Made by a program: the position numbers and the translations under genes | Shown here: positions 1-64,000 of the stretch, one piece after another | How positions within the stretch are numbered: the first letter of the stretch is position 1 | Layout: each line of letters starts with the position of its first letter | Source of the DNA: Saprospiraceae bacterium | GTDB taxonomy: Bacteria; Bacteroidota; Bacteroidia; Chitinophagales; Saprospiraceae | Reading direction: 5' to 3' | Length of the DNA stretch: 64,000 bases | Assembly (NCBI GenBank): GCA_027488855.1 | Contig: JAIYAV010000021.1 | Coordinates: 1-64,000, forward strand | The notes under the pieces: generated by a model | The model's database searches: none | What the model was told of the DNA's origin: nothing | The model's input: the letters and a program-made list of their open reading frames with translations, nothing else

Positions 1-122
1 CAACCGCATCCGCGGTTGTGAAACCATTTGGTACCGACTGACCCCGGACGACCGGGGCTATTATAAATTCAACCGCATCCGCGGTTTGTTCTATCAAAAA
101 TTTCGGATGACGAACTGTTTAC
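1..122. repeat. Hairpin-array repeat, copy 1 (partial)
   Basis: Three small hairpins follow one another: CAACCGC-ATCC-GCGGTTG (1-18), CCCCGG-ACGA-CCGGGG (42-57) and CAACCGC-ATCC-GCGGTT (70-86). A tail at 96-122 contains CGGATGACGAACTG. The same hairpins and tail occur in reverse orientation at 13428-13651, so this is a dispersed intergenic repeat family. The left end is cut by the window. Function is unknown; a transcribed structural element or a REP-like element are both possible. Confidence 0.85.
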
Positions 123-142
123 GCCCCTAAGAATTAGGGATA

Positions 143-982
143 ATGGATCAAGAATTAAACAGAGGTTTAATTATAGGAATTACAGGATGTTTAATATGTT
201 TACTTTTTGCCTATGGTGGGCGAAAGTCAATTGAAAAAATAGGTGTTGGACTTGCCTTAGGCTTTTTACTTTTTGGGTATTTCACCTTCCATTCCTATAA
301 TTTACTTTATTTCTACGATATTTCAATTGGTAAGACCCAAGGGACATACTATGCAGGGAAATCAGGTTATAAAATCGCTTATTCTTTTTCGTACAAAAAC
401 AAAATTTACAAATCAGGAGCTTCCATGGATTATGGAGCCAAAACAGAAAACGGGTATTACTATGTGCGCCTTTCAAAACAGTTCCCAAGCATCAATGAAA
501 TAGATTTTTCCAGCCCGGTTAAAGACAAAAAGAAACTTGATAGCCTCCACTTCATTGAATTTGAAAACCTTATTATTCAAAGAGATTACATTCCGAGAAC
601 AATGGTCGCCCAAAGAGTTAACTTTTACGACTCTCAACTATACCATGAAAAATCAAAATACTTTGGAAAAACCATTACTTATCGCAAAAACTATAAACTT
701 GTTTATCTTAGACAAGGTGATGGGTTGATAGGGCATGAAATCTTGATAACCTTCGACAATTTGAACCGGCAGATTGATGTCAAAACCTTCTTGTATTATT
801 GCACTTCTTGTGAAAAAGATGAGTTACTAGCCCATTTATCGTTTTCGAGCAGCAGTGAAGAATTTACCATCAAATATTTTCGCCCGGAAAATCCAAATGT
901 TCTTTCAAAAGAAGATGAAATAAAAACCTTGAAAGAAGAAGAATGGATAATTGATGAAAAGGGCTTTTTTGTGCTAAAATGA
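143..982 (+). CDS. Hypothetical membrane-anchored protein
   Basis: The 279-residue protein starts with two hydrophobic segments (about residues 8-25 and 33-53), followed by a roughly 225-residue soluble part rich in Tyr, Lys and Phe. I do not recognise the family. The ATG at 143 directly precedes the first membrane segment, so the start is plausible. The gene is clearly more AT-rich than tamB next door, which may reflect transfer or weak selection. It stands alone between the hairpin repeat and tamB, with no operon partner. The soluble part probably faces the periplasm, but topology is inferred only from hydrophobicity. Confidence 0.7.
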   Translation: MDQELNRGLIIGITGCLICLLFAYGGRKSIEKIGVGLALGFLLFGYFTFHSYNLLYFYDISIGKTQGTYYAGKSGYKIAYSFSYKNKIYKSGASMDYGAKTENGYYYVRLSKQFPSINEIDFSSPVKDKKKLDSLHFIEFENLIIQRDYIPRTMVAQRVNFYDSQLYHEKSKYFGKTITYRKNYKLVYLRQGDGLIGHEILITFDNLNRQIDVKTFLYYCTSCEKDELLAHLSFSSSSEEFTIKYFRPENPNVLSKEDEIKTLKEEEWIIDEKGFFVLK

Positions 983-1114
983 CTTATCCGAAAATCAAAC
1001 CAATTGTAACACAACTATTTACTACCAAGGAAGGTTAGATTAATAGTGGTTTTGTTTTGTGCAGCAAACTTAGCACCAATTTGCAGTCTGTCCATTCCTA
1101 TTCCGTGCTACCAA

Positions 1115-4100
1115 ATGATGCAACAAAAAAAAAGCAGACCACTTTTGGCCAAAATTGGCCGAGGAATCATTGTGCTTTTGTGCTCCTTTTTATTACTGCT
1201 TGCCGTATCGCTTTTGCTCCTCCAAATCAAAGCAGTCCAGGATTTCGCTAGAAAAAAAGTTGTCACTTACCTTGAACAAAAACTAGGTACTACCGTGGCC
1301 ATCCAGCGCTTGGATTTTACTTTTCCCAAGATGCTGGTTCTGGAAGGGGTATACCTGGCCGATCAAAACCAAGACACCCTGTTGGCTGGTCACCAATTGA
1401 AAGTAGACATTGACCTGTATCAGTTGCTCAGCAATCGGATTCAAATCAATGAGATCGTTTTAAAGGGCATTACGCTGAAGCTGAAGCGACCAAAATCCCA
1501 TCAGCCATTCAACTACCAATTCATCATAGATGCCTTTGCGAGTGAGGAAGAAACACCCGTCGAAGACAGCACAGCCCTGATTATGGCTGTCAAAAAAATG
1601 ACGCTGGACAATATCCACCTGATTTATTTGGATGCACTCACTGGGAATGACGTGGATGTGCAGCTAGATCATGCACAACTGAGTATGGCCCATATTGATC
1701 CAAACAAACTGGAATACGAAGTACCCCGCATCGCCATTCGGGGGTTAAGAGGTAGCGTTATACAAACCACTCCTTTGGAAATAGTTGCCATCAATACAAA
1801 TCCAGATGCTGAACTATCCAATGAAAAACCAGAATACATCAAATTCATCAATCAGGAAACGCGCCTCCAGGATGTAGATTTGGCTTACAGCAATGAAGAA
1901 GAGGCCCTGCAGACGAAGTTTACCTTTAAAGACCTGCAAGTTTTTCCCAAAACCATTGACCTGGAAAAAAACCTGATCGCTCTCCACAAACTGGAACTCA
2001 GTGGATTTACTGGCCGTATCGATCTGAATGCCAAAACCGAGACACAGGCAATTAAACTGACGACTCAAACCGACCAGGAAATAAGCACCGAGTATTCGCC
2101 TTGGAAATTCACCACAGCGGTTGTTTACCTCAACAACAACAACCTGATTTACAACGATAACACCCAAGCTCGCCAGCCACGCGGCATGGATTACGCCCAT
2201 TTAAACTTTCAAAACCTAACCATAGAAGGCAACAATTTTTTGTACAACCAGGATACCATTGCCCTAAAGATCAGCAAAGGGCAAATGGTGGAAGGCAGTG
2301 GATTTACCCTGCAACAATTGCAAGCAGACTTTCAATATACGGAACATGAAGTGCGTCTGGAAAAATTATGGCTCAAAACCCCAGGTTCCAGCATCCGGCG
2401 CAGAGCCATCATCAGCTATCCGTCCATCGCCGCGATTCAAGAGAAACCAGAGCTGATGGGCCTCAATTTGGACATTCAGGATAGCCGCATCCAAGTAAAA
2501 GACCTCCTGACCTTTGTACCTTATCTTGCCGACCAAGCGGTTTTTAAAAACCCTGAGGCAGTTCTTGAACTCAATACCCGCATGTGGGGAAGTCTGGCGC
2601 GATTGAATATCCCGGAATTGCAGTTCAGCGGTTTTGAAAACACCCAGGCCGACCTTTCCGGAACCGTCAACAATGCGACCGACCCCGATCATTTTTCAGT
2701 AGACCTCAACATTCGTCAATTCAGCACCAGCCGCAATGACGTCCTCCTCTTTGTACCACCCAATACCATTCCCGACAACATTACGCTGCCCGAAACGATG
2801 GCACTCAGCGGGTCAGTAAAAGGCAGCGCAGCAAAGCTGGACGCCGACCTTGACTTGACCACTTCCTTGGGTAGCGCCCAAGTGAATGGAAGTATCAGCA
2901 ATGCCGCCCGCTCCCAAAAAGCGGTCTACGCTGGCACCATTGCCGTACAAGCCTTGCAGGTAGGCAACATCATCCAACAGCCAGAAACGATGGGGCTGCT
3001 CAGCGCCAATTTTGCAGTGGAAGGAAAAGGGTATGATCAAAAAACAGCCAATGTGCACCTTAAAGGGGCCATCACCAGTCTCCTCTACAACAAATATACC
3101 TACCGCAATTTTCAGATGGATGCCACTTTGGATAGGCAACAGTTTGACCTACGTGGGGGTATGAAAGACCCAAATCTGCACTTTACAGTTCAGGCCGAAG
3201 GGGAGTTGGGCGGAGCTTACCCATGTTTTGCCGCAACGCTAAACATTGACAGCATAAAGACCGGCCCACTAAACCTGACTACCGACCCAATCGTTTATCG
3301 GGGCATTATCCATGCGGATGTTCCAGCCTTGAATCTGGATAGTTTGAATGGACACTTGTATTTGCTCAATTCCTTGTTGGTCAGCAACGATCAACGGGCA
3401 GCGATTGACTCCGTTGAGTTGGTCGCCAGGTACAAAAACGGCCAACAGTCGCTGAACCTGAGCACCGATTTTGCACGCGCCAGCCTGATTGGCAAGTACA
3501 AACTGACCCAATTGGGAGACATTTTTATCCAGGCCATCCAACCTTATTATGCCATCACGGATAGTACAAGCGCTGACAGTACGCTGGTGTATGATTTTAC
3601 CATTCAGGCCGCCGTCACTAATCATGCCGCTATCCAGGCTTTTTTACCCGATTTGCAGCATATGGATGACCTTTCCCTTGATGCCCATTTTTCCAATCAC
3701 GATGGATGGAATGCCCATTTAAGCTCACCCAATATTGCGTATGGAACCAATCGAATGATCGGGCTTAACTTAGACGCAGAAACCCAGGGTGATCACATTC
3801 GATTCAAGTCCAGTGTAGCGGAAATCGGTAATGGCGACATCTTCGTTGTGAAAAACACCCAACTGCGGGCAAATATCGCCAACAATGAGGTAGACTTTGC
3901 ATTGGGGATCGATGATCAATCCAAACGCGACAAATACCGCTTATCTGGGCTCTTTGCTCAGGAATCGGGAGGGTTTTATGCCCTGTCGCTTCATCCAGAT
4001 AGTTTATTGCTGAATTACGAGCCTTGGACGATCGATGGCGACAATCAGATTCGCTTCAGTCCCACTCAGGTCAATGCCCAGCATTTTGATTTGAGTAAAA

Positions 4101-6286
4101 ACAATCAACACCTGAGCATCAATAGCCGCGACAACAGTGCCAATAGCCCGCTGGAAGTACTGTTTGACAAATTTCGCCTATCTACACTAACGGGGTTCGT
4201 GCAGGTGGATTCTTTGTTTGCGGATGGCACCCTCAATGGAAACATCGTCTTGAATGACATCACCAAGCAATTGAACTTCACGAGCGACTTAACCATCAGC
4301 AACCTGGCCGTGCAAGGAGATACCATCGGCGACATCAATGCTAAAATAAGTAACCCGAAGGCCGATGTTTTTGCCACCGATGTCAGCGTCAAAGGGCGTG
4401 GCAACGATGTAGCGCTCACTGGTAACTATTACCTCAAAACGGAAGACAAGAGTACCATGGACTTTAACCTGGCCATCAAAAGTTTGCAATGGAGCACGCT
4501 GGAAGGCATCAGTATGGGGGCCATCAGCAATGGAAAAGGATACCTAACCGGCAATGTAAAAATTGGCAATAAACCCACTTCCCCCGACCTTGCTGGCCTA
4601 CTTGGTTTCAACGAGACCAGCATGGTCATCAGCATGCTCAACAGTGAGTATAAAATTGACAATGAACAAATCATCGCAGTAGAAAACAAGGGGCTACGGT
4701 TCAACTCTTTCACCATCCGCGATTCCTCCGAAAACAGGCTTACCATCAATGGCGTAGCCAACACAACCAACTATTTGAACTACAACTTTGACCTGAGCCT
4801 ACAGGCCAAAAACTTTAGGGCGCTGAATACCACCAAAAAGAACAATGACATGTATTACGGCCAGGTCTTTTTTGATACCAATCTAAAAATCACGGGTACC
4901 GAGACTGCGCCGATAGTAGACGGTACCCTACGCATCAATGAACTCACCCGCCTCACCGCCGTGATCCCACAAGAGCAGCCTGGAGTGGTGGAACGCGACG
5001 GGATTGTGGTTTTTGTGGACAAAGATGCGCCCCTGAATGACGCTTTGTTCTTGACCCAAAAAGAAAAACTCAACACCACCAATCTTCTTGGAATGGATGT
5101 GTCGGTCAACATTGAAATAGACAAAAAAGCGATCCTGAATTTGGTCATCGATGAAGGCAATGGTGATTTTCTCCGCCTACAAGGAGAAGCGGTGCTGAAC
5201 GGGGGAGTCGACAAAAGTGGAAAAATAACCCTCACGGGGTCTTATGAATTGGATGAGGGTGCCTACGAGATGTCCTTCAATTTTCTCCGTCGGCGTTTTG
5301 ACATTCAAAAAGGCAGTAAAATCACTTGGATTGGCGAACCCACCAATGCCCTGGTAGACATCACGGCGGTGTACATTGCCAATACCTCGGCAGTTGAGCT
5401 GGTTCAGGATCAGATTTCTGCTGCCAAAACTGACCTCCGTTACCACCAGAAATTGCCCTTTGCCGTATACCTGAATATGGATGGATCACTGATGCAACCG
5501 ACCCTCACCTTCGACATTGTATTACCGGAAGAAAGCACATTGCGCATCGACAATCAAATTGCTGGGCAGGTAGAAATGCGCCTCAATCAGCTCAAAGCCG
5601 AACCTTCCGAGCTCAACAAACAGGTTTTTGCTTTGCTCTTGCTGAATAGATTCATCTCGGAAAATCCGTTTGAAAGTGCAGACGGAATCCTCAATGCGGG
5701 GACCCTGGCTCGCCAGAGTGTCAGCAAAATGTTGACCGAACAATTGAACAACCTCGCCAGTGGTTTGATCGCTGGAGTGGACCTCAATTTTGACATCGTT
5801 TCGTCGGAGGACTATACTTCGGGCAGTTTGCAAAATAAAACCGACCTGAACATTGGTGTCTCCAAACGTTTGTTGAACGACAGGTTGAACGTATCCATTG
5901 GTACCAACCTTGAACTCGAAGGAGGCCGCCAAAGCAATGAAACAGGCACCGGAGGCAGTAGCGCTTCGCCCAATCTAAACATCGAATACTTCCTCTCTCA
6001 GGATGGAACTTACTTGTTGAGGGCCTATCGGCGCAACCAATATGAAGGAGTAATCTATGGTTATGTGATCGAAACAGGGATCGGCTTTGTACTTTCGGTG
6101 GATTACGACCAATTCAAAGAAATTTTTGAGCGCAGAAAGTTAAAGCGCAAAGCGACCAAAGAAAGAAAAGCAATAGAACAGCACAACAGCCCTTCCGAAA
6201 AGCCAGCCAATCCACCTACAAACCAGAAAGAAGACCTGGATCCTGCTTTTATTGACACTTCCAGAAAGCCTGAAGATGAAGAATAA
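1115..6286 (+). CDS. tamB: TamB-like translocation and assembly module protein (DUF490)
   Basis: A very large protein (about 1723 residues from the chosen ATG) with one N-terminal membrane anchor (about residues 17-37). A long periplasmic body of repetitive beta-strands follows (AsmA/TamB-type bridge), then a TamB/DUF490 C-terminal domain at roughly residues 1250-1610. A charged Lys/Arg/Pro tail ends the protein. In the family it spans the periplasm and works with an Omp85 partner in outer-membrane protein assembly or lipid transfer. The frame is open from a GTG at 1046, but the double ATG at 1115/1118 directly before the Lys-rich start and membrane segment is the better start. The 3' end overlaps the next gene by 11 bp, so the two are translationally coupled. 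Confidence 0.93.
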   Translation: MMQQKKSRPLLAKIGRGIIVLLCSFLLLLAVSLLLLQIKAVQDFARKKVVTYLEQKLGTTVAIQRLDFTFPKMLVLEGVYLADQNQDTLLAGHQLKVDIDLYQLLSNRIQINEIVLKGITLKLKRPKSHQPFNYQFIIDAFASEEETPVEDSTALIMAVKKMTLDNIHLIYLDALTGNDVDVQLDHAQLSMAHIDPNKLEYEVPRIAIRGLRGSVIQTTPLEIVAINTNPDAELSNEKPEYIKFINQETRLQDVDLAYSNEEEALQTKFTFKDLQVFPKTIDLEKNLIALHKLELSGFTGRIDLNAKTETQAIKLTTQTDQEISTEYSPWKFTTAVVYLNNNNLIYNDNTQARQPRGMDYAHLNFQNLTIEGNNFLYNQDTIALKISKGQMVEGSGFTLQQLQADFQYTEHEVRLEKLWLKTPGSSIRRRAIISYPSIAAIQEKPELMGLNLDIQDSRIQVKDLLTFVPYLADQAVFKNPEAVLELNTRMWGSLARLNIPELQFSGFENTQADLSGTVNNATDPDHFSVDLNIRQFSTSRNDVLLFVPPNTIPDNITLPETMALSGSVKGSAAKLDADLDLTTSLGSAQVNGSISNAARSQKAVYAGTIAVQALQVGNIIQQPETMGLLSANFAVEGKGYDQKTANVHLKGAITSLLYNKYTYRNFQMDATLDRQQFDLRGGMKDPNLHFTVQAEGELGGAYPCFAATLNIDSIKTGPLNLTTDPIVYRGIIHADVPALNLDSLNGHLYLLNSLLVSNDQRAAIDSVELVARYKNGQQSLNLSTDFARASLIGKYKLTQLGDIFIQAIQPYYAITDSTSADSTLVYDFTIQAAVTNHAAIQAFLPDLQHMDDLSLDAHFSNHDGWNAHLSSPNIAYGTNRMIGLNLDAETQGDHIRFKSSVAEIGNGDIFVVKNTQLRANIANNEVDFALGIDDQSKRDKYRLSGLFAQESGGFYALSLHPDSLLLNYEPWTIDGDNQIRFSPTQVNAQHFDLSKNNQHLSINSRDNSANSPLEVLFDKFRLSTLTGFVQVDSLFADGTLNGNIVLNDITKQLNFTSDLTISNLAVQGDTIGDINAKISNPKADVFATDVSVKGRGNDVALTGNYYLKTEDKSTMDFNLAIKSLQWSTLEGISMGAISNGKGYLTGNVKIGNKPTSPDLAGLLGFNETSMVISMLNSEYKIDNEQIIAVENKGLRFNSFTIRDSSENRLTINGVANTTNYLNYNFDLSLQAKNFRALNTTKKNNDMYYGQVFFDTNLKITGTETAPIVDGTLRINELTRLTAVIPQEQPGVVERDGIVVFVDKDAPLNDALFLTQKEKLNTTNLLGMDVSVNIEIDKKAILNLVIDEGNGDFLRLQGEAVLNGGVDKSGKITLTGSYELDEGAYEMSFNFLRRRFDIQKGSKITWIGEPTNALVDITAVYIANTSAVELVQDQISAAKTDLRYHQKLPFAVYLNMDGSLMQPTLTFDIVLPEESTLRIDNQIAGQVEMRLNQLKAEPSELNKQVFALLLLNRFISENPFESADGILNAGTLARQSVSKMLTEQLNNLASGLIAGVDLNFDIVSSEDYTSGSLQNKTDLNIGVSKRLLNDRLNVSIGTNLELEGGRQSNETGTGGSSASPNLNIEYFLSQDGTYLLRAYRRNQYEGVIYGYVIETGIGFVLSVDYDQFKEIFERRKLKRKATKERKAIEQHNSPSEKPANPPTNQKEDLDPAFIDTSRKPEDEE

Positions 6287-8543
6287 GCGCATTGTTCCCT
6301 GGCTCTATACCTTCATGGCAACCCTAGCCCTATTGCTGACAGGCTGCAGCACGACCAAATCTGTTCCCAAAAATGACGCACTATATACTGGTGCAAGGAT
6401 AAAAATGTCCCGCACTGAGATTCCTTCCAAGCAAAAAAAAGCCCTACAGAGTACCCTGGAAGACCTCACCAGACCCAAGCCCAATAGCCGGGTTTTGGGT
6501 ATGCCCTTTAAACTGTGGATGTACAACCTGGGCAGTAAAAAAGGCCTGGGCGCCTGGTTGCGCCGCAAATACGGCGAAGCACCAGTTTTGCTCAGCGCCG
6601 TAAAACTGGGTCGCAACGCTGGAATATTGGACAATTACCTCGAAAACCGGGGCTTCTTTCAGGCAAAAGTGCAGGGGGACACCACGGTGAAGGGCAAAAA
6701 GGCCAGCGCAGAATATACTGTAAGCACTGGGCCTGAATATAAAATCAAAAGTATTACTTTTCCTGCCGATAGTGGCATCCTAGGAACTGCCATTCGCACT
6801 ACACAGCCCAAAATACTCTTGGTGCCAGGTGCTCCTTTTAACCTGGACTTGATCAAAGGGGAAAGAACTCGGATCGACATTGAGTTAAAAGAAAAGGGAT
6901 TTTACTATTTCAGCGGCGAATACCTCCTCATCGAAACTGATAGCACCATCGGCAATTACGAAGTAGACTTGTACATTCAGATAAAACCGGAAGCTCCTGC
7001 CGAAGCCAGGCAAACCTATGAGATCAAAAACGTTTACATTTATCCCAATTACAACCTATCCACCATCAGCCCGGATACCAGCCTGGCCAATGCCGAATTG
7101 TATGAAGGAGGCTATTATGTCATCGACTCTTCCAAACTATTTCGGCAGCGGGTTTTTGAACAAAGCATGCAATTTCTGCCGGGTGATTTGTACAGCCGAA
7201 AAGAGCACAATACCACTCTCAGTTGGCTGATCAACCTGGGGAGTTTTAAGTTTGTGAAAAATCGCTTTGAATCGGTACTGGACAGCAATGAAGCCAAATT
7301 AAACGCATTTTATTACCTCACTCCACTGCCCAAACAATCCTTGCGGGCAGAACTTACCGGAACCTCAAAGACCAACAACCTCGTTGGTTCACAAATAACG
7401 CTAGGTTGGAGGCACCGCAATATTTTTCGAGGCGCTGAACATTTGTCGCTGAACTTATTCGGCAGCACCGAAGTGCAGGTCAGCGGAAATTTTGGGAAAT
7501 CAAATCCGGATCGGGTAGGAGGGGAGCTTACCTTGAGCATCCCTCGTTTCGTCGTTCCTTTTTTGGACATTCGGGGGCGTAGTGAATTTGTGCCCAGAAC
7601 CAACCTGCAATTGGGTTATGAATTGTTAAATAGACAAAATTTATACACGCTCAACAGCTTTCGCGGCAACTTGGGGTATACCTGGAAAGAAAATCTGCAA
7701 AAAGAACATCAGCTCAATCCCTTTACTTTCAATTATGTAAGGCCACTTTCCATTGCTCAACAGTATCTGGATAGCATCGCAAAATACCCTTCACTGGCCA
7801 AAATTGTGGAGGAGCAATTTATAGTCGGTGCCAACTACAATTACAACTACAATGAACTCGCTGGCTCCAATCGACGGACGGGTATTTATTTCAATGGGCT
7901 ATTGGACATCGCGGGGAATATTGCCGGATTGGTAAATGGTTCCAACTGGAAAAATGGTGAAGTAGGGACTTTATTTGGGGTGAAATTCGCCCAATTTGCC
8001 AAGGCAGAAATAGACTTGCGCTACTACAAACGAACCGACCAGCGCAGTCAATGGGTCAACCGCCTCATCCTGGGCTTTGGCTACCCTTATGGCAATAGCC
8101 AACAATTGCCCTTTGTCAAACAGTTTTTCTCGGGGGGAAACAATAGCCTGCGGGGCTTCCGTAGCCGTACCGTTGGCCCAGGGCGTTATATTCCACCGAA
8201 TCGGAACAATCCGGCAGTATTGTTTTTACCCGATCAGTCGGGTGACCTCAAACTTGAATTCAATTCCGAATACCGATCCAAGTTGTTCAGCATTGCCGAA
8301 GGGGCTTTGTTTGTCGATGCCGGAAATGTATGGCTCTTGAATGAAGATCCACTAAAACCGGGCGCACAATTCAGTAGCAATTTTTTGAAAGAACTGGCCG
8401 TCGATGCGGGCTTTGGCCTCCGACTGGATTTTACCATCCTGTTGCTTCGCCTGGATTTTGCTTTTCCGCTAAAAGTGCCTTACCTCGACAAAATCCCCAA
8501 CAACAACATGGTGTTTAACCTCGCCATCGGATATCCTTTTTGA
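6276..8543 (+). CDS. tamL: TamL: lipoprotein Omp85 (BamA/TamA family) partner of TamB
   Basis: The 755-residue protein begins with a lipoprotein signal (lipobox LLTGC, Cys24). POTRA-like modules follow, then a C-terminal 16-strand-type Omp85 barrel ending in the aromatic-rich YPF. The barrel contains the GGNNSLRGFRSRTVGPG stretch (about residues 615-635), the Omp85 loop-6 VRGF-like motif. Having both a lipid anchor and a TamA architecture is the known Bacteroidota variant called TamL. The ATG at 6276 is preferred over an in-frame TTG at 6252 because the signal peptide starts there. Its overlap with tamB supports a functional pair at the outer membrane. Confidence 0.92.
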   Translation: MKNKRIVPWLYTFMATLALLLTGCSTTKSVPKNDALYTGARIKMSRTEIPSKQKKALQSTLEDLTRPKPNSRVLGMPFKLWMYNLGSKKGLGAWLRRKYGEAPVLLSAVKLGRNAGILDNYLENRGFFQAKVQGDTTVKGKKASAEYTVSTGPEYKIKSITFPADSGILGTAIRTTQPKILLVPGAPFNLDLIKGERTRIDIELKEKGFYYFSGEYLLIETDSTIGNYEVDLYIQIKPEAPAEARQTYEIKNVYIYPNYNLSTISPDTSLANAELYEGGYYVIDSSKLFRQRVFEQSMQFLPGDLYSRKEHNTTLSWLINLGSFKFVKNRFESVLDSNEAKLNAFYYLTPLPKQSLRAELTGTSKTNNLVGSQITLGWRHRNIFRGAEHLSLNLFGSTEVQVSGNFGKSNPDRVGGELTLSIPRFVVPFLDIRGRSEFVPRTNLQLGYELLNRQNLYTLNSFRGNLGYTWKENLQKEHQLNPFTFNYVRPLSIAQQYLDSIAKYPSLAKIVEEQFIVGANYNYNYNELAGSNRRTGIYFNGLLDIAGNIAGLVNGSNWKNGEVGTLFGVKFAQFAKAEIDLRYYKRTDQRSQWVNRLILGFGYPYGNSQQLPFVKQFFSGGNNSLRGFRSRTVGPGRYIPPNRNNPAVLFLPDQSGDLKLEFNSEYRSKLFSIAEGALFVDAGNVWLLNEDPLKPGAQFSSNFLKELAVDAGFGLRLDFTILLLRLDFAFPLKVPYLDKIPNNNMVFNLAIGYPF

Positions 8544-8555
8544 GATTACTCATGC

Positions 8556-9119
8556 CTAGCTTTTTTCAATAAAAGCATAACAAACCATGTGGCAAATCCC
8601 CATGTGGGCATCTTCCACCCGCCCATAATGGGTCTCGTCAACGGCGATGACAAAATCAGCCAAATCGGCCAATTGGCAAGGGCGGGAACTGACCAGTGCG
8701 ATCACAAAGACCCCATGCGCCTTTGCCCATTTGGCGGCTTTAACCAGATTGGGCGAATTGCCGCTCACACTCAAGAGCATCAAGAGATCACCAGTTTGGG
8801 CGAAGTTCATCAATTGCCGTACATAGATGTCTTCATAAGAATAATCATTCCCCAACGCAGTAATCCAGGAAAGGTGTTCATTGAGCGACATCCCTTTGAA
8901 GGGTTTGTCCATTTTGTCGGAAGCGGCTTTGCTCAGGTCGGTGATGAAGTGTGAAGCATTGGTGGCGCTTCCGCCATTGCCACAGACAAACATTTGGCGA
9001 TTTTCTGCCCAGGCTTTTTCATAAATGGCGATGAGTTCCGCAATCTTTGCCTGTGGGAGATTGGCGATGAGTCGCTGGTGTTTTTCCAGGTAATCGGCTA
9101 TGAATGAGTCAGTATTCAT
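8556..9119 (-). CDS. SIS-domain sugar isomerase, GmhA/DiaA-like
   Basis: A single SIS domain of 187 residues. It shows the phosphosugar-binding stretch CGNGGSATNASHF (about residues 46-58) and the second loop LLSVSGNSPNL (about 115-125), both typical of phosphoheptose isomerase-like proteins. The C-terminal YGRVEDAHMGICHMVCYAF helix supplies a His-rich segment. Substrate cannot be told from sequence, and GmhA itself is not certain because no heptose genes are nearby. It lies downstream of a ROK kinase and an MFS transporter on the same strand, so it may isomerise the phosphosugar the kinase makes. The 269-bp gap upstream contains a nested palindrome, so cotranscription is uncertain. Confidence 0.82.
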   Translation of the reverse strand: MNTDSFIADYLEKHQRLIANLPQAKIAELIAIYEKAWAENRQMFVCGNGGSATNASHFITDLSKAASDKMDKPFKGMSLNEHLSWITALGNDYSYEDIYVRQLMNFAQTGDLLMLLSVSGNSPNLVKAAKWAKAHGVFVIALVSSRPCQLADLADFVIAVDETHYGRVEDAHMGICHMVCYAFIEKS

Positions 9120-9172
9120 GTGGTATTGAGTTTATTCCACCTGAATAGATTGATTGTCTATTTTCAACTTTG

Positions 9173-9353
9173 CCGAAAGCCCCATAGGGGCGAAATGTGG
9201 GTAGAAATAATCCGTTACCACCTATTTCAAGTCCCTTTAGAGACGAAATGTGGGTTGTTTCGATCAAGAATACCCATATTTCGTCCCTAAAGGGACTCTA
9301 AAACGACTTGAAACCTCCTTAGCTAACCATATTTCGCCCCTCTGGGGCTTCCG
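9173..9353. repeat. Nested palindromic intergenic repeat
   Basis: An outer pair (about 9173-9203 and 9322-9353) shares the core GCCCC-ATAGGGGCGAAATGTGG and its complement, a motif built like the ATTTCGCCCC-type repeats of this phylum. Nested inside is a second pair, about 9229-9255 and 9272-9298, with core AGTCCCTTTAG..GACGAAAT and its complement. Both pairs carry the same half-motif GACGAAATGTGGGT/GCGAAATGTGGGT, so one element appears to have inserted into another copy. It separates the ROK kinase from the SIS gene. Confidence 0.8.
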
Positions 9354-9388
9354 GTTAGTCAAAATTTGACCAACAAAATTCAGATGAG

Positions 9389-10300
9389 TTATATTTTTTG
9401 ATTCAGCAGGCACAATGCACCCACCAGAACAGTTTCTTCCTTGAGTTCAGCCAACGCGACCAGAGGCCCCGGCTGAAACGCCTTGACCAAATACTTCGGC
9501 AACGCCTCTTGCACGTGCACGCGCAGCGCCTCACCAATCAACGAAACGCCCCCGCCCAATACAATGACTTGTGGATTGAACAAATGTACCACATGCGAAA
9601 GCCCCCAAGCCAGGGTATCAGCATATTCCCGGAGCAATTCAGCGGCATGCGGGTCGCCTTGGGATAAAGCGGGTAATAAAAACTGAGCTTCTCCAGATTG
9701 TTGAGAACCAACCAATTGTTTGAGCGGCGATTCGGCTGGCAAACCGGGCAGCAGCCCCCGAATTTTGGCATCCAAAGCCCAACCCGAACAAAAAGATTCC
9801 AAAGAATTCCCCTCACGATCCAACTGTAAAAGCCCAACTTCCGCCTCGCCAGGAGCATTGCCGTGGTACAACGCGCCATTACAAACCAAACCTCCACCAA
9901 CTCCACTGCCTAAAGTAATGTAAAAGACCTGTTTATAACCTTTTCCTGCGCCAAAATGGGCTTCGCCAAGGGCGGCAACATTGGCATCATTGTCCATCCA
10001 AACAGAAGCATCAAAACGGTCTTTAAACCATTGCAGCAGTTCAAAACCCGACCAGCCGCCAATTTGATGGGAGGTGGCAATGACTCCAGTAGCACAATTG
10101 ACTGGCCCGCCAAAACCAATCCCAATGCGGCTGGCAGGGTAGGGGAGTGCCCTTAAAGTTTGTTCGATTTGGGCCAAAATCCCGCTGGCCCCCTGGGCTT
10201 TATCGACCCGGTAGCGGTAAATTTGCTCAATTTTACCAGTACTGGGATCACCAGTAGCCACTTGTAATTTGGTGCCGCCAATTTCGATGCCTACATCCAT
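9389..10300 (-). CDS. ROK-family sugar kinase (glucokinase-like)
   Basis: The 303-residue protein has the N-terminal phosphate loop VGIEIGGTKLQVATGD (about residues 3-18), the catalytic-region motif WMDNDANVAALGEAHFG (Asp near residue 104) and the GSGVGGGLV adenine/phosphate loop. It would phosphorylate a hexose or amino sugar in the cytoplasm. Odd point: the zinc site CxCGxxGCxE normally found in ROK kinases is absent. The corresponding segment (SLESFCSGWALD) keeps a single Cys. It follows the MFS gene by 29 bp, so transporter and kinase are probably one transcript. The exact sugar is unknown. Confidence 0.87.
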   Translation of the reverse strand: MDVGIEIGGTKLQVATGDPSTGKIEQIYRYRVDKAQGASGILAQIEQTLRALPYPASRIGIGFGGPVNCATGVIATSHQIGGWSGFELLQWFKDRFDASVWMDNDANVAALGEAHFGAGKGYKQVFYITLGSGVGGGLVCNGALYHGNAPGEAEVGLLQLDREGNSLESFCSGWALDAKIRGLLPGLPAESPLKQLVGSQQSGEAQFLLPALSQGDPHAAELLREYADTLAWGLSHVVHLFNPQVIVLGGGVSLIGEALRVHVQEALPKYLVKAFQPGPLVALAELKEETVLVGALCLLNQKI

Positions 10301-10329
10301 TGTTGTTTAAGGACTAATCGCGTTCAACT

Positions 10330-11571
10330 TTACTCCTCCAAAAAGTCCAAATCGCGGTTGTGCGTTTCGGAAATGGTTAAAATTGAGTACAACCCAATGG
10401 TAAAGCACAATAGACCTACCAAAGCGCCGGAGTCAATCACACTAAAGGATTGTTTAAAATTGATGAACAAGGTGGTCATCAACACCACTGTGCCGCGCAC
10501 CATATTGGGTATCGTAGTAGCTGCGGTTGCGCGAAGGTTGGTACCAAACTGTTCAGCACCAATGGTCACAAACATGGCCCAATAACCAATGCCAAAGCCC
10601 AAGAGCAGTACCAGACCGTAAAAAGTCGTCGTATTGTCAACTCCTCCGTACAAATAGACGATCGAACCAACCAACGTGAGGAGCATCAAGGCCAGCACTG
10701 CCTTTTTGCGAGAATGGAGCCAGTGGCTCAAAAAACCACTACTGAGATCACCTGCCGACAATCCAATGTAGCACCACATGATTGACAGTCCAGGTTTGAT
10801 GGGTTCGGCAATGTTCATGGCTACGCCAAATTCATTGCTAAAAGTAGCCAAAATCCCGATTACAAACCAGGTTGGCAAGCCCATGCCGATGCATTTTAAG
10901 TAGCGAATCAGTCGTTCTCGTTTGGTGAAAAGGGAGAAAAAATTTCCCCGTTTGAGGTGCTCTTGGGCTTTGATCTGTTGAAAAATGCCGGATTCAAAAA
11001 CCCCAATGCGCAACAACAACAGAGCAATACCCATGCCGCCACCAATAAAATACGCTGTACGCCAGTCAAACCATTCCACGCTGAAGTAGGCTACTACCGC
11101 GCCGAGCAAACCAATACCCGCGACCAAGGAGGTGCCGATGGCCCGCAAATGTTTGGGCAAAATTTCGGACACGAGGGTTATCCCAGCACCCAGTTCACCC
11201 GCCAGACCAATTCCGGCGATGAAACGCAGGAGTTTGTACACCGTAGGGTCTTGGATAAAACCACAAGCGATATTCGCCAGGGAATAGGTCAAAATCGAAC
11301 CAAACAGCACGGAAAGCCGGCCTTTTTTATCGCCCAAAACGCCCCATAAAATGCCGCCAATCAGCAAACCAATCATTTGCCAATTCAGAATACTGGCACC
11401 TACTGTTGAAACTTCAGCTTCCGAAAGCCCCAGCGATTGTAAACTGGGAATCCGGACGATGCTAAACAGCAATAAGTCGTAGATGTCGACAAAATAACCG
11501 AGTGCGGCCACGATCACGGGGACGCTGAAGAGGTGTTGAAGGGCACTTTTTGAAGTAAAAGGGTTTTCCAT
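10330..11571 (-). CDS. MFS transporter, metabolite/sugar symporter type
   Basis: A 413-residue polytopic protein with about 12 membrane segments. It has the MFS loop-2/3 signature GVLGDKKGRLSVLFGS (about residues 78-93) and LRFIAGIGLAGELGAG in segment 4, the pattern of the sugar/metabolite:H+ symporter branch. It probably imports the substrate of the ROK kinase encoded 29 bp downstream. No binding protein or TonB receptor lies beside it. The ATG at 11571 begins a short cytoplasmic stretch before the first membrane helix. A near-consensus -7 box (TACCTTTC, minus strand, about 11610-11617) lies upstream. Confidence 0.85.
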   Translation of the reverse strand: MENPFTSKSALQHLFSVPVIVAALGYFVDIYDLLLFSIVRIPSLQSLGLSEAEVSTVGASILNWQMIGLLIGGILWGVLGDKKGRLSVLFGSILTYSLANIACGFIQDPTVYKLLRFIAGIGLAGELGAGITLVSEILPKHLRAIGTSLVAGIGLLGAVVAYFSVEWFDWRTAYFIGGGMGIALLLLRIGVFESGIFQQIKAQEHLKRGNFFSLFTKRERLIRYLKCIGMGLPTWFVIGILATFSNEFGVAMNIAEPIKPGLSIMWCYIGLSAGDLSSGFLSHWLHSRKKAVLALMLLTLVGSIVYLYGGVDNTTTFYGLVLLLGFGIGYWAMFVTIGAEQFGTNLRATAATTIPNMVRGTVVLMTTLFINFKQSFSVIDSGALVGLLCFTIGLYSILTISETHNRDLDFLEE

Positions 11572-11727
11572 GTGCTTGTTTGAATTGATTTGTGCTGATA
11601 TTGACTGCTCGAAAGGTATAAACCCCTTACTGAATTACCAAAAAAAGAAAACGAGTAAAATCAAAAGGTTTCCTTTTTTTGCTTTTTTGTCTCATAATTT
11701 ATATTATGTTAAATAAAAGAGCTTTTT

Positions 11728-12039
11728 TCACCGCTTTACCCATTTATAGACCAGCAGCAGCGCTCCTGCAACCAAAACAATCAAATAAAACCATGTTTCC
11801 AATTGATCAATGCGCTGTCCACGTTTAGCCGTTTCTAAAACCAGTTTTGTGTCAGTGATCATTCCTGCTTGGAATACTGGATTGTCATAAGGCTCTTTAG
11901 AAATCCGTTCTAATTTTTTTTCAGCATTGCCAACCCTTAGCTCATCTACCCGAAGCTGAGATATACCTGCACGGTATGAAAGTGCCAAAACGAGCAACAA
12001 TAAAGCCAATGCAAATCCAGGAATTTTGATGAAAATCAT
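11728..12039 (-). CDS. Small two-TM protein with helical middle
   Basis: 103 residues from the ATG chosen at 12039. An in-frame ATG at 12093 would add a Lys/Asn/Cys-rich segment that fits poorly. A hydrophobic segment (about 6-22), a charged heptad-like helix (about 27-75) and a second hydrophobic segment (about 82-98) ending in WVKR make a hairpin-like membrane protein. The family is not recognised. It follows the next entry on the same strand and shares its architecture, so the two may act together or derive from one another. Confidence 0.6.
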   Translation of the reverse strand: MIFIKIPGFALALLLLVLALSYRAGISQLRVDELRVGNAEKKLERISKEPYDNPVFQAGMITDTKLVLETAKRGQRIDQLETWFYLIVLVAGALLLVYKWVKR

Positions 12040-12070
12040 TTTAAAACATTTTGAGTTTTTATTAAAAAAA

Positions 12071-12424
12071 TTACACTTTTTGAAGCGCCGCACTGTTTTC
12101 CCTTCGTTTGGCCAAAGACCGGATCAACCCAATTAAAATGAGTAGATGAAAAGACAATAGGAATATGGTCAGTTTTTTAATCTCCTTTTGATTAGAGAGC
12201 ATGAATTGGCTAAGTTTTATTTCGCGTGTCAATTCTGCTGTTTGCAAATCATTTCCACGAACCGACAGGGTCAAGGCTTGCAAATTTTCTTGTCTTGTTT
12301 TTTCTACCTGAATACGAATAGTTGATTGAATAAAATCTACGCCGGCTTTAGGTAATACAATCAACGAAATAAACAATAAAAAATAGAGAATGGCCCATTT
12401 TTTAGCTTTCGGAGTTTCGTTCAT
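12071..12424 (-). CDS. Small two-TM protein with helical middle
   Basis: 117 residues. A hydrophobic segment at about 9-25 is followed by a long polar helix rich in Gln, Glu and Arg (about 33-82), a second hydrophobic segment (about 84-100) and an Arg/Lys tail. The layout is the same as in its downstream neighbour, 31 bp away. I do not recognise the family. The start ATG at 12424 sits just before the Lys-rich N terminus. Both may be membrane-scaffolding or sensory helical-hairpin proteins, but nothing in the sequence shows this directly. Confidence 0.6.
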   Translation of the reverse strand: MNETPKAKKWAILYFLLFISLIVLPKAGVDFIQSTIRIQVEKTRQENLQALTLSVRGNDLQTAELTREIKLSQFMLSNQKEIKKLTIFLLSFHLLILIGLIRSLAKRRENSAALQKV

Positions 12425-12508
12425 GTTTTTTTTTGTTTTTTTTAGTAGAATGTATTATTTTCAGTAATAAACTTACAAATGATTGTCGAAATCTCAAAAC
12501 AATATCCT

Positions 12509-13408
12509 ATGAAAATTTTTAACATCATCCCGAGCCCTTTTAACCTGCTCTCCCCTACCCTTCTGCTGTCTCTACTGCTTAGCACTCCGATGACCATTCA
12601 AACGCACTTGGAGTTGATCCAAACTGAACAGGTTTTACAAGACAGCATGCTATTGATCCCCGGAGGAAGCTACCAAATGGGCAGTAGCAATGATCCAGAA
12701 CTCAAAAGAACTGGGCATCCAGAAAGCATCAAGAGTTTTTATCTCTCCAAATACGAAGTAACCCTGGAGGAATTTGAACAATTCATCGACGCTACAAACT
12801 ATGAGACTGATGCCGACAAAGCCGGAGGAAGTATGGTTTTGATCGACAAGCGTCATGAAACAAAAAGTGGCATCAATTGGAAATGCGATGCAAATGGTAA
12901 ACTCCGGTCGGGGTTCGATTATACCCATCCCGTAATCCACGTCAGTTGGAACGATGCTGTGGCGTACTGCCAATGGCTGTCCCAAAAAACCGGGTTGACA
13001 TATCGTTTACCTACCGAAGCAGAATGGGAATATGCTGCCAGAGGGGTAAAAAACTCAAGCTATTTCGCCGTTGGCAGCAATATGATCGGCAATGATCCGA
13101 TGGATGATGCTGCCTGGACTTCCGCCAATTCAGTGGCCGTAACCCACCCAGTGGGCCAAAAGAAAGCAAATGAACAGGGCCTGCATGACATGATTGGAAA
13201 CGTGTGGGAATGGTGCCAGGACAAATACCAATACATGCCTAATAACCGGAACTTTGTACAATCTGGGGACAAAGGCTATGCTCGCGCTTGTCGCGGTGGT
13301 TCCTGGGAAACCAATCCCGTCAATCTGCATGTGACCTTTTCCATGTTCACCACACAGGCAAGCCGTTGTGGGAGTGATATAGGCTTCCGTGTGGCTAGGG
13401 AATTATAG
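12509..13408 (+). CDS. Secreted SUMF1/FGE-like domain protein lacking the catalytic cysteines
   Basis: About 299 residues: a signal peptide, then a formylglycine-generating-enzyme (FGE-sulfatase) fold. Landmarks are IPGGSYQMGS, YEVTLEEFEQF, VSWNDAVAYCQWL, YRLPTEAEWEYAARG, GLHDMIGNVWEWCQD, RGGSW and the terminal GFRVAREL. In true FGE the C-terminal region carries two reactive cysteines after the RGGS motif; here the segment reads ETNPVNLHVTF without them. The protein is therefore unlikely to be a sulfatase activator and may be a binding or non-canonical enzyme, as in many bacterial members. The ATG at 12509 is chosen over 12479 because it starts the signal peptide. No sulfatase gene is nearby. 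Confidence 0.85.
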   Translation: MKIFNIIPSPFNLLSPTLLLSLLLSTPMTIQTHLELIQTEQVLQDSMLLIPGGSYQMGSSNDPELKRTGHPESIKSFYLSKYEVTLEEFEQFIDATNYETDADKAGGSMVLIDKRHETKSGINWKCDANGKLRSGFDYTHPVIHVSWNDAVAYCQWLSQKTGLTYRLPTEAEWEYAARGVKNSSYFAVGSNMIGNDPMDDAAWTSANSVAVTHPVGQKKANEQGLHDMIGNVWEWCQDKYQYMPNNRNFVQSGDKGYARACRGGSWETNPVNLHVTFSMFTTQASRCGSDIGFRVAREL

Positions 13409-13427
13409 GTTTATGTATTTACGAAGA

Positions 13428-13651
13428 ACAGTTCGTCATCCCGAATTTTTAGAATAACCAACCGCGGATGCGGTTGAATTTAGAATAGCCCCGGTCGTCC
13501 GGGGTCATTTTGGTAGCAAAAGTTTCGCAACCGCGGATGCGGTTGAACTTTCTGCTCAATTGAGTTCAACCACTGCCGTGGTTGCCGCCAATTTGACCCA
13601 ACTTTTACCCCGGACGACTGGGGCTATTCAAAATTCAATCGCTCCGCGATT
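13428..13651. repeat. Hairpin-array repeat, copy 2
   Basis: Six hairpins in a row: 13459-13476, 13528-13545 and 13567-13584 (7-bp CAACC.. stems, 4-nt loops), 13489-13504 and 13608-13623 (CCCCGG stems, 4-nt loops), and 13637-13651 (AATCGC stem, 3-nt loop). The third 7-bp hairpin reads CAACCAC-TGCC-GTGGTTG, a compensated G:C to A:T change relative to CAACCGC/GCGGTTG. The tail CAGTTCGTCATCCCGAATTTTT at the left edge matches the tail of copy 1 in reverse. It lies between two convergent genes, so it could also end transcription. Confidence 0.88.
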
Positions 13652-13657
13652 AGGTTT

Positions 13658-14203
13658 CTATCTTTCAGCAAAGAGCCTAATCTCTTCCCATGTTTGCCCA
13701 AATCTTGCCAAATATGGTTTTGGATCCTCAATTCCAGCAATCGCTTTCTGGTTAAAATCATAAATCTTGCCAGCGATATTTTTTACTTCCTCGGGTGTCA
13801 TGCTTTTTTCCGCACGAGTAAGGAGTCTCAAAGTAACATCAGGTTGCATGAGTTTTAATTCCTGTACTTCATTCAGGTAGAACGCGATGGACGCATCATC
13901 TCCTTTTTCGGCCAGGCCATAAGCTTGAACCATACTGGAAATCACCATTTTTCTAGCATTATCGTAATAGGCTTCTTCTTTTTCGCGGGACAGTTCGTTT
14001 CTGTAGTAATCGTCAAGATCGGCCAGGGAATATCTTCCAATTTGCATCGCATATTCATTCAACTTATGACCGTAAGGCACTACTTCTTTGGGTCTTGGCT
14101 CCCGGATTAAAGTTCGGTCTACGATCAAGGACGTTGATTCTATGGAACTGCACCCGGCGGAGATAAAAATGCAGGCAAGTACAAATAATAGAATGTTTTT
14201 CAT
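13658..14203 (-). CDS. Hypothetical lipoprotein
   Basis: 181 residues from the ATG at 14203, with a lipoprotein signal ending in ISAGC (Cys18). The mature part is mainly helical and charged, with no recognised domain. The chosen start agrees with an exact -7 promoter box just upstream on the same strand (14232-14239); an earlier ATG at 14230 would lie before the transcription start. It is divergent from the NAD(P)HX repair gene. Likely anchored in an outer or inner membrane leaflet facing the periplasm. Confidence 0.7.
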   Translation of the reverse strand: MKNILLFVLACIFISAGCSSIESTSLIVDRTLIREPRPKEVVPYGHKLNEYAMQIGRYSLADLDDYYRNELSREKEEAYYDNARKMVISSMVQAYGLAEKGDDASIAFYLNEVQELKLMQPDVTLRLLTRAEKSMTPEEVKNIAGKIYDFNQKAIAGIEDPKPYLARFGQTWEEIRLFAER

Positions 14204-14231
14204 AGAAATAGGTTTTAATTTTGTGTACATT

Positions 14232-14239
14232 CAAAAGTA
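14232..14239 (-). promoter_or_regulatory. Promoter -7 box for the lipoprotein gene
   Basis: TACTTTTG on the minus strand matches the Bacteroidota -7 consensus TAnnTTTG. A TTTG lies 16 bp upstream (14256-14259), slightly closer than the usual 19. It lies 29 bp upstream of the chosen ATG. Confidence 0.6.
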
Positions 14240-14284
14240 AGCATAGTTATTCAAACAAACAACATACATTACAAATCAAAAGGC

Positions 14285-15790
14285 ATGAAAATCCTTAGCT
14301 CAGCCCAGATTCGTGAACTAGACGCCTACACCATCACCCACGAACCCATTGCCTCGATCGATCTGATGGAGCGGGCAGCCACCAGTTTTGTCGACTGGTT
14401 CATGGCAAAATTTTCCCAATCGGACTCCCCTATCCTTATCTTTTGTGGGCCGGGCAACAACGGTGGTGATGGACTGGCCATTGCTCGTTTGTTGAGCTAC
14501 GCCTTTTACGAAGTTGAGCTCTATTTGTGTGCCATCAGCCCGAAACAAAGTGCTGATTTTCAAACGAATTTAAAAAACTTGCCCCAATTTGAAAGCATTC
14601 CCATTACGGAGCTTGCGGAAGGAGACCCGTTGCCCCCTCTCCCACCCTCGGGCATCCTGATTGATGCGCTATTGGGCACGGGAATTTCACGCCATTTGGA
14701 AGGCTATTGGGCTGATTTTGTGCAACATTTGAGCCGATTTTCGGGTACTAAAATAGCCATCGACTTGCCTTCGGGCTTAAAAGCAGACAGCAGCACCATC
14801 TCCAAAACATTTTGTGCAGATTACACCTTTAGCTTCGAGTTCCCCAAATTGGCTTTTTTATTGCCTGAAAATGGCAATAAGGTGGGCGAATGGGCTTTTG
14901 CCCCGATTGGTCTACACCCTGCGAAAATTCAAGCACTTGAAACCCATAATTTTTACCTCCAACAAGCCGATGTTCAAGCCTGGGTGAAAAAACGTACTCG
15001 CTATGCCCACAAGGGTTTGTACGGCCACGCCTTGCTCATTGCGGGTAGCCAGGGCATGATGGGGGCTGCTTTGCTGAGCGGCCGGGCAATATTGCGCAGT
15101 GGTGCTGGCCTCCTCACCATTCACGCGCCGGCCTGTGGTTATCCGATCCTACAAATGGGCTTGCCCGAGGCAATGGTCAGTTCGGATCGGCATCAGTTCA
15201 ATTTTTCAGAAATGCCCGAATTGGGAAAATATTCCGCCATAGGCATTGGTTGTGGCTTGGGCACCAAGGACTTTTCTATCCGTGGCCTGGATGAATTCCT
15301 CGGTGCCGTTGGCCAAAAACCACTGGTCATCGACGCCGATGCCCTCAACATCATTGCCCAGCAAAAATGGCAGCAGCGGATTCCGCGTGGAGCCATCTTG
15401 TCGCCACACCCCAAGGAGTTTTCCCGCTTGTTTGGCGACGCTGGCGATGATTTTGCCCGCTTGGAATTGTTGCGTGAAACTGCGGTAAAATATGGCCTGT
15501 ACATCATCCGCAAGGGAGCTCATACTGCTATTGCCCTACCGGACGGCCAAATTTGGTTCAACTCCAGCGGCAACCCTGGCATGGCCACAGGGGGGAGTGG
15601 AGACGTGCTCACTGGTATCCTGACTGGTTTGTTGACACAAGGTTACGATGCAGCACAGACCTGTAAATTAGGCGTTTACCTGCACGGTTTGGCGGGAGAT
15701 ATTGCCGCTACCAAGCTGGGACACGAGGCACTTTTGGCCAGTGACATCGTGGATCACATCGGGGTAGCGTTCCAGTTGCTAAAAAAATAA
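14285..15790 (+). CDS. nnr: Bifunctional NAD(P)H-hydrate epimerase / ADP-dependent NAD(P)H-hydrate dehydratase
   Basis: A 501-residue fusion. The N-terminal YjeF_N epimerase domain (about 1-215) carries GPGNNGGDGLAIARLL. The C-terminal ribokinase-like dehydratase domain (about 225-498) carries GSQGMMGAALLSGRAILRSGAGL, LSPHPKEFSRL and NPGMATGGSGDVLTGIL, the ADP/ATP-binding and catalytic loop. It repairs hydrated NADH and NADPH in the cytoplasm; the epimerase interconverts R and S forms and the dehydratase restores the cofactor. Length and domain order are normal for the bacterial fusion. The ATG at 14285 begins MKILSSAQIRELD, a typical family start. Confidence 0.95.
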   Translation: MKILSSAQIRELDAYTITHEPIASIDLMERAATSFVDWFMAKFSQSDSPILIFCGPGNNGGDGLAIARLLSYAFYEVELYLCAISPKQSADFQTNLKNLPQFESIPITELAEGDPLPPLPPSGILIDALLGTGISRHLEGYWADFVQHLSRFSGTKIAIDLPSGLKADSSTISKTFCADYTFSFEFPKLAFLLPENGNKVGEWAFAPIGLHPAKIQALETHNFYLQQADVQAWVKKRTRYAHKGLYGHALLIAGSQGMMGAALLSGRAILRSGAGLLTIHAPACGYPILQMGLPEAMVSSDRHQFNFSEMPELGKYSAIGIGCGLGTKDFSIRGLDEFLGAVGQKPLVIDADALNIIAQQKWQQRIPRGAILSPHPKEFSRLFGDAGDDFARLELLRETAVKYGLYIIRKGAHTAIALPDGQIWFNSSGNPGMATGGSGDVLTGILTGLLTQGYDAAQTCKLGVYLHGLAGDIAATKLGHEALLASDIVDHIGVAFQLLKK

Positions 15791-15834
15791 ATGTTCATTT
15801 TGCCCCACTATTTAGGAAGCTTTAGAGAAACATT

Positions 15835-15842
15835 TATTTTTG
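15835..15842 (+). promoter_or_regulatory. Promoter -7 box upstream of the DUF4259 gene
   Basis: TATTTTTG matches TAnnTTTG exactly. A TTTA lies 20 bp upstream, one base off the -33 TTTG. The start codon is 56 bp downstream. The sequence just left of it (about 15787-15806, AATAAATGTTCATTTTGCCCC-like) is also found in the inverted repeat at 24650-24765. Confidence 0.55.
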
Positions 15843-15897
15843 CAGCAAGAGTCACGTCGGCTTCGTTTTTTTTTATCAGGAATAAGCAAATCTTGTT

Positions 15898-16308
15898 ATG
15901 GCAGCATGGGGTATCAATAACTTTGAAAATGACGATGCGGTAGCATGGGTTGAGGCATTTTCTGAAAAACAGTTGATCGACAAAATTGAACGATTGTTCA
16001 GTGATGCCATTGAGGAAGAAGAACCCAATGAGCGCATGGGCTCCTGCGTGTTGGCAGCAGCCGAATTGCTGGCCATCTCACAGGGCAATGAACCCGAAGA
16101 ATTCCACGAAACCCTGCTCGATGACTTTGAAATCGACCTGGAAGCCATCGAGGAGTGGATTGATGCCGATTTGGTCAACTTAGCCATTCACGCCGTAGAA
16201 AAAATCAGCGAGTCCGAGGATTCTGAATTGCGCCAGCTTTGGGAAGAAGTGGATGAGTTGGATCATTGGCTGATCGTGATTGAGGATTTGAAAAAGAGAT
16301 TGAAATAG
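15898..16308 (+). CDS. DUF4259 family protein
   Basis: 136 residues beginning MAAWGINNFENDDAVAWVE, the characteristic start of DUF4259 (a G-x-x-x-F-x-N-D-D-A pattern). The protein is strongly acidic and helical, with many Glu/Asp, and has no signal peptide, so it is cytoplasmic. The biochemical role of the family is unknown. It stands alone with its own promoter-like box. Confidence 0.8.
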   Translation: MAAWGINNFENDDAVAWVEAFSEKQLIDKIERLFSDAIEEEEPNERMGSCVLAAAELLAISQGNEPEEFHETLLDDFEIDLEAIEEWIDADLVNLAIHAVEKISESEDSELRQLWEEVDELDHWLIVIEDLKKRLK

Positions 16309-16512
16309 GCAAAACACAACTTTGCCACCCTTTTCAAAAACGCTTAAAAAAAGCCAAAAACAATACATTGCAGCATCTTTCATCCCCCGATTTCGGCTGC
16401 TCGTCTATGCTTTAAATGCATTATTATAATTCTGACCTATCACAGCAATCTTCTCCATTACTTTGTTGCTGTTCAAATCTCTATTTCACCAAAAATAACA
16501 ACCGACTGTCCA

Positions 16513-17259
16513 ATGAGAATCTTATCATTGTTATTAGCTCTAGCTTTTACGGTCAGTTTTGGCCATGCGCAAACTGCCGATGAAATCATCAACAAATACC
16601 TCACCGCCACCGGAGGAGTAGAAAAATGGCAAAAACTGGAAGGCATCAAGATGTCAGCCAAAGTCAATCAAGGTGGAATGGACATTCCCCTCGATATTTT
16701 CAACCTCAAAGATGGCCGCCAAATGACGGTGGTTACCTTTCAAGGTAAATCCATCAAACAAGGCGTTTATGATGGGACTACCCTTTGGAGTACCAATTTC
16801 ATGACCATGAAGGCAGAAAAAAGCGATGCAGAAACCACTGAAAACTTTAAAACAGCATTGGGGGATTTCCCAGACCCATTTCTGAACTACAGCGCTAAAG
16901 GCTACAAGGTTGAATTGGTTGGCAAAGAAACGGTGGAAGGCACCGAAACTTTTAAAATTAAGTTGACTAAAAAACCTGTTCTTGTTGAAGGCAAAAGTGA
17001 AGAAAACGTGTCCTTCTACTTTTTTGACGCCGAAGAATTTATTCCCATCATGGTAGAATCAGAGATCAAAGTAGGGCCTGCCAAGGGACAGATCTCTCAA
17101 ATTACCATGAGTGATTACCAGGAAGTCAACGGGCTCTTTTTCCCCTTTTCCTTGGGCCAGGGCGTAAAAGGTATGGGCAGCCAACCCATCACCATGACAA
17201 AAATTGAGTTGAACCCTCAGGTTGACTCGAAGGAGTTTGTTTTTACGGAAGAGAAGTAA
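16513..17259 (+). CDS. Secreted outer-membrane lipoprotein-sorting-like protein
   Basis: 248 residues with a signal peptide (cleavage after GHAQ, about residue 19). The mature domain starts TADEIINKYLTATGGVEKWQKLEGIKM and is beta-strand rich with alternating strands, as in the LolA/LolB-like 'outer membrane lipoprotein-sorting protein' families of Bacteroidota. In those families it is periplasmic and binds lipid or lipoprotein; a specific role here is not shown. It is followed by a clear terminator at 17301-17370. Confidence 0.75.
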   Translation: MRILSLLLALAFTVSFGHAQTADEIINKYLTATGGVEKWQKLEGIKMSAKVNQGGMDIPLDIFNLKDGRQMTVVTFQGKSIKQGVYDGTTLWSTNFMTMKAEKSDAETTENFKTALGDFPDPFLNYSAKGYKVELVGKETVEGTETFKIKLTKKPVLVEGKSEENVSFYFFDAEEFIPIMVESEIKVGPAKGQISQITMSDYQEVNGLFFPFSLGQGVKGMGSQPITMTKIELNPQVDSKEFVFTEEK

Positions 17260-17300
17260 GGATCTAAAACACAAGTCATAAGTCCTGAACGACAGGCAAT

Positions 17301-17370
17301 AAAACTGCTTTTACACTTGACATCAACCAGGGCTAAACTCCTATTGATCAGGTAAAAGCAGTTTTTTTAT
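17301..17370 (+). terminator. Rho-independent terminator
   Basis: AAAACTGCTTTTAC (17301-17314) pairs with GTAAAAGCAGTTTT (17352-17365), and the right arm runs into a T tract (TTTTTTTA). The 37-nt loop is long. It ends the gene at 16513-17259, just before the BNR gene. Confidence 0.75.
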
Positions 17371-17396
17371 TTTACCAAATTCCTAATTCAAAAACA

Positions 17397-20300
17397 ATGA
17401 ATCAACTATATCGTTTTTTGTATCTGGCGCTTTTGCTGCCCGCATTCCTACCCGCACAAGACGCCACCACCCGGGGCAAAGAACTATTCGGCGACCTCCG
17501 TGCACGCCAAATCGGCCCCGCGATCATGAGTGGGCGCATCAGTGACATCGAGCTACACCCCAGCAACCCCAAAGTCATTTACGTCGGTACCGCTGGTGGT
17601 GGCGTTTGGAAAAGCAACGATGGAGGTGCCCGCTTCAATTCCGTTTTTGACAACCATTGCCAATCCATCGGTGCAGTTGCCGTTGACCCAAGCGCTCCCG
17701 ACAACGTGGTGTGGGTGGGCACCGGCGAAACCTGGACCCGCAATAGCGTTTCTTTTGGCGATGGCATCTACCGCACTGGCGACGGGGGCCTCAACTGGAC
17801 CAAGATGGGACTGGAAAAATCCGAACGGATCGCCAGCATCATCGTCAACCCCAAAAACGCCAATGAAGTCTACGTAGGCGTACTAGGCGCCTTGTGGAGC
17901 GACAGTGAAGAACGCGGCGTGTACAAAACGAGCGATGGGGGCAAAACCTGGAGTAAAATCTTATACGTCAACGCTACCACCGGCTGCGCCGATATGGTGA
18001 TGGACCCGAGTAACCCCTCCATATTGTATGCCTCTTTTTGGGAGTTTCGCCGTACCGCCTGGTCATTCAATTCGGGTGGCAACAACAGCGCCTTGTACAA
18101 ATCCATTGACGGGGGCAAGACTTGGAATAAAATCCACAATGGCTTCCCCAATGGCAAATTGGGTCGCATGGGCATCGCCATCGCCGCTTCCAACCCTAAA
18201 ATTCTGTACACCGTCATCGAGTCCGAACAAGACAAAGACAAAGGTTTGTACCGCAGCGACGACGCCGGGGCTTCCTGGAAGCAGTTGAACAATGACTTTG
18301 GCATCGTAGTGCGGCCATTTTATTTTTCCCGAATCACCGTTGATCCCCGCAACCCGGAAGTTATTGCCAAAGGTGGGCTTTCCGGTTCGATTTCGCGCGA
18401 TGGTGGTAAAACCTTCCGCAACCTGGGTGCCATGCACTCCGATATCCACGACATCGTTTTTTCCATCAACGACTCTGAGCGGATGTTTGTAGGTACGGAC
18501 GGTGGCGTATACCGTTCATGGAATGGCGGAACCACCATGGAAATCGTGGCCAACCTGCCAGTTTCTCAGTATTACCACGTCAGTGTCGACAATCAGGAGC
18601 CTTACAACATTTATGGGGGCTTACAGGACAACAACACCTGGTATGGGCCTTCCTCATCCCCAGGAGGGATTGAAGCGCGTGATTGGCATTTGATTGGGGT
18701 CGGCGACGGGTTTCGGGCACTCCCCCACCCCACCAAACGCATCGTCTATTCGGAAATGCAGGGCGCTGAAAATGTTTGGCGGACTGACCTTGAAAAAAAC
18801 AAAATCCGTGTCATTCAGCCTCTGCCCGTGATTGGCGACCCCAAATTGCGTTGGAACTGGAATCCTCCCATGGCAACCAGCGCACTTCGCCCGGATCGGC
18901 TTTACATGGGCAGCCAATTTTTGCACAAATCCGATGACATGGGCGACACCTGGGTCAAAATATCTCCCGACCTCACCACCAACAACCCTAGTAAAACCAG
19001 TCAAGGAAACTCGGGAGGTTTGTCGACCGATAACTCCGGTGCAGAAAACCATTGCACCATTTTCACCATTGCCGAATCACCGCTGGATGAAAAAGTCATT
19101 TGGGTTGGTACCGACGATGGCAACGTACAAGTCACCCAGGATGCCGGTAAAACCTGGAAAAATGTCAATACCAACTTGCCCGGATTGCCCGCTGGCACCT
19201 GGTGCTACCACATCGAAGCCAGCAGTTTCAACAAGGGCACCGCTTATGCCGTTTTTGAGGGGCATTCCCATGGAGACATGCAGCCCTATGCCTACAAAAC
19301 CACCAACTTTGGTGCCACCTGGACTTCTGTACTGACCCCAGAGGTAGAGGGAGTTGCCCGCAACATCCAGGAGGATTTTGTCAATCCCAACTTGCTCTTT
19401 TTGGGCACGGAATTTGGCTTGTACATCAGCATGAATGGAGGAAAAAGCTGGTACAAATTCACCAACAACATGCCAGCCGTAGCCGTCTACTACCTAGAGA
19501 TTCAGCGCAAAACCAATGACCTGGTCATGGGTACCCACGGCCGAGGAGTCATTATTTTGGACGACATCAGCCCCTTGCGGCAAATCACCGATGAAGTACT
19601 GGCCAAAGATTTGCACTTCTTCAAAAACCGCCCGGCGATCATGTACGAAGAAAGCAGCTTTGGTGGCACCGCCGGGGAAATGGAATTTGTTGGACCCAAT
19701 CCCTCCAGGGCGGGCCAAATTGTGTACTACCTCAAAAAACGCCATAGCCTCGGCAAGTTCACCATGGAAATCCAGAATGCCGCCGGACAAAAAGTCCACG
19801 AAATCACCCCCGGCAAATCCAAAGGCATCAACATCGTAGAGTGGGGTTACGCGGGCAAAGTGCCCAAGATCGCCAAAGGTCAAACCATCAGCCGGGAGGG
19901 AGCCACTCCAGCGCCAATCCCTGCCGGGAAATACAAAATCGTGGTGCAAAAAGGAACGGAAACCTACACCCACGATTGGGACATTTCCTACGATCCAAAG
20001 TCGGCCATCACGTTAGAGGATCGCAAACTGAAAGAAGCGACGGTACAGAAGGTGTTCGACATGACCCAATCTTTGGCCTACCTGGTCTACGAACTGGATG
20101 AAACCATCAATGGAGCGAAACAACTGATGAGCAAAAATACGGGCTTGTCCAGCACCCTTACCCCGATGTTGGCGGAGTACAACAAATTGAAGGAAACCTT
20201 GGTCGTCACGACGGGTGACAACTATGTATCCGCAGGTGAGCCTCAGTTGCGGGAAGACCTGGCTAGCCTTTTCAGCAACTTAGCTTCGGGTTTGTACAAA

Positions 20301-20477
20301 CCTTCGGCCAATGAGTTAGCCAACCTCAAACGCCTTGAGGCGGAGTTCAACGCGGCCAAAGTTGAACTACAAAAGCTGAAAGGTAAACATGCTGCCAAGT
20401 TGAACGAGTTGTTGGTTCAAAATCAGTTGGCGGCTATTGCCATCAAACCTTTTGAGGAGTTTTTGAAATTGCCGTAA
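17397..20477 (+). CDS. Large secreted BNR/sortilin-like beta-propeller protein (paralogue 1)
   Basis: 1026 residues with a signal peptide (about residues 1-20, ending LPAQ). Many BNR/VPS10-type propeller repeats follow, each with a variant of the S/T-x-D-x-G-x-T-W box, for example KSNDGG, DAGKTW and SMNGGKSW. The last 250 residues form a separate domain with a beta-sandwich part and a helical end. Genomes often label such proteins 'glycosyl hydrolase', but no catalytic residues are evident, so a binding or peptide/glycan-handling role is as likely. It has a clear paralogue at 31577-34765. Exported to periplasm or surface. Confidence 0.85.
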   Translation: MNQLYRFLYLALLLPAFLPAQDATTRGKELFGDLRARQIGPAIMSGRISDIELHPSNPKVIYVGTAGGGVWKSNDGGARFNSVFDNHCQSIGAVAVDPSAPDNVVWVGTGETWTRNSVSFGDGIYRTGDGGLNWTKMGLEKSERIASIIVNPKNANEVYVGVLGALWSDSEERGVYKTSDGGKTWSKILYVNATTGCADMVMDPSNPSILYASFWEFRRTAWSFNSGGNNSALYKSIDGGKTWNKIHNGFPNGKLGRMGIAIAASNPKILYTVIESEQDKDKGLYRSDDAGASWKQLNNDFGIVVRPFYFSRITVDPRNPEVIAKGGLSGSISRDGGKTFRNLGAMHSDIHDIVFSINDSERMFVGTDGGVYRSWNGGTTMEIVANLPVSQYYHVSVDNQEPYNIYGGLQDNNTWYGPSSSPGGIEARDWHLIGVGDGFRALPHPTKRIVYSEMQGAENVWRTDLEKNKIRVIQPLPVIGDPKLRWNWNPPMATSALRPDRLYMGSQFLHKSDDMGDTWVKISPDLTTNNPSKTSQGNSGGLSTDNSGAENHCTIFTIAESPLDEKVIWVGTDDGNVQVTQDAGKTWKNVNTNLPGLPAGTWCYHIEASSFNKGTAYAVFEGHSHGDMQPYAYKTTNFGATWTSVLTPEVEGVARNIQEDFVNPNLLFLGTEFGLYISMNGGKSWYKFTNNMPAVAVYYLEIQRKTNDLVMGTHGRGVIILDDISPLRQITDEVLAKDLHFFKNRPAIMYEESSFGGTAGEMEFVGPNPSRAGQIVYYLKKRHSLGKFTMEIQNAAGQKVHEITPGKSKGINIVEWGYAGKVPKIAKGQTISREGATPAPIPAGKYKIVVQKGTETYTHDWDISYDPKSAITLEDRKLKEATVQKVFDMTQSLAYLVYELDETINGAKQLMSKNTGLSSTLTPMLAEYNKLKETLVVTTGDNYVSAGEPQLREDLASLFSNLASGLYKPSANELANLKRLEAEFNAAKVELQKLKGKHAAKLNELLVQNQLAAIAIKPFEEFLKLP

Positions 20478-20533
20478 GGGGCATCAGGCATATTTCGAAA
20501 CACAAGAGATGTATTTTGGCTAACGCCAAAATG

Positions 20534-20674
20534 TTTATTCACCACGACGACACGACGAACACGACGGTTTCGCGCTTCGCGCGATTTGAACACGCCGCAA
20601 ACGGCGTGTGGTGCAGAGCAAAACGTCGTGTTCGTCGTGTCGTCGTGGTGAATAAATCAGGCAGCGAAGCTGCC
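20534..20674. terminator. 33-bp perfect inverted repeat between convergent genes
   Basis: Arms 20534-20566 and 20624-20656 are perfect complements (TTTATTCACCACGACGACAC.. and its reverse). The 57-nt loop holds two further hairpins, CGCGC-TTC-GCGCG (20571-20583) and ACACGCCG-CAAA-CGGCGTGT (20590-20609). A last hairpin GGCAGC-GAA-GCTGCC (20660-20674) abuts the stop of the convergent gene. Position between two convergent genes fits a bidirectional terminator, though the structure is far larger than needed. Confidence 0.75.
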
Positions 20675-20676
20675 TT

Positions 20677-21777
20677 TTAGTAACTCGAATTAGAATCAAA
20701 AGGAAAAATCAACAAGGCGTGTTGGCTCACCGTATTAAAATCCCGCCAAACCCGATTGATTTCGGTATGGGATTTGGCAGCTTCTAGCCCAGCAAAAGGA
20801 TAAAGTTTTGCATTGGTTTCACGGCAAACCTGGGTGAGTTTGCGACTGAGCTGGCTGATTTTTTTCAAAGTTGATGGGGTGATTTTACGATTGATTTCCA
20901 GCTCAGACCAGGAAGCTTCAATTGAATCATAAAACGACCTTTTGAGCTCTTTTACCTGATCATTTTGTTTTTCAAAAACCCGTTGAAAATACCTTCGCTG
21001 CTTTTCGGAATATTCCCGATAGGCATCCCGCTTCCAAAAAGCCACAGCAATCAATTCCTGCAAGTGCAGCGAAATCCCCAAAATGTTCACCGCCAAAGTG
21101 GCTTCGGCAAATTGTAAAAAGGGATATTGGTAGACCAGATCGAGCAACTGAGCTTTGGCGGGTTCAATGTCAAAACAGCGGTTCAAGGGAACCCCCAAAT
21201 TTTCCACCTGAAAAGCATGACTCCCCGTAGCGATCATGCCCATGTAGTTCCAGCCATCTAAAATAGTGACTTCCGCTTTTTCCAAAATAAAAGCTTTAAC
21301 CACTGGATTTCCCTGCACATCGTGGACGGGGTTTCCATTTTCGAATAGCGTACAATTGGCAGTAAAATGAGAAGCGTGCAACGCACCAGAAGCATAAGTC
21401 CAGTGGCCCTCAATGTAGTACCGCTCCCCTACCCGATCGGCTTTCCCTCCTACAAATCCACTTCCAGCCAGGCAGAGTTTAGGGTTAGAAAAAATGCTAT
21501 TGCGCAGGGATTCCTCCATAAACCCTACGAACCAACCTGCACCAGCACAGAGCGTCACCGTCCAGCCCAGGCTACCATCGGCAAAAGCGAGCTTTTCTTC
21601 GATCCGCAAGGCTTCGGGTAAGCTACAGCCCAATCCCCCCAAGTCCTTTGGCACAAAGAGTTTGAACCATTTTTCCTGATAGATCAGCTCCAGCCATTCG
21701 GGTGGAAGGCAGCCGAGTTGTTCCGCTTTTGCGGCCATCACGGCATTCAAGCCACTGAATTTATTCTTCTGAGGCAT
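20677..21777 (-). CDS. Acyl-CoA dehydrogenase-like flavoprotein
   Basis: 366 residues from the ATG at 21777. It resembles acyl-CoA dehydrogenase/flavin monooxygenase-type proteins: an N-terminal helical part (LFVPKDLGGLGCSLPEALRIEEKLAFADGS, about 38-67), a middle beta domain (YIEGHWTYASGALHASHF, about 120-137) and a C-terminal four-helix part. GSLGWTVTLCAGAG precedes the middle domain. The substrate is unknown, and I cannot assign the catalytic base. The start lies 17 bp inside the 3' end of pnuC, so the two genes are translationally coupled. No beta-oxidation gene is nearby. Confidence 0.75.
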   Translation of the reverse strand: MPQKNKFSGLNAVMAAKAEQLGCLPPEWLELIYQEKWFKLFVPKDLGGLGCSLPEALRIEEKLAFADGSLGWTVTLCAGAGWFVGFMEESLRNSIFSNPKLCLAGSGFVGGKADRVGERYYIEGHWTYASGALHASHFTANCTLFENGNPVHDVQGNPVVKAFILEKAEVTILDGWNYMGMIATGSHAFQVENLGVPLNRCFDIEPAKAQLLDLVYQYPFLQFAEATLAVNILGISLHLQELIAVAFWKRDAYREYSEKQRRYFQRVFEKQNDQVKELKRSFYDSIEASWSELEINRKITPSTLKKISQLSRKLTQVCRETNAKLYPFAGLEAAKSHTEINRVWRDFNTVSQHALLIFPFDSNSSY

Positions 21778-22372
21778 CGAGTGTTTTTTTCCAATCCAAA
21801 TACCCAAAAATCGCCACCACAAACAGGATCAGGGTCAAAATCGAGAACAGGTACAACTCCTTATACAACAACAGCGGAATCGCCACCAGATTGGAGACAT
21901 TAAGCCAGATCCAGTTTTCCAGCTTGCGTTTGGCCAGCAGCCACATGCCCGCCCAGGCAGTGGAGGACACAAAAGCATCCAGGAAAGGTACATCTGAATC
22001 TGTGAAATTGCGGAGTACCACATAAAGCAAGCCCCAGCCCAAAACGGCAATGCCCCAGGTGATCCATTGTTCCTGGCGACTGCTCCGGGTGATTTTGGAA
22101 GCACCGGAAGTGGAGCGATTGCGCCAATTGACCCAACCGTAGATGCTCATCAGTAGATAATACCCTTGCAGCAGGGTCTCTGCGTAGAGCTTGGACTGAA
22201 AAAACAGGATGGAAGAACAAAGCACACTGATGATCCCGGTCGGATACAACCAGATATTGTTTTTGCGGGCCAGCAGTACCTGACTTACCCCAAGTACTAC
22301 CGCAGTCCACTCCAGGAGGCTGGTTTGGCGAATCTGCTGAATCAGCAATTCCCCTGCTACATTTAGATCCAT
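21761..22372 (-). CDS. pnuC: Nicotinamide riboside transporter PnuC
   Basis: 203 residues with about seven membrane segments and the PnuC hallmarks WTAVVLGVSQVLLARKNNIWLYPTGIIS (about 18-46) and GYYLLMSIYGWVNW (about 70-83). The family imports nicotinamide riboside across the inner membrane by facilitated diffusion, driven by later phosphorylation. No NadR or thiamine gene is adjacent, so another vitamin precursor such as thiamine (PnuT-like) is not excluded. Its stop overlaps the start of the acyl-CoA dehydrogenase-like gene. Confidence 0.88.
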   Translation of the reverse strand: MDLNVAGELLIQQIRQTSLLEWTAVVLGVSQVLLARKNNIWLYPTGIISVLCSSILFFQSKLYAETLLQGYYLLMSIYGWVNWRNRSTSGASKITRSSRQEQWITWGIAVLGWGLLYVVLRNFTDSDVPFLDAFVSSTAWAGMWLLAKRKLENWIWLNVSNLVAIPLLLYKELYLFSILTLILFVVAIFGYLDWKKTLDASEE

Positions 22373-22520
22373 ATAGAAAATTGTCCAAAGCTGCTAAATT
22401 AGGGTTTTATTTATGATTCTTTTTGAATTTTTCAAGGCTTAACTAAATAAAATTCAACTAGTAACTATCTTGCACTCAATACCTGTATTATCAGGTAACC
22501 TTTCATCAGTACCGCGAAAA

Positions 22521-24599
22521 ATGAAAAAAAACATTCATCTACTGACGCTCCTGCTGAGCCTTTTTGCATCCCTCATTGCTTACGCACAAGCTCCAAACGA
22601 ACTCCTTTTTGGCGTAGCCTACTACGATGAATACATGCCCTACGACCGCCTGGACAAGGACATCGCCATGATGAAGGCCTCCGGCATCAATTTTGTTCGC
22701 ATCGCCGAATCCACCTGGAGTACCGTGGAGCCACAGGACAACGTGTACAATTTTTACCACATCGACCGGGTGCTGGATGCCATGCACAAAGCCAACATCA
22801 AAGTCATCATCGGTACACCAACCTATGCCGTTCCAACTTGGTTGGTCAAGAAGTATCCCTCCGTATTGGCAATGACGCCACAAGGCCCCCGGCAATACGG
22901 CGCCCGGCAAAACATGGACATCACCAATGAGCATTACCTCTTCCACGCCGAGCGGGTGATCCGCAAAATGATGGAACACATCAAAGACCACCCTGCGATC
23001 ATCGGTTATCAGGTCGACAATGAAACCAAAGCCTATCAAACTTCGGGAGAAAACGTACAAAAGCAGTTTGTCCAATACATGAAGACCGAATTCAAAACCC
23101 TGGACAACATCAATAAAATTTACGGCCTGGATTATTGGAGCAATCGCATCAACAATTGGGACGACTTCCCTTCCGTGAACGGATCCATCAATGCGAGTTT
23201 GAAATCAGAATTTGCCAAATTTCAACGGAAATTGGTAACTGACTTCTTGGCTTGGCAAACCAAAATCGTAAAGGAATACGCAAAGCCCAACCAATTTGTG
23301 ACCCAAAATTTTGACCTGGAATGGCGCGGCTACTCTTTTGGCGTACAGCCCGAGGTTGACCATTTTGCAGCCGCCAAAGCCTTGGACATTGCGGGTATCG
23401 ACATCTATCACCCTACCCAGGAAAGTTTGACTGGCATTGAAATCTCCTTCGGCGGCGACATGGCCCGCTCGATGAAAGGGGGCAAAAACTATTTTGTGAT
23501 TGAAACCGAAGCGCAAGGTTTTCCGCAGTGGGTGCCTTTTCCCAATCAATTGCGCTTGCAAGCCTTCAGCCACCTGGCCTCGGGCGCCAACATGGTGGGT
23601 TACTGGCACTGGCATTCGATCCACAACTCGGCTGAAACCTATTGGAAAGGGCTACTGAGCCATGATTTTGAGCCCAATCCCACTTACAACGAAGCGCAAA
23701 CCATCGGCAAGGATTTCCAGCGATTGAGCCCTAAACTTGCCAATGTCAAGAAAAAAAATGCAGTAGCCATCCTGTTCAGCAATGAAGCATTGACCGCTTT
23801 TAACGCCTTCAGTTTTGGCTGGGGTGCCCGCGAAACCTACAACGACATCCTCCGACCCTACTACGATGCCCTGTACAACCAAAACGTAGGCACGGATTTC
23901 ATCGATCCCTCGGTAGAAGATTTTAGTGCGTACAAACTCCTCATTGTGCCCGCCTTGTATGCCGCCAGTGATGCTTTATTGAACAAGCTCAATCAGTTTG
24001 TCAAAAACGGTGGCCACGTGTTGTACACCTTCAAAAGTGGCTTTTCTGATGAAAACGTCAAAGTGCGCAGCAGCGTTCAACCCGGCATCATCAACGAAGC
24101 CTGTGGGATCAGCTACAGCCAGTTTACCATCCCCACCAAGGTCGGCCTGAAAGGTGATCCTTTTGGCGCGGGTGCCCAAAACAGCATTCACACCTGGATG
24201 GAACTCGTCACGCCTACCACGGCCAAAGTACTGGCTTATTACGATCATCCGGTTTGGGGCAAATACGCTGCGGTAACCCAGAATCAATACGGCCAGGGTG
24301 TAGCTACCTATGTGGCGGCCATGACCACGCCCCTACAAACGGAGAAGATTGTCAAAGTTGCCCTTGAAAAAGCGAAGCTTTGGGGAACTGATCAATTGTT
24401 GCATTTCCCGCTCATCACCAAAACGGGAATCAACCCCGCTGGTAAAACCATCCACTACTACTTCAATTACTCCAATGCGCCCAAAAAGGTCGTTTATCCG
24501 CACAAAGCAGGCAAAGAATTGTTGGGCGACAAAGCCGTTTTGACCAATGCTGCGCTGGATTTGGAGGCTTGGGGCGTGCGGATTGTGGAGGAAAATTAG
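22521..24599 (+). CDS. Glycoside hydrolase family 42-like beta-galactosidase, secreted
   Basis: 692 residues from the ATG at 22521, which starts a signal peptide ending AYAQ (an earlier in-frame start at 22470 lacks support). The (beta/alpha)8 domain shows GH42 landmarks: GVAYYDEYMP, the acid/base segment GYQVDNET (Glu168) and the nucleophile segment FVIETEAQG (Glu328). A beta-galactosidase trimerisation-like domain (about 400-600) and a small C-terminal domain follow. It would cleave beta-galactosides or related glycans in the periplasm or at the surface. No SusC/D pair lies nearby, so it is not in a standard polysaccharide utilisation locus. Confidence 0.88.
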   Translation: MKKNIHLLTLLLSLFASLIAYAQAPNELLFGVAYYDEYMPYDRLDKDIAMMKASGINFVRIAESTWSTVEPQDNVYNFYHIDRVLDAMHKANIKVIIGTPTYAVPTWLVKKYPSVLAMTPQGPRQYGARQNMDITNEHYLFHAERVIRKMMEHIKDHPAIIGYQVDNETKAYQTSGENVQKQFVQYMKTEFKTLDNINKIYGLDYWSNRINNWDDFPSVNGSINASLKSEFAKFQRKLVTDFLAWQTKIVKEYAKPNQFVTQNFDLEWRGYSFGVQPEVDHFAAAKALDIAGIDIYHPTQESLTGIEISFGGDMARSMKGGKNYFVIETEAQGFPQWVPFPNQLRLQAFSHLASGANMVGYWHWHSIHNSAETYWKGLLSHDFEPNPTYNEAQTIGKDFQRLSPKLANVKKKNAVAILFSNEALTAFNAFSFGWGARETYNDILRPYYDALYNQNVGTDFIDPSVEDFSAYKLLIVPALYAASDALLNKLNQFVKNGGHVLYTFKSGFSDENVKVRSSVQPGIINEACGISYSQFTIPTKVGLKGDPFGAGAQNSIHTWMELVTPTTAKVLAYYDHPVWGKYAAVTQNQYGQGVATYVAAMTTPLQTEKIVKVALEKAKLWGTDQLLHFPLITKTGINPAGKTIHYYFNYSNAPKKVVYPHKAGKELLGDKAVLTNAALDLEAWGVRIVEEN

Positions 24600-24649
24600 A
24601 TGAAAGCCCATTTTATACATTTATTTCATCACTCCTGCGCATTAGTAGT

Positions 24650-24765
24650 GGGGCAAAAATAAATGTTCATTTTTCCTGAGCCAGAGGATTAGATAAGACA
24701 CTTAAATTGAATCGTTTACTTATCTAATCCTCTGGCAAAATGAACATTTATTTTTTTTTCGCCCC
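24650..24765. terminator. Long inverted repeat / terminator
   Basis: Inner arms CCAGAGGATTAGATAAG (24681-24697) and its complement (24719-24735) are perfect. Outer arms GGGGCAAAAATAAATGTTCATTTTT (24650-24674) and the matching 24736-24765 continue the pairing after a small bulge, and the right arm includes nine T. Related outer-arm sequence occurs near 15787-15810. It ends the GH42 gene; its size suggests a repeat-derived element. Confidence 0.7.
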
Positions 24766-24800
24766 TTATGGAAAAACCGCCAGGTACAAACACCACACAC

Positions 24801-25385
24801 ATGAAAAAGATTTTTGCTTTAATCCCCGTATTTTGTCTGTTTAGCGCGTTGGCTTTTGGCCAGTGGACCAACGACAAAGGCCACTCCCGGGTAGCTTTTA
24901 TTGTACAGCACCACGGCATTTCAGAGGTGGACGGCTTTTTCAAAAAATACGAAGCCACTCTGACTGCTACCAAAGAGGATCTATCCGATGCCGCCTTTGA
25001 AGTGACCATCGAGGCAGCTAGTCTCAATACCGAATTGGAAATGCGCGACAACCACCTGCGCAGTCCAGACATTTTTGATGTGCAAAAATTCCCGACCATT
25101 ACCTTCAAAAGTACTTCCTTCAAAAAAAAGAAGAAGAACTTGTACACCATGACCGGGAACATCACCATCAAGGGCATCACCAAGCCCCTGACTTTGGCGG
25201 TAACCATGAATGGCCCGGTAGAAAACCCGAACAAAAATGCCAAGAACATTCAGGTAGGCATCAAGGCTGTGGGAACGATCAAAAGAAGTGAGTTCACAGT
25301 GGGACAAAACTTGACCACGGCTTTTGTGAGCGATGAGGTTCAATTGCGGATTACGGGGGAGTTCAATAAGGCTTTGCCGAAGTAG
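24801..25385 (+). CDS. YceI-family periplasmic lipid-binding protein
   Basis: 194 residues: signal peptide ending AFGQ, then a YceI lipocalin-like barrel. Family landmarks are HSRVAFIVQHHGISEVDGFF, LNTELEMRDNHLRSPDIFDVQKFPTITFKST and ITIKGITKPLTL. YceI proteins bind polyisoprenoid or amphiphilic ligands in the periplasm. The ATG at 24801 is preferred over one at 24768 because it begins the signal peptide. A Lys-rich stretch (FKKKKKN) sits in one loop. A palindrome follows at 25407-25460. Confidence 0.88.
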   Translation: MKKIFALIPVFCLFSALAFGQWTNDKGHSRVAFIVQHHGISEVDGFFKKYEATLTATKEDLSDAAFEVTIEAASLNTELEMRDNHLRSPDIFDVQKFPTITFKSTSFKKKKKNLYTMTGNITIKGITKPLTLAVTMNGPVENPNKNAKNIQVGIKAVGTIKRSEFTVGQNLTTAFVSDEVQLRITGEFNKALPK

Positions 25386-25406
25386 TAGCAATTGATAAGT
25401 GTAGAG

Positions 25407-25460
25407 GTAGCCGCTAAATTCTTCTTCTAAAATAGTTTAGAGGAAGAACTTAGTGGCTAC
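25407..25460. terminator. Imperfect palindrome after the YceI gene
   Basis: GTAGCCGCTAAATTCTTCTTCTAAA pairs imperfectly with TTTAGAGGAAGAACTTAGTGGCTAC around a 4-nt loop (ATAG). The stem is about 25 bp with a few mismatches and lacks a clear T tract, so termination is only probable. Confidence 0.55.
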
Positions 25461-25525
25461 TTAAGAGACAAAAAAGTAGTGGGTGCCAGGGGGAGGATTT
25501 TCTAAAAAAATGCCAGCAATAATGA

Positions 25526-25533
25526 TAGATTTG
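25526..25533 (+). promoter_or_regulatory. Promoter -7 box for the NAD(P)-binding protein gene
   Basis: TAGATTTG matches TAnnTTTG. It lies 25 bp before the ATG at 25558 and inside the open frame that extends upstream from 25483, which supports 25558 as the real start. Confidence 0.5.
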
Positions 25534-25557
25534 CCTTGTACCCACACTCAAGCAAAA

Positions 25558-26214
25558 ATGGCACAAAAAACTGCTACCCTCATTGGCGCAACGGGTCTTA
25601 TCGGCGCTCAGATCCTCCATCAGCTGCTGGAAGACCCTTATTTTTTTTTTTTTTTTGTTTTGGTGCGCCGTCCCATTGAACTCGTTCACCCGAAGGTCAA
25701 AGTCATCTTACTCGATTTTGCGGACGAAGCCGCTTACCAGGCCGCCATTACGGGTAGTGATGTGGTATTTTGCTCGGTAGGCACCACCCTCAAACAAGTG
25801 AATGGCGACATGGTGGCCTACCGCAAAATCGATTACGACATTCCCGTAAATGCTGCCCGCTTCTGTGCGGCCACGGCTTGTCCAAAATTCTTGCTGGTCT
25901 CTTCCATTGGTGCCGATAGCCAAAGCCGCAATTTTTACCTGAAGCTCAAGGGCGAGGTGGAAGAAAAAGTGAGCAGTCTGGGTCTTCCATCCGTATCCAT
26001 TTTCCGGCCATCGATGTTGGTAGGGCAACGAGCAGAATTCCGGCTTGGGGAAAGGATTGGCCAGGTAGTGATGGGCGCTTTGGCATTTTTGATTCCGGAG
26101 CAGTACAAAGCGATCAATGTAAAAACGGTAGCCAAGGCGATGGTGGCTGTGGCGAAAAAGGAGACTGAGGGGGTGCAGTTTTATACGTATAGGGAGATGG
26201 TGAGGGGGGGGTAA
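25558..26214 (+). CDS. NAD(P)H-binding oxidoreductase (atypical SDR, HTATIP2-like)
   Basis: 218 residues from ATG 25558. The N-terminal Rossmann motif is ATLIGATGLIGAQIL (about 6-20); KFLLVSSIGADSQSRNFYLKLKGEVEEKV carries the S..Y..K-type arrangement of atypical SDRs, and SIFRPSMLVGQR is a family landmark. Substrate unknown, cytoplasmic. Odd feature: residues around 29-34 are encoded by an uninterrupted run of 16 T, giving Phe-Phe-Phe-Phe-Phe where relatives normally have mixed residues. The following VLVRRP motif keeps its normal spacing. Its 3' end runs into the REP-like palindromes. Confidence 0.85.
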   Translation: MAQKTATLIGATGLIGAQILHQLLEDPYFFFFFVLVRRPIELVHPKVKVILLDFADEAAYQAAITGSDVVFCSVGTTLKQVNGDMVAYRKIDYDIPVNAARFCAATACPKFLLVSSIGADSQSRNFYLKLKGEVEEKVSSLGLPSVSIFRPSMLVGQRAEFRLGERIGQVVMGALAFLIPEQYKAINVKTVAKAMVAVAKKETEGVQFYTYREMVRGG

Positions 26215-26221
26215 TGGGCGG

Positions 26222-26273
26222 GGTGAGCCTAAGCCCCCCCCGATAAAGCGGGGGGGTACAAAATGTTAGATGC
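26222..26273 (+). repeat. REP-like palindrome, copy A
   Basis: A GC-rich stem (CCCCCCCG at 26235-26242 with CGGGGGGG at 26249-26256) is flanked by GTGAGCCTAAG on the left and TACAAAATGTTAGATG on the right. The same layout recurs in copy B (reverse) and copy C near the RAYT gene. Confidence 0.8.
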
Positions 26274-26473
26274 AAGGGAAGCGTTGGTTTTAGACTTGGG
26301 CCAGTTTTTTGAAAAAGCTCTTTACTCCATCTTATGACTGAAAAAGTCAAAAATTATCTCTATTCACCTTCTGGATCAATCCTGATTTTGAAGGTAGGCT
26401 CTACAAGATTTTGTGTAACGCAAAGCGGCTTTTCTTAATCTCGAAAATCTTGGACTTAGCGCCAAAGCGACAT

Positions 26474-26539
26474 CTCACATCTTGTAACCCCCCGCTTTAT
26501 CGGGGGGATTTAAGCTCACACTACCCTCTCATCTAACAT
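26474..26539 (-). repeat. REP-like palindrome, copy B (inverted)
   Basis: Read on the minus strand: GTGAGCTTAAAT, stem CCCCCCG-ATAAAG-CGGGGGG (26488-26507), then TTACAAGATG. This is copy A in the opposite orientation, so A and B form a pair around about 200 bp of AT-rich non-coding sequence (26274-26473) in which I see no gene. Copy B lies directly upstream of the RAYT gene. Confidence 0.8.
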
Positions 26540-26754
26540 CCTTCCAGAGCGCGCATCAAAAAAAACTTCAGCTTCTTTTGCTCCCAAAAGAAAAAACACT
26601 TATTTTTGGTCAATTCAAATGCCTGCCTTACAACTATTCAACGCTAAGCTTGCCAACAATCGCTGGCCACTTGTGCTTTCACAACCTTTCGATAGATGTA
26701 TTTTTTCAAGCGGTAGTACCACTATTTGACGGTACTATGTTAAAACTAATCGAA

Positions 26755-27192
26755 ATGGCACAAGTACGAATCTGGATTCACGGTGTATGGGGCACCAAAA
26801 GCCGCATTCCCTTCATGGAAAACAAAAGTCGCAGAACCAGCCTCTTCAAACACATGAAATCCTACGCTAAAGAAAAGGAAATTTACCTGGACTTCGTCAA
26901 CGGCGCTAGTGACCATGTGCATTGCCTCATTTCAATGGCTTGTGATCAGAACATTGCCCGGATCATGAAATTACTCAAAGGAGAAAGCTCATCTTATGCG
27001 GTTAAGCAGCGATTATTCACACGTGATTTTGACTGGGCGGATGATTATTACGCCGTTTCAGTTTCACAATCTCATGTAGAGGCAGTTCGGAATTACCTAA
27101 AAAAGCAGGAGGAGCACCATCGAAAAAAGACATTTGAAGAAGAATGCCAACTTTTTATCGAGAAATATGGGTTCATTCGGGTGCTTGGATGA
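26755..27192 (+). CDS. REP-associated tyrosine transposase (RAYT, IS200/IS605 TnpA-like)
   Basis: 145 residues forming a Y1 HUH nuclease. The metal-binding HUH motif is HVH (His54-Val-His56) in SDHVHCLI, and the catalytic tyrosine is Tyr114 in VRNYLKKQEEHH. RIWIHGVWGTKSR at the N terminus is the usual family start. An open frame reaches back to 26578, but the ATG at 26755 gives the canonical protein. Enzymes of this kind cut and move REP palindromes as single strands. All catalytic residues are present, and inverted REP-like copies B and C flank the gene. No typical IS ends or target duplication are visible. Confidence 0.9.
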   Translation: MAQVRIWIHGVWGTKSRIPFMENKSRRTSLFKHMKSYAKEKEIYLDFVNGASDHVHCLISMACDQNIARIMKLLKGESSSYAVKQRLFTRDFDWADDYYAVSVSQSHVEAVRNYLKKQEEHHRKKTFEEECQLFIEKYGFIRVLG

Positions 27193-27220
27193 GGAGGTTG
27201 ATGCGCGCTCTGGAAGGGTG

Positions 27221-27280
27221 ATAGATGTGAGGGTGGGTAGCTTAGGCCACCCGTTGAAACGGGCGGTTACAATTTTAGAT
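27221..27280 (+). repeat. REP-like palindrome, copy C
   Basis: GTAGCTTAGG, stem CCACCCG-TTGAAA-CGGGCGG (27247-27266, one mismatch), then TTACAATTTTAGATG. The stem bases differ from copies A and B at several positions yet stay paired, while the flanks GCTTA and TTACAA..TTAGATG are conserved. It lies 28 bp after the RAYT stop. Confidence 0.78.
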
Positions 27281-27468
27281 GTGAAAAGTGCTTTGCTTTT
27301 AGACATTTACCGGGTTTTAAATAAGCTCCATGCTCGATCCCATGACCGCTAAAAACTTCACCATCATTTCAATTAACAGCAGCCCCGATTAACTTTAGAT
27401 GGAAAGGTATACCTTCCAATTATTTCACATTTCCTTTCTCCTGCTATTTCCCAAATACAAAAAAAAGC

Positions 27469-27476
27469 TACCTTTG
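27469..27476 (+). promoter_or_regulatory. Promoter -7 box for the TIR-EAD gene
   Basis: TACCTTTG matches TAnnTTTG exactly; a TTTC 18 bp upstream (27447-27450) is one base off the -33 TTTG. It lies 31 bp before the ATG. The rest of the gap 27281-27468 shows no gene or further repeat. Confidence 0.65.
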
Positions 27477-27507
27477 AACAGCTTAAAAAATCAAACCCAC
27501 TAGCTCC

Positions 27508-28248
27508 ATGCCGCAAGCTAAAAAAATATTCATTGGCTCTTCCCGAGAAGACAGTACCCAAACCAAAACTTTAAAAAAACACCTCAAGTTATACGAACGT
27601 CAAGGACTCATTCAAATTTGGGATGAAAGTATGCTTCCCGGAGGAGCTGAGCTCAGTTTGATCATTCAGGAACTATTGGCTGCTGAAATCATTCTGCTTT
27701 TGTTTAGTCCCGATTTGTTAGCAGAAGATTTTTTGTACAGTGAGGCCATGCAAGACGTATTGGCTAAAGTAAAACTAAAAGAAATACAACTGATTCCGAT
27801 TTTGGTTCGACCTAGCGGGTTTTCTGACACTGAATTTTCGGCCTATGCTGCTGTCCCTCAGCGAGACAAACCCATTACCAATTATACCAACGAAGACGAA
27901 GCTTGGACGATCGTAGTAGAACAAATCAAGCGAAGTATCCAGCAAAACAATAACCATTCAGATCCAAAACCTGAACTGACCATCATTCCTCAAGCCCTCA
28001 TTGACGAAGTCAATAATTTTATCAGCAGTGCACATTCCGACAAAGCCCTAGACGCCATCATCCGCTGGGCTCATGCCAACAACCAAAGCCAGTTGAAAAG
28101 TGATGCTGCGGTCATCAAAGCGGCATTGGAAAAACTCAAGAGGGAAGAAATGCTGGGAAAGTTGTCGTTTTCAGAAGCGACACGGGAGTCTACAAAGATC
28201 AACCACAGTGTGCAGAATCTTTTAAATACAAACTCGGCTGGAAGCTAA
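27508..28248 (+). CDS. TIR domain protein with C-terminal effector-associated domain (EAD11-like)
   Basis: 246 residues in two parts. The N-terminal TIR domain (about 4-145) starts KKIFIGSSREDS and contains LLLFSPDLLAEDFLYSEAM, where Glu79 occupies the position of the NADase catalytic Glu of TIR enzymes. The C-terminal helical domain (about 163-239) shows the pattern of effector-associated domain 11, ending GKLSFSEATRESTKINHSVQNLL. EADs act as homotypic adaptors that link an effector to partner proteins in predicted bacterial immune or conflict systems. No partner with a matching EAD is encoded nearby. It has its own promoter box. NAD-cleaving activity is inferred, not shown. Confidence 0.85.
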   Translation: MPQAKKIFIGSSREDSTQTKTLKKHLKLYERQGLIQIWDESMLPGGAELSLIIQELLAAEIILLLFSPDLLAEDFLYSEAMQDVLAKVKLKEIQLIPILVRPSGFSDTEFSAYAAVPQRDKPITNYTNEDEAWTIVVEQIKRSIQQNNNHSDPKPELTIIPQALIDEVNNFISSAHSDKALDAIIRWAHANNQSQLKSDAAVIKAALEKLKREEMLGKLSFSEATRESTKINHSVQNLLNTNSAGS

Positions 28249-28398
28249 AACAATTGCCAGGACGACGGAAATAAGTGATGAGGCTACTACAATAGCAGAT
28301 AAATTTTTTTCAAAAAAACAAGCTTTTTAATCCACAAATACTTTGTTTGGAGCATCTCACTATTGTAAACCCGATTCACCTAAATCAAAAACCTCATC

Positions 28399-29439
28399 AT
28401 GACTAAGCACCACATCCTTAGTATTCTTCTATTGTTTTTTCTCCATAACCTCTCCGCCCAAGCTCAAACCTTCAGCCTCGAAGGCGAAATCAGCAATGCA
28501 GACTCACTAAGCAAGGCGACGCTCATGATTTTTGGTGAGGCAGAGGTACGCAATGAAGAAGTGGCCATTGTTGACCGGAAATTCAAATTCGAGGGCTCAT
28601 TAACCAAACCTTGCCTGGTTGTTGTCAATACGGATAAAGTACGGGGTGGCCTGGGCATCTGGCTTACCCCAGGGCTTACTAAAGCGACCTTTTTTGTCAA
28701 AGCACATGGTTCAACCTTGCGCTTGTTGCAAACATCAATGGTGGAAGGCCCACCAGAGTCCATGGACTATCAAAAATACATGACTGACCAAAACGGTTAT
28801 ATCGCCGACGAAAAAGACCTGATTAAGCGCAAAAACCTCCATTGGGAATACATTCAAAATTATGTATCCGGGCACCCCAAATCTCAGCTCAGCATTTTTA
28901 TGATTCGTTCAGGATTACAATCAGCCGGATTGGGACAGGCACGGACTGTTTACAGCAAGTTATCAACTGTACTTACTTCTTCGGAAGAAGGTGAAGGATT
29001 ATTGAAAGAAATCGAAAAAGTAGAGAACAATGCCATTGGGAAAAAAATCGCTGCTTTTGCTTTGCCGGATACCAGCGGGCAGTTGATACAGATTGATTCC
29101 AGCGACCAACGTTGGACCCTGCTACATTTTTGGGCATCCTGGTGCGGGCCTTGCCGCAGTGAGCACAAAACGATGTTGAGTCACGGGCAAATGTGGTCGG
29201 AAAAACAGGTCAATGTTGTAGGTATTTCTTTGGATGAGGATAAAAACGATTGGCTTCAGGCCATCAAAAAAGACCAGGTCAATTGGTTGCAACTAAGCGA
29301 TCTCAAAAGTTGGGAAAAAAGTGAGGTCATCAAGTCTTTTAAAGTCACTTCTGTCCCCTACTCTATTTTGCTCGATGAAAACATGACGATCAAAGCCGTA
29401 GGCATGCAAAACATTGTTGAAAAGTTAAAAAAGATGTAA
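28399..29439 (+). CDS. TlpA-family thiol:disulfide reductase with N-terminal DUF4369-like domain
   Basis: 346 residues: signal peptide ending AQAQ, a beta-rich DUF4369-like domain (about 25-120), a helical linker, and a C-terminal thioredoxin-fold domain (about 215-346). The redox motif is WCGPC in FWASWCGPCRSEH, with the cis-Pro region VTSVPYSILLDE. Such proteins work in the periplasm, reducing disulfides, often for cytochrome c or other exported thiol proteins. Length and layout are common in Bacteroidota. It is not adjacent to the ccm genes at 46.5 kb. Confidence 0.87.
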   Translation: MTKHHILSILLLFFLHNLSAQAQTFSLEGEISNADSLSKATLMIFGEAEVRNEEVAIVDRKFKFEGSLTKPCLVVVNTDKVRGGLGIWLTPGLTKATFFVKAHGSTLRLLQTSMVEGPPESMDYQKYMTDQNGYIADEKDLIKRKNLHWEYIQNYVSGHPKSQLSIFMIRSGLQSAGLGQARTVYSKLSTVLTSSEEGEGLLKEIEKVENNAIGKKIAAFALPDTSGQLIQIDSSDQRWTLLHFWASWCGPCRSEHKTMLSHGQMWSEKQVNVVGISLDEDKNDWLQAIKKDQVNWLQLSDLKSWEKSEVIKSFKVTSVPYSILLDENMTIKAVGMQNIVEKLKKM

Positions 29440-29518
29440 GCGTACATTCACTTTTTCTATTCCCCCTCATGCAACCATTTCCCTCTGTTTTTGTCCTTCC
29501 CACAAAACAGTCTAAAAT

Positions 29519-31381
29519 ATGAAACGGATTGCAACGAGATTTTTTTGTTTTTTCCTGTTAAGCCTGTCCTTGAGTGCCACTGCTTTTGGTTTTGAAAACA
29601 CTCTTGCCCCCACCCGCGCCTATTTGGGCGTCCATTTAGAAGAGATTTCCAAACAAAAAGCTGCGCTGCTGGGCGCGGATAATCCTTACGGCAGTTACGT
29701 CACCCGGGTATTGCCCGGTTCGGCTGCCGAAAAGGCGGGCTTGAAGCCCCTCGACTACGTAATCGGTGTGGATCAACACAAGGTAGACGAGGACACCGAA
29801 TTGAGCGACATTCTGGACATTTACGAGGCGGGCACCGAAGCCACCCTGCGCATTTACCGCCAGGGTAAAGCCATGGATCTCAAAATTACCTTTGGCCAAA
29901 AAAGCAACGAAAAAGAAGACAGCGACACTCGCCCCTTCCTGGGCCTCAGCCCCGCTGACGATGAAGAGGAAGACGAGGACGAAGCCACTGTGGGCGTTGC
30001 TGTAGAGGTAACCGAGAAATCTGCTGCCGCCGAAATGGGCCTGCAAGATGGCGACATCGTCACTGCCATGAACGGCTACACCATGATCGACTGGACCGAC
30101 ATCAGTGCCATGATCCGCAGCATCGAGCCCGGTGCCGAAGTCAAACTCACCCTGCGCCGCAACGGCGAAACCCTGAACAAAACGGGGAAAATGGGTAAAA
30201 GAGAAAACAACAGCTACACCGTAATCAACGGCGGCAACAATGGCAACAATTTTGGCATTTCCTGGTCGAGCAGTAGCAACAACGGCAATTGGTCCAGAGC
30301 CGAAGCAATGGACGGCGCGTTCTTGGGCGTCAACCTCGGCTCAATGAGCAAGGAAAAAGCCAAAAAACTGGGTTTCAGCAACCTCTATGGCGCTTATGTA
30401 TCCAGTGTGATTCCCAATTCTGCGGCGGCCAAAGCCGGGATGCAAGCCTTTGATTACATCTACGGCGTGGATGAATACCGGGTGGGTGAAGGTCAATCGC
30501 TGAGTTTCATCCTGCGCAAATTTTCAGCGGGACAAAAAGCCAATGTGTATTTCATCCGCAAAAGCCAGGAGCGCAATGTCAGCGTCACTCTGGGTAGCCA
30601 CGACGATGACGATGATGACACCGATTGGCGCAATGAGTGTGAAAAACCCTTCCTGGGCGTACGCCAATCGCACGAAAGCTACAATGAAAGAGGCGTTTTG
30701 GTAGACATCGTCGAAGGCTCCACTGCCAAGGACATGGGCATGAAAGAAGGAGATGTATTGGTAGCCATCAATAGCAACCCGATTATCGACTGGAGTGACA
30801 TCAGCATCGCCTTGGGCACCATCAAAGCTGGCTCGACGGTCAGTGTGGATTACCTGCGCGATGGCAAAAAAGTGAATGCCAGCAAAACCATCAAATCGCT
30901 GTGTGATGCGCGCAAGAGCACCTCGTACTATTACAATTCCGACGACAAGGACAAGGACAACGGCAACTGGGTCTTAAAAGGGTTAAGCCGGACTGAAAAC
31001 AACGCCAGCCCGCAAAACGCTCGGGTCAACCCCGCAAACGTCAAAGCACACATGGAAGACATGGACAAAGCCGACGCGGATAAATTGAAGGCTTTGGGTG
31101 TAAATATGCCCGTGATCAACAACCTGCGTTTGGAAAAAATCAACCTCTATCCCAACCCGAGCAAGGGTATGTTCAAATTGCAGTTCGATCTGCCTGAAAA
31201 AGGACAAACCGAGATCAAGGTGTTCAATGCTTCTGGACGGATCATCTACGAGTACGAACTGGGCAATTTCACCGGAGAATTTTCCGACGAAGTGGACATT
31301 TCTCAAAATGGCACGGGAACCTATTTTCTACAAATCCGTCAGGGGGAAAAGTATGCTTCGAAGAAGATCATTCTGCAATAA
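29519..31381 (+). CDS. Four-PDZ secreted protein with type IX secretion sorting domain
   Basis: 620 residues: signal peptide, four PDZ domains (about 35-125, 140-225, 265-360, 375-465), a linker, and a C-terminal T9SS type A sorting domain (about 540-620, starting LEKINLYPNPSKGMF and ending ASKKIILQ). PDZ1 resembles PDZ3 (RAYLGVHL../GAFLGVNL.., both with YG(S/A)YV and a GVD turn) and PDZ2 resembles PDZ4 (both with GD..A.N...IDW.DIS), so an AB unit was duplicated. Acidic runs (DEEEDEDE, DDDDDD) lie near the even-numbered domains and might bind calcium. No protease domain is present, so it is probably a surface scaffold or peptide-binding protein. Confidence 0.88.
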   Translation: MKRIATRFFCFFLLSLSLSATAFGFENTLAPTRAYLGVHLEEISKQKAALLGADNPYGSYVTRVLPGSAAEKAGLKPLDYVIGVDQHKVDEDTELSDILDIYEAGTEATLRIYRQGKAMDLKITFGQKSNEKEDSDTRPFLGLSPADDEEEDEDEATVGVAVEVTEKSAAAEMGLQDGDIVTAMNGYTMIDWTDISAMIRSIEPGAEVKLTLRRNGETLNKTGKMGKRENNSYTVINGGNNGNNFGISWSSSSNNGNWSRAEAMDGAFLGVNLGSMSKEKAKKLGFSNLYGAYVSSVIPNSAAAKAGMQAFDYIYGVDEYRVGEGQSLSFILRKFSAGQKANVYFIRKSQERNVSVTLGSHDDDDDDTDWRNECEKPFLGVRQSHESYNERGVLVDIVEGSTAKDMGMKEGDVLVAINSNPIIDWSDISIALGTIKAGSTVSVDYLRDGKKVNASKTIKSLCDARKSTSYYYNSDDKDKDNGNWVLKGLSRTENNASPQNARVNPANVKAHMEDMDKADADKLKALGVNMPVINNLRLEKINLYPNPSKGMFKLQFDLPEKGQTEIKVFNASGRIIYEYELGNFTGEFSDEVDISQNGTGTYFLQIRQGEKYASKKIILQ

Positions 31382-31497
31382 TCGCCCAACGGCATCCATC
31401 TGATAAAACCCCATTTTCATCGTTCGAAAAGAACGCTTGTAAGAAACATTCGACTCATTTAAGTTAAACAAGGCGAGGTTTTTCTCTTTATCCTTTA

Positions 31498-31527
31498 AGC
31501 CACATCATCTACGGTGTGGCTTTTTTT
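31498..31527 (+). terminator. Rho-independent terminator
   Basis: AGCCACA (31498-31504) pairs with TGTGGCT (31515-31521) across a 10-nt loop, followed by seven T. It ends the PDZ protein gene, 50 bp before the next start. Confidence 0.85.
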
Positions 31528-31576
31528 GTATTTTTCGGAGCATTAGCCATAACCATTTTATTCAAAGGATTCAAGT

Positions 31577-34500
31577 ATGAAAAGACTATCCATTAATTTG
31601 CTCTGCATCGTCATGTTGCTTGGAGGAATGCTGTACAGCTCGCAGGTTCAAGCCCAGGCAAAGAAAAAAACCACCCCTGCCCCAACGGCCGCAGTCACCA
31701 GCACTCCGGCCAAAACAGGCATGGATGAAAAACTCTACAACTCCATCCAATGGCGCTCGATTGGCCCATTCCGTGGCGGTCGTTCAGCTACAGTGACGGG
31801 CGTACCCGGCAAACCCAACCTCTTCTATTTCGGTAGCGTGGGTGGTGGCGTTTGGCGCACCAAAGACGGCGGCCAAACCTGGCAAAACATCTCTGACGGC
31901 TACTTCGGCGGATCGATTGGTGCCGTGGCCGTTTCGGAATACGACAACAACACCATCTATGTCGGTGGTGGCGAAAAAACCGTGCGGGGCAACGTCTCTT
32001 ACGGTTACGGCATGTGGAGAACCCAGGATGCCGGCAAAACCTGGCAAAAAATTGGCCTGGAAAAAGCCATGCACATCCCCCGGATCCGCATCCACCCCAA
32101 AAACCCCGATCTGGTTTACGCGGCGGTCCTCGGCGATTTGTACAAATCCAGCGATGAAAGAGGCGTTTACCGCAGCAAAGACGGTGGCAAAACCTGGGAG
32201 CGTATCCTCTTTGCCAACGCCGATGCGGGTGCAGTGGACTTGATCCTCGATCCCAACAACCCTCGGGTCATTTATGCCTCTACCTGGCGCATTCGCCGGA
32301 CGCCCTACAGCCTCGACAGTGGTGGTGAAGGCTCCACCCTTTGGAAAAGTACCGATGGCGGCGACACTTGGACCAACCTGATGTCCAAAAAAGGCCTGCC
32401 CAAAGGGCCCCATGGCATCATTGGTATAGCAGTGTCTCCAGTGAATTCGGAGCGCGTTTGGGCAATCATCGAAGCAGCCGAAGGTGGCGTGTTCCGTTCC
32501 GACGACGGCGGCAATACCTGGACCAAAACCAACGAGGACCGCAACCTGCGCCAACGCGCCTGGTATTATACCCGCATCACCGCCGATACCAAAGACGAAA
32601 ACGTGGTCTACGTGATGAACGTGAGTTACCACAAATCAACCGATGGAGGCCGTACTTTTAGCACCTCCAATGCACCCCACGGCGACCACCACGACCTTTG
32701 GGTTGCCCCCGAAGATCCTCAACGCATGATCATCGGCGACGATGGTGGCGCTCAGGTTTCTTTTGACGGTGGGGAAAACTGGAGTACTTACCTCAACCAA
32801 CCTACCTCGCAATTTTATCGCGTGGTGACGGATAATTCCTTCCCTTACCGCATTTATGGTGCCCAGCAGGACAACTCGACCGTTCGCATCGCCCATCGCA
32901 CTGATGGTTCATCGATTGGTGAACGGGATTGGGAGCCCTCTGCAGGTGGCGAAAGTGCCCACTTGGCCGTTGATCCCCTGGACAATGACATCGTTTATGG
33001 TGGCAGCTACGGTGGTCTTTTGACCCGTCAAAACCACCGCACCAAGCAGGAGCAAGCCATCAACGTATGGCCCGACAACCCCATGGGTGCGGGCGCTGAA
33101 GCCATGAAATACCGCTTCCAGTGGAACTACCCAATTTTCTTTTCCCCTCACGATCCCAAGAAGCTCTACGTGGCTTCGGATCGTTTGCACGTGACCACCA
33201 ATGGCGGACAAAGTTGGGAAACCATCAGCCCCGACCTGACCCGCAACGACAAGAGCAAACAACAAACCTCGGGCGGCCCGATCACCCAGGACAATACCAG
33301 TGTGGAATATTATTGTACCGTTTTTGCAGCTTGTGAATCACCTTATGAAAAGGATTTGCTCTGGACGGGTTCAGACGATGGCCTCCTGCACGTATCCCGC
33401 GACGCAGGCAAAAACTGGAGCAATGTAACCCCGCCAAGTGCCCCCGCCAATATCATGTTCAACAGTATCGATGCCGATCCTTTCAACAAAGGGGGAGTCT
33501 ACGTGGCTGGTACTTCGTACAAGTCAGGCGATTACAAACCCTATCTGTTTTATTCCAAAGACTACGGCAAAACCTGGACCAAAATCACCAATGGCATTCC
33601 CGAGAATCACTTCACTCGGGTGCTGCGCGCTGACCCAAAACGGGCTGGTTTGTTGTACGCTGGAACCGAAACGGGCATGTACATTTCCTTCGACAATGGC
33701 GCAAATTGGCAGGCTTTCCAGTTGAATTTGCCGATCGTGCCAATTACCGATTTGACCATCAAAAACAACAACCTGATTGCCGCTACCCAGGGTCGCAGCT
33801 TCTGGATGATTGACGATTTGACCCCGCTGCACCAGTTGAGCGAACAAGTAGCCAACAGCGATTTTCACCTGTACCAGCCCATCCCCAGCTATCGGATGGA
33901 AGGTGGCCAGGCGCGCAACCTCACTACTGAAGGCACCAACCATCCGGGTGGCGTCACCTTACACTATTTCCTGAAGCAAAAACCTGCTGATTCAGTAGAG
34001 GTCAAAATGACCATCATGGAACTCAATGGCACGGTGATCAAGGAATTTTCCACCAAAGCGAAGGAAAACCCAGACAAACTTCCCGAACTCAAGCAAGGGG
34101 GCAATACCTTCAACTGGAACATGCGCTACGCCGACGCCAAACGGTTTGAAGGGATGATTTTCTGGGCTGGGGGCACCACCGGACCGAAGGCAGTTCCGGG
34201 TCGCTACAAAGCCAAATTGAGTGTAGGTGGCAAAACCATGGAAACCGAATTTGAGATCCTGAAAGATCCACGCTCCGATGCATCCCTGGACGACATGCGT
34301 GAACAATTCAGCTTCCTGATCGGCATCCGCGATAAGGTGACCGAAGCGCACCAAACCATCCTGGACATCCGCAACATCCGCAAACAATTGACGCACTTCA
34401 AAGAATTGTGGAAGGAAAATCCCGCGATGAAACCCTTGATGGAAAAGGCGAACGACATCGACAAGGCGATTGGTATAATTGAAAACGAGTTGTACCAGAC

Positions 34501-34765
34501 CAAAAACCGCAGCGGTCAGGATCCCCTCAACTACCCGATCAAATTGACGAACAAGCTGGCCCACGTGGGTTCCCTCTCCAGCCAGGGTGACTACGCGCCA
34601 ACCAAACAGGCCAAAGAAGTGAGGGAAGAAATGACCAAAAAAATCGATGATCAATTGGGCAAATTCCGCACCCTGCGCGATACCCAATTGCCCGAATTCA
34701 ACCGCCAGGTGCGGGAGAAAGGGGTGGACGCGATTTTGTTGAAAGAGGAGAAGTTGAAGAGTTAA
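31577..34765 (+). CDS. Large secreted BNR/sortilin-like beta-propeller protein (paralogue 2)
   Basis: 1062 residues with a signal peptide ending VQAQ. The order of motifs matches the protein at 17397-20477: GGRSATVTGVPGKP, GGGVWRTKDGGQTWQN, then repeated S/T-x-D-x-G-x-T-W boxes (DGGKTW, DGGDTW, DGGNTW), a middle part with HHDLWVAPEDP, and a C-terminal beta-sandwich plus helical region. Known relatives are annotated as VPS10/sortilin-like or 'glycosyl hydrolase' without demonstrated catalysis. It is encoded between two secreted proteins but separated from the upstream gene by a terminator. Confidence 0.85.
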   Translation: MKRLSINLLCIVMLLGGMLYSSQVQAQAKKKTTPAPTAAVTSTPAKTGMDEKLYNSIQWRSIGPFRGGRSATVTGVPGKPNLFYFGSVGGGVWRTKDGGQTWQNISDGYFGGSIGAVAVSEYDNNTIYVGGGEKTVRGNVSYGYGMWRTQDAGKTWQKIGLEKAMHIPRIRIHPKNPDLVYAAVLGDLYKSSDERGVYRSKDGGKTWERILFANADAGAVDLILDPNNPRVIYASTWRIRRTPYSLDSGGEGSTLWKSTDGGDTWTNLMSKKGLPKGPHGIIGIAVSPVNSERVWAIIEAAEGGVFRSDDGGNTWTKTNEDRNLRQRAWYYTRITADTKDENVVYVMNVSYHKSTDGGRTFSTSNAPHGDHHDLWVAPEDPQRMIIGDDGGAQVSFDGGENWSTYLNQPTSQFYRVVTDNSFPYRIYGAQQDNSTVRIAHRTDGSSIGERDWEPSAGGESAHLAVDPLDNDIVYGGSYGGLLTRQNHRTKQEQAINVWPDNPMGAGAEAMKYRFQWNYPIFFSPHDPKKLYVASDRLHVTTNGGQSWETISPDLTRNDKSKQQTSGGPITQDNTSVEYYCTVFAACESPYEKDLLWTGSDDGLLHVSRDAGKNWSNVTPPSAPANIMFNSIDADPFNKGGVYVAGTSYKSGDYKPYLFYSKDYGKTWTKITNGIPENHFTRVLRADPKRAGLLYAGTETGMYISFDNGANWQAFQLNLPIVPITDLTIKNNNLIAATQGRSFWMIDDLTPLHQLSEQVANSDFHLYQPIPSYRMEGGQARNLTTEGTNHPGGVTLHYFLKQKPADSVEVKMTIMELNGTVIKEFSTKAKENPDKLPELKQGGNTFNWNMRYADAKRFEGMIFWAGGTTGPKAVPGRYKAKLSVGGKTMETEFEILKDPRSDASLDDMREQFSFLIGIRDKVTEAHQTILDIRNIRKQLTHFKELWKENPAMKPLMEKANDIDKAIGIIENELYQTKNRSGQDPLNYPIKLTNKLAHVGSLSSQGDYAPTKQAKEVREEMTKKIDDQLGKFRTLRDTQLPEFNRQVREKGVDAILLKEEKLKS

Positions 34766-34772
34766 GATAAGC

Positions 34773-34814
34773 TCCGAAGTTCCAGGGTTGGATTTTCAAG
34801 CTTGGAACTTCGGA
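34773..34814 (+). terminator. Hairpin after BNR paralogue 2
   Basis: TCCGAAGTTCCA (34773-34784) and TGGAACTTCGGA (34803-34814) are perfect 12-bp arms. No strong T tract follows. The arm sequence resembles part of the palindrome at 57781-57856, so it may be a member of a repeat family. Confidence 0.6.
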
Positions 34815-34850
34815 ACCTGTTTCTGAAGAATCGTAAAATTTTAAGCTTAC

Positions 34851-35038
34851 GACTAGCGGCAGAGCCGCGTAACGTCAATAGGTAAGGTACCCGATGTGGT
34901 GTTTAAGGTGCGTAGCACCGGAACAAACAACCGCAATTTACGGATGACCCGCACGAATTGAAAAGTTTCGGTGCGCTGCACCTTCATCCAAAATTCGTGC
35001 TCTTGCCCTATTGACGTTGCGCGGCTCTGCCGCTGGTC
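34851..35038. repeat. Complex palindromic element in a 364-bp gene-free stretch
   Basis: Outer arms 34851-34882 and 35007-35038 are 32 bp long with two mismatches (core AGCGGCAGAGCCGCG). Inside are GGTGC-GTA-GCACC near 34907-34919, GGTGC-GCT-GCACC near 34970-34982, and the pair GCACGAATT/AATTCGTGC (near 34951 and 34992) enclosing the second of these. It lies between convergent genes. No coding potential is seen in 34766-35129. A structured RNA or a mobile palindromic element are both possible. Confidence 0.7.
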
Positions 35039-35129
35039 GATTCAGTTCAAAGTACTACCTGATCTCCAATTTTTCATTTCAAATTGATTATCCTTAAAAT
35101 TGGTTGACCAACCTTGGTACTTTGGAATA

Positions 35130-36215
35130 CTATTTCTTCTTGTACCGATTCGTATTGCCTCGGCCATTATTTGGCGAAAGCTCCAAATTCGTTGGAATCA
35201 AAGAAACGATCGAAAAACACACATCGTCTTGCGCAATGATTTTCAGGCAGGGCCCAGCGTCGGACAAACCACAATCTTCCGGGCATTTTGCGTAATACAC
35301 ATAGATCCCCGAACTCACCTCTTTCCCGTCGTACTCATCAATGTATTTGCCATCCACAATTTTGACCACCGATTTGGGATCGTCCAGCGACTGCCAAGTA
35401 CCTTGCAGCATTTTCACTTTTTTGGCATCCGCTGCAGACAGGAATGGATCGGCAAAACTCGTCCGACGATAAACGCCATCAGCCTTTACACCATTGCCAA
35501 AACCACAGGTAGCCGGATCACCTTCTAGGGTAGTAATTTCCACTCCATCACCAAAATTGAAGCTCAGTTTGCAAGTTCCGCCGAATTCAGTGGTGGCGAA
35601 ATCAGCAGTGCTGCCCAAGATATTCGCAACACCTTCCATCGTGCCTTGATTGTGAGCAGGTTTTCCACCCACGACCATCAATTTAAATTTAAACTGATCG
35701 GCGGAAATTTGACCGACCAGCAATTCCCCACTACCTCCATCATTGGGCAGTTCAAAGGCGTAAGTCCCGCTGAAAGGCTCTGAGGCGGGTTCCACCACAT
35801 CGTCTTCCAGTTCGGATGCTATCGCCAATTGGCCAATCTCATCCACGATAGACTTAGCCATATCCGCAAATTTGGCATTCTCTTGGTAGGGTTTGGCCGC
35901 TTCCACAATTTGTTGTTGCAGGTCAAAACGCTCTTCGGTGCTTGCAAAATTGGTGTTGAGCAACACACTGTCGCGCAGGATGTACAGCCAGCCCACTGGG
36001 TGGTCGTTTCCTTGCTCAGCACTTTCGTTGAAGCGGGTAAAAATGGCCTCCGGATTTTCCAAAAAAGCATCCTTTACAGCCAGCACTTCCTCCACACAAT
36101 CTGTGCCGGGACAGGCGGTGAAGGCATCCCACGCGTCGGTTTTTTTGGGGGTACAGGCAAGAATTGAACCCATCAGGACTAGGCTCCACAGAGCTCTTGA
36201 AATTACGTTGTGCAT
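35130..36215 (-). CDS. Hypothetical lipoprotein
   Basis: 361 residues from the ATG at 36215: lipoprotein signal with SILAC (Cys21), a helical N-terminal domain (about 25-140), then a beta-rich domain (about 150-361) containing paired cysteines (CPEDCG, CFGNG-like spacing). The later part SGTYAFELPNDGGSGELLVG and LQGTWQSLDDPKSVVKIVDGKYIDEY resemble lipocalin-like 'FSGTYAF/LxGxWxS' modules, which is only a weak hint. Not recognised as a named family. A -7 promoter box lies upstream at 36271-36278. Confidence 0.75.
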   Translation of the reverse strand: MHNVISRALWSLVLMGSILACTPKKTDAWDAFTACPGTDCVEEVLAVKDAFLENPEAIFTRFNESAEQGNDHPVGWLYILRDSVLLNTNFASTEERFDLQQQIVEAAKPYQENAKFADMAKSIVDEIGQLAIASELEDDVVEPASEPFSGTYAFELPNDGGSGELLVGQISADQFKFKLMVVGGKPAHNQGTMEGVANILGSTADFATTEFGGTCKLSFNFGDGVEITTLEGDPATCGFGNGVKADGVYRRTSFADPFLSAADAKKVKMLQGTWQSLDDPKSVVKIVDGKYIDEYDGKEVSSGIYVYYAKCPEDCGLSDAGPCLKIIAQDDVCFSIVSLIPTNLELSPNNGRGNTNRYKKK

Positions 36216-36270
36216 AAAATATTGGTTTAATGTAAAAATCATGTAGTTTTCTCAGGATTGGGAATACTTA

Positions 36271-36278
36271 CAAATGTA
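36271..36278 (-). promoter_or_regulatory. Promoter -7 box for the lipoprotein gene
   Basis: TACATTTG on the minus strand matches TAnnTTTG and lies 56 bp before the chosen ATG. No clear -33 TTTG at normal spacing. Confidence 0.5.
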
Positions 36279-36382
36279 AACTTTCGCCAATGTTTTCTAT
36301 AATCTTTTTATGATTTTCATTGTTACATAAGGACTTTCAGTTCACAAAATTGATTATTTACCTTCGATCGAAACCCAACACC

Positions 36383-36790
36383 ATGGCATTCAGCAAATTC
36401 ATTTTGAGTTATTTACTCACTACCGTCGTTTTTTTCATCATCGATATGGCCTGGCTGGGCTTTATCGCCAAGGGCATCTACGCGCGTTATCTCGGTGGTT
36501 TTTTGAGTGATCAAATCAACTGGACGGCGGCGATTGTGTTTTACCTGCTTTTCATTGTGGGCATTTTTCTGTTTGTCATTTTTCCAGCCTTGGAAAAACA
36601 ATCCTGGCAGCACGCGCTTTTGTACGGTGCGCTGTTTGGATTATTCACTTATGCTACTTATGATTTGACCAACCTGGCCACCCTCAAAGGTTGGCCGCTG
36701 AATATCGTGTTCATCGACATCATTTGGGGCATGGTGCTCACTGCCTCGGTGAGTGTTTCCGGGTATTTCATCTCCAATTATTTCAAATAG
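36383..36790 (+). CDS. DUF2177 family inner-membrane protein
   Basis: 135 residues from ATG 36383 with four membrane segments. Landmarks FFIIDMAWLGFIAKGIY and YALFGLFTYATYDLTNLATLKGWP-like sequence (here ALFGLFTYATYDLTNLATLKGW) identify DUF2177. Function unknown. The stop is 2 bp before the next ATG, so it forms an operon with the DUF1295 gene; the two families are found together with lipid or cofactor metabolism genes in other bacteria. An earlier in-frame start at 36320 lacks support. Confidence 0.85.
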   Translation: MAFSKFILSYLLTTVVFFIIDMAWLGFIAKGIYARYLGGFLSDQINWTAAIVFYLLFIVGIFLFVIFPALEKQSWQHALLYGALFGLFTYATYDLTNLATLKGWPLNIVFIDIIWGMVLTASVSVSGYFISNYFK

Positions 36791-36792
36791 GT

Positions 36793-37566
36793 ATGGCTGC
36801 GGTATTGCTTCAAATTGGGGTATTGATCTGGGTTTATGCCACTTTGTGGTTCGTCGTTTCCTTGTTGGCCCGGCGCAATGATGTGGCCGATATTGCCTGG
36901 GGTTTAGGTTATGTGGTCGTTTGTAGTTACCTGTTTCAAACGCAGGCAAAAGCGAGCATTCCACTATTGGTATACGCCCTGGTTGGTATTTGGGCACTAC
37001 GTTTATCCACCCATATTTTTCTGCGCAATCGAGGCAAAGGTGAAGACTTCCGCTATCGGCAATGGCGTGAAGAATGGGGCAAAACCTTTTATTGGCGCTC
37101 TTACCTCCAGGTCTATTTGTTACAAGGATTTCTGTTGTGGGTCGTTGCTTTGCCAATCGTGGTGGCGGGTATTTCGGCTGCACAGGCATGGACTGTTTTT
37201 ACCTATCTGGGCATTGCGCTCTGGAGCATTGGCTTTTTCTTTCAGGCGGTAGGTGATTATCAATTGACGCAGTTTGTCAAAAATCGGAAACACAAGGAGG
37301 AAGTGTTGCAAACGGGTCTCTGGAAGTACAGCCGCCATCCCAACTACTTTGGAGAAATTGCGATGTGGTGGGGCATTTTTGTCATTGTCCTTCCCCTACC
37401 CTATGCTTGGATTGGGATGATTGGTCCATTGGCGATCACGCTGCTGTTGGTTTTTGTATCAGGAGTGCCAATGTTGGAAAAGAGGTATGTGGGGAATGCA
37501 GAGTATGCGGCGTATCAAAAACGGACGAGTGTTTTGATTCCGTGGCGGCCGAAATCAGCGCAGTAG
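36793..37566 (+). CDS. DUF1295 family membrane protein (steroid 5-alpha-reductase-like fold)
   Basis: 257 residues with six or seven membrane segments. DVADIAWGLGYVVVC near the N terminus and the C-terminal TGLWKYSRHPNYFGEIAMWWG followed by GVPMLEKRY are the NADPH-binding and active-site-like landmarks of the DUF1295/ICMT/5-alpha-reductase superfamily. It may reduce or modify a lipid-soluble substrate in the inner membrane; the substrate is unknown. The ATG at 36793 follows the DUF2177 stop by 2 bp; a longer open frame from 36691 overlaps DUF2177 and is rejected. Confidence 0.85.
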   Translation: MAAVLLQIGVLIWVYATLWFVVSLLARRNDVADIAWGLGYVVVCSYLFQTQAKASIPLLVYALVGIWALRLSTHIFLRNRGKGEDFRYRQWREEWGKTFYWRSYLQVYLLQGFLLWVVALPIVVAGISAAQAWTVFTYLGIALWSIGFFFQAVGDYQLTQFVKNRKHKEEVLQTGLWKYSRHPNYFGEIAMWWGIFVIVLPLPYAWIGMIGPLAITLLLVFVSGVPMLEKRYVGNAEYAAYQKRTSVLIPWRPKSAQ

Positions 37567-37704
37567 AGACGCAAGGTTTTGGGCTTTACCTCTTCCAATG
37601 CAGTTTTTTGAATCCACTCATATTGATCTATTCAGTTATAATTTAGTGCCCATATCTGGTGGAGTGATTTAGAAAGAAAAGAAAAACAAGGCGAATTTTA
37701 TGCC

Positions 37705-37712
37705 TATTTTTG
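37705..37712 (+). promoter_or_regulatory. Promoter -7 box for the AAA-nuclease gene
   Basis: TATTTTTG matches TAnnTTTG and lies 19 bp before the ATG at 37732, giving a very short leader. No -33 TTTG is seen at 17-23 bp. Confidence 0.5.
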
Positions 37713-37731
37713 CAAGGCAAAGTCAAAGTTC

Positions 37732-39288
37732 ATGCACAAAAAATTCAACATAACGGGGATATGTCGCCCTGCCAAGCACTACATGGCGGATGTATCGGGC
37801 AAGCTGGCCAAGGTGATTCGCATGATTGAAAGCGGCGATTATTTCATCATCAACCGCCCACGGCAGTACGGCAAAACAACGATGCTGTACAGTATCGCTG
37901 CACAACTAAGAAAACGCGATGATTACATGGTGTTTAACATCAGTTTTGAAGGCATTGGCGATGCTATTTTTGAGGATGAAAAGGTGTTTGCCCCTGGATT
38001 CATTAGGCTCTTGCAAACCCAGGCCAAGATTCACTCTCCCGAATTACTGCCATTTTTAGAAGAAAAAGAAGCTGATGTACTAAACTTGGAGAGCCTTTCT
38101 GATGCCCTATCCTATTTACTGAGCAAGACGGATAAGAACGTGATCGTCTTGATCGACGAGGTGGACAAAAGCAGCAACAACCAATTGTTTATCAGTTTTT
38201 TGGCCCTATTGCGAAACAAGTATTTGGCACAAGATGAGGTCAAAACCTTTCACTCCGTCGTACTAGCAGGTGTACACGACGTCAAAACCCTGAAACTAAA
38301 AATCCGCCCCGATGCCGAGCAAAAATACAACTCGCCCTGGAACATCGCTGCTGAGTTTAAGGTGGACATGAATCTGCATCCCCAGGAGATCAAACCCATG
38401 CTTGATGAATACGCAGCAGACCGAGGTGTAAAAATGGACACCCAGCACATTGCCGAAACGCTGTTTTACTATACTTCTGGCTATCCATTTTTGGTCTCCA
38501 AACTCTGCAAGATGCTCGACGAGGGCGATTCACCCCTGCAAAACCCCGGTGAATGGACTGACCTGGACATCCAAATTGCGGTGCAGCAACTCACTTACGA
38601 AAACAATACCAACTTTGATTCCTTGACCAAAAACATTGAAAATCACCTAGAATTGTACAATTTGGTCTATCGGATTGCCATTGATGGCGAATCCTTTCCG
38701 TTTAATCCGCATAATCCAACCATCAATTTGGGAGTCCTTTTGGGCATTTTTGTCAATAAGGATGGCCTAAAAATTCACAACCGCATCTACAACGAAGTAA
38801 TTGTCAATTACATGGCTATCAAAGTATTAGAAACGCAACTCCCTCCTTCAAACCTCGACAAGACTTACAAAAATGGTGATGGTGGCCTCAACATGGAAGC
38901 CGTCCTGCTCGGTTTTCAAAGCTTCATGAAAAAAGAATACTCCAAAAAAGACCGCGATTTTTTGGAAAAAAACGGGCGACTGGTGTTTTTGGCCTTCCTG
39001 AAACCCATCATCAATGGTTCGGGGTATGACTTCAAAGAGCCGCAGATTTCGGATGAAAAACGCTTGGACGTAGTGATCACCTACCTGAAAGAAAAATACA
39101 TCGCTGAACTCAAACGCTGGTATGGCCCCAAAGCGCACGCCGCTGGGCTGATCCAATTGGCTGATTATTTAGAGCGGCAAAACCTTCAAGAAGGCTATTT
39201 GCTCATCTTTGACCATGCCGAAGTCAAAAACTGGCATTCCGAATGGACCGAAGTGCAGGGGAAAAAGATATTGGCCGTTTGGGTCTAA
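37732..39288 (+). CDS. AAA-like ATPase with C-terminal PD-(D/E)XK nuclease-like domain
   Basis: 518 residues. An N-terminal AAA-like ATPase part (about 1-330) has Walker A RPRQYGKTT (42-50) and Walker B VIVLIDEVD (Asp142, Glu143). The C-terminal region (about 385-515) matches the DUF1703/PDDEXK_9 pattern: RLDVVITYLKEKYIAELKRW supplies the D...E-x-K core, followed by GLIQLADYLERQNLQEGYLLIFD. Such proteins occur in many copies in Bacteroidota; biological role and substrate are not established, with defence or mobile-element functions proposed. It stands alone with its own promoter box. Both motif sets look intact, so it is probably functional. Confidence 0.85.
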   Translation: MHKKFNITGICRPAKHYMADVSGKLAKVIRMIESGDYFIINRPRQYGKTTMLYSIAAQLRKRDDYMVFNISFEGIGDAIFEDEKVFAPGFIRLLQTQAKIHSPELLPFLEEKEADVLNLESLSDALSYLLSKTDKNVIVLIDEVDKSSNNQLFISFLALLRNKYLAQDEVKTFHSVVLAGVHDVKTLKLKIRPDAEQKYNSPWNIAAEFKVDMNLHPQEIKPMLDEYAADRGVKMDTQHIAETLFYYTSGYPFLVSKLCKMLDEGDSPLQNPGEWTDLDIQIAVQQLTYENNTNFDSLTKNIENHLELYNLVYRIAIDGESFPFNPHNPTINLGVLLGIFVNKDGLKIHNRIYNEVIVNYMAIKVLETQLPPSNLDKTYKNGDGGLNMEAVLLGFQSFMKKEYSKKDRDFLEKNGRLVFLAFLKPIINGSGYDFKEPQISDEKRLDVVITYLKEKYIAELKRWYGPKAHAAGLIQLADYLERQNLQEGYLLIFDHAEVKNWHSEWTEVQGKKILAVWV

Positions 39289-39330
39289 GTTTACCCAAAA
39301 ATGCACAAAATGCCCAGCTGTCTGCTGCTT

Positions 39331-40674
39331 TTACAAACTATAAATCCCATACACACTTACCGCCAAAATAGCCAGAATACTCACCCAAAACACCAAGTCG
39401 AAGCGCCAAGATGAATCAAATTGGCCCGTGGCCGTACCATAACGAAAATACAAGGTCGCATAAATAACCAAGAGCAATAAAACTGAACCCGCTATTCCCC
39501 CGCTCAACACCATAAACAAGGGCAACTTGATGCTCAAAAACAAAAATGCCCAAATCAGCGGTACCACCCAGGACAAAATCCCAATGCTGCGCTTGCGTTG
39601 TTTGAGGTCAAAAAAGTCCATCCAGCCGAAATGACTAAAAATATCGCTGAACAAACGGCCCCAGACCGCCAATCCCGCAAACAAAGTAGAGTACAACACA
39701 AAAAAGGCACCTACCATGAAGAAAATCCGCGCCCAAGGCCCTAAACTTTCCGTAAAAATGCTCGAAAGTACTTCCAGCAACTGATAACCCTCGGGGACTT
39801 CTTGCCGGGCATGCAACACCGCTGCTCCCAACAAATAAAAAACCGCAGTTACTGAGGTATAAACGATCATACTGCATACCGCATCGGCTTGCATCACTTT
39901 GATCCAGCCGCGGGCACGTTCAGCCCAGACCTCGCTGCCATCATTGGGGCCAGTATGTCGGGCATAACCTTTTTCAAGGCACCAGTAATTGTAATAGATG
40001 ATCTCCTCACCGCCAATCCCGGTGATGCCAAAAGCCCCAAAAGCATAAATCACCGCCGAACTGGGCAATGAAAAACTCAGTCCCGTACCCAATTGCGCCC
40101 AATCCATGGCATAAGGCGTGTATTGTAAAAAAATCAGGGCCGCGATGGCAAAAAGGGTGAATCCGGTGATGAGCAGCAAACAGATTTTTTCCACCACATT
40201 GTAATAGCCCCGGTACACCAAAACGGAGGTCAAGGGTGCCATCAGTAAGGCCCAAATGGCTACCGACACTTGTGGCAACATCATGTTCATCACCAGCGCC
40301 ACGCCCCCAATGATGCCACCCATCTGGATGAATTTGATGAGCATGATCAAAAAATACAAAGCCACCGTCCAGCGGGCCTTACCGATGCGGGGGCCTGGCA
40401 AATCGTCGAGGGTTTGCATGGCGGTTTTCCCGGTGAGGATGGTGTGTTTGGCAAACTGAACCTGCACGGCTACTTTGACCAAACAACTGACCAAGATGAC
40501 CCAAAAGGCCACAAAACCAGCTTTGGCCCCCAGTGCGGTGGTGGCAATCAATTCGCCTGAGCCGACAATGGCGGCGGAAAGCACGAAGCCGGGGCCCAGG
40601 TGCTGCAAACGGTGCCAAAAGGTCACCGGAGGTGCTTGCACGGCGTCGGCGCGGAGTACGTATGGATCTGACAT
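39331..40674 (-). CDS. Nramp-related transporter lacking the canonical metal-binding motif
   Basis: 447 residues with about 11 membrane segments and overall Nramp sequence pattern (HLGPGFVLSAAIVGSGELIATTALGAKAGF at the start). In canonical Mn/Fe Nramp proteins TM1 carries DPGN; here the segment reads GSGE (38-41). The TM6 site also differs (FGITGIGGEEIIYYNYW in place of the Ala/Met-containing M-P-H-N type motif). The substrate is therefore unlikely to be bound like Mn2+ or Fe2+ and could be another ion or an organic solute. Inner-membrane. It is divergent from the cyclophilin gene. Confidence 0.8.
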   Translation of the reverse strand: MSDPYVLRADAVQAPPVTFWHRLQHLGPGFVLSAAIVGSGELIATTALGAKAGFVAFWVILVSCLVKVAVQVQFAKHTILTGKTAMQTLDDLPGPRIGKARWTVALYFLIMLIKFIQMGGIIGGVALVMNMMLPQVSVAIWALLMAPLTSVLVYRGYYNVVEKICLLLITGFTLFAIAALIFLQYTPYAMDWAQLGTGLSFSLPSSAVIYAFGAFGITGIGGEEIIYYNYWCLEKGYARHTGPNDGSEVWAERARGWIKVMQADAVCSMIVYTSVTAVFYLLGAAVLHARQEVPEGYQLLEVLSSIFTESLGPWARIFFMVGAFFVLYSTLFAGLAVWGRLFSDIFSHFGWMDFFDLKQRKRSIGILSWVVPLIWAFLFLSIKLPLFMVLSGGIAGSVLLLLVIYATLYFRYGTATGQFDSSWRFDLVFWVSILAILAVSVYGIYSL

Positions 40675-40719
40675 GGTTTAAAAATAATAAAAGCTCCCAC
40701 CTTTTCAAAAATGCTTTCT

Positions 40720-40727
40720 ATGTTTGC
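40720..40727 (+). promoter_or_regulatory. Promoter -7 box for the cyclophilin gene
   Basis: TATGTTTG matches TAnnTTTG, 30 bp before the ATG at 40757. No -33 TTTG at the usual distance. Confidence 0.5.
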
Positions 40728-40756
40728 AAAAAAATAGTTACAAAAAACTCTGATTT

Positions 40757-41236
40757 ATGCAACAGTGGTCTACTCCTCCCTCCATGCAGATTGATCCTGC
40801 AAAATCCTATACGGCAACCATCAGCACCGATAAAGGCGACATTGTGATCCAATTGTTTCCTGAATACGCGCCCAATACGGTCAACAACTTTGTCTTTTTG
40901 GCCAAAGAAGGTTACTACAATGGCATCATCTTTCACCGGGTGATCAATGATTTTATGATCCAGGGTGGCGATCCTTCCGGTACTGGTCGTGGCGGCCCCG
41001 GTTATAAATTTGGCGATGAGTTTGCGGGCAATCCCTTGACTCATGGTACTGGCTCATTGTCGATGGCCAATGCCGGCCCAGCGACCAACGGCAGCCAGTT
41101 TTTCATCACCCACTCTCCTCAACCCCACCTGAATGGAAAACACACCGTGTTTGGTCAGGTGAAAACGGGCCAGGATGTGGTGGATGCGATAGAGAAAGGT
41201 GATGTGATGGTGAGTGTAACGATCATTGAGGAATAA
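40757..41236 (+). CDS. Cyclophilin-type peptidyl-prolyl cis-trans isomerase
   Basis: 159 residues covering one cyclophilin domain: [25 protein letters not shown] (with catalytic-region Arg and Phe), [20 protein letters not shown] and [12 protein letters not shown]. It has no signal peptide, so it is a cytoplasmic PPIase that assists folding by isomerising Xaa-Pro bonds. Complete by family standards. It ends before a 33-bp inverted repeat shared with the convergent response-regulator gene. Confidence 0.95.
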
Positions 41237-41241
41237 GTTGG

Positions 41242-41324
41242 AATGACGAATAATTCGAGTGACGAATGACGAATATCCGGCTGCCCGCCAAATTCGTCAT
41301 TCGTCATTCGAATTATTCGTCATT
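41242..41324. terminator. 33-bp inverted repeat, bidirectional terminator between convergent genes
   Basis: Arms 41242-41274 and 41292-41324 match with one mismatch; the arms are built from the unit GTGACGAAT/AATGACGAAT repeated about three times. A T run follows on the plus strand. The right arm overlaps the stop of the response regulator. Confidence 0.75.
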
Positions 41325-42024
41325 TTTTCCGTTTTAACAGTCTCTCCTCTATTTCCTCCCGATACGCCGCCGCCAGCGGGATCAGGTGTTTGCCCAAAGT
41401 CAATTGGTGTTTTTCTATTTTTTGCACTGCCGCTAAGGACACAATGTAGGACTTGTGCACCCTTACAAATCGATCCGAGGGCAATTGTTGCAGCATTTCC
41501 TGTACGGTCATGCGGGTGGTGATGCGGCGCTGCCCTTCGTGGATGAACAACAAATTGGTATCCGATTGGATGAACAATACGTCATCTAGCTTCACCCGTA
41601 CCCAATCGTAACCTTCTTTGACAAAAATGCTCCCTTCTTCCTCACTGGTTTTATTGCCATTTGTCTCCAGGACCCGTTGACAGGCTTGTAAAAAGCGGGC
41701 AAAGTCAAAAGGTTTGAGCAAGTAGTCCAATGCTTTTAATTCAAAACCCTCCAAGGCATATTCTGCGTGTGCGGTTGTAAAAATGATGGCCGTTTTTTGG
41801 AGCTGAATCAGTCGGGCAAAATCGGTGCCAAGCATGTCCGGCATCTGAATGTCCAGAAAAATCAATTGAATGGGTTCGGAATGTAGATAAGCCAAGGCTT
41901 CGGCGGTGCTGTAGAAGACCTTTTTGAGTTGAATAAAGGGCACCTTGGCAGCATATCTTTCCAGGACTTCCAGGGCGGAGGGTTCGTCGTCGATGGCAAT
42001 GGCGTTGATGTGAAAATTGGACAT
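41320..42024 (-). CDS. LytTR-family response regulator
   Basis: 234 residues: an N-terminal receiver domain with acidic pocket IDDEP (Asp12-Asp13) and phospho-acceptor Asp58 in FLDIQMPDM, and conserved Lys in LLKPFD; then a LytTR DNA-binding domain (about 135-234) with VRVHKSYIVSLAAVQKI. It would be phosphorylated by the sensor kinase encoded just upstream (57 bp gap) and regulate transcription. The ATG at 42024 gives the family start; an earlier start at 42072 lies in the hairpin-containing spacer. Confidence 0.93.
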   Translation of the reverse strand: MSNFHINAIAIDDEPSALEVLERYAAKVPFIQLKKVFYSTAEALAYLHSEPIQLIFLDIQMPDMLGTDFARLIQLQKTAIIFTTAHAEYALEGFELKALDYLLKPFDFARFLQACQRVLETNGNKTSEEEGSIFVKEGYDWVRVKLDDVLFIQSDTNLLFIHEGQRRITTRMTVQEMLQQLPSDRFVRVHKSYIVSLAAVQKIEKHQLTLGKHLIPLAAAYREEIEERLLKRKK

Positions 42025-42042
42025 GAGGATTGGGTTTATTGC

Positions 42043-42081
42043 GGGCAACCGCAAGGATAAGGACAACCGCAAGGGTTGCCC
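42043..42081 (-). promoter_or_regulatory. Hairpin between kinase and regulator genes
   Basis: GGGCAACC (42043-42050) and GGTTGCCC (42074-42081) are perfect 8-bp arms; the loop contains a second copy of CAACCGCAAGG. Located between two cotranscribed genes, it could tune regulator expression or mark RNA processing. Confidence 0.4.
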
Positions 42082-43131
42082 CTACAACAGATCGATGTTT
42101 AATGCTACTTCAAAAATGTTGTCACTCGTTTGAATTTGCAAATGATGCCGCTGCGGATACAACAACTGAAGCCTTTCCCGGCTATTGCGGATGCCGGTAC
42201 CTAAGCCACTTTTGGCCTCAGGATTAGGGGCGATGCTGTTGCGCAGGAGCATGGACAACTTTTGCCCTTCGACATGTAGCTTCAGGTGAACAAAACAAGC
42301 TTCGTTCATGCTGATGCCGTATTGAAAGGCATTTTCAATAAAGGGGATCACCAGCAGTGGCGCAATTTTCGCTCCTTCGCGTTCACCACTGATCTCAATC
42401 TGGATGTCCAGGTTGTTTGTTTGCGGCAAACGCAGGCGTTGGAATTGAATGTAGCGCTCCAAAAAAGCCAGTTCATTTTCCAGACTCGTATACTCCGCTG
42501 CCGCTTCCTGGATGCTGAATCGCAAGAGTTGCGAAAGCTCAAAAATCAACTTGGCGGTAGCTTCATCCTCGTGCTTTTGTGCCGAATTGTAGAGGACATT
42601 CATGGTGTTGAACAAAAAATGGGGTTTGATTTGAGCTTTTAGCACATTGAGTTCGGCCACCGTTTTGTCCTTCAGCAAGGCCAACTGATCTCGTTTGGTG
42701 CGAAAATAATCGGCGGTATAGGCATACGCCACTACAAAGGCGGTGAGTAACACACTTGACAATACGTTTTCGTCCGCAAATTCAGGTTCGTAAAAAGTGC
42801 GCCATTCCAGCCAGGCAAAACACAACAAGGCAAGCACTCCAATCCAGGCCCAATACCAATTTTTGAGGCGAGAATCGGCTGCGGCAAAACGTAAAAAGAT
42901 GAAGCGAAAATTGAGCAGTGCCAATCCCCACACCAACAAAAACTCCAGCAACACACCTGCGAAGTAGCGCAACAAACGGCTGATCCCCTCCATTTCGCCA
43001 CCCAGATTCACGATGTATACTTGCAAAAAACGCCAAACCAAATAAGCAATAACCGCCCCTACCAAAAGCAAGGGCAGTACATTGCTGGTGGAATTTAATC
43101 TGGCTGTTTGACTTTTTGGACTTTGCGGCAT
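42082..43131 (-). CDS. Sensor histidine kinase, LytS/YpdA type (His_kinase family)
   Basis: 349 residues: four membrane segments (about 18-42, 50-78, 95-110, 124-142), a short coiled linker, then a His_kinase domain with phospho-acceptor His171 in QIKPHFLFNTMNVLYNSA and a HATPase_c part with the N-box PFIENAFQYG and GTGIRNSRERL. It senses an unknown signal through its membrane part and pairs with the LytTR regulator downstream. Its start overlaps the stop of the upstream DUF2846-like gene by 37 bp. An alternative upstream start at 43194 is less likely. Confidence 0.92.
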   Translation of the reverse strand: MPQSPKSQTARLNSTSNVLPLLLVGAVIAYLVWRFLQVYIVNLGGEMEGISRLLRYFAGVLLEFLLVWGLALLNFRFIFLRFAAADSRLKNWYWAWIGVLALLCFAWLEWRTFYEPEFADENVLSSVLLTAFVVAYAYTADYFRTKRDQLALLKDKTVAELNVLKAQIKPHFLFNTMNVLYNSAQKHEDEATAKLIFELSQLLRFSIQEAAAEYTSLENELAFLERYIQFQRLRLPQTNNLDIQIEISGEREGAKIAPLLVIPFIENAFQYGISMNEACFVHLKLHVEGQKLSMLLRNSIAPNPEAKSGLGTGIRNSRERLQLLYPQRHHLQIQTSDNIFEVALNIDLL

Positions 43132-43490
43132 TTTTTCATTTCTTTTGTAGCCGTTTCCGACCCTACACTTTGCATCACCAGGTAACGATCCCAAAAATCG
43201 ACCTCTTCGTAAGCTTTGATGTAATACACTTGCCCAGCTTCGGTTTGTAACGAAAGTACCCGTTTGCTGCCCCGATAAATATACGACTCCACGTTCGTTT
43301 TTCCAGCAGTCACTTGAATTTCCAGGTATGCATTGGCGGGTAGTTCAGCTACCAATTTATCATTGATCCTGATCTCATGCGCGGTTCCCAAAAACTCCCG
43401 TTCTCGGTACAGAATCAGCGTGGCTTTTTCGAGGTTTTTACTGCTGGCCAAAGCGAGTAAAATGCCAATGATACATACTATACGCCCCAT
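43095..43490 (-). CDS. DUF2846-like exported protein
   Basis: 131 residues with an N-terminal hydrophobic signal (about 1-17). ATLILYREREFLGTAHEIRINDKLVAELPANAYLEIQVTAG and VYYIKAY fit the DUF2846 pattern, a small beta-domain often found in periplasmic proteins. Its exact function is unknown. It starts 2 bp after the stop of the beta-barrel-like gene and overlaps the kinase gene, so the four genes form one operon. It may be part of the signal input of the sensor system. Confidence 0.75.
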   Translation of the reverse strand: MGRIVCIIGILLALASSKNLEKATLILYREREFLGTAHEIRINDKLVAELPANAYLEIQVTAGKTNVESYIYRGSKRVLSLQTEAGQVYYIKAYEEVDFWDRYLVMQSVGSETATKEMKKCRKVQKVKQPD

Positions 43491-43492
43491 GA

Positions 43493-44203
43493 TCAGTAGC
43501 TTTTGGATAAGGAAATGAGGTATTGAAAATACACCATGTCGAGTTGATCTTTGGGTGCCCCCAATAAGTCAAAGGACTGCGATTTCCATTGGTAACGCGT
43601 AAATCCTCGACGATAGCCGAGGCGAAAACAGTTGCCCACCGAAACGGGTTTCTTCTCCCGATTGCTCAAAGAAACGGTTACATCAAAAGCTCCTCCTTTG
43701 TTCGAAATAACAGGTGTGCTCAGAAACGAGGTCGTGAACAAGTCCTGGAATCCTACTTGCCGATTGGGCTCATCCTGAATCAAAACAAAGCTGTACTCAT
43801 ACAGAGAGGCACCTGCGCCAACATTTAAGCGGAAATTTCGGCTTTTGAACACCGAACGCTCGGCGAATAAAGATAGAGTGACCATTTTGGGGTTAAAAGC
43901 ATCTCCTAACGACACAGGCAGTGTCACATTGGTGCTGAATGCCCAATCCTGGAATCGTACTCCCGCTTCAAATGGAATGCTCCCAGTGTAGCGCGATTCG
44001 CTGGCAAAATCTTTGGTTTTTAATACCTGTTGCATGTTACTCAGCCAAATTGAATTTAAATTGAGACTATAAAGGAAGGCTGTAGTACGCAGATAAACAC
44101 TTTTTTTAAAAACTGGAATGGGTTGGCTCGTGGTATCCGTTTGAGCAAAAGACGGGGCTAGTACGATAAGCAAAGCCCCAATCAGTAAACAAGTTTGTTT
44201 CAT
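43493..44203 (-). CDS. Secreted beta-barrel-like protein, first gene of the sensor operon
   Basis: 236 residues with a signal peptide ending PSFAQ (about 21). The mature part is made of alternating amphipathic strands with many aromatic residues (FAERSVFKSRNFRLNVGAGASLYEYSFVL, FRLGYRRGFTRYQW) and ends in an aromatic residue (SKSY), as in small outer-membrane barrels. No named family recognised. It heads the operon with a DUF2846-like protein, a histidine kinase and a LytTR regulator. A -7 promoter box sits 26 bp upstream. Confidence 0.75.
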   Translation of the reverse strand: MKQTCLLIGALLIVLAPSFAQTDTTSQPIPVFKKSVYLRTTAFLYSLNLNSIWLSNMQQVLKTKDFASESRYTGSIPFEAGVRFQDWAFSTNVTLPVSLGDAFNPKMVTLSLFAERSVFKSRNFRLNVGAGASLYEYSFVLIQDEPNRQVGFQDLFTTSFLSTPVISNKGGAFDVTVSLSNREKKPVSVGNCFRLGYRRGFTRYQWKSQSFDLLGAPKDQLDMVYFQYLISLSKSY

Positions 44204-44228
44204 GTCTTTATTTTTTTTGATGATGATT

Positions 44229-44236
44229 CAAAAGTA
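44229..44236 (-). promoter_or_regulatory. Promoter -7 box for the sensor operon
   Basis: TACTTTTG on the minus strand matches TAnnTTTG; a TTTG lies 16 bp upstream (44253-44256). The same 16-bp spacing was seen for the promoter at 14232. Confidence 0.6.
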
Positions 44237-44340
44237 AAAGCTCCTGGTCTACCAAAAAAGTAAGTGTGCTTTGCGAGGGATTCCGTGTGGGGAAATAGTC
44301 GATTGCTGTGTTTAGCGATCGGGTGAAAGGAAAGATAAGA

Positions 44341-44371
44341 TTTGCCCAAAGCCTAAATCTTCGTAAATTTG
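44341..44371 (+). promoter_or_regulatory. Full Bacteroidota promoter for the acyltransferase gene
   Basis: TTTG (44341-44344), 19 bp, TAAATTTG (44364-44371): exact match to the TTTG-N19-TAnnTTTG consensus. The predicted start of transcription is close to 44378, 38 bp before the ATG at 44416, which excludes an in-frame start at 44308. Confidence 0.75.
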
Positions 44372-44415
44372 CCGGGCTTAAAATTTTAAACCTATTCCCC
44401 ATCAAAAGAAATCCA

Positions 44416-45552
44416 ATGTCAGAAACACCCTACCGCCTCGAACCCTTTCGCGACGATGAAATAGAAGCCGCTATTGCTGAGCTGTTTAGTTATCCGGCCT
44501 TTACCGAAGGTATGAAGCTGTTTTTGCCGGAACCGTTGTTACAGCAGGTCATGCACATGAAAGACCAGGTGCACACCGCCGCTGATTTTCAAACCAAAAT
44601 TGTAGCGCCTTTTCTCAAGGTGATTGAAAAGATCAGCATCGCGGCCCTCAGCGCTAGTGGGTTTGAACACTTGAATCCCAATGAGCGCTACCTCTTCATT
44701 TCTAACCACCGCGACATTGTGCTGGATTCCGCTTTTTTGAACATTGTGTTGCATGAGAATGGCTTTGACACCAGTCAGATTGCCATTGGCGACAATTTGA
44801 TGATGCACCGGATTTCGGAGTTGTTGTTTCGGATCAACAAAAGTTTTGTGGTCCGCAGAACCGGAACCGCCCGGGAATTGTACAGTTCTTCCCTACAAAT
44901 GTCTACGTACATCCACAAACTCATCACTGAAAAGATCGATTCGGTTTGGATTGCCCAGCGGGAAGGCCGCGCCAAGGATGGCAACGACCGCACCCAGGTT
45001 GGTCTGCTGACCATGTTGAGTTTGAGTGGAAAAAAAGACCTCAAGCAGCATTTTCAAAACCTCAACATCATCCCCGTCGCCATCTCTTACGAATATGACC
45101 CCTGTGGCTTACTCAAAACCCAGGAATACCTGAACAGACTGGCCGATCCTGAATTCAAAAAATCTTTCAAACAGGATGTGGAATACATGCTGTTGGGTAT
45201 CAAGGGGCAAAAAGGTCGGGTGCACTTCCATTTTGGGGAGTTGCTCAATGATCAACTGGAAGCTTTAGGCGAAGCAGACAACAGCAAAAAGCAGTTGGAA
45301 ATGCTGGCGGAAATGATCGATCAGTCGATTCACCAAAATTATCACTTGTGGCCAATCAATTACATCGCGCACGATTTGTTGACCAATTCAATCACTTATC
45401 AAGCACACTATAGCGTTGAAGAAATGGAATGGCACATCCGATTTTTTGAAGAACAAGAATGGAAACTGCAAAATGATACACCAGGTGTTGGGCGGAAGTA
45501 TTTATTAGAAATGTACGCCAATCCACTGATCAATGCAAATAGCTATCAGTAG
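44416..45552 (+). CDS. Glycerol acyltransferase family protein (PlsC-like)
   Basis: 378 residues. An N-terminal helical part (about 1-85) is followed by an acyltransferase domain with the H(x)4D motif NHRDIVLDSAF and the substrate-binding IAQREGRAKDGNDRTQVG, corresponding to the FPEGTRS-type block. The C-terminal part contains HFHFGEL-like sequence (VHFHFGELLND). It probably acylates a phospholipid or other lipid at the inner face of the membrane. The exact acceptor is unknown. The start is fixed by the promoter just upstream. Confidence 0.87.
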   Translation: MSETPYRLEPFRDDEIEAAIAELFSYPAFTEGMKLFLPEPLLQQVMHMKDQVHTAADFQTKIVAPFLKVIEKISIAALSASGFEHLNPNERYLFISNHRDIVLDSAFLNIVLHENGFDTSQIAIGDNLMMHRISELLFRINKSFVVRRTGTARELYSSSLQMSTYIHKLITEKIDSVWIAQREGRAKDGNDRTQVGLLTMLSLSGKKDLKQHFQNLNIIPVAISYEYDPCGLLKTQEYLNRLADPEFKKSFKQDVEYMLLGIKGQKGRVHFHFGELLNDQLEALGEADNSKKQLEMLAEMIDQSIHQNYHLWPINYIAHDLLTNSITYQAHYSVEEMEWHIRFFEEQEWKLQNDTPGVGRKYLLEMYANPLINANSYQ

Positions 45553-45577
45553 GAGTGGTTAAACCCAGATCAAGAGC

Positions 45578-46264
45578 CTACAAACTTATCTCCTGATCAT
45601 CAAAAATCCTCCCATTCAAACAGCGAATAATCCGCGCCGGGAAATTCTCCAGGATACGGTAGTCGTGCGTTGCAAAAAGCACCGCCGCGTTATTCTGTTT
45701 CGACAAGTTGCGCATGAGGAGCAGGATTTCATCCGAAGTTTCGGGATCGAGGTTTCCGGTAGGTTCATCGGCGAGGATGATGGCAGGCGTGTTGAGCAAG
45801 GCTCGGGCAATCACTACGCGCTGTTGTTCTCCACCCGAAAGTTGATGCGGCATTTTGAGTTGTTGGCCAGCCAGGCCGACTTGTTGCAAAACCAACTCGA
45901 TCCGTGCCTGGATTTCGGCACGTTTGACCCAGCCCGTTGCTTTGAGGGTAAACTGCAGGTTGTCGAATACACTGCGGTCATTGAGCAGGTTGAAATCCTG
46001 AAACACAATGCCCAATTTGCGGCGCAAGAGCGGAATGCTATTCCGATCCAATTTGGCCAAGTCATGTCCGGCCACCTCACCACGTCCATGCGTAAGTGGC
46101 AATGCGCCGTACAAGGTTTTGAGCAGACTGGATTTTCCACTCCCCGTTTTGCCAATCAAATAGGTGAACTCACCCGCGTTGATGCGCAGATTCACCCCAT
46201 TGAGCACTTCCTGGGTGCCTTGTTTGATGTTGACGTCCTGTAGCCTGACAATGTTGTTGCTCAT
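45578..46264 (-). CDS. ftsE: Cell-division ABC transporter ATP-binding protein FtsE
   Basis: 228 residues forming one ABC ATPase: Walker [19 protein letters not shown] (about 34-51), Q-loop [10 protein letters not shown], signature [15 protein letters not shown], Walker [12 protein letters not shown] and switch His in FATHDYR. The [12 protein letters not shown] motif and [17 protein letters not shown] are typical of FtsE. It would work with FtsX in activating septal peptidoglycan hydrolases. FtsX is not adjacent, as is common in Bacteroidota. LolD-type lipoprotein export is the main alternative. Confidence 0.88.
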
Positions 46265-46376
46265 AATGGGCAAATCTACAATTTAGAATCGTTCAATTTT
46301 ACAAAAAGCCGACAAAGATCAAGACCTAATCCCAGATTTTGCTGTTTTAAAAGTGAAAAAGCAAGGGAAAGCGAAT

Positions 46377-46384
46377 TACCTTTG
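46377..46384 (+). promoter_or_regulatory. Promoter -7 box for ccmE-ccmF
   Basis: TACCTTTG matches TAnnTTTG and lies 108 bp before ccmE. No -33 TTTG at normal spacing. The leader contains no visible regulatory fold. Confidence 0.5.
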
Positions 46385-46491
46385 CCAAATTCTGAGGCAG
46401 CTATGCAACACTGGAAGCAATTGCTGCGTCAAAACGAATGATGCTGACACAGTATCTCTAAGAACAACAGTATTTTTTAACAAGATACATT

Positions 46492-46890
46492 ATGAAGCGG
46501 ATCTATCTCATCGCTGGTATTATGGTGGCCATTGCCATCCTGCTGTTTGTCAATTCAGGCAAAGACATGACCACTTACGGTTCTTTTGCCGATGCCAACA
46601 GCAGCACGAAAAAAATCAAAATTGTAGGGAAGTTGGCCAAAAACAAACCGATGGTTTATGACCCAGCTAAAGACCCCAACCATTTCAGCTTTTTCATCAA
46701 AGACAACAATGGTGAAGAGCAAAAAGTGGTGCTGCTGAAAGCCAAACCTCAAGACTTCGAAATGTCGGAGCAAATTGTAGTGACTGGCCGCATGAAAGAA
46801 GGGGTCTTTGTCGCCACCGATTTATTGATGAAATGTCCTTCCAAATACAAGGACGAAGAAATTGCCATTAAGACCAAACAGAACGGGTAA
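46492..46890 (+). CDS. ccmE: Cytochrome c maturation heme chaperone CcmE (CxxxY type)
   Basis: 132 residues: one N-terminal membrane anchor (about 4-21), then an OB-fold domain (about 40-112) with KIVGKLAKNKPMVYDP and FSFFIKDNNGEEQKVVL. In most CcmE proteins heme is held covalently by His in HxxxY; here the site reads CPSKY (Cys115, Tyr119), the CxxxY variant known from some bacteria and archaea. It carries heme in the periplasm to CcmF. The gene is 5 bp from the ccmF-like gene, so they are one operon; ccmA-D and H are outside the window. Confidence 0.9.
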   Translation: MKRIYLIAGIMVAIAILLFVNSGKDMTTYGSFADANSSTKKIKIVGKLAKNKPMVYDPAKDPNHFSFFIKDNNGEEQKVVLLKAKPQDFEMSEQIVVTGRMKEGVFVATDLLMKCPSKYKDEEIAIKTKQNG

Positions 46891-46895
46891 ACAAG

Positions 46896-49769
46896 ATGGA
46901 AAAAATCCAATACATTGGCGAAACCCTTCTGCCCGGCCAGATTGGGCAAATGGGAGTTTTGCTGGCATTTGTAGGCGCTTTGTTGTCGATGGTAGCTTAT
47001 TGGTTTGCCACCCAACGGAGGGAAAGTACTGATTATGAAAGCTGGCGCAACATTGGTCGTTATGCCTTTTTAACCCACGGGTTGGGCGTTTTTGCCGTGA
47101 TCGGGTCCTTATTGTATGCCATGATCAATCAATTGTACGAATACCAGTACGTCCAGGCCCACGTTTCGGAAGAATTGCCGATGAAGTTCATCTTTTCGGC
47201 TTTGTGGGAAGGGCAGGAAGGCAGCTTTTTGCTCTGGATGTTTTGGCATGTGTTGCTCGGCTTTGTACTTTTATTCAAAGGCAAATCCTGGGAAACGTCT
47301 ACACTTACCGTCATTGCAGCCATTCAGGCGGTGTTGGCCACGATGATTCTGGGCATTTACATCGGCTTTGGGGACGAACCCTCCAAGTTTGGTAGCAATC
47401 CCATGTTGCTCTTGCGCCAAACGATCGATGCCCCCATTTTTGCACAGGCTGACTATTTGAAGCTAATCAAAGGCAATGGCTTGAATCCAGCATTGCAAAA
47501 CTACTGGATGACCATTCACCCACCTACCTTGTTTCTTGGTTTTGCGTCAACTGCGGTTCCTTTCGCTTTTGCAATTGCGGGTTTGTGGACAAAACGGCAT
47601 ACGGAATGGTTAAAACCTGCGCTGCCTTGGGCCTTGTTTTGTGGTTCTATCCTCGGTATCGGTATCCTGATGGGTTCGGCCTGGGCTTACGAAGCGCTCA
47701 ACTTTGGTGGTTTTTGGGCTTGGGATCCGGTGGAAAACACATCATTGGTACCCTGGTTGCTCATCGTTGCTGGAGTACACACCAACTTGATTTCGAAAGC
47801 CACCGGACATTCGGTGCGCAGTTCTTATATTTTTTACCTGCTGGGCTTTTTGCTGGTGGTATATTCCACCTTCCTGACCCGCAGTGGGGTTTTGGGTGAA
47901 ACTTCTGTTCATGCCTTTACCGAAATGGGCCTCGAAAGCCAATTGATCCTGTTTATTTCTGTCTTCACTTTGGCAGGTTTGGGGCTGATGATTTGGCGTT
48001 GGCGGGGAATTCCTCACCCAAAATCGGAAGAGCACACCACTTCCAAGGAGTTCTGGATGTTCATCGGCACCTTGATTTTGTTGTTTTCGGCAGTGCTGAT
48101 TACGGGCTCGACTTCTTTGCCTGTCTACAACAAAATCATGCAGGTTTTTAACCCAGCTTTTGAAGGTAAGGTCATCACTGAGCCCGTTGCACACTTCAAC
48201 AAGTACCAGCTCTGGATTGCGGTGTTCATCGGTTATTTCTCCGGCTTTGCTCAGTTCCTGCGCTTTCGGGAAAACAACTGGAGCAAAAATGCCTTGCGTT
48301 TTGCCATCCATTTGGGGGGTGGACTGGGAATTGCAGGCCTATTGACCTACTTGAGCTCCCTCTTGATCGAATTGCACACCTGGCAGTATACCTTGCTGAC
48401 CTTCAGTGCGTATTTCACCATCGTCAGCAACCTTGATTATTTGATCACCCACCTGCGGGGCAAGCTCAAAATAGCCGGATCCGCCTTTTCTCACATTGGC
48501 TTCGGTTTGATGATCATAGGCATCATGGCCTCGGGGGTAAACCGCAAGATCATCTCTTCCAACGCCTTTTTGATGGATGGTTTGATTGCGGGTGGCGATG
48601 AAGAAATGAGCAAAAAGAACATCACCCTGTTCCGCAACGTGCCCACCATGATGCAGGACTACCTGGTGACCTATAAAAAGGATACGCTGGATCATTTTAC
48701 CCGAACTTACACGGTGAACTACCAGCGCAAAAACAAAAAAGGGAAACTGGTGGAAGATTTCAACCTCTACCCCACCATCCTCTACGATAAATCCTTTACC
48801 AAAATTGCCACCTCCAACCCGGATACGCGGCATTATGTGCTCAAGGATGTATTTACCCACATCAGTGCCTTGCCGGAAGTGGAGCAGAATTTTGAGCTCA
48901 AAAAACAGCGCGAAGAGGAACTGAAATACAAAGCGCTGAACTTAGAACAAGGCCGGACTCAACTCCTGCACGATACCCTGGATGTGGAAAATCAGGACAC
49001 GGTATTTCGCCGTACTTTCCAGATTAGTCTGGAGTCGATCAGCCGCAATCCGGTACACCATGAATACAAACCCGAACCAGGCGACCTCGCCTTTAGTACC
49101 AAACTCAAAGTGCGCCGCAGCGACGACGACAGTGTGTATTACGCCAATCCAGTCATCCTACTGCGCGGGCAACTGATCTACACTTACCCCGATCAAATCG
49201 ATGACCTGAGTGCCAAGTTCAAAATTGGCCAGGACGCCATTGAAAAGGTATTTGCACTGGACAACCAGCTCAAATATGAAAACATCAATTTGCGCCAAGG
49301 TGACCTAGGGAAGTGGCAAGACTTAAAAATCAAGTTTACCGGTTTCAATAAGGCCCCCGAACATCCAGATTACAGCCGCAAAGAAGGTGACCTGGCCGTG
49401 GGTGCCAAACTGGACATCACTGCGCCAAATGGTAAAACCTACCATGCCGAACCGATCTTCCTGATTCGGGATCAACAGCCATTGAACGTCAAGGTAGAAG
49501 TGTCTGAATTGGGCTTGCACGTGCGCTTCCCCTTGCTTGATCCGGGCAAAGAAACGATTCAATTGATGTTGGCCAAAAGCAGCACGCCAAGCAGCATTCC
49601 AGTTGAGGTGGCTACCGATTCGTTGCCTTCAAACTACATTGTGCTGGAAGCGATGGAGTTCCCGGGGATCAATGTATTCTGGTTTGGTACCTTGTTGATG
49701 ATGTTTGGCTTGGGCTTCAGCATCTGGAACCGGATGAGCACTCGGCGCAGCGGAGAATCTTTAGTTTAA
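46896..49769 (+). CDS. ccmF: Cytochrome c heme lyase component CcmF/CcsA-like
   Basis: 957 residues. The N-terminal two thirds have about 15 membrane segments with the heme-handling WxWD motif GGFWAWDPVENTSLVPWLL (about 268-286) and conserved His residues in loops (TIHPPTLFLGFA). A large periplasmic domain (about 545-920) and a final membrane segment (about 927-945) follow. This family ligates heme to apocytochrome c at CxxCH, taking it from CcmE. The protein is longer than typical CcmF (about 650), mainly because of the periplasmic domain, as usual in Bacteroidota. Genomes also name it ccsA. Confidence 0.9.
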   Translation: MEKIQYIGETLLPGQIGQMGVLLAFVGALLSMVAYWFATQRRESTDYESWRNIGRYAFLTHGLGVFAVIGSLLYAMINQLYEYQYVQAHVSEELPMKFIFSALWEGQEGSFLLWMFWHVLLGFVLLFKGKSWETSTLTVIAAIQAVLATMILGIYIGFGDEPSKFGSNPMLLLRQTIDAPIFAQADYLKLIKGNGLNPALQNYWMTIHPPTLFLGFASTAVPFAFAIAGLWTKRHTEWLKPALPWALFCGSILGIGILMGSAWAYEALNFGGFWAWDPVENTSLVPWLLIVAGVHTNLISKATGHSVRSSYIFYLLGFLLVVYSTFLTRSGVLGETSVHAFTEMGLESQLILFISVFTLAGLGLMIWRWRGIPHPKSEEHTTSKEFWMFIGTLILLFSAVLITGSTSLPVYNKIMQVFNPAFEGKVITEPVAHFNKYQLWIAVFIGYFSGFAQFLRFRENNWSKNALRFAIHLGGGLGIAGLLTYLSSLLIELHTWQYTLLTFSAYFTIVSNLDYLITHLRGKLKIAGSAFSHIGFGLMIIGIMASGVNRKIISSNAFLMDGLIAGGDEEMSKKNITLFRNVPTMMQDYLVTYKKDTLDHFTRTYTVNYQRKNKKGKLVEDFNLYPTILYDKSFTKIATSNPDTRHYVLKDVFTHISALPEVEQNFELKKQREEELKYKALNLEQGRTQLLHDTLDVENQDTVFRRTFQISLESISRNPVHHEYKPEPGDLAFSTKLKVRRSDDDSVYYANPVILLRGQLIYTYPDQIDDLSAKFKIGQDAIEKVFALDNQLKYENINLRQGDLGKWQDLKIKFTGFNKAPEHPDYSRKEGDLAVGAKLDITAPNGKTYHAEPIFLIRDQQPLNVKVEVSELGLHVRFPLLDPGKETIQLMLAKSSTPSSIPVEVATDSLPSNYIVLEAMEFPGINVFWFGTLLMMFGLGFSIWNRMSTRRSGESLV

Positions 49770-49797
49770 CTTACATAAACTTTTAGGCGCATCATTT

Positions 49798-49904
49798 CTA
49801 AGGTGCCCTAAGGTGTCTAAGGTGGTTCAATAAAAATGTCGCTTTGGTTTTCAGCACCTAGCTAGTTTTTATTGAACCACCTTAGACACCTTAGGGCACC
49901 TTAG
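49798..49904. terminator. 39-bp perfect inverted repeat
   Basis: Arms 49798-49836 and 49866-49904 are perfect complements (units of CTAAGGTGCCCTAAGGTGTC type) around a 29-nt loop. AT-rich inner arm ends give a T run. It sits between ccmF and the DUF2520 gene and probably ends the ccm transcript; its length and internal repetition (AAGGTG repeated four times) suggest a repeat element. Confidence 0.75.
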
Positions 49905-49965
49905 ATTGTATATGCTTGACAGGATTGCTTGAGCATAAGCAGCAAAGCTGCACTAACTCCAACTT

Positions 49966-50736
49966 GTGATTCAAACCATCAGCATCGTAGGCGCAGGCAA
50001 AGTCGCCACGCACCTCAGTAAAAGACTCCAGGCATGTGGCCTGCACATCCGTCAAATCTACAGCCGACAATTGGAAGACGCCCATGAGCTGGCGAAAGCC
50101 GTCAATGCCCAAGGCATCAATCGTTGGGCAGATTTACAATTTTCGGGGCTGGATTTGCTCATCATTGCGGTCAAAGACCAGGCCATTCCCGAAGTTGCAC
50201 AGCATTTAAGTGCCCTTCCCTCCCACGCTACGCTCATTGTGCACACCTCTGGCAGCAGCCCACTGAGTTGGTTGAATACCCTGCCACGTCGTGGAATATT
50301 TTATCCTTTACAAAGTTTTTCACCCGGTCGGGAACCGGATTTTAATCAAATTCCCATCTGTGTGGAGGCTACCAATCCAGCGGATCAAAAGCTTTTGCTC
50401 GAATTGGGCCAGCGCATCAGCCAAAAAGTACAGATTACCAGCGAAGCTGATCGGCGTAGCCTTCACCTTGCCGCCATTTTTGTCAACAACTTCGTCAATC
50501 ATTTGTACCAAATTGCGGCGGAGATTTTGGCCGAACGCCAATTGCCTTTTGATTTGTTGTTGCCCCTGATTCAAGAAACGGCGGCCAAAATCCAAGGCCA
50601 TGACCCAGTCGAAATGCAAACGGGTCCCGCTTTACGCGGAGACCGGGCTACGATTGAGCGACACCTGGATATGTTGGAAGAACATCCAGAGTGGCGGGAA
50701 TTGTATGGGGTATTTACGGCATTGATTAGGGCGTAA
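49966..50736 (+). CDS. DUF2520/Rossmann-like dehydrogenase-fold protein
   Basis: 256 residues. An N-terminal NADP-binding fold TISIVGAGKVATHLSKRL (about 4-21) is followed by a C-terminal helical DUF2520 domain (about 125-252), recognisable by GIFYPLQSFSPGRE, AAIFVNNFVNHLY and DPVEMQTGPALRGD. The family resembles 6-phosphogluconate/ketol-acid dehydrogenases, but the substrate is unknown. The start is a GTG at 49966 in the context of no strong ribosome site; a TTG at 49963 is not in frame. Cytoplasmic. Confidence 0.87.
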   Translation: MIQTISIVGAGKVATHLSKRLQACGLHIRQIYSRQLEDAHELAKAVNAQGINRWADLQFSGLDLLIIAVKDQAIPEVAQHLSALPSHATLIVHTSGSSPLSWLNTLPRRGIFYPLQSFSPGREPDFNQIPICVEATNPADQKLLLELGQRISQKVQITSEADRRSLHLAAIFVNNFVNHLYQIAAEILAERQLPFDLLLPLIQETAAKIQGHDPVEMQTGPALRGDRATIERHLDMLEEHPEWRELYGVFTALIRA

Positions 50737-50752
50737 ACTTTTCAAGAATTTG

Positions 50753-50760
50753 TAGCTTTG
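50753..50760 (+). promoter_or_regulatory. Promoter -7 box for the DUF2306 gene
   Basis: TAGCTTTG matches TAnnTTTG, 37 bp before the ATG at 50798. Confidence 0.5.
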
Positions 50761-50797
50761 TTCTTGCTATTTTTTATCGATTAATTTCCCTATCATC

Positions 50798-51628
50798 ATG
50801 TTAGCAGAAAAACAGCAAAGTGCAAATGGCCTTAGCGCAATCCTACTCAATTGGATGGGGACCGCGTTAGTCACCATTGTTTGGATCAGTAGTGGCTTAT
50901 TTGGTTTGTATATCCTGGCTTTTTATGCCGCCGCTGCTTACCAAGGCAAGATGAACCGCTGGAACGAAGTTTTGCCTGAGTTGTATGGTCCCAGCAGCGG
51001 CACGGCAAATGCCGGGATCGGTTTGCACTTTGCAGCCGGAGGAATTATCCTGATTCTGGGCAGTATCCAATTGATTGATGCCATACGCAACCGTTATCCG
51101 GCCTTTCATCGTTGGGTTGGGCGAGTGTACATTCTTGCATCTGTCTTTGCAGGGCTTGGCGGTTTGAGTTTTATCTTGATCAAAGGTACCATTGGTGGCA
51201 CGATGATGGATATAGGTTTTGGGCTATACGGCATTTTGATGCTACTTTGTGCCACCGAAACTTATCGCCATGCCAGAGCTCGACGTATAGAGTTGCATCG
51301 GGCCTGGGCCTTGCGCCTTTATGCCTTGGCCATTGGTTCCTGGTTGTACCGCATGGATTATGGCTTTTGGATTTTGTTGACCGATGGTTGGGGGCATCAA
51401 GATCACTTTAGCGGGCCTTTTGATAAGGTCATGGCTTTTTTCTTTTACCTACCCAATTTGTTGGTAGCCGAAATTTTTATTCAAAAAATCAAATCCAAAA
51501 CATCGCTGGCTTTTAATCTTGTGGCGGCACTTCTGTTGCTGGCGGTCAATGGTTTTTTACTGCTGGGAACTTATTTTTTTACGAAACATTATTGGGGCCC
51601 GGCGATTTTGAACTGGATTACAGGCTGA
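50798..51628 (+). CDS. DUF2306 family membrane protein
   Basis: 276 residues with about seven membrane segments. FHRWVGRVYILAS (about 104-116) and ELHRAWALRLYALAIGSWLYRM (about 166-187) are the conserved His-containing motifs of DUF2306, arranged like heme- or quinone-linked cytochrome b561-type ligands. Function is unknown. It is a single gene with its own promoter box, convergent with the GH13 gene and separated from it by a 16-bp-stem terminator. Confidence 0.85.
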   Translation: MLAEKQQSANGLSAILLNWMGTALVTIVWISSGLFGLYILAFYAAAAYQGKMNRWNEVLPELYGPSSGTANAGIGLHFAAGGIILILGSIQLIDAIRNRYPAFHRWVGRVYILASVFAGLGGLSFILIKGTIGGTMMDIGFGLYGILMLLCATETYRHARARRIELHRAWALRLYALAIGSWLYRMDYGFWILLTDGWGHQDHFSGPFDKVMAFFFYLPNLLVAEIFIQKIKSKTSLAFNLVAALLLLAVNGFLLLGTYFFTKHYWGPAILNWITG

Positions 51629-51662
51629 GTGTAGAGACGCACAGCCGTGCGTCTCTACACTC
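51627..51662. terminator. Bidirectional terminator hairpin
   Basis: GAGTGTAGAGACGCAC (51627-51642) and its perfect complement (51647-51662) surround the tetraloop AGCC. It lies between convergent genes and includes the last bases of the DUF2306 stop codon. T-rich sequence on both sides is weak. Confidence 0.8.
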
Positions 51663-51668
51663 AAATAA

Positions 51669-53513
51669 TCATTTCAACTCCAATACCGTTGCTGTCTTCC
51701 CCTTCAACTCCAAACTTTTCCCCAAGTTCAAAGTCTCCCCACTCAGCACATCCACTGCACTCGTTTTTCCTTTGATCACTTCCGCAAAATGCCCCAAATC
51801 AAGCGACTTGCTCCCCGCATTTTTATTCATCAACACCAGTACTGTTTCATTTGCAGTGTAACGCGCAAACACATATACCCCATCCTGCGGGCCAAAATGG
51901 AGGGTTTTGCCATTGTGAATCGCCGCTTTTTGCTTGCGCCAATTCAGTATTTTTTTCATAAAAGACTGAATGCGCTGTTGATCGGCACTCAAACCTTGTC
52001 CCGTAAAGGCATTCACCGCATCGCCTGCCCAACCGCCGGGGAAATCCGTGCGAATCAGGCCATGATCACCGGGTTTTGCGCTGTTGTCGATCAATATTTC
52101 GGTGCCATAATAAATCTGGGGAATGCCTCGGATAGTCAACAAATAAGTCAAAGCCATCTGGGTGAGGTCGACATCTTTTTTCAATTGGGTAAAAATGCGA
52201 TCCATATCGTGGTTGTCTCCAAAAACCATCAGGGCTTGGGGGTTGGCGTATACAAAATCGTTGGCCAGTGCTTCATACAGCTTATCAAAACCACCCCTTC
52301 CCGGCTCAGTCAAAGCTTGCATCAAGGCAGCCTGCAAAGGAAAATCCATGGGGCTTTCTAAACAACTGGTATAGCCATCGTGGTTCTTTTTGCCCTGTTG
52401 CCAATAGGCGGCAATCAGTGGATTGGTACTCCACTCCTCCCCTACGATACTGAAATTGGGGTATTCGCGCATGATGGCGCAACTCCAGTTTTTCAAAAAG
52501 CTTTTTTCAGAATAAGGATAGGTGTCCTGGCGAATGCCTCCTAATCCGAGGGTTTCGATCCACCAAATGCTATTTTGGATCAGGTATTGGGCCAAAAAAG
52601 GATTTTGGTGGTTCATATCGGGCATATCGGGCACAAACCAGCCTTGAGTCATCAGTTTTTTGTCCACTTGCGCCGCGTAAAGGTCTTCATTGACGGTGCG
52701 GCGGTGGTTAGTAACCTGCATGGAATCGGGGTAATTGACCCAGTTTTTGAAGGGCAAATCCTCCATCCACCAGTATTTTACCCCAGAGTGATTGACAACA
52801 TCGTCTTTGATGATTTTGATGCCCTTCTCTCTTGCTTTGTTCGCCAATTCTTTATAGTCTTCCAGCGTACCGAAGCGGGGATCTACCTTATAATAGTCCG
52901 TAATGGCGTATCCGTGGTAAGACCATCTGGGCATATTGTTTTCGAGTAATGGCGTAGGCCAAATTGCCGTAAAACCCATATCCGCCAAGTAATCCAGGCT
53001 ATTGATGATGCCCCGGATATCGCCTCCATGTCGAGCGTAATCTTCCTTGCGGTTGATCGTTTTTTCCAGTAAAGTATCACTTTGGTCATTACTGGGGTCT
53101 GCATTGACAAAGCGGTCGGGTGTCACCAAATAAACGACATCTTTGGAACTGAAGCCCATTTGATTTTGCGCTGCCTTGTTGCGTGGCAAAAGTGGATATT
53201 GATAGCTAACCAGTGGTGCGCCAGTTTTCCTGAAGTTGATGGCAAACTTGCCGGGTTTGGTGCCAGGTGCGATCAATAAACTAATGAAGAGGTAGTTGGG
53301 GCTATCTCCACGGTTAATGGCTTTGATGCTTACCCCTGGGTAGCTGATGCTGGGAGTCGTGCTGCCGATATTGGGGCCATGTACCAGCAACTGAAGTTCC
53401 GGATTTTTCATGCCCACCCACCAATTGGAGGGTTCAATGCGTTCAATTTGAGCGAATAAGCCCATTGCCCAGAGGCTCAACAGCCCGCTGATCATCCATT
53501 TTGATTTCAACAT
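51669..53513 (-). CDS. Secreted alpha-amylase-family (GH13) glycoside hydrolase, neopullulanase/cyclomaltodextrinase type
   Basis: 614 residues: signal peptide ending LFAQ, an N-terminal beta-sandwich of the cyclomaltodextrinase-N type (about 24-115), a GH13 (beta/alpha)8 domain (about 125-510) and a C-terminal beta domain. Catalytic residues fit the family: nucleophile Asp330 in GGIRQDTY, acid/base Glu359 in SIVGEEW, and Asp436 in FGDNHDMDR. Region I is DDVVNHSG. It would cut alpha-1,4 (or alpha-1,6) glucans in the periplasm. No SusC/D genes lie nearby. It follows dnaA after a strong terminator. Confidence 0.9.
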   Translation of the reverse strand: MLKSKWMISGLLSLWAMGLFAQIERIEPSNWWVGMKNPELQLLVHGPNIGSTTPSISYPGVSIKAINRGDSPNYLFISLLIAPGTKPGKFAINFRKTGAPLVSYQYPLLPRNKAAQNQMGFSSKDVVYLVTPDRFVNADPSNDQSDTLLEKTINRKEDYARHGGDIRGIINSLDYLADMGFTAIWPTPLLENNMPRWSYHGYAITDYYKVDPRFGTLEDYKELANKAREKGIKIIKDDVVNHSGVKYWWMEDLPFKNWVNYPDSMQVTNHRRTVNEDLYAAQVDKKLMTQGWFVPDMPDMNHQNPFLAQYLIQNSIWWIETLGLGGIRQDTYPYSEKSFLKNWSCAIMREYPNFSIVGEEWSTNPLIAAYWQQGKKNHDGYTSCLESPMDFPLQAALMQALTEPGRGGFDKLYEALANDFVYANPQALMVFGDNHDMDRIFTQLKKDVDLTQMALTYLLTIRGIPQIYYGTEILIDNSAKPGDHGLIRTDFPGGWAGDAVNAFTGQGLSADQQRIQSFMKKILNWRKQKAAIHNGKTLHFGPQDGVYVFARYTANETVLVLMNKNAGSKSLDLGHFAEVIKGKTSAVDVLSGETLNLGKSLELKGKTATVLELK

Positions 53514-53594
53514 TGCTAATCTGTTTAGGTCTCAATGCCGCAGCACTGAGTAAGTTTCAAGCGACAAAATAGAATAAAAAAAAATAGCCACAAA

Positions 53595-53638
53595 GACACA
53601 AAGGCACGAAGGAGCATTGCCCTTCGTGCCTTTGTGTC
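53595..53638 (-). terminator. Strong hairpin terminator after dnaA
   Basis: An 18-bp perfect stem, GACACAAAGGCACGAAGG (53595-53612) with its complement (53621-53638), and an 8-nt loop. Reading in the dnaA direction, an A-to-T rich tract with eight T lies about 10 nt beyond (53578-53585). A small AGCCCTGAAAGGGC-like hairpin also precedes it. Confidence 0.75.
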
Positions 53639-53685
53639 GGTTTAGCCCTGAAAGGGCGATATATCTCTTCAAAGGGTGCAGCCCT

Positions 53686-55155
53686 TTATTTCTCGCTCAA
53701 ACTCATCCGAATCTTCTTCTCCAGATCACTCACCGTCTCCTTGAAAAACGGATCCGTTTCCATCAAATCCTGCACGGTACGGCAAGAATAAATCACTGTA
53801 CTGTGATCCCGACCTCCAAACACTTCACCCAGCGCTTTCAACGAGCGGTCGGTCATGTTTTTGGCCAGGTACATGCTCAATTGGCGGGCAATCACGATGG
53901 AGCGTTTGCGGGTTTTGCCATTGAGGGTTTCTACGGGTACCTTGAAATATTCCGCAACGAGCTTTTGGATGAACTCGACGGTGATTTCTTTATTGATTTC
54001 GGTTACAAAATTCCGCACCACTTCTTTCGCCAAATCGATGTCGATTTCGCGGCGGTTGAGGGAGGATTGCGCGATCAAACTGATCAACACCCCTTCCAGT
54101 TCACGGATGTTGTTTTTGATGTTGTAACAGATGAATTCAGTAACATCCTGGGCGATTTCAACCCCCTCCATCATCATTTTGTGCTCCAGAATGGCGATGC
54201 GGGTTTCAAGATCGGGTGCCTGCAAATCGGCAGAAAGACCCCATTTGAAACGCGAAATCAAACGCTCCTCCATGTCCTGCAAGTCCTTGGGTGGACGGTC
54301 AGAAGTCAGGATGATTTGTTTGCCGTTTTGATGGAGCTGGTTAAAAATGTGGAAGAAAATATCCTGCGTCTTTTTCTTGCCCTCCAGAAACTGGATGTCA
54401 TCCACGATCAGCACATCGATGTGTTGGTAAAAAGTGACCACATCATTGATGGCGTTGTTTTTGATCCCCGCGATGATTTGATTGGTGAATTTTTCGGATG
54501 AAACGTAGAGTACCGTTTTTTTTTTTTTTTTTTCCAAAATCTCATTGCCGATCGCTTGAGCCAGGTGCGTTTTACCCAAACCCACATTGCCAAAAATGAC
54601 CAGCGGGTTAAAGGATGTTTGTCCGGGTTTGCGCGAAATGGCATACCCTGCCGAACGAGCCAGGCGGTTGCAATCTCCCTCGATGTAATTGTCGAAGCGA
54701 TAGTTGGGGTTCAATTGTGGGTCAACCTTCATCTTTTTAATCCCTGGAATCACAAAAGGATTTTTGATGGAGTCGGTATCCACATTATTGTAGTAGGGCA
54801 ATTGGTCAGAAAGAGACACATTGCCGTGGTGGCTGGAACTCGGTTTTTCAAAACCATTCCCATTTCCAGCGTAATGTTTACGTTTTTCTTCTTCGCGGGG
54901 GTCGTTTACCAAAATTTGGTATTCCAGGCGTGCTTTGTCGCCTAACTGACTACGGATGCTTGTTTTGAGCAGCGAAACATAATGTTCCTCTAACCATTCA
55001 TAGAAGTACTTATTGGGTACCTGAATGGTTAGTGCGTTTCCATCGAGCCGTACAGGCTTGATAGGCTCGAACCAAGTTCTGAATGCCTGCATGTTAACAT
55101 TGTTGCGAATGTTTTGCAGACAGCTCTCCCACACTGTAGCATGATCTTTAACCAT
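53686..55155 (-). CDS. dnaA: Chromosomal replication initiator DnaA
   Basis: 489 residues from ATG 55155. Domain I (about 1-85) begins VWESCLQNIRNNVNMQAFRTWFEPI; the AAA+ part holds Walker A GNVGLGKTH and Walker B VLIVDDIQFLEGK; domain IV carries the DnaA signature (ARQLSMYLAKNMTDRSLKALGEVFGGRDHSTVIYSC). It binds origin boxes and opens oriC. Odd feature: just after GNEILE a run of 18 A (54516-54533 on the plus strand as T) encodes five Lys, replacing the usual mixed residues before TVLYVSSEKF. The following sequence is in frame and normal. I see no clear cluster of DnaA boxes in either flank. Confidence 0.96.
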   Translation of the reverse strand: MVKDHATVWESCLQNIRNNVNMQAFRTWFEPIKPVRLDGNALTIQVPNKYFYEWLEEHYVSLLKTSIRSQLGDKARLEYQILVNDPREEEKRKHYAGNGNGFEKPSSSHHGNVSLSDQLPYYNNVDTDSIKNPFVIPGIKKMKVDPQLNPNYRFDNYIEGDCNRLARSAGYAISRKPGQTSFNPLVIFGNVGLGKTHLAQAIGNEILEKKKKKTVLYVSSEKFTNQIIAGIKNNAINDVVTFYQHIDVLIVDDIQFLEGKKKTQDIFFHIFNQLHQNGKQIILTSDRPPKDLQDMEERLISRFKWGLSADLQAPDLETRIAILEHKMMMEGVEIAQDVTEFICYNIKNNIRELEGVLISLIAQSSLNRREIDIDLAKEVVRNFVTEINKEITVEFIQKLVAEYFKVPVETLNGKTRKRSIVIARQLSMYLAKNMTDRSLKALGEVFGGRDHSTVIYSCRTVQDLMETDPFFKETVSDLEKKIRMSLSEK

Positions 55156-55514
55156 TCTCCAGAATCTTTCGCCAAAGGGCGTTGTGCAATAAATAGTCTC
55201 AATTTGTAAAAGAGAGCGTATCAGTAAGTTAGTAACAAAGATGAGTTTGTTCAAGCGCTTTAGTCTCGCAATTTGTACAAACCGTTCCTTCCATCAGAGG
55301 GATACAAAGATGAAAAAAAGAATCCGTTTTGGGAAATCCGTTCGTCGACTTTTTTCTAATCAGATGATCAAAAAAACTGGAACTGCCTGTAAACCCATGG
55401 AGTCTGGCCGAAATATTTTTTTTGGTTTTATATCCTGTCTTGTAATTTCAACACGCTGAATAATTGTTCTAAATTTTTTGTTGGCTACACTAGGTTTTCA
55501 TGCAATTTCTTGCA
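55156..55514. other. Gene-free stretch upstream of dnaA
   Basis: A 359-bp region between dnaA and the LacI gene. I see no exact TTATNCACA box cluster, no long palindrome and no exact TAnnTTTG box toward dnaA; two near matches (CATCTTTG on the minus strand, near 55232 and 55305) are the best promoter candidates. A short plus-strand open frame here (55241-55459) has no family features. Confidence 0.4.
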
Positions 55515-56585
55515 TTAATTTCCTTGCTCCCGCTGTACATAATATGCAGCATTTTCAGCCACGACGATGTCCAAAGGGAGATGTTGTACCCTGGGCATTT
55601 GTTTTTTAAAAATAAAATAATCTGTCAGGTTTTTGATGGCCAAGTACCCCTGGTAACTGGCATTCTGGTTGATTAAAAAATCGATTTTTCCCATTTGTAA
55701 AAAGTGCAGGTTGTTGGGTAAAAGATCGAAGCCCAGAATAGGCAAATGAGCTTGAGAAAGACCCTGAATCGCTTCTACCAGTTTATAAGCCCGAGAGTTG
55801 GTGACAAACACTGTTTGTATGTCAACGTATTGTTGAAGCAATGATTTCAGTAAGCTGTCCAAACGTTCTGGGTTGTCAAAATCTTCTACGTCCTGTCGCA
55901 GTACAGTGAAGGAATTTTCGTCTTTTTGCGCCAAAAAATGCCGCAAACCATGCTCTTTGTCCATGAGGTGTTTGGCATTCGTGGTTTCCTTATCGAGGTT
56001 GAGCAATAAAACCTTACCCGCTCCATTCATGGCCATACTGAGCAATTTGCCAGCCAGCACTCCACTCTGATACGAATCTTGTCCAATGTAAGACATCACC
56101 TGAGGGTGTTCAACGTCGGTGTTGACCAAAATGGTAGGAACTTCTACTTCAGCACAATGATCCAGAAGCTCCAGCGACTCCTTGAGAAAAATGGGCGGAA
56201 AAACCAGTGCATCCGGTTTTTGATCAATCAATGCGCGGGCACTTCTTTTAAAATCTTGTGGGCTAAACAAATCAAACATCTGCTCCACCAAGCCTACACC
56301 ATAATGTCTAACGGATTGCTGAGCGCGTCGCATCCCCAATAAGGGCAAATCCCAGTACGGATCGCTGTGTAGCTGGGGCATTAACACGCCAATTTGGATG
56401 GCCCGATTGAATGCCAAAGTACTGGCAATCAGATTAGGTTCAAAATCCAACGCCTGCATCACCTGTAGGACTTTTTCTTTTACTTCTGCCGATACCCTAC
56501 CGCGCTCATGAATCACCCGATCCACCGTTCCTACCGAAACGCCTGCTTGCTGCGCAATGTCTTTGATGGTGACTCTTTTATTCAT
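55515..56585 (-). CDS. LacI-family transcriptional regulator of the GlcNAc locus
   Basis: 356 residues: an N-terminal LacI helix-turn-helix (VTIKDIAQQAGVSVGTVDRVIHERGRVSAEVKEKV, about 4-39) with hinge region, then a periplasmic-binding-protein-like ligand domain (about 62-350). The recognition helix reads SVGTVDRVI, the Bacteroidota variant of SxxTVSRVL. Because it is divergent from a ROK kinase gene and the intergenic region contains palindromic sites, it probably represses (or activates) both itself and the GlcNAc genes; the ligand would be an amino sugar or its phosphate. This link is inferred from gene order. Confidence 0.88.
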   Translation of the reverse strand: MNKRVTIKDIAQQAGVSVGTVDRVIHERGRVSAEVKEKVLQVMQALDFEPNLIASTLAFNRAIQIGVLMPQLHSDPYWDLPLLGMRRAQQSVRHYGVGLVEQMFDLFSPQDFKRSARALIDQKPDALVFPPIFLKESLELLDHCAEVEVPTILVNTDVEHPQVMSYIGQDSYQSGVLAGKLLSMAMNGAGKVLLLNLDKETTNAKHLMDKEHGLRHFLAQKDENSFTVLRQDVEDFDNPERLDSLLKSLLQQYVDIQTVFVTNSRAYKLVEAIQGLSQAHLPILGFDLLPNNLHFLQMGKIDFLINQNASYQGYLAIKNLTDYFIFKKQMPRVQHLPLDIVVAENAAYYVQREQGN

Positions 56586-56624
56586 TGTAAAGATGAAAAA
56601 TTAAATACAGAATAAAATTTTAGG

Positions 56625-56702
56625 GTGTACGCACACGCAAAGGTAGAAATAAAGTATGTGTGCACAAATGCTAAATTTTTTCTTGTGTGTGCGCACACAC
56701 AA
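56625..56702. promoter_or_regulatory. Three palindromic operator-like sites
   Basis: Site 1 GTGTACGCACAC (56625-56636), site 2 TGTGTGCACA (56657-56666) and site 3, a perfect 20-bp palindrome TTGTGTGTGCGCACACACAA (56683-56702), share the half-site TGTGnGC/GCnCACA, the size and symmetry used by LacI-family proteins. Site 1 lies at the start of the LacI transcript, site 2 touches its -33 box, and site 3 covers the -33 region of the kinase promoter. Confidence 0.7.
56638..56668 (-). promoter_or_regulatory. Full promoter for the LacI-family gene
   Basis: On the minus strand: TTTG (56668-56665), 19 bp, TACCTTTG (56645-56638), an exact TTTG-N19-TAnnTTTG match. The operator-like sites 1 and 2 overlap its start site and spacer, which suggests autoregulation. 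Confidence 0.75.
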
Positions 56703-56716
56703 TTTAAAAAAATATC

Positions 56717-56724
56717 TACCTTTG
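56717..56724 (+). promoter_or_regulatory. Promoter -7 box for the ROK kinase gene
   Basis: TACCTTTG matches TAnnTTTG exactly. Instead of a -33 TTTG, the upstream position is taken by the perfect palindrome (56683-56702), so this promoter may need or be blocked by the regulator. The predicted transcript starts near 56730, which rules out an apparent in-frame start at 56625. Confidence 0.65.
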
Positions 56725-56744
56725 CCACAAGTGAGGTAAATAGG

Positions 56745-57788
56745 ATGAAAGCGCTTATTTTCGCTGCGCGTGTTGCATCAAAGTTTGGTCACACGTTGAA
56801 GAAACTTCATCAAATAAGCTATCGTCAAGTGAAAAATAAGGCAGTCATTGGAATTGACATCGGTGGAACGGGCACCAAACTGGCCATCATCGATGAAAGT
56901 GGACAAATCCTGGAACGCAGCAGTTATGATACCCAATCACGAAAAGGTGCAGCACCTTTTATAGCAGGATTGACCGAGGCGGTGAATGAACTGCGCAATC
57001 GGGTTGCTGCTTCAAATGAAATCATTGGGATTGGAATTGGGACTCCTGCGTGTAATGAAATGGAAGGAACCATTACCGGAGCAGCCAATATGCCATTTCC
57101 TGATACCGAAACGGTTCCGGTACGCCAATTGGTGGCAGAACGCTGTGGATTGCCTACCCGCTTGGCCAACGATGCCAACGTGGCCGCCTTGGGTGAAGGG
57201 CAGTTTGGAGGTGCCCGGGAAATGAAAAACTATATCCTGATTACTTTGGGTACAGGTGTAGGCTCAGGGGTGATTGTGGATGGGAAAATCGTCATTGGGC
57301 AACATGGACTGGCCAGTGAGTTTGGACATACCTTTGTGGTACGCGATGGGCGCAGTTGTGGCTGTGGCCAAAAAGGGTGCATTGAAACTTATGCATCCGC
57401 CACGGGCATTAAGCGAACTGTTTTTGAGTTGATGAGCACCTATACCCAGGACAGTCCGTTGCGGAATTTCAGCTTTCATCAACTGAGTGCTCGGGACATT
57501 ACCCAGGCTGCCAAGGCTGGAGACTTTTTGGCTCAAGAAGCTTTTCGTTTAACTGGAGAAATCCTGGGCTATAAAATTGCCGACCTGATGGTTTTATTTG
57601 ACCCTAAGGCCGTTTTTTTAGCGGGTGGTTTGGCCCTGGCGGGGTCTCTGATTTTGGATCCTGCGCGTGAAAGTTTGGAAAAGCATACGATGCCCATGTT
57701 CAAAGGCAAATGTGAAATAAGATTGTCTCAACTGGGAAGTGAAGACGCCGCGCTATTGGGGGCTGCTTCCCTGATTTATCGTTCCTAG
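56745..57788 (+). CDS. ROK-family sugar kinase, probable N-acetylglucosamine kinase
   Basis: 347 residues from ATG 56745. Phosphate loop AVIGIDIGGTGTKLAI (about 33-48), catalytic-region NDANVAALGEGQFGG and the intact zinc motif CGCGQKGCIETYAS. About 30 residues precede the phosphate loop (MKALIFAARVASKFGHTLKK..), longer than usual; a GTG at 56829 would give the standard length. It would make GlcNAc-6-P (or glucose-6-P) in the cytoplasm. Its place before the NagB/PIG-L fusion and a hexosaminidase favours GlcNAc. Compare the zinc-less ROK at 9389-10300. Confidence 0.88.
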   Translation: MKALIFAARVASKFGHTLKKLHQISYRQVKNKAVIGIDIGGTGTKLAIIDESGQILERSSYDTQSRKGAAPFIAGLTEAVNELRNRVAASNEIIGIGIGTPACNEMEGTITGAANMPFPDTETVPVRQLVAERCGLPTRLANDANVAALGEGQFGGAREMKNYILITLGTGVGSGVIVDGKIVIGQHGLASEFGHTFVVRDGRSCGCGQKGCIETYASATGIKRTVFELMSTYTQDSPLRNFSFHQLSARDITQAAKAGDFLAQEAFRLTGEILGYKIADLMVLFDPKAVFLAGGLALAGSLILDPARESLEKHTMPMFKGKCEIRLSQLGSEDAALLGAASLIYRS

Positions 57789-57856
57789 GTTCCAGTATTC
57801 CAAAGTTCTCCAAGGTTCAGCAATCCTTGGAACTTTGAAACACTAGAACCCAGGAA
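57781..57856. repeat. Palindromic spacer between kinase and deaminase genes
   Basis: Nested arms: GTTCCTAGGTTCCAGT (57781-57796) with ACTAGAACCCAGGAAC (57841-57856), and CCAAAGTTCTCCAAGG with CCTTGGAACTTTG around a 9-nt loop. Both are near-perfect. It separates two genes that should be cotranscribed, so it may be an mRNA processing or attenuation site rather than a full terminator. Confidence 0.6.
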
Positions 57857-57881
57857 CCCTTGAATACTAAAAACGTTCCAC

Positions 57882-59801
57882 ATGGACTTTCTAAAATACC
57901 AACTCAAGTCGGTAGAAAAAATTCCGACCAAAGTTTGGGCAGATGCCCGCGAAGGCTCAAAGCACGTAGCCCAAACCATCGCTTTAGCCATTCGTCAACG
58001 GCAACAAGAAGGCGAACACATCGTATTGGGCCTGGCCACCGGTTCCTCTCCGATCCAGGTGTACCAGGAATTGGTGCGCATGCACAAAGAAGAAGGTCTG
58101 AGTTTCAAAAACGTGATCACCTTCAACCTGGATGAGTACTTTCCCATGAAACCCGACGCACAACAAAGTTATGTGCGTTTCATGCGGGAATACCTCTTCG
58201 ACCATGTGGACATCAAGAAGGAAAACATCAACATTCCCGATGGCACCATCCCCATGGAACAAGCCGACGAATACTGCCGCCAGTACGATAAAAAAATTGA
58301 ACTCCTGGGAGGGATTGACATTCAGCTGTTGGGCATTGGCCGCACCGGGCACATTGGTTTTAATGAACCAGGTTCCTGGGACACCTCCGATACCCGCCTC
58401 GTACGTCTGGATGCTCTCACCCGCAGAGACGCGCTTAAAGATTTCCCCAGTGAAGAGGATGTGCCCTATCGCGCACTGACCATGGGGATTCGCTCCATCA
58501 TGAAGGCGAAAGCGATCCACCTGCTGGCTTGGGGCCAACACAAGGCTGATGTGCTCAAAAGAGCCGTAGAAGAGGAAATTACCCCCTCCATTCCTGCTTC
58601 CTTTTTGCAAAAACACCCCGGCACTCGGTTCCATTTGGACACTGGCGCGGCCGAGGCCCTGACCAAATATGAATCTCCCTGGTTGGTAGGCATGTGCAAC
58701 TGGGATGACGATTTGATCTGTAAAGCAGTCGTTTGGCTCTCTCAGAAGGTAGGTAAACCCATCCTCAAACTCACCAGCGAAGATTACAACGAGCACGGGT
58801 TGAGTGACCTGACCCTAGAATACGCAGCAGCCTACGAAATCAACATCAAAATATTCAACCGCCTGCAACACACCATTACAGGCTGGCCCGGCGGTAAACC
58901 CAATGCAGACGATTCAACCCGTCCTGAGCGGGCCAAACCTGCCAAAAAACGGGTTATCATCTTCAGCCCTCACCCGGATGACGACGTGATTTCGATGGGT
59001 GGAACTTTCCTGCGTTTGGTGGAGCAAGGACACGAGGTGCATGTCGCTTACCAAACTTCGGGTAACATTGCCGTACACGACTACGATGCCCTGCGCTTTG
59101 TAGAATTCCTGCAAGAATACAATGAGTCTGGGGCCAACAATGGGGCGCAAGAAGAACTGAGCAAAAAGTACAAAAAAGTCCTCAAGTTTTTGCACGATAA
59201 GAAGTCCGACGAAGTGGACATTGCCGAGGTGCGCAGTGTGAAAGGTTTGATCCGTCGGGGTGAAGCCCGCGCGGGAGCCCGTTTTTGCGGACTGGACGAA
59301 AAGCACATCCATTTCCTGGATATGCCTTTTTATGAAACTGGGCGTACCCGTAAAAACCCAGTGGGTGAAGAAGATGTCAAAATCATTGCTGATTTGATCG
59401 AAAAAATAAAGCCGCATCAGGTTTACGCTGCGGGTGATTTGGCTGATCCACATGGCACGCACCGCGTTTGTCTGGACGCCATCTTTATGGCTTTTGAAAA
59501 ATTGAAGGAAGAATCCTGGATGAAGGATTGCTGGTTGTGGCTCTACCGGGGTGCCTGGCACGAGTGGTCAACGCACGAGATTGAAATGGCGGTGCCGATT
59601 AGTCCTGAGCAATTGTTGAAAAAACGGCGGGCCATCTTTATGCACCAGTCGCAAAAAGACCGGCCACCGTTCCCTGGCAACGACGAACGGGAATTCTGGC
59701 AACGCGCCGAAGACCGCAACCGCGATACCGCACACATTTACCGTCAACTAGGTTTGGCGGAATATGAAGCGATTGAGGCTTTCCGGCGCTGGAAGTTTTA
59801 A
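57882..59801 (+). CDS. nagB: Glucosamine-6-phosphate deaminase fused to a PIG-L/LmbE deacetylase domain
   Basis: 639 residues in two domains. The N-terminal NagB domain (about 1-330) has LATGSSPIQVY, NLDEYFPM and GIGRTGHIGFNEPGS. In Escherichia coli NagB the last motif has Asp before Gly-His; here it is Thr155, while His157 and Glu162 are kept. The C-terminal PIG-L domain (about 357-639) has the zinc motif SPHPDDD (His364) and DPHGTHR (His524, His527), typical of N-deacetylases of GlcNAc-containing molecules. The fusion suggests one polypeptide that removes the acetyl group and then deaminates, giving fructose-6-P. No separate nagA is in the window. The coupled reaction is an inference. Confidence 0.9.
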   Translation: MDFLKYQLKSVEKIPTKVWADAREGSKHVAQTIALAIRQRQQEGEHIVLGLATGSSPIQVYQELVRMHKEEGLSFKNVITFNLDEYFPMKPDAQQSYVRFMREYLFDHVDIKKENINIPDGTIPMEQADEYCRQYDKKIELLGGIDIQLLGIGRTGHIGFNEPGSWDTSDTRLVRLDALTRRDALKDFPSEEDVPYRALTMGIRSIMKAKAIHLLAWGQHKADVLKRAVEEEITPSIPASFLQKHPGTRFHLDTGAAEALTKYESPWLVGMCNWDDDLICKAVVWLSQKVGKPILKLTSEDYNEHGLSDLTLEYAAAYEINIKIFNRLQHTITGWPGGKPNADDSTRPERAKPAKKRVIIFSPHPDDDVISMGGTFLRLVEQGHEVHVAYQTSGNIAVHDYDALRFVEFLQEYNESGANNGAQEELSKKYKKVLKFLHDKKSDEVDIAEVRSVKGLIRRGEARAGARFCGLDEKHIHFLDMPFYETGRTRKNPVGEEDVKIIADLIEKIKPHQVYAAGDLADPHGTHRVCLDAIFMAFEKLKEESWMKDCWLWLYRGAWHEWSTHEIEMAVPISPEQLLKKRRAIFMHQSQKDRPPFPGNDEREFWQRAEDRNRDTAHIYRQLGLAEYEAIEAFRRWKF

Positions 59802-59803
59802 TG

Positions 59804-59898
59804 ATTTCGGGTGTGGGATTTCGGATTTCGGCTGGTGTGAGGCCCTAAAATATTGGAGACCTATCACCAGCCGAAATCCGAAATCCCACATCCGAAAT
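59804..59898. repeat. Palindromic repeat, copy 1, before the GH20 gene
   Basis: Arms 59804-59837 and 59865-59898 (34 bp, one mismatch) contain GGGATTTCGGATTTCGGCTGG and its complement. The same arm sequence recurs on the other side of the GH20 gene (62196-62329), so the gene is bracketed by two copies. Confidence 0.75.
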
Positions 59899-59915
59899 AA
59901 CCAAAATCAGATTGC

Positions 59916-62189
59916 ATGAAACACCTTCTTGTTTACTTATCGTTATTTTTGAGCGTTATTACCAACGCCCAATCCCCTACCCTTCCCATTATTCCCATCC
60001 CACAAAAAATCACCCCCAAGGCTGGCCAATTCGAGTTGAATGCTCAAACGACCCTACGTTTTGACCTCAACAATGAACAAATTGCCTTAGCCAGCAACTA
60101 CTTCAATCAATGGTTGAGTAAGTATGCGGGTTATAGCTTGTCAACTGGTAAGCAGGACAAAAACAACATCGTACTGGAATTGACTCCAGGCGTCAGTCAA
60201 GCCGAAGGTTATCGCTTGCAAATCAGTGGCGATCAGATCAAAATTCAAGCCTGGCAACCCGCCGGATTGTTTTATGGCATCCAAACCCTGATCCAGCTTT
60301 TCCCGATCCAAGCCGCCGCAAGTACCAAACTCGCCGCTGTCGACATCGAAGACCACCCAGCTTTTGCTTATCGGGGGGCCATGTTGGACGTTGGGCGTTA
60401 TTTTTTCCCGGTTGAACAAGTCAAGGCGTTCATCGATATGTTGGCCCGATACAAAATCAACCGCTTTCACTGGCACCTGACCGAAGACCAGGGCTGGCGC
60501 ATTGAAATCAAAAAATACCCCAAACTGCAGGAAGTAGCCGCCTGGCGTAAGGAGACTGTCGCTGGACACCTCAGCAGTGCCAGCCGCAAATTTGATGGCC
60601 AAAAACACGGCGGCTATTACACCCAAGAGGAAGTCAAAGACATTGTGGAGTACGCCCGCAAACGTTTCATTACGGTCATTCCCGAAATTGAAATGCCAGG
60701 GCATGCTCAGGCGGCCATTGCAGCTTATCCTGAATTGGGTTGCCTCGATACAAAGCTGGAAGTGGGCACGCTATGGGGCGTATCCAAAAATGTGTTTTGC
60801 CCCAACGAAGCCACCTTTACCTTTCTGGAAAATGTACTCAGCGAGGTGATGGCCCTTTTCCCCAGCCCCTACATCCACATTGGCGGTGATGAATGCCCCA
60901 AAGACCAGTGGAAAACCAATGCCACGGCACAGGCCATCATCAAACGCGAAAAGCTGAAGGATGAACACGAGTTGCAAAGCTACTTCATCCGGCGCATGGA
61001 AAAATTTGTGAACCAACATGGCCGACAAATCATCGGCTGGGATGAAATATTGGAGGGAGGCCTGGCACCCAACGCCACGGTGATGTCTTGGCGCGGTACC
61101 GAAGGCGGCATTGAAGCAGCCAAACAAGGGCACGATGTCATCATGACGCCCACCTCCTACTGTTATCTCGACTACTACCAATCTTTACACGCCGATGAAC
61201 CACTGGCCATCGGCGGCTTTTTGCCCCTGGAAAAAGTATACAGCTACAATCCCATTCCTGCTGAGTTGAATGCAGAGCAAGCGAAATACATCCTGGGCGC
61301 ACAAGCCAACCTTTGGACCGAATACATCAGCACTGAATCCAAATTGCAGTACATGTTTTCGCCCCGCGCCCAAGCCCTAGCCGAAACGACCTGGTCGGGT
61401 GAAAGCCGCAAGAACTTCCCCGATTTTGTGCAACGCCTGGCAGTACACATGCAGCGTTGGAAAAAAGAGGGCTACAATTTTGGCAATCACTTGTACGATG
61501 TAAAGGCTATGGCGAAAGTGGAAGGTAATGGCGTCAAATTTGATGCCTCCAATCCAGCCAAGCAAGGCAGTATTCGCTACAGCAACAATGGCAGCAACCC
61601 TACGGCAAGTAGCCCAGTAGTGGATGCCAATCAGGCCATTGCTCAAAGCGGAAAATACCTGTTCCAAACCTTTCAAGATGGACAAGCGGTGGGTCGTTCA
61701 GCCAACCTGGAATTGAGTTTCCACAAGGCTGCGGGCAAAAAAATCACTTTGAACTCAGAACCAGCCAAACAATACAGCGCGGGTGGTCCGGGCGCCATCA
61801 TCAATGGGGTGATCGGCAGTGACCAGCGTTTCAACGACTCAGAATGGTTGGGTTTTTCCGGTAAAGACTTCAGTGCGGTAATCGACCTGGGGAAAGCCAA
61901 CAGCCTCAAACAACTCAAGCTTCGTTTTTTCAACAATCCAGGCCAATGGGTCTACGCGCCCAAGGACGTAAAGGTCAGCTGGAGCAACGACGGCGCCAAT
62001 TTCGGCAAAAGCCAAAGCAGTGTGGTCAATGCAGGCAAGGACAACGTTGTTCCGCTCAATTTGGCGCTGAAAAATGCGAAGGGGCGTTACCTGAAGTTGG
62101 AGGTCAGTAACTACGGGGTGATTCCGGCGGGAGCGCCCGGAGCGGGCAGCAAAGCCTGGTTGTTTGTGGATGAAATTGTCATAGAATAA
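59916..62189 (+). CDS. Secreted beta-N-acetylhexosaminidase (GH20)
   Basis: 757 residues: signal peptide ending TNAQ, a GH20b N-terminal domain (about 20-140), the GH20 barrel (about 148-490) with catalytic pair Asp325-Glu326 in HIGGDECPKDQW, then a chitobiase C-terminal module (about 530-600, IRYSNNGSNPTASSPVV) and an F5/8-type beta-sandwich (about 615-755, GFSGKDFSAVIDLG). It releases terminal GlcNAc (or GalNAc) from chitin fragments or glycans. Outer-membrane or periplasmic. The GlcNAc would enter the kinase/deacetylase/deaminase path upstream. Confidence 0.95.
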   Translation: MKHLLVYLSLFLSVITNAQSPTLPIIPIPQKITPKAGQFELNAQTTLRFDLNNEQIALASNYFNQWLSKYAGYSLSTGKQDKNNIVLELTPGVSQAEGYRLQISGDQIKIQAWQPAGLFYGIQTLIQLFPIQAAASTKLAAVDIEDHPAFAYRGAMLDVGRYFFPVEQVKAFIDMLARYKINRFHWHLTEDQGWRIEIKKYPKLQEVAAWRKETVAGHLSSASRKFDGQKHGGYYTQEEVKDIVEYARKRFITVIPEIEMPGHAQAAIAAYPELGCLDTKLEVGTLWGVSKNVFCPNEATFTFLENVLSEVMALFPSPYIHIGGDECPKDQWKTNATAQAIIKREKLKDEHELQSYFIRRMEKFVNQHGRQIIGWDEILEGGLAPNATVMSWRGTEGGIEAAKQGHDVIMTPTSYCYLDYYQSLHADEPLAIGGFLPLEKVYSYNPIPAELNAEQAKYILGAQANLWTEYISTESKLQYMFSPRAQALAETTWSGESRKNFPDFVQRLAVHMQRWKKEGYNFGNHLYDVKAMAKVEGNGVKFDASNPAKQGSIRYSNNGSNPTASSPVVDANQAIAQSGKYLFQTFQDGQAVGRSANLELSFHKAAGKKITLNSEPAKQYSAGGPGAIINGVIGSDQRFNDSEWLGFSGKDFSAVIDLGKANSLKQLKLRFFNNPGQWVYAPKDVKVSWSNDGANFGKSQSSVVNAGKDNVVPLNLALKNAKGRYLKLEVSNYGVIPAGAPGAGSKAWLFVDEIVIE

Positions 62190-62195
62190 TTGCAG

Positions 62196-62329
62196 ATTGG
62201 GGATTTCAGATTTCGGCGGGTAGCTTGCTTCTGATCTATTGGTTTTCCAGGCATGAAAAACAGCCCTGACATAACCGAAACTACCGAAGGCAGCGCTCCA
62301 GCCGAAATCCGAAATCCCAATTCCGAAAT
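62196..62329. repeat. Palindromic repeat, copy 2, after the GH20 gene
   Basis: Arms near 62196-62220 and 62298-62329 carry the GGGATTTC(A/G)GATTTCGGC motif of copy 1, but the inner loop is different and longer (about 77 nt). It ends 10 bp before the next small gene. Confidence 0.7.
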
Positions 62330-62338
62330 GATACATCA

Positions 62339-62635
62339 ATGTACGGCATAACCAAAAAAACCTTAACCGACGTTTACCAGGAACTGGAAAACATCGAAGT
62401 CAACGACAACGCTTTTGAACCCGTTGCGCAATTGCTGGACGAGGCCATTGAGCTGAGTAGCAAAATCTGCACCCGCAATAGTTACACCTTGACTGCTCTG
62501 GAAAAAACCTGGAAGCAAAAGTTGCAAGCTGCGGGTGCTATCGAAAAACACTTGCCTTCACATCTTACTGAATTGGATGAAGTACGTAAGGGCGTGATGA
62601 TGGAGGTGTATTCGAATTTGTATTTTGGGATTTAG
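62339..62635 (+). CDS. Small hypothetical helical protein
   Basis: 98 residues, largely alpha-helical and amphipathic with no signal peptide or membrane segment. I do not recognise the family. It follows the palindrome after the GH20 gene and is probably not part of the GlcNAc operon. Codon use resembles its neighbours, so it is likely a real cytoplasmic protein. Confidence 0.6.
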   Translation: MYGITKKTLTDVYQELENIEVNDNAFEPVAQLLDEAIELSSKICTRNSYTLTALEKTWKQKLQAAGAIEKHLPSHLTELDEVRKGVMMEVYSNLYFGI

Positions 62636-62671
62636 GCGAAAATACGCCGCAATTCCAGCCGGCTTCTACCG

Positions 62672-63469
62672 CTATTTCCGTTGCAGAGCAAGTATCTCTT
62701 TGCTGATTACATGTTCCATGGTCTCCCAGTTCGGTTTCAGCAACTGCAATTGTAGACCACTGGGAACAACTTTAAAATGGTAAATTTCGCCATCAACCCA
62801 ATTGCCCCCGTCTAAGGTTTTAAAGAAAATAATGGCATCGTACTCGATCCCTTCTCCGAAGTCGGTGATCAATTCGTAGTATTTGAAGTCTTTAAAGTTG
62901 TAGACTTTGCCATCATTGTCGAACTGGATTTCGACCGGTTTCGTGGTGGTTTTGTACTTTCCTGCAATCAATATTTTCCTCAATTCGGCTTGTAAGTCCG
63001 TGTCCATTTTCCGGTATTCATCGAAGGTCTTTGTCTGCGGGAAATACATTTTTAAATGCTTGTTTCCATCGTAGTCCAGTTCAAAAGGGTCTGGAAAAGT
63101 GGAGTACTCCGAAAGTCGAGCCAGGTCATTTACAAATTTGCCCTTAACACTGTCGTATTTAATGGGGCTGCTGTAGCCAATTTCGTGCGGGTTAAACCCT
63201 TCCAAAAACGCCGAGTCAGTCCGCAAATTCTTTGCGTCAAGTGTAAGTCCTTGGACTTTGGTGCGGTAATTGCTGCTGCTGTAAATGGATTTGCTCGTTT
63301 CGATGTCCTTCAAATAAGGCTCGGAAATCCAAAGGCCTTGCAAATGGGCTATGCTTTCATTGGCAATTGCCTTTTTACTTTCCTCCTTAGGGTTCTTGGA
63401 GGTAGTGCTTTTGCTGTCACAGGAGAATAAGGCCAGGGCAAGGAAAAAGCTGAAGATGATCTTGGTCAT
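62672..63469 (-). CDS. Hypothetical lipoprotein
   Basis: 265 residues, lipoprotein signal ending LFSC (Cys17), a Ser/Lys-rich linker and a beta-rich mature domain containing LQGLWISEPYL (a 'GxW' lipocalin-like start) and several YDG/FDNDG turns. No named family. It is convergent with the small gene before it and has the doc gene 72 bp upstream on the same strand. Envelope-located. Confidence 0.75.
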   Translation of the reverse strand: MTKIIFSFFLALALFSCDSKSTTSKNPKEESKKAIANESIAHLQGLWISEPYLKDIETSKSIYSSSNYRTKVQGLTLDAKNLRTDSAFLEGFNPHEIGYSSPIKYDSVKGKFVNDLARLSEYSTFPDPFELDYDGNKHLKMYFPQTKTFDEYRKMDTDLQAELRKILIAGKYKTTTKPVEIQFDNDGKVYNFKDFKYYELITDFGEGIEYDAIIFFKTLDGGNWVDGEIYHFKVVPSGLQLQLLKPNWETMEHVISKEILALQRK

Positions 63470-63541
63470 GGTTTGTTAGGTATTAGGTGCAAAGAATCCT
63501 CATAGATATCGATTGATTAAATTAATTTTTCTCAAAAAAAG

Positions 63542-63919
63542 CTATTGACTTAATAACCTGCTTTTTAGCCAGCTTTTAATCCCGTCAAAATCAAGCTCTC
63601 CAGAAGCAACTTGAATAACAAAATCATACTTCTCATCCTGACTAGCCAGAATATCCTGGCCAGCATGCATCAAGAGGAGTCGCATCAGCACATATCCTGT
63701 CCTTTTATTACCATCTACAAAAGGGTGGTTTTTAACAATACTTTCCAGGATTGCTGCTGCTTTTTCTTCTACTTTTGGATAAAATTCAATACTACCAAAA
63801 CCTGAAAATGGCCTTTCTAAGGCAGCAAGCAACAAGCCTTCATCTCGCACACCCTCAGAACCTCCGTATTTTTGGATCAAAACTTGGTGTATGGCTAATA
63901 CTTCTTTAATTGACATCAT
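63542..63919 (-). CDS. doc: Doc-family (Fic fold) toxin
   Basis: 125 residues. The active-site loop HPFVDGNKRTG (His65-Gly75) is the Doc form of the Fic motif, with Lys72 in the position where AMPylating Fic proteins have Gly. LAALERPFSGFGSIEFYP is typical of death-on-curing proteins. Doc of phage P1 phosphorylates EF-Tu and blocks translation. The start ATG at 63919 overlaps the stop of the preceding open frame by 4 nt (ATGA), as in toxin-antitoxin operons. ATG also occurs at 63916. Confidence 0.92.
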   Translation of the reverse strand: MMSIKEVLAIHQVLIQKYGGSEGVRDEGLLLAALERPFSGFGSIEFYPKVEEKAAAILESIVKNHPFVDGNKRTGYVLMRLLLMHAGQDILASQDEKYDFVIQVASGELDFDGIKSWLKSRLLSQ

Positions 63920-64000
63920 TGAGCCAAACGTTCTAATAGGTTATCGTCTTCAGTCAGTATAGTGTTGAAATTCAACGACAAACGGATTTTGTCTCCAGAT
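63916..64000 (-). CDS. Partial antitoxin-like gene upstream of doc
   Basis: The last 27 codons are in the window, ending ...TEDDNLLERLAQ and a TGA that overlaps the doc start. Its short length of C-terminal sequence does not identify the antitoxin family (Phd, AbrB or other). Position and overlap argue that it encodes the partner of doc. Confidence 0.6.
   Translation of the reverse strand, partial: SGDKIRLSLNFNTILTEDDNLLERLAQ

Follow-up and report, generated by a model that had tools for sequence, protein, structure and literature searches.

Organization of the Locus

The window analyzed here, a stretch of 64,000 nucleotides from a Saprospiraceae genome, carries a compact set of genes for aminosugar metabolism (Table 1). 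Open reading frames and Pfam matches bear out the gene order read by an earlier note on this DNA, in which a divergent LacI-family regulator gene is followed by a ROK-family kinase, a NagB–PIG-L fusion and a GH20 β-N-acetylhexosaminidase; the regulator gene lies just outside position 56586, where that note had placed the start of the locus. The kinase contains the cysteine-rich motif CGCGQKGC, which we take to be the zinc site that had been described as intact. The GH20 protein begins with a sequence that resembles a signal peptide (as judged by eye), ends in an F5/8-type domain, and is probably secreted.

Table 1. Features of the locus, with positions counted from the first letter of the window.
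Feature	Coordinates	Strand	Basis
LacI-family regulator	55515..56585	-	Pfam LacI and Peripla_BP_4; oriented away from the sugar genes
Perfect palindrome TGTGTGCGCACACA, putative LacI operator	56686..56699		Recurrence upstream of the fusion in divergent-LacI loci
ROK-family sugar kinase	56829..57788	+	Pfam ROK (E 3e-66); sequence of the start region
NagB–PIG-L fusion, 639 aa	57882..59801	+	NF002557/PRK02122
NagB domain, residues 15-262	57924..58667	+	TIGR00502, Foldseek
Conserved middle (linker) segment, residues 263-340	58668..58901	+	GWPGGK motif
PIG-L/LmbE de-N-acetylase domain, residues 341-639	58902..59798	+	Pfam PIG-L, zinc-site residues, fold
Large inverted repeat in the fusion/GH20 gap	59796..59906		47-nt arms, 87% complementary
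GH20 β-N-acetylhexosaminidase, 757 aa	59916..62189	+	Pfam GH20 (E 2.4e-125)

A LacI homolog was present in 24 of the 125 fusion loci compared. Among 22 loci with a divergent LacI gene upstream of the fusion, 19 contain a CG-centered 14-bp palindrome (at most one mismatch allowed), which is of the GTGT type in 17 cases; no such palindrome occurs in L050, L072 and L080, and base-shuffled controls (n = 200) yielded a mean of 1.6 and a maximum of 6. The ROK reading frame as listed opens at GTG 56625, and the operator-like DNA falls within its first codons. This start is probably too early, and GTG 56829 or ATG 56745 is likelier.

Domains and Conserved Residues of the Fusion Protein

The fusion protein matches NF002557/PRK02122 over residues 7–639 with 1063.2 bits (cut-off 384), and is thus a full-length member of this subfamily, with which it shares its entire architecture. 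The name of the family, “glucosamine-6-phosphate deaminase-like protein,” covers the deaminase only and contains neither a second activity nor a link to a missing NagA. Pfam places Glucosamine_iso at residues 21–245 and PIG-L at residues 360–535, the latter with a score of 64.9 against a cut-off of 28.2. Residues were compared in a family alignment of 153 rows, to which L018–L047 had been added and from which L122, L125, and L127 were left out on account of incomplete fusion reading frames; removal of 20 duplicates gave the 133 distinct rows used below.

In the NagB domain, D84, H157, and E162, to which we assign catalytic roles by analogy with E. coli NagB, are kept in the window protein and in 131, 130, and 132 of the 133 distinct rows, respectively. 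The TIGR00502 score is borderline, being equal to the cut-off (236.9 bits), and the top Foldseek match of the domain is NagB itself (2bkv, 1.7e-24). The N-terminal half is predicted to be a GlcN-6-P deaminase from this cut-off-level score and the Asp/His/Glu set. The middle segment carries G334-W335-P336-G337-G338-K339, and this GWPGGK motif is found in 131/131 distinct rows with residues at this place. Because the motif is invariant and the fusion itself scores over the family cut-off in 157 of the 395 genomes of the phylum Bacteroidota that were sampled, the joining of the two halves is not a chance read-through.

The zinc-site residues named in the earlier note (H364, D366, D367, H524, and H527), presumably the zinc ligands, the base, and the oxyanion histidine, are all present. 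The full set of five is intact in 127/133 distinct family members (147/153 rows before duplicates were removed); five have an altered residue, and the sixth exception is truncated by the end of a contig. One genome without NagA (G146) has an H524N substitution in its sole fusion match. Median identity to the window protein is 64% in the PIG-L half and 59% in the NagB half, so that conservation of the former equals or exceeds that of the latter. The PIG-L domain could be a non-catalytic or regulatory attachment to what is simply a GlcN-6-P deaminase, as would agree with a database name that reads “deaminase-like” and nothing more and with the five altered zinc sites. We regard this as highly improbable given the full set in the other 127 members and the pattern in a second, longer fusion subfamily, in which the equivalents of H364, D366, D367, and H527 are kept and yet the deaminase glutamate (E162 equivalent) is lost in 14 of 14. 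In the longer fusion, Glu occupies the H524 column.

Fold and Relatives of the PIG-L Domain

The AlphaFold model of the fusion has a pLDDT of 87.7 and a pTM of 0.81. The top Foldseek match of the PIG-L domain is diacetylchitobiose deacetylase, and the archaeal enzymes of this kind (Pyrococcus structures; TK1764) are its best relatives in that search; they are also the nearest solved structures by sequence, with similarity to the profile limited to about 51 residues. VIA-align gives Z scores of 16.6–20.6 to 22 entries of the PIG-L fold, the next row being at 9.1, and BshB, diacetylchitobiose deacetylase, and GalB tie. Since GalB is a hydratase, the reaction cannot be read from the fold. The fusion shows no match to the NagA model TIGR00221, and its deacetylase part is not an amidohydrolase NagA. 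A role as bacillithiol deacetylase is disfavored, because the fusion reaches 30.3 bits with the BshB1 model TIGR04001 (cut-off 182.5) and the genome has a separate BshB1 of its own (277.6 bits).

These relatives suggest another order of events, in which deacetylation by the PIG-L domain would come first, on free GlcNAc or on a short chito-oligosaccharide, in the style of the archaeal chitin pathway, and the kinase would then make GlcN-6-P for the NagB domain. The adjoining kinase and GH20 genes in the window would suit such an order. The chitinolytic pathway listed for T. kodakarensis includes both a diacetylchitobiose deacetylase and a GlcN-6-P deaminase (PMC6579819), although in the archaeal system these are separate proteins and the deacetylase is named for diacetylchitobiose. 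With a kinase step between the two reactions, however, the fusion would offer less of an advantage in coupling them, and the gene for MurQ, whose product is already phosphorylated, lies near both types of fusion (see below). We therefore consider this order unlikely.

Distribution of NagA and the Fusion

The earlier note had found no NagA between the kinase and NagB, and had held that an active NagA elsewhere in the genome would speak against a replacement. Contig C85, to which the window belongs, indeed has no NagA match; contig C371 of the same genome, on the other hand, contains a complete NagA gene, known by its sequence (390 aa; TIGR00221 345.5 bits, cut-off 225.65). A replacement is thus not needed in this genome, and the notion of a necessary one was dropped. 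Among the open reading frames of the 19-kb stretch around this gene, none matched the kinase, regulator, fusion, or GH20 protein of the window; NagA alone was matched, with no sign of a second GlcNAc locus. In the window genome, the PIG-L domain would be redundant, or NagA may serve another pool.

Across the phylum, the absence of NagA predicted for genomes with the fusion holds in 114 of the 157 and fails in the remainder, the window genome included. Absence was called by the curated model TIGR00221 together with a 20-sequence profile; the former found NagA over cut-off in 37 of the 157 genomes, and a search of the other 120 with profile A1, which matched 8/8 positive controls, added six. Fifteen of the 114 NagA-less genomes are single-contig assemblies. 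NagA is rare throughout the sample (61/395 genomes over cut-off) and is not rarer where the fusion is present (37/157, vs. 24/238 of the others), so that there is no simple anti-correlation over all 395 genomes. The contrast appears only among genomes that have NagB: 15 of 16 without either fusion type contain NagA, whereas 49–50 of 171 with a fusion do (Fisher p about 4e-7 to 5e-7, genomes being taken as independent and kinship ignored). The range reflects an NagA-like protein of 452 aa and 206 bits in G224, which was counted either way; G219, which has NagB, no NagA, and a fusion match under the cut-off, was left out of the 16, and its inclusion as a NagB-only genome gives 15/17. In G339 and G068, NagA directly adjoins an intact fusion in the same orientation, and replacement of NagA is therefore not a universal rule. 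Next to some other NagA genes lie small NagB-like genes, which scored under the NagB cut-offs.

Gene Context in Chitin and Muropeptide Loci

A comparison of gene order across Bacteroidota, which the earlier note had called for, shows that the fusion can reside in chitin and muropeptide-recycling loci, in agreement with GlcNAc-6-P as its substrate. In the NagA-less, single-contig genome G206, SusC/D-like genes, the fusion, GH20, and GH18 are consecutive. In G130, also without NagA, the order is AnmK–GH3–AmpG–GHL10–fusion with a divergent DeoR–MurQ pair, and similar loci occur in G134, G234, and G304. MurQ, which produces GlcNAc-6-P, scores over the cut-off in 77 of the 80 NagA-less fusion genomes examined, and in six genomes a single gene separates it from the fusion.

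The longer fusion was found in 8/9 genomes with a standalone NagB and without NagA over the cut-off (7/8 if the weak NagA of G224 is counted), and MurQ lies within 5 kb of it in 8/17 genomes. With about even confidence, we propose that NagA has been non-orthologously replaced in much of Bacteroidota by NagB-fused PIG-L proteins of two subfamilies, of which the longer would have a decayed deaminase half and act as a phosphosugar-binding deacetylase working with MurQ in cell-wall recycling.

MurQ alone does not demand either enzyme. The short fusion is absent from 122 MurQ-positive genomes, of which 98 also lack NagA over the cut-off, and in 45 of 59 examined from these 98 there was neither the longer fusion nor a profile-detected NagA; a strict rule that MurQ implies NagA or a fusion is thus false, and those 45 genomes must have another route or need none. 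This leaves room for the idea that the substrate of the PIG-L domain is a different N-acylated sugar, such as a cell-wall fragment, another aminosugar phosphate, or a thiol conjugate, and that NagA-less genomes either use some other enzyme for GlcNAc-6-P or do not process it. The varied reactions carried out on the PIG-L fold, that of GalB included, and the two genomes in which NagA adjoins the fusion point the same way. We nevertheless judge this idea rather unlikely, because the thiol role falls to the separate BshB1 and the recurrent neighbors of the fusion point to GlcNAc and muropeptides.

In F. johnsoniae, the chitin utilization locus holds nagB (Fjoh_4557) and a GH20 gene (Fjoh_4556) (PMC5127042), and the surroundings of the fusion in L168–L171 and L230 resemble its gene order; we infer that Fjoh_4557 is itself a fusion. 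Deletion of this nagB left growth on chitin unimpaired, for which the authors proposed redundancy; Fjoh_4557 could not be expressed in their hands, and deacetylation was attributed to the NagA Fjoh_3974 (PMC5127042). Among the matches listed in a literature search, one of which concerned Alicyclobacillus and xylan, titles and abstract openings did not describe the fusion as a NagA substitute.

Proposed Function of the Fusion

The reading of the earlier note is thus supported in part, since the phyletic pattern and gene context agree with it and the NagA gene of the window genome opposes it. We favor, with moderate confidence, a bifunctional GlcNAc-6-P deacetylase/GlcN-6-P deaminase that stands in for NagA in most of the sampled genomes carrying it and is redundant here. 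This explanation builds on the domains observed in the protein, its fold, the conservation of its zinc-site and deaminase residues, its gene context, and its phyletic pattern, and proposes from them a substrate, a reaction order, and a coupling of the two steps; the deacetylase function in particular is a prediction from context and phyletic pattern. In the window, LacI would control the gene set, GH20 would free GlcNAc outside the cytoplasm, and the ROK kinase would phosphorylate it. The C-terminal PIG-L domain would then take the acetate off GlcNAc-6-phosphate by a zinc de-N-acetylase reaction unrelated to that of the amidohydrolase NagA. In the next step, the NagB domain at the N-terminus would convert the GlcN-6-phosphate to fructose-6-phosphate and ammonia. 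The proposed net reaction, from GlcNAc-6-P to Fru-6-P, is that of the canonical NagA and NagB pathway, and the NagB half is homologous; by contrast, the canonical deacetylase is the amidohydrolase NagA, in place of which the fusion would have a zinc enzyme of the PIG-L/LmbE type joined to NagB. In most of the fusion-bearing Bacteroidota sampled, the fusion may cover the missing NagA both where GlcNAc comes from chitin and where MurQ supplies GlcNAc-6-P in cell-wall recycling.

Models of the use of chitin and mucin sugars and of cell-wall recycling presuppose NagA. If the PIG-L domain performs the NagA step in many Bacteroidota, reconstructions that score NagA as missing would be wrong for such genomes, a large annotated family would gain a function, and a coupled deacetylase-deaminase would be open to study and to use in chitin conversion.

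The sugar locus of the window

The fusion encoded in the window is a full-length member (1063 bits) of the NCBIfam family NF002557/PRK02122, "glucosamine-6-phosphate deaminase-like protein"; the NagB–PIG-L architecture is therefore already known to databases, under a name that mentions no second activity. The zinc-site residues that the earlier note had named in the PIG-L half (H364, D366, D367, H524, and H527) were correct. CG-centered palindromes are present at 19 of the 22 loci with a divergent LacI gene upstream of the fusion, and at 17 of these 19 they are of the GTGT type, as is the window palindrome (shuffles average 1.6). This palindrome and its recurrence in divergent-LacI loci support putative control of the sugar-gene unit of the window by LacI. 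The two long inverted repeats share the motif GATTTCGGATTTCGG (six window matches with at most two mismatches, 0.29 expected) and resemble either terminators or hairpin elements that recur between genes. The ORF adjoining the LacI gene presumably encodes a dnaA-like replication initiator, judging by its sequence.

Features of the sugar locus in the window and positions of the longer fusion in compared sequence stretches (L numbers)
Feature	Position	Strand	Basis
ORF adjoining LacI	53686-55254	-	
LacI	55515-56585	-	Pfam/ORF reading of window
Perfect palindrome TGTGTGCGCACACA	56686-56699		
ROK kinase	between LacI and fusion	+	Pfam/ORF reading of window
NagB–PIG-L fusion, 639 aa	57882-59801	+	Pfam/ORF reading of window
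Long inverted repeat after fusion	59796-59906		
GH20, start signal-peptide-like	59916-62189	+	Pfam/ORF reading of window
Long inverted repeat after GH20	62186-62332		
Longer fusion	L188:8901-11273	-	NagB–PIG-L similarity
Longer fusion	L189:11270-13621	-	NagB–PIG-L similarity
Longer fusion	L220, L221, L223, L228 (no coordinates)		NagB–PIG-L similarity

Distribution of the fusion and of NagA

The earlier note had proposed that the PIG-L half replaces an absent NagA. For the source genome this argument fails: when the whole genome was searched, one NagA scored above the curated cut-off (345.5 bits, 390 aa), on another contig, C371. None of the other ORFs in the 19-kb stretch around it match the sugar genes of the window. 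A galactosamine-6-phosphate isomerase-like protein is also encoded in the genome (296.9 bits, cut-off 271), so one might speculate that the C371 NagA serves another amino sugar.

Among 395 Bacteroidota genomes (phylum judged from near-identical named loci), the short fusion exceeded the cut-off in 157 and NagA (TIGR00221) in 61, and a recount placed both together in 37. TIGR00221 thus left 120 fusion genomes with no NagA above its cut-off. These were searched with a profile built from 20 NagA sequences chosen to be diverse, at most 24 candidates being scored in each of 80 genomes and at most 40 in each of the other 40; all eight positive controls, run alongside the 40-genome batch, exceeded 430 bits. 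A substantial homolog emerged in six of the 120 (261–378 bits), and the remaining matches at E 1e-12 were short and below 51 bits. As predicted, fusion genomes without a NagA recognizable by either profile do exist, 114 of the 157, including 15 single-contig assemblies. Across the full set of 395, however, NagA is no less frequent in genomes that carry the fusion (37/157) than in those that do not (24/238).

The fair yardstick for fusion genomes is genomes with NagB but without a fusion. Thirty genomes have NagB (TIGR00502 over cut-off) and no short fusion, G219 being set apart, and 14 of them contain a second, longer NagB–PIG-L family. NagA is present in 15 of the 16 NagB genomes with neither fusion type (the exception is G148), compared with 49 or 50 of the 171 genomes with either fusion (Fisher p ~4e-7 to 3e-6, according to the treatment of G224 and G219; the tests ignore kinship between genomes and so overstate the significance). 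Among the 30, the longer fusion is present in 8/9 genomes without NagA over the cut-off versus 6/21 with it (p 0.004), or in 7/8 versus 7/22 (p 0.012) if a 206-bit protein of G224 is taken as NagA.

The longer fusion (~785 aa) is 28% identical to the window protein and scores too low to pass the cut-off of NF002557 (L189 reaches 198 bits). All 14 distinct sequences retain the equivalents of H364, D366, D367, and H527, with Glu in the H524 column and Val, Ile, or Thr in that of E162. If E162 corresponds to the Glu that E. coli NagB uses in catalysis, its loss would make the longer fusion a deacetylase whose deaminase half has decayed. Of the 20 genomes with the longer fusion, 14 also encode a separate NagB over the cut-off. 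In 8 of the 17 genomes with both positions listed, the longer fusion and MurQ are at most 5 kb apart, and in G236 and G132 they are immediate neighbors.

MurQ and the gene neighborhood

The product of MurQ is GlcNAc-6-P. MurQ (E 1e-60 or better) is encoded in 277 genomes, including 155 of the 157 with the short fusion; among the 122 others, 98 lack a NagA above the cut-off. Of the 59 of these that were tested, 45 have neither the longer fusion nor NagA by profile (e.g., G029, G041, G045, and G053). Another fate of GlcNAc-6-P must therefore exist in those 45. In two genomes (L138 and L139), an intact fusion is directly adjoined by NagA on the same strand. This adjacency and the MurQ genomes with neither enzyme tell against a general replacement of NagA by the fusion.

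We compared 125 loci (40 NagA-less fusion loci, 80 named loci, and five NagA-bearing loci), naming neighbors from the window's own proteins or a Pfam scan of one representative each, and SusC/SusD by resemblance only. The neighbors include LacI (24 loci), an SSF symporter (17), GH20 (15), AnmK (14, adjacent to the fusion in nine), ROK (13), and an AmpG-like permease (five), and SusC/SusD-like clusters also recur. In one of two prominent settings, SusC/D-like genes, the fusion, GH20, and GH18 follow one another, as in the NagA-less single-contig G206; GH18 was also identified for G174. In the other, the order is AnmK–GH3–AmpG–GHL10–fusion with divergent DeoR and MurQ, as in the NagA-less G130 (families verified). 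G234 has the same order, its AnmK cut by the stretch end; in G134 two added genes separate AnmK from the GH3-like gene, and in G304 the stretch stops short of AnmK and a SusC-like gene intervenes. Compact muropeptide-recycling loci of these seven families, not all of them visible in each stretch, are seen in L178, L182, L226, and L227. MurQ exceeded the cut-off in 77 of 80 tested NagA-less fusion genomes (just under in G091 and G130, lacking in G210). In six genomes (G049, G186, G134, G130, G234, and G304), MurQ is one gene away from the fusion.

An HGSNAT-family acetyltransferase-like membrane protein is encoded near the fusion at 14 of the 125 loci (L186, L091–L093, L108, L150, and L167 among them), within two genes at 12. 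In L102, from a Flavobacteriales MAG, a separate NagB-like gene lies directly upstream of the fusion. Relatives of the fusion in MAGs labeled Phycisphaeraceae, Phycisphaerae, and Planctomycetia (L110, L119, and L122) may reflect either lateral transfer or mis-binned contigs.

Residues, structure, and probable function

Each of the deaminase residues D84, H157, and E162 is conserved in 130 or more of the 133 distinct short-fusion sequences. A zinc-site residue is changed in five of the 133, which again tells against the replacement reading, and one further fusion is cut by a contig end; one of the five, H524N in G146 (L187), is in a genome with no NagA and no second fusion match. AlphaFold yielded good models (pLDDT 87.7 and 85.3). 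Foldseek matched the NagB half to 2bkv (1.7e-24) and ranked diacetylchitobiose deacetylase first for the PIG-L half (7.8e-9). VIA-align gave a tie between BshB (20.6), diacetylchitobiose deacetylase (19.3), and GalB (19.2), so that the modeled PIG-L fold indicates class, not substrate.

According to a study of F. johnsoniae, attempts to express the NagB of the chitin locus in E. coli failed, and deletion of its gene left growth on chitin unaffected; the authors pointed to three more nagB-like genes and ascribed deacetylation to the NagA Fjoh_3974 (PMC5127042). In the accessible portions of the open-licence literature, we found no assignment of deacetylation to the fused PIG-L domain. Architecture, residues, gene context, and distribution are direct observations; as to activity, we propose that the fusion would first deacetylate GlcNAc-6-P and then deaminate the resulting GlcN-6-P within one protein, which appears to be its likeliest function and is moderately probable. 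Most likely, the fused deacetylase would be needed where NagA is missing and would be redundant in the source genome.
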